Assembly: GCA_021780275.1 (NCBI GenBank)
Contig: JAJXZC010000699.1
Coordinates: forward strand, 1 to 5,194
Source: Pseudomonadota bacterium
GTDB taxonomy: Bacteria; Pseudomonadota; Alphaproteobacteria; Parvibaculales; Parvibaculaceae
Direction of reading: 5' to 3'
DNA: 5,194 bases
The notes under the pieces were generated by a model. That model ran no database searches. It saw only the letters and a list, made by a program, of their open reading frames with translations, and was not told the origin of the DNA. How positions within the stretch are numbered: the stretch's first letter is position 1; every line of letters starts with the position of its first letter. The translations under genes were made by a program, and so were the position numbers. Shown here one piece after another: positions 1 to 5,194 of the stretch.

Positions 1-146
1 AAGCCTACGACACGGTCGCCGAGGCGCGCGCCTCGCTCGGCCAATATCTCGACTTCTACAATCGCCAACGCCCGCACTCGAGCCTTGACCGACGCACTCC
101 GGACGAGGCTTACTTCAGCCCGACGCCACTCCCGGCGGCGGCATGA
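1..146 (+). CDS. IS3-family transposase (OrfB), C-terminal fragment
   Basis: The reading frame enters at the window edge (first full codon at 3) and stops at TGA 144-146, leaving 47 visible residues. The tail reads A-Y-D-T-V-A-E-A-R, then YLDFYNRQRPHSSLDRRTPDEAY. That is the typical end of the rve/DDE integrase core of IS3-family OrfB proteins, including the conserved Y-N-x-x-R-P-H-S-S-L motif. In the family this segment lies just after the catalytic Glu, so the catalytic residues themselves are outside the window. The protein cuts and joins IS ends together with OrfA. The length after the motif and the P-L-P-A-A-A end look natural, so this end of the gene is probably intact. A group II intron 3' end follows within 50 bp. 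Confidence in the family is high; the IS subgroup cannot be fixed from 47 residues. Confidence 0.9.
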   Translation, partial: AYDTVAEARASLGQYLDFYNRQRPHSSLDRRTPDEAYFSPTPLPAAA

Positions 147-154
147 AATTTTCC

Positions 155-191
155 GCGCCGCATAGGGGTTGGACCTCCGGTCGGGCTACGC
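155..191. other. half of an IS-tail hairpin, flanking the intron 3' end
   Basis: Just behind the IS3 stop codon lies GGGGTTGGACCTCC followed by GGTCGGGCTACGCC. From memory, sequences of this type form one arm of a long palindrome (GGTTGGACC ... GGTCCAACC) found behind IS transposase genes. Here only the left arm is present, and it is cut where the group II intron begins on the minus strand. The second arm would be expected beyond the intron's 5' end, outside this window. No complete terminator is seen here. Confidence 0.35.
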
Positions 192-192
192 C

Positions 193-264
193 GTCGAGTA
201 GGCGCGAAGGATTGCTCCCTCGCGCCTCTCACAGAACCGGACATGCGGGCCACGCATCCGGCTC
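193..264 (-). ncRNA. group II intron 3' end: domains V and VI
   Basis: On the minus strand, 264-234 begins GAGCCGGATGCG and ends CGCATGTCCGGTTC. It folds into a 31-nt hairpin: GAGCCGGA pairs with TCCGGTTC (one G-U), and TGCG pairs with CGCA with a 2-nt TG bulge on the 3' side. This is the canonical shape of bacterial group II domain V, including the AGC of the catalytic triad. Nine to ten nt on, 226-201 forms a second hairpin (GGCGCGA against TCGCGCC), followed by CTACTCGAC near 201-193. This fits domain VI and the 3' splice site. It lies immediately downstream of the RT stop codon (279), the expected position. Domains I-IV and the intron 5' end are not in the window. The exact 3' splice position is inferred from the CTAC-type ending. 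Confidence 0.85.
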
Positions 265-278
265 TTTGGATTGATATG

Positions 279-1166
279 TCAGAACTCCAGCACCAGCTGG
301 GTCGAGACCTGCGGTGGGTGTAGTCCGTTCCACAACGATTTGAGTGAAGCCATTCGTCCTTCGAACCACGAAGGGGAATAGGCTTTCGTCATCGCGGGGC
401 GGTTGGATTTCACCCATGCTCCCTTACCGCAGTACGCGCAGCCGGCGGCAGCCTTTGCGCTGACGCCCTTGGCCTTCAGGTGTCGGAAGAGGAAGCGCGG
501 ACGCTTCTTCTGTCGGACAATGATCGCCCTGACGCGGCGGCGGACATGGGCGTCGAGAACGCCCAGTCGCTGGACCGCCTCCGGCGCGCAAAGCCGGAAG
601 CGCGACATCCAACCCCTCAGGTGTCGGCTGATGTTTTCCATGCAGGAAGTGATGGATCGTCCCCAATTGGGAGGCGTCATTTCCCGCATTGTCGTCCTCA
701 GCCGCCGCTCCGCTTTGCCCGAAGGAAAGACGGCGACATGGTCGCCTTCCTTTCCTCGCGCGCAGCGAAAGCTGAAGCCCAGGAAATGAACCTCGTGAGG
801 CGGGCGCACGCCACTCTTCTCTTCGTTGACCTGGAGCCGCATGCGCGTCTCCAGAAAACCCCGAATCGATGTCATGACGCGCTTTCCGGCACGCTCGCTG
901 CGCACGAAGATATTGCAATCATCGGCGTAGCGAACGAATCGGAGACCTCGTCTCGCCAGTTCGCCGTCCAACTCGGTGAGTACGATATTGGATAGCAGTG
1001 GCGAAAGCGGGCCGCCTTGAGGCGTTCCTTCCTGGACTGCGATCTTCGTTCCGTCCGGCATTATCACCGCCGCTTTCAGCATCAGACGAACCAAGGAGAC
1101 GATCCGTGGGTCCTTCACGCGTTCGGCGATCCGGGCCTCCAGCCGTTGATGATGAACTCGGTCGAA
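279..1166 (-). pseudogene. ltrA: group II intron reverse transcriptase/maturase, C-terminal part (split by element 1)
   Basis: This is the larger piece of an intron-encoded RT that copies and helps splice its own intron RNA. The open frame formally starts at TTG 1205, but homology starts at F-D-R-V-H-H (codon at 1164-1166). The first 13 codons of the open frame belong to the inserted element. Counting from 1205, visible motifs are the EGTPQGGPLSPLLSNI block (residues 59-74), the catalytic YADD (93-96), an L-x-V-N-x-x-K-S block (124-131), F-L-G-F (141-144), and a maturase/GIIM-like domain with R-G-W-M-S-R-F-R-L (197-205) ending near S-L-W-N-G-L-H-P (290-297). No HNH endonuclease domain is present. 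The stop at 279 lies just before intron domain V, as in intact introns. The domain-A aspartate is missing from this piece; it lies in the 3892-4085 fragment. Inactive as it stands. Confidence 0.93.
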
Positions 1167-1167
1167 G
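1165..1167. other. left attachment junction (element 1), core AA/AAG
   Basis: On the left side is RT sequence (TTC-GAC-CGA on the minus strand); on the right is element sequence GGAAGCAGCCACAAACTGCC. The shared bases are AAG, and the likely 2-bp serine-recombinase crossover is AA (TT on the minus strand). The crossover splits the second Phe codon of the RT K-F-F-D motif. Confidence 0.7.
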
Positions 1168-1210
1168 GAAGCAGCCACAAACTGCCCATCACCGCGATAT
1201 TCCAATTGAT

Positions 1211-1660
1211 GTGACGATCACGCGCAAGGGTCACGCGCTTGAAGGGCGGACATTACCGCTGATCAACACCATCACGCGGCGCGGCGTCCACTACCTTCTC
1301 GCGGTTCTGCCGGACGGCAGCCGATCGCTGATTCCGTCGGGTTGGACAAATTACAGGCTGCAGCCGGTCGAACCGAGCGATGCCGATGAGACTGTCGACG
1401 ATCTCGGTAGGATCGCCGATTTGCTCCGGTTGCGCAATCTCGTCGACGCTCTTTGCTCCCGACAGCCCGAGTCGGCGCCGAGCAAGGAGAGCGACGATGC
1501 AGTTGAACCTCGGTCTCTTCGACGAGCGAGATCCGCCGCCAACACCGCCCGCATTGTGGGAACAGATCGACGAAGTCGCGCGGCTTACGGCAATCGAAAT
1601 TCTGGCGCGGCTCATCTCGCGCATGCTCCAGGGCGGGCCGATGAAGGAGCCGAACGATGA
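1211..1660 (+). CDS. DUF5372-like protein of element 1 (function unknown)
   Basis: The in-frame GTG at 1211 gives V-T-I-T-R-K-G-H-A-L-E-G, which matches the V-T-R-x-x-H-P-L-x-G start of DUF5372-type proteins encoded beside serine recombinases. A P-D-G-S-x-x-L-I-P-x-x-W-T-N block follows around residues 35-47. The homologue in element 2 (4127-4390) has the same plan, with V-T-R-P-F-H-P-L-Y-G and D-W-T-D. The GTG is chosen because the frame upstream of 1167 is antisense RT sequence outside the element; no convincing Shine-Dalgarno is visible. The domain looks real to about residue 93. The remaining 50 or so residues, to TGA 1658-1660, overlap the 55-aa ORF in another frame and are rich in Arg/Ala with rare AGA/CGA/GGA codons. 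The true end may therefore be earlier (a +1 frame stop lies at 1504-1506), implying a frameshift or sequence error. No biochemical role is known. Confidence 0.6.
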   Translation: MTITRKGHALEGRTLPLINTITRRGVHYLLAVLPDGSRSLIPSGWTNYRLQPVEPSDADETVDDLGRIADLLRLRNLVDALCSRQPESAPSKESDDAVEPRSLRRARSAANTARIVGTDRRSRAAYGNRNSGAAHLAHAPGRADEGAER

Positions 1661-1664
1661 ATGA
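1497..1664 (+). CDS. small 55-aa protein upstream of the recombinase
   Basis: ATG 1497 is preceded by AAGGAGA at 1484-1490, a strong Shine-Dalgarno at correct spacing. The product begins M-Q-L-N-L-G-L-F-D-E-R-D, then a proline-rich P-P-P-T-P-P, then a predicted amphipathic helix (W-E-Q-I-D-E-V-A-R-L-T-A-I-E-I-L-A-R-L-I). It ends M-K-E-P-N-D-E, and its stop overlaps the recombinase start as ATGAATGA. Acidic, short, no signal peptide, no transmembrane segment, no cysteine. Translational coupling to the recombinase suggests a shared job, possibly a partner or accessory factor of the integrase, but this is inferred from position only. I do not recognise a named family, though similar small ORFs beside recombinases are common in Hyphomicrobiales. 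Confidence 0.7.
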   Translation: MQLNLGLFDERDPPPTPPALWEQIDEVARLTAIEILARLISRMLQGGPMKEPNDE

Positions 1665-3864
1665 GCGCCTCAAGATTACCCCGGCTCATCTCGCGCGTCA
1701 GGCTATCGTCTATTTGCGCCAGTCCAGCGCCGCCCAGGTCGAGCACAACCGCGAATCGACGGAGCGGCAATACGCGCTGGCAGGCAAGGCGCGTGACCTC
1801 GGTTGGCCCGATGAACGCGTCGTGGTGATCGACGAGGATCTCGGGCTTTCCGGTTCGGGCTCTGTGGCGCGCTCGGGCTTTGCCCGCCTCACTGCGGAAG
1901 TGGCGCTTGGCCACGTCGGTCTCGTGCTGGGTCTGGAAGTGTCGCGGCTCGCGCGCAACAATGCAGAATGGTATCGTCTGATCGATCTGGCGGGTTTTAC
2001 CGACACGTTGATCGGCGACGCCGACGGCATCTATCATGCGGGCGTGTTCAATGACCGTCTCTTGTTGGGGCTCAAAGGCACAATGAGCGAAGCCGAGTTG
2101 CATGTACTGCGGGCTCGCCTCAACGGTGGAATCCGCAACAAGGCCGCGCGCGGCGAACTGCGACGCGGTCTGCCAGTCGGCTTCGTTTGGGGCGAGGCGG
2201 ACGGGGAGGTCCGCTTTCATCCCGACGAAGCTGTCGTCGCCGCCATTCGCAGCGTCTTTGCGCGCTTTGCCGAGACGGGGTCGGCGCGCCGCGTTTGGCT
2301 GTGGTTTCGATCCGAGGGACTCAAGTTTCCCCTGCAAATGCAGGCTCACAGCGAGATCCGCTGGCTAGAGGCGAGCTACACCGCCATTCACCACGTCTTG
2401 ACCAATCCTGTCTATGCTGGCGCGTACGTCTACGGCAGAACGCGCCAGGAGACGATTCTCGACGCCTCCGGCGCGCGCAGGAAACGCATTCGCCAGTTGC
2501 CGCGAGCCCAGTGGCAGGTGCTGATCCCCGAGCATCATTCCGGCTTCATCGACTGGCCGACTTATGAAGGCAATCAGCAACGTCTGGCGCAGAATACTCG
2601 GCCGCAGCCTCACGCGAGCGGTGGCGCCGTGAGAGAAGGCAGCGCGCTTCTGCAAGGCTTGGCGAGTTGCGGCCATTGCGGCCGCCGCCTGCACACCCAT
2701 TATCAGGGGCGCAGTTCTTCGCCAGGCTATCATTGCGCCGGAAAAGTGCTGGTCGAGAACCGTGGCGTCTACTGCCTCAATATCGGCGCCGTTCAGGTCG
2801 ACAACGCCATCGCCCAGGCGTTCCTTGCTGCCTTGGAGCCAGCAAAGCTGACCGCGGCGCTCGCTGCCGCCGAACGGCTCGATGCCGACCGCGAGGCAAC
2901 CCTCAAGCAGTGGCGATTGGCCTTGGACCGCGCGAGCTACGAAGCCTTACGCGCAGAGCGCCGTTATCGAGCCGTCGACCCTGACAACCGTCTCGTAGCG
3001 CGCGGGCTCGAACGCGAGTGGGAAGAATGCCTGAAGACGCTGGAAGCCGCCAAAGCCGCTCTCGCCCGTCGTGAGGCTGAACGCCCTACTGTGATAAACC
3101 AACATGAGCGCGACCGTCTCCTCGCGCTCGGGCCCGATCTCGTATCTGTCTGGTGCGCAAGCACGACGACGCCGCGGGACAGAAAGGAGTTGCTGCGAAC
3201 ACTCGTCGACGAGGTCATCATCAAAGTCGAGCGCGACGCATTTGCCGCCCGCCTCGCGGTACGCTGGAAGGGCGGCGCGCTGACCGAGATCGACCTGCAG
3301 CTGCCACGATCGCGTCCGGCCACAATCCGCACCGACGAGGACACGATCGCGCTGCTGCGCCGACTGGCGACGCATTATCCTGATGCTGTGATTGCCGGCG
3401 TCCTCAACAAACAAGGACGCAGGACCGCGTACGGTCACCGCTTCGACCGCAATCGCGTCGGCAATTTGCGTCGGCACTGGCATATCCCGAGCTGCGACGA
3501 AAAACCTCAAGCCGACGGCGATATCGTCACCATCCGACAAGCCGCTGCCGCCCTCGGCGTCGCTCCGTCGACGATCCATCGTCTGCTCAACGATGGCGTC
3601 ATCGCCGGCGAGCAACTTACGCCTGGCGCCCCCTGGCGCATTCGTCTGACTGATGACCTCAAGGCTCGCTTCAACGGCGAAGCGGGCGACGGCTTTCTGC
3701 CCATGCGCGAGGCCATGCGCGCGCTCGGCGTCTCCCGTCAAACCGTGTTGCAGCGTGTCAAGCGTGGGGAACTCGAAGCCGTGCATGTCATGCACGGGAA
3801 GCAAAACGGCCTCCGCGTCAAAGTCTTAGCCACGCAACCCAACCTCTTCGATCAGCCCGCATGA
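1657..3864 (+). CDS. large serine recombinase with zinc ribbon and C-terminal tandem HTH region
   Basis: A 735-aa site-specific recombinase that would cut both DNA strands at a 2-bp core via a phosphoserine link. The N-terminal resolvase domain (about 14-165) shows Y19-L-R21-Q-S23, with S23 the nucleophile, then R72 and the S-R97-L-A-R100 motif corresponding to the conserved active-site arginines. The recombinase domain follows at about 185-310 (T-N-P-V-Y-A-G at 249-255). A zinc ribbon holds C338-x2-C341, C360 and C373. A charged coiled-coil-like stretch spans about 395-480. Unusually, the C-terminus carries two MerR/excisionase-like helix-turn-helix segments: T-I-R-Q-A-A-A-A-L-G-V-A-P-S-T-I-H-R (625-642) and M-R-E-A-M-R-A-L-G-V-S-R-Q-T-V (683-697). 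ATG 1657 has AAGGAG at 1644-1649 and overlaps the preceding ORF stop. All active-site residues are present, so the enzyme looks functional. It probably integrated the element that encodes it. Confidence 0.95.
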   Translation: MNERLKITPAHLARQAIVYLRQSSAAQVEHNRESTERQYALAGKARDLGWPDERVVVIDEDLGLSGSGSVARSGFARLTAEVALGHVGLVLGLEVSRLARNNAEWYRLIDLAGFTDTLIGDADGIYHAGVFNDRLLLGLKGTMSEAELHVLRARLNGGIRNKAARGELRRGLPVGFVWGEADGEVRFHPDEAVVAAIRSVFARFAETGSARRVWLWFRSEGLKFPLQMQAHSEIRWLEASYTAIHHVLTNPVYAGAYVYGRTRQETILDASGARRKRIRQLPRAQWQVLIPEHHSGFIDWPTYEGNQQRLAQNTRPQPHASGGAVREGSALLQGLASCGHCGRRLHTHYQGRSSSPGYHCAGKVLVENRGVYCLNIGAVQVDNAIAQAFLAALEPAKLTAALAAAERLDADREATLKQWRLALDRASYEALRAERRYRAVDPDNRLVARGLEREWEECLKTLEAAKAALARREAERPTVINQHERDRLLALGPDLVSVWCASTTTPRDRKELLRTLVDEVIIKVERDAFAARLAVRWKGGALTEIDLQLPRSRPATIRTDEDTIALLRRLATHYPDAVIAGVLNKQGRRTAYGHRFDRNRVGNLRRHWHIPSCDEKPQADGDIVTIRQAAAALGVAPSTIHRLLNDGVIAGEQLTPGAPWRIRLTDDLKARFNGEAGDGFLPMREAMRALGVSRQTVLQRVKRGELEAVHVMHGKQNGLRVKVLATQPNLFDQPA

Positions 3865-3891
3865 ACCAGGGGGTATTATGATGCAGGGTCC
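3865..3891. other. right end of element 1 (half attachment site)
   Basis: The 27 bases between the recombinase stop codon and the crossover contain a run of G, then GGTATTATGATGCAGGGTCC. No terminator hairpin is seen. Read outward from the core, this end (GGACCCTGCATCATAAT) partly matches the left end (GGAAGCAGCCACAAACT) at 10 of 17 positions, the imperfect symmetry expected of a serine integrase binding site. Confidence 0.45.
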
Positions 3892-3894
3892 AAG
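3892..3894. other. right attachment junction (element 1), core AA/AAG
   Basis: Left of it is element DNA (GCAGGGTCC); right of it is RT coding sequence (minus strand GACTTGGCCAAATTC, D-L-A-K-F). The bases AAG recur at the other junction (1165-1167). The downstream frame read from RT into the element gives only L-D-P-A-S before a stop at 3876-3878, so the RT is terminated prematurely. Confidence 0.7.
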
Positions 3895-4085
3895 AATTTG
3901 GCCAAGTCAAGATCAACCACTGTGTGATAGCCGTCCTTCAGATATTCCGTTGCTTCGGCGATGGCGGTATGAGCGCCGCGTTTGGGGCGGAACCCGTGAC
4001 TGCTGGGATGAAAGGTTGGCTCGAAGACCGGCTCCATCACCTGGAGCAGAGCTTGCTGAACCACCCTGTCAACGACGTTGGGCAC
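3892..4085 (-). pseudogene. ltrA: group II intron reverse transcriptase, internal N-terminal-side fragment
   Basis: The minus-strand frame reads V-P-N-V-V-D-R-V-V-Q-Q-A-L-L, then E-P-V-F-E-P-T-F-H-P-S-S-H-G-F-R-P, then T-V-V-D-L-D-L-A-K-F. This is the RT-0 to domain-A region of intron-encoded RTs, and the D-L-D box supplies the first metal-binding aspartate of the polymerase site. It continues exactly into the F-D-R-V-H-H start of the 279-1166 fragment once element 1 is removed, so the two are pieces of one gene. The formal open frame extends from GTG 4103 to the stop at 3876, but residues before V-P-N-V do not look like RT and belong to element 2. The true RT start and about the first 60-100 residues are missing from the window. 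The fragment is not expected to be functional. Confidence 0.92.
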
Positions 4086-4126
4086 AGTCCCGTCAAACTG
4101 CACTCTTCGCCAATCCGTCTTTAGGT

Positions 4127-4390
4127 TTGGCGACCGTCACGCGCCCGTTCCATCCCCTTTACGGGCAGACATTGGAGGTTCTCAAGGTCCGTCGGCTCGC
4201 CGGGCGTGAGTCCCTGAGCCTCCGCCACCCAGAGCGGGGTTCCCTGGCGATCTGTCGCGATTGGACGGACTGGGCGCCGCCAGGCGCTTCGCCGCCGCCC
4301 GGTTCCCCGCCGTTGCGGGTAGACGCTTTTGGCCTGATCCGCCTTGCGGAACTGCTGGCTTGCTTACATCAACGCAATGAAAGGGGTTGA
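4127..4390 (+). CDS. DUF5372-like protein of element 2 (function unknown)
   Basis: Read from TTG 4127 this is an 87-aa protein beginning M-A-T-V-T-R-P-F-H-P-L-Y-G-Q-T-L-E-V-L, the hallmark start of DUF5372-type proteins. R-D-W-T-D-W follows at residues 44-49, then a Pro/Gly-rich linker and a C-terminal helix with F-G-L-I-R-L-A-E-L-L-A-C-L. The frame upstream of about 4085 is antisense RT, so the start must be inside the element. TTG 4127 is the nearest in-frame candidate, but only a poorly spaced AGG precedes it, so the start is uncertain. The protein is basic at its N-terminus and lacks catalytic motifs, signal peptide or membrane spans. It shares gene order with the DUF5372-like ORF of element 1 but is clearly divergent. 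Function unknown. Confidence 0.75.
   Translation: MATVTRPFHPLYGQTLEVLKVRRLAGRESLSLRHPERGSLAICRDWTDWAPPGASPPPGSPPLRVDAFGLIRLAELLACLHQRNERG
4381..4386 (+). promoter_or_regulatory. Shine-Dalgarno for ATG 4394
   Basis: AAGGGG lies 7 nt before ATG 4394, a better start signal than that of the in-frame DUF6788 start at 4440. The ATG opens a frame (M-T-R-P-L-I-L-S-D-N-F-A-K-Q) that differs from the DUF6788 frame. Confidence 0.4.
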
Positions 4391-4439
4391 CCGATGACTC
4401 GACCTCTGATTCTCTCGGACAACTTTGCGAAGCAGTCTG

Positions 4440-4781
4440 ATGGACCTCAAGGATCTTTCCCCCTCGGACCTACGCGAACGACGCCGCCAGATCGCCGGCG
4501 CCATGCCGCCGGTCGAGCACGTGATGCGCGGAACGCTGCTGGCCGCCTACAAGCGCTGTGGCCGGCCAAATTGCCATTGTGCCAGTGGGCCTGGACATGG
4601 TCCGAAGCACTATCTCTCGGTCAGTCAAAAGGGCGCCCACCCACGCCGATATTATGTGCGCAATACGGACGTCGGCCGCGCCGCTCAATTCATCAGCAAT
4701 CTCCAAATGCTTCGCGCCGCGCTCGACCAGATATGCGCCATCAATACCGAGTTGTTGCGGCGTCACGAAGACCTCGGATAG
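4440..4781 (+). CDS. DUF6788-like protein with a cysteine motif
   Basis: A 113-aa protein from ATG 4440 to TAG 4779-4781. The diagnostic block is M-R-G-T-L-L-A-A-Y-K-R-C40-G-R-P-N-C45-H-C47-A, followed by G-P-G-H-G-P-K-H-Y-L-S, which matches the DUF6788 pattern (R-C-G-K-P-N-C-x-C, G-H-G-P) often encoded near recombinases and transposases. The three clustered cysteines may bind metal, but this is not shown. The C-terminal half is helical (A-A-Q-F-I-S-N-L-Q-M-L-R-A-A-L). ATG 4440 has no good ribosome site. The best start signal nearby is ATG 4394, in another frame, and an in-frame TTG lies at 4425. The gene could therefore be translationally coupled to a short leader or carry a frameshift near its start. 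In the element 1 operon no DUF6788 gene is present. Function unknown. Confidence 0.8.
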   Translation: MDLKDLSPSDLRERRRQIAGAMPPVEHVMRGTLLAAYKRCGRPNCHCASGPGHGPKHYLSVSQKGAHPRRYYVRNTDVGRAAQFISNLQMLRAALDQICAINTELLRRHEDLG

Positions 4782-4802
4782 ACAGATTTGGGATAGATAG
4801 AC

Positions 4803-5051
4803 GTGGCACTTTCCCCAGGCCAGTTCGACTTGATCCAGATTGGCGCCATTCTCGCCAATATGGTCACGTCCTACCTCGACGCCGCTCCCCCGCCGATTTT
4901 GGAGGAGAGGACCGATGACTGTGACGCTTTCAAAGATCAACCCCCAGCACCTGACGCGGACGGCCTACATCTACATCCGTCAGTCGACGTTGACACAGGT
5001 GCGCTTCAATCAGGAGAGCACCGAGCGCCAATACAATCCGGTATCATGTAG
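4803..5051 (+). CDS. small ORF ahead of recombinase 2 (uncertain)
   Basis: GTG 4803, with GGGA at 4790-4793, opens an 82-codon frame. The first 39 residues (M-A-L-S-P-G-Q-F-D-L-I-Q-I-G-A-I-L-A-N-M-V, then P-P-P-I-L-E-E-R-T-D-D) look like a compact helical protein. They occupy the same operon slot as the 55-aa ORF of element 1: short, with a Pro-rich patch and acidic end, overlapping the recombinase start. The rest of the frame overlaps the recombinase in a different frame and looks like a shadow, so the native protein probably ended near 4920 before a change, or the overlap is natural. No named family is recognised. Confidence 0.4.
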   Translation: MALSPGQFDLIQIGAILANMVTSYLDAAPPPILEERTDDCDAFKDQPPAPDADGLHLHPSVDVDTGALQSGEHRAPIQSGIM

Positions 5052-5109
5052 CAACTACCACCGGCCATCGCTTCGTGCGCGACGCCCGAGCCTTTATCCT
5101 GCCATCTGA
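4915..5109 (+). pseudogene. serine recombinase of element 2, truncated N-terminus
   Basis: ATG 4915 follows GGAGGAGAGG (4901-4910), a strong ribosome site. Residues 1-41 align with the element 1 recombinase: K-I-N-P-Q-H-L-T-R-T-A-Y-I-Y-I-R-Q-S-T-L-T-Q-V against K-I-T-P-A-H-L-A-R-Q-A-I-V-Y-L-R-Q-S-S-A-A-Q-V, then N-x-E-S-T-E-R-Q-Y in both. The catalytic serine S24 in Y-I-R-Q-S is present. After Q-Y-N (about 5035) the expected A-L-x-x-x-A-R-x-L-G-W does not follow. The frame runs through unrelated sequence to a stop at 5107-5109, so only about 41 of some 700 residues remain and the enzyme cannot act. The rest may lie beyond a further insertion outside the window, or be deleted. Confidence 0.88.
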
Positions 5110-5134
5110 TTGCTGCTGGCAATAGGGGATGGTG
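5036..5134. other. unassigned sequence behind the recombinase 2 breakpoint
   Basis: About 100 bp with no recognisable gene start. One + frame ends at TAG 5123-5125 and reads R-Y-H-V-A-T-T-T-G-H-R-F-V-R-D-A-R-A-F-I-L-P-S, which could be the end of a broken coding region or chance. A 5-bp stem (TGCCA at 5100-5104, TGGCA at 5117-5121) has no T-run behind it. The boundary of whatever broke the recombinase lies here. Confidence 0.4.
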
Positions 5135-5194
5135 ATGAGCGAGCTTCCGATTGTCTCGTCGTTGCGCGAGAAGCGGTTGGAATTGGCTGGAATT
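5135..5194 (+). CDS. start of a small conserved-type hypothetical protein (partial)
   Basis: ATG 5135 has AGGGG at 5124-5128, spacing 6. An in-frame ATG at 5129 is also possible but overlaps that signal. The 20 visible codons read M-S-E-L-P-I-V-S-S-L-R-E-K-R-L-E-L-A-G-I and run off the window. The S-x-L-x-x-K-R-x-E-L-A-G start is familiar, from memory, from roughly 70-90-aa coiled-coil hypothetical proteins of Hyphomicrobiales, often found near mobile genes. I cannot name a function. It probably belongs to the DNA that interrupts element 2. Confidence 0.55.
   Translation, partial: MSELPIVSSLREKRLELAGI

Follow-up and report, generated by a model that had tools for sequence, protein, structure and literature searches.

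The 5,194-nt stretch of DNA analysed here (hereafter the window) very probably contains an IS-sized, site-specific mobile element that is moved by its own predicted large serine recombinase (LSR) into DNA encoding a conserved motif of group II intron reverse transcriptases (RTs); we put the probability of this reading at roughly 90 per cent. Within this element group we observed exact ends, a common core, and a single orientation relative to the RT. The insertion recurs, near-identical copies occupy divergent targets, empty sites exist, and ribozyme domains are preserved. The element looks like a parasite of genomic parasites.

The features of the window are given in Table 1. Scored with the weight matrices, the left end of the element reached 33.3 and the right end 35.9, and the repeat unit is 2727 bp, the same insert length that had been read from the letters alone in a first-pass annotation. 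That annotation had also described the LSR as apparently intact. Its reading frame is indeed open throughout, with Resolvase (PF00239), Recombinase (PF07508), and zinc ribbon (PF13408) domains following each other in that order, all exceeding their cut-offs, and with HTH_17 present as well. A PDB search returned two weak matches, to the catalytic domain. An AA core at each junction and exact rejoining of the target (ungapped joins, one-piece empty sites) place the insert among LSR elements.

Table 1. Positions of the element, its ORFs, and the interrupted intron in the window.
Feature	Position	Strand	Remarks
LSR element with both flanking AA cores	1165..3893	+	Ends located by weight matrices built from related loci
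Left terminus	1165..1194	+	AA core 1165-1166, then GGAAGCAGCCACAAACTGCCCATC..
Right terminus	3868..3893	+	..AGGGGGTATTATGATGCAGGGTCC, then AA core 3892-3893
ORF A	1211..1660	+	DUF5372-like in sister elements
ORF B, 55 aa	1497..1664	+	Overlaps LSR start; ORF frame
Large serine recombinase (LSR), 735 aa	1657..3864	+	Resolvase, Recombinase, Zn ribbon, HTH_17 (two stretches)
RT C-terminal half	279..1166	-	FDRV.. via YADD to maturase domain
RT part N-terminal to insertion	3892..4085	-	VPNVVDRV..DLDLAKF; homology to intact RT ends ~4085
Group II intron domain V (RF00029), 3' end of interrupted intron	193..266	-	46.6 bits, gathering 40

ORF A has a possible GTG start at 1211 (by eye) and is conserved up to about position 1498. 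Among the eighty-two loci with more than 500 nt upstream, an in-place tblastn match (E<1) was found in 75 for ORF A and in 52 for ORF B. Pfam DUF5372 was identified in two sister ORF As and is absent from the ORF A of the window; the literature searched contained no mention of DUF6788 or DUF5372. Going by position and conservation, our guess is that ORF A or ORF B might serve as a directionality factor.

The interrupted gene is recognizable as a group II intron RT by its RVT_1 (PF00078) and maturase (PF08388) domains and by the adjacent domain V. Its upper part, which aligns to positions 70-135 of TIGR04416, ends in DLDLAKF, and its lower part (positions 133-352) resumes with FDRVHHQ, so the break lies at K-F|F-D. 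The first-pass annotation held that the two parts could be joined there without gaining or losing a base, and the joined product shares 348/359 aligned residues with an intact RT (P0001), the join being free of gaps. Its further claim, that excision restores the frame, stood only in part. The counterpart of about residues 1-132 of P0001 is missing from the window, and the DNA upstream of ~4085 is not RT-like against P0001. Because the RT is truncated at its 5' end, restoration of the frame holds solely across the junction.

Relatives of the element were gathered solely through similarity of the LSR, so that where they were inserted played no part in their selection. They came from 521 plasmid records (nine of the best rows were used) and from contigs of a set with one genome per species (the best 80 of 328 stretches were kept); this best-first choice weights the sample to close relatives. 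The locus set, including the window, comprises ninety loci. Sixty-four of these were assessable: the two ends of the element could be located, and each was followed by 45 nt of flank or more. The other twenty-six were excluded because an end was missing, a flank was too short, or the copy was broken. An RT site was scored when a profile built from sixty RT proteins ran unbroken through the joined flanks. In a first pass with the window RT halves as queries, 64/90 loci had the N half no more than 1.5 kb past the LSR, and 46/90 had the C half in the 1.5 kb preceding it. Iterated searches raised the counts to 79/90 for the N half and 61/90 for the C half, but these include self-hits, and we rely on the first-pass figures.

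The RT profile spans the joined site in 55 of the 64 assessable loci (54/63 without the window), and one further RT site, L029, was recognized by eye. At each of the fifty-five sites the joined codon encodes Phe, the residue five positions before it is Asp, and the LSR is antisense to the RT; the residue after the Phe is Asp in 47 cases and Gly in 8. On the profile, the join falls at roughly 195-200 in fifty-three sites and at 202 and 212 in the other two. Example joined sites are WVLDADIRSFFDSVSQ, TVVDVDLSRYFDTIQH, and RVLDFDLRAYFDNIRH, and that of the window is TVVDLDLAKFFDRVHH. Joined ORFs have a median length of 332 aa, which is the limit of the stretch joined, and a minimum of 86. The interrupted RTs are diverse, with a median identity of 37 per cent (51 RTs no shorter than 150 aa; 1134/1275 pairs aligned). 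Origin labels of the fifty-six RT loci span eight phyla, though many of these are MAG contigs in which binning errors are possible. Chance adjacency of LSR and RT is ruled out by the use of one codon in one orientation in 55/64 loci.

The first-pass proposal, in which the RT motif serves as attB of the element and group II introns are its preferred landing site, is strongly supported by these alignments as a predicted target. The preference is not exclusive, with eight of the sixty-four joined sites lying outside RT sequence (L018, L035, L054, L057, L068, L077, L078, and L080). The annotation had named related elements in non-RT targets as evidence that would count against it; such targets do occur in this minority, some of them in RT-like DNA.

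Seventeen positions of the 92-nt site carry a single base in at least 90 per cent of the 56 RT sites. Mean information is 0.68 bits at first codon positions, 0.96 bits at second positions, and 0.40 bits at third positions. Since the information in the site equals the conservation of the RT protein, what the LSR requires is inseparable from RT constraint. The eight non-RT sites give slight help in telling the two apart: between 5 and 11 of these 17 positions are retained in them, and four of the sites exceed 9, against a background of 912 AA-centred windows with a mean of 5.6 and a 95th percentile of 9. Look-alike sites among them include VGFFETDHHQ in an ATPase gene (L018) and EAFFRRIKHQ in a DDE transposase (L077), both gene names being assigned by eye, and a site encoding NRRFEQVD (L057). 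In L080 each end carries AT where the other copies have AA, which would follow from a need for identical cores.

Three genomes carry pairs of near-identical elements in divergent RTs. In Mesorhizobium AR07 (L016/L019) the elements are 99.5 per cent identical and the RTs 34.7 per cent; in Cupriavidus UYPR2.512 (L021/L022) the values are 100 and 32.3 per cent, and in Bradyrhizobium CCGUVB4N (L037/L039) they are 100 and 30.1 per cent. The identity between L021 and L022 spans 2727 bp and stops no more than 4 nt from the element ends. Empty sites were also found, each aligning in one piece over 600/600 nt to the joined flanks: for L037 in NZ_CP121651.1 (97.7 per cent identity) and for L001 in a Bradyrhizobium elkanii plasmid (87.5 per cent). 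At the protein level, P0001 is the uninterrupted counterpart of the joined window RT. Ten interrupted introns, picked for their long flanks, were searched for ribozyme domains with Rfam. Eight of these have D1-D4 5' of the RT and domain V 3' of it on the same strand, which indicates that the ribozyme is mostly untouched; in L025 and L030 this arrangement is not clear. The D1-D4 classes differ within single genomes (RF02005 in L016 and RF01999 in L019; RF02001 in L021 and RF02003 in L022).

We propose that the LSR would join an attP (..TCC-AA-GGA..) to an attB formed by the DNA that encodes [D/E]-x-D-[I/L]-x-x-x-F-[D/G] in group II intron RTs. The crossover would fall on the AA/TT dinucleotide, corresponding to the invariant TT of the Phe codon, and the element would presumably pass through a circular intermediate; the recombination chemistry is that predicted for such an enzyme. 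Because codon positions 1 and 2 carry most of the site, one recombinase could enter RTs that are only 30-40 per cent identical. Insertion would leave the LSR antisense to the RT and inactivate the latter. With ribozyme domains usually surviving on both sides, the cost to the host is probably low, and the interrupted intron may still splice if maturase is supplied in trans.

The distribution of copies might also be explained if the element rode inside the intron, having entered once in an ancestor and then spread by retrohoming or by recombination among introns. Three Cupriavidus loci (L022, L023, and L089) do have intron sequence around the element in common, with identity that peaks near the element and fades toward the intron ends; L022 and L023 have ~5 kb of intron plus element in common and different outer flanks. 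This fading suggests that some copies may have spread through recombination between introns, which is a possible source of extra copies. As the sole mode, however, intron-borne spread is ruled out by the near-identical elements in different D1-D4 classes of a single genome (L016/L019, L021/L022). It also fails to account for the identity of L021 and L022 ending with the element, or for off-target insertions and sister LSRs outside introns, and we consider it very unlikely as the general explanation. Slightly less credible still is a combination of low specificity and survivorship, in which the LSR inserts widely and copies persist only in harmless genes such as intron RTs. Mobile-element genes are dispensable for the host, and the 8/64 non-RT sites would fit such a process. 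Both orientations and sites all over the RT would then be expected, whereas all fifty-five RT insertions share one codon and one orientation, and near-identical copies strike this same codon in RTs that are 30-35 per cent identical.

The first-pass annotation further suggested that excision could switch the RT back on, which would make the insert a developmental or regulatory switch like the fdxN/XisF or skin elements. The junctions restore the frame exactly, and the XisF/fdxN model (NF041201) is the best named model of the window LSR; yet it scores 63.7 of 375 bits, far under its cut-off, and precise rejoining is expected of any serine-integrase reaction. For the window copy we reject such a switch, given the loss of the N-terminal 132 residues of the RT. 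The exact-match junction pattern of an excised circle was absent from 145 loci and from viral contigs. Switching of the RT is thus unsupported here, and of the alternatives weighed we judge it the least probable. The left-end pattern did occur in two viral contigs, which had no match to reference genes, probably by chance.

Some known systems resemble the proposed site-specific LSR element in part. IS4321/IS5075 and other IS110/IS1111 elements target other mobile elements, entering their terminal inverted repeats, and the window-type element likewise picks other mobile elements as its site. It differs from them in using an LSR and entering conserved coding motifs; IS110/IS1111-type elements have DEDD transposases and a guide RNA (accessible part of PMC11187229). 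Like members of the IS607 family, it is small and relies on a serine recombinase for its movement, but the window LSR reaches only 15.8 of 110 bits with the IS607 model (NF033518), under its cut-off, and the target specificity of IS607 transposases has been described as minimal (accessible part of PMC4058570). IStrons resemble it in being DNA transposons tied to a self-splicing intron whose insertion may be silent; they are fused to group I introns (accessible part of PMC4227781), whereas here a free-standing element enters many different group II introns.

The closest likeness in protein architecture is to LSRs and serine integrases, including phage integrases and TndX/TnpX, as treated in the accessible part of Durrant et al. 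2022 (PMC10083194). The order of Resolvase, Recombinase, and Zn ribbon is the same, as are a short core at both ends, integration into conserved genes, and distant relatives with a common target. Unlike the elements described there, the window element is IS-sized, carries no cargo that we could see, and targets an RT motif of a mobile element, and its LSR has extra C-terminal HTH_17/excise-type domains. It also lacks DUF4368, the domain of the multi-targeting LSR clade in that account, which is not among the 15 Pfam matches of the window. The terms 'reverse transcriptase', 'maturase', 'IS66', and 'IS21' do not appear in the main text of PMC10083194, supplements aside. LSR integration into conserved genes is already known, and what is new is its combination with mobile-element targets. 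In a literature search that covered only a minority of subscription journals and no bioRxiv preprints, we found no paper in which a serine-recombinase IS has RT or IS genes as its dedicated target; this is weak evidence of absence.

A pattern beyond the first-pass annotation emerges from sister LSRs, which are ~37-44 per cent identical to that of the window and are located in genes of other mobile elements. We think it likely that the RT-targeting element is one branch of an LSR-IS superfamily (DUF5372-like ORF, small ORF, and LSR) that parasitizes mobile elements, with each clade reading another conserved functional motif: F-[D/G] of group II RTs, the P-loop of IS21 IstB, a later IstB site, IS66 TnpC and TnpB, the DEDGIYD stretch in a sister LSR, and probably also the region next to the last catalytic acid in IS21 IstA and further DDE transposases. 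Codon positions fixed by protein function would give each clade a broad, multicopy, and host-neutral target range. By aiming at DNA held near-constant by protein function, in genes the host can dispense with, such elements would have a stable address in very different hosts. They would turn 'transposons of transposons' into a testable system and supply a set of serine recombinases whose attB sites are naturally degenerate and whose off-targets are known. They would also be one more factor that limits how far group II introns and IS elements spread.

Sister targets were tested by looking for both target halves on either side of the LSR element, with natural intact genes as references. The IS21 istB P-loop site is split near residue 108-116 in L090, L094, and L095, and in L094 both istB halves are 100 per cent identical to an intact istB of another plasmid. 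A later istB site is used in L091, L096, and L109. The first IstB references had been assembled from L090 and L096, which were self-matches at those loci; two natural intact IstB genes confirmed all six. IS66 TnpC is split at residue 442-447 in L093, L110, L131, L132, and L133, slightly later (454-462) in L097, and in L125 with a short N half. IS66 TnpB is split in L114 (48-51) and, weakly, in L121, and another LSR gene is split at DEDGIYD (residue 120-121) in L126 and L127. Additional targets, assigned from one half or from a motif recognized by eye, include IS21 istA and other DDE transposases (L113, L117, L107, L111, and L115), of which L107, L111, and L117 acted as their own references; we take these insertions to lie just before the last catalytic acid. 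Unlike the RT insertions, those in TnpC occur in both orientations (sense in L093, L131, and L132; antisense in L110, L125, and L133), which counts against a simple rule.

In a tree of sixty-nine chosen LSRs, the thirty-eight of the RT-targeting group (31 RT and 7 off-target) fall on one side of a branch with an SH-aLRT support of 100, and the seven off-target rows are scattered among this group. The tree was built with a quick search method, long branches are flagged in it, and six of its thirty-one sister rows have no assigned target. The separate label that L093 bears in it is an error, since the residue check puts this insertion together with those of the other IS66 TnpC rows. Neither 'non-RT' nor the TnpC label borne by two rows shows clustering (500/500 shuffles were as low). 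Taken over the whole tree, the eleven site labels require 19 changes, against a mean of 36.6 when shuffled, and 0/200 shuffles were as low.

The 5' part of the interrupted group II intron seems to have been replaced, because positions 4085-4390, upstream of the reverse transcriptase (RT) remnant, show no RT likeness when compared with the intact RT P0001, and the ribozyme domains D1-D4 have no Rfam match anywhere in the window. Further out, positions 4425-5050 are a remnant of a second large serine recombinase (LSR) element, whose own LSR breaks off near 5040. On the other side, the intron 3' end adjoins the end of an ORF that resembles the C-terminus of an IS3-family transposase.

Features flanking the interrupted intron in the window
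Feature	Coordinates	Strand	Remarks
ORF end with ..YNRQRPHSSLDRRTPDEAYF..	3-146	plus	adjoins intron 3' end
DUF6788 ORF	4425-4781		part of second-element remnant
82-aa ORF	within 4425-5050		part of second-element remnant
Start of another LSR (first ~35 residues)	4933-5034		part of second-element remnant; 62% identical to main LSR

Loci L022 and L023 (about 4340-9290) hold two intron copies that lie at different outer sites and carry the same insert. Their identity falls from about 100% close to the element to 90-96% at the intron ends, a pattern that suggests gene conversion between introns.

In seven Desulfo-group elements (L054, L057, L061, L063, L066, L070, and L075), the right end is extended by about 120 nt past the LSR stop and contains TTGCAACGTGT. 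A related copy on plasmid pWW53 and in Pseudomonas sp. Ant30-3 (L006 and L085) has a frameshifted LSR, a second recombinase fragment upstream, and a right flank that looks RT-like by eye.

Among the sister elements, those at one site in IS66 TnpC face either way with respect to the transposase (L131, L132, and L093 versus L110, L125, and L133), and even the close LSRs of L131 and L133 lie in opposite orientations there. In L126 and L127, an LSR gene of the same superfamily is itself split at its DEDGIYD motif by another LSR element.
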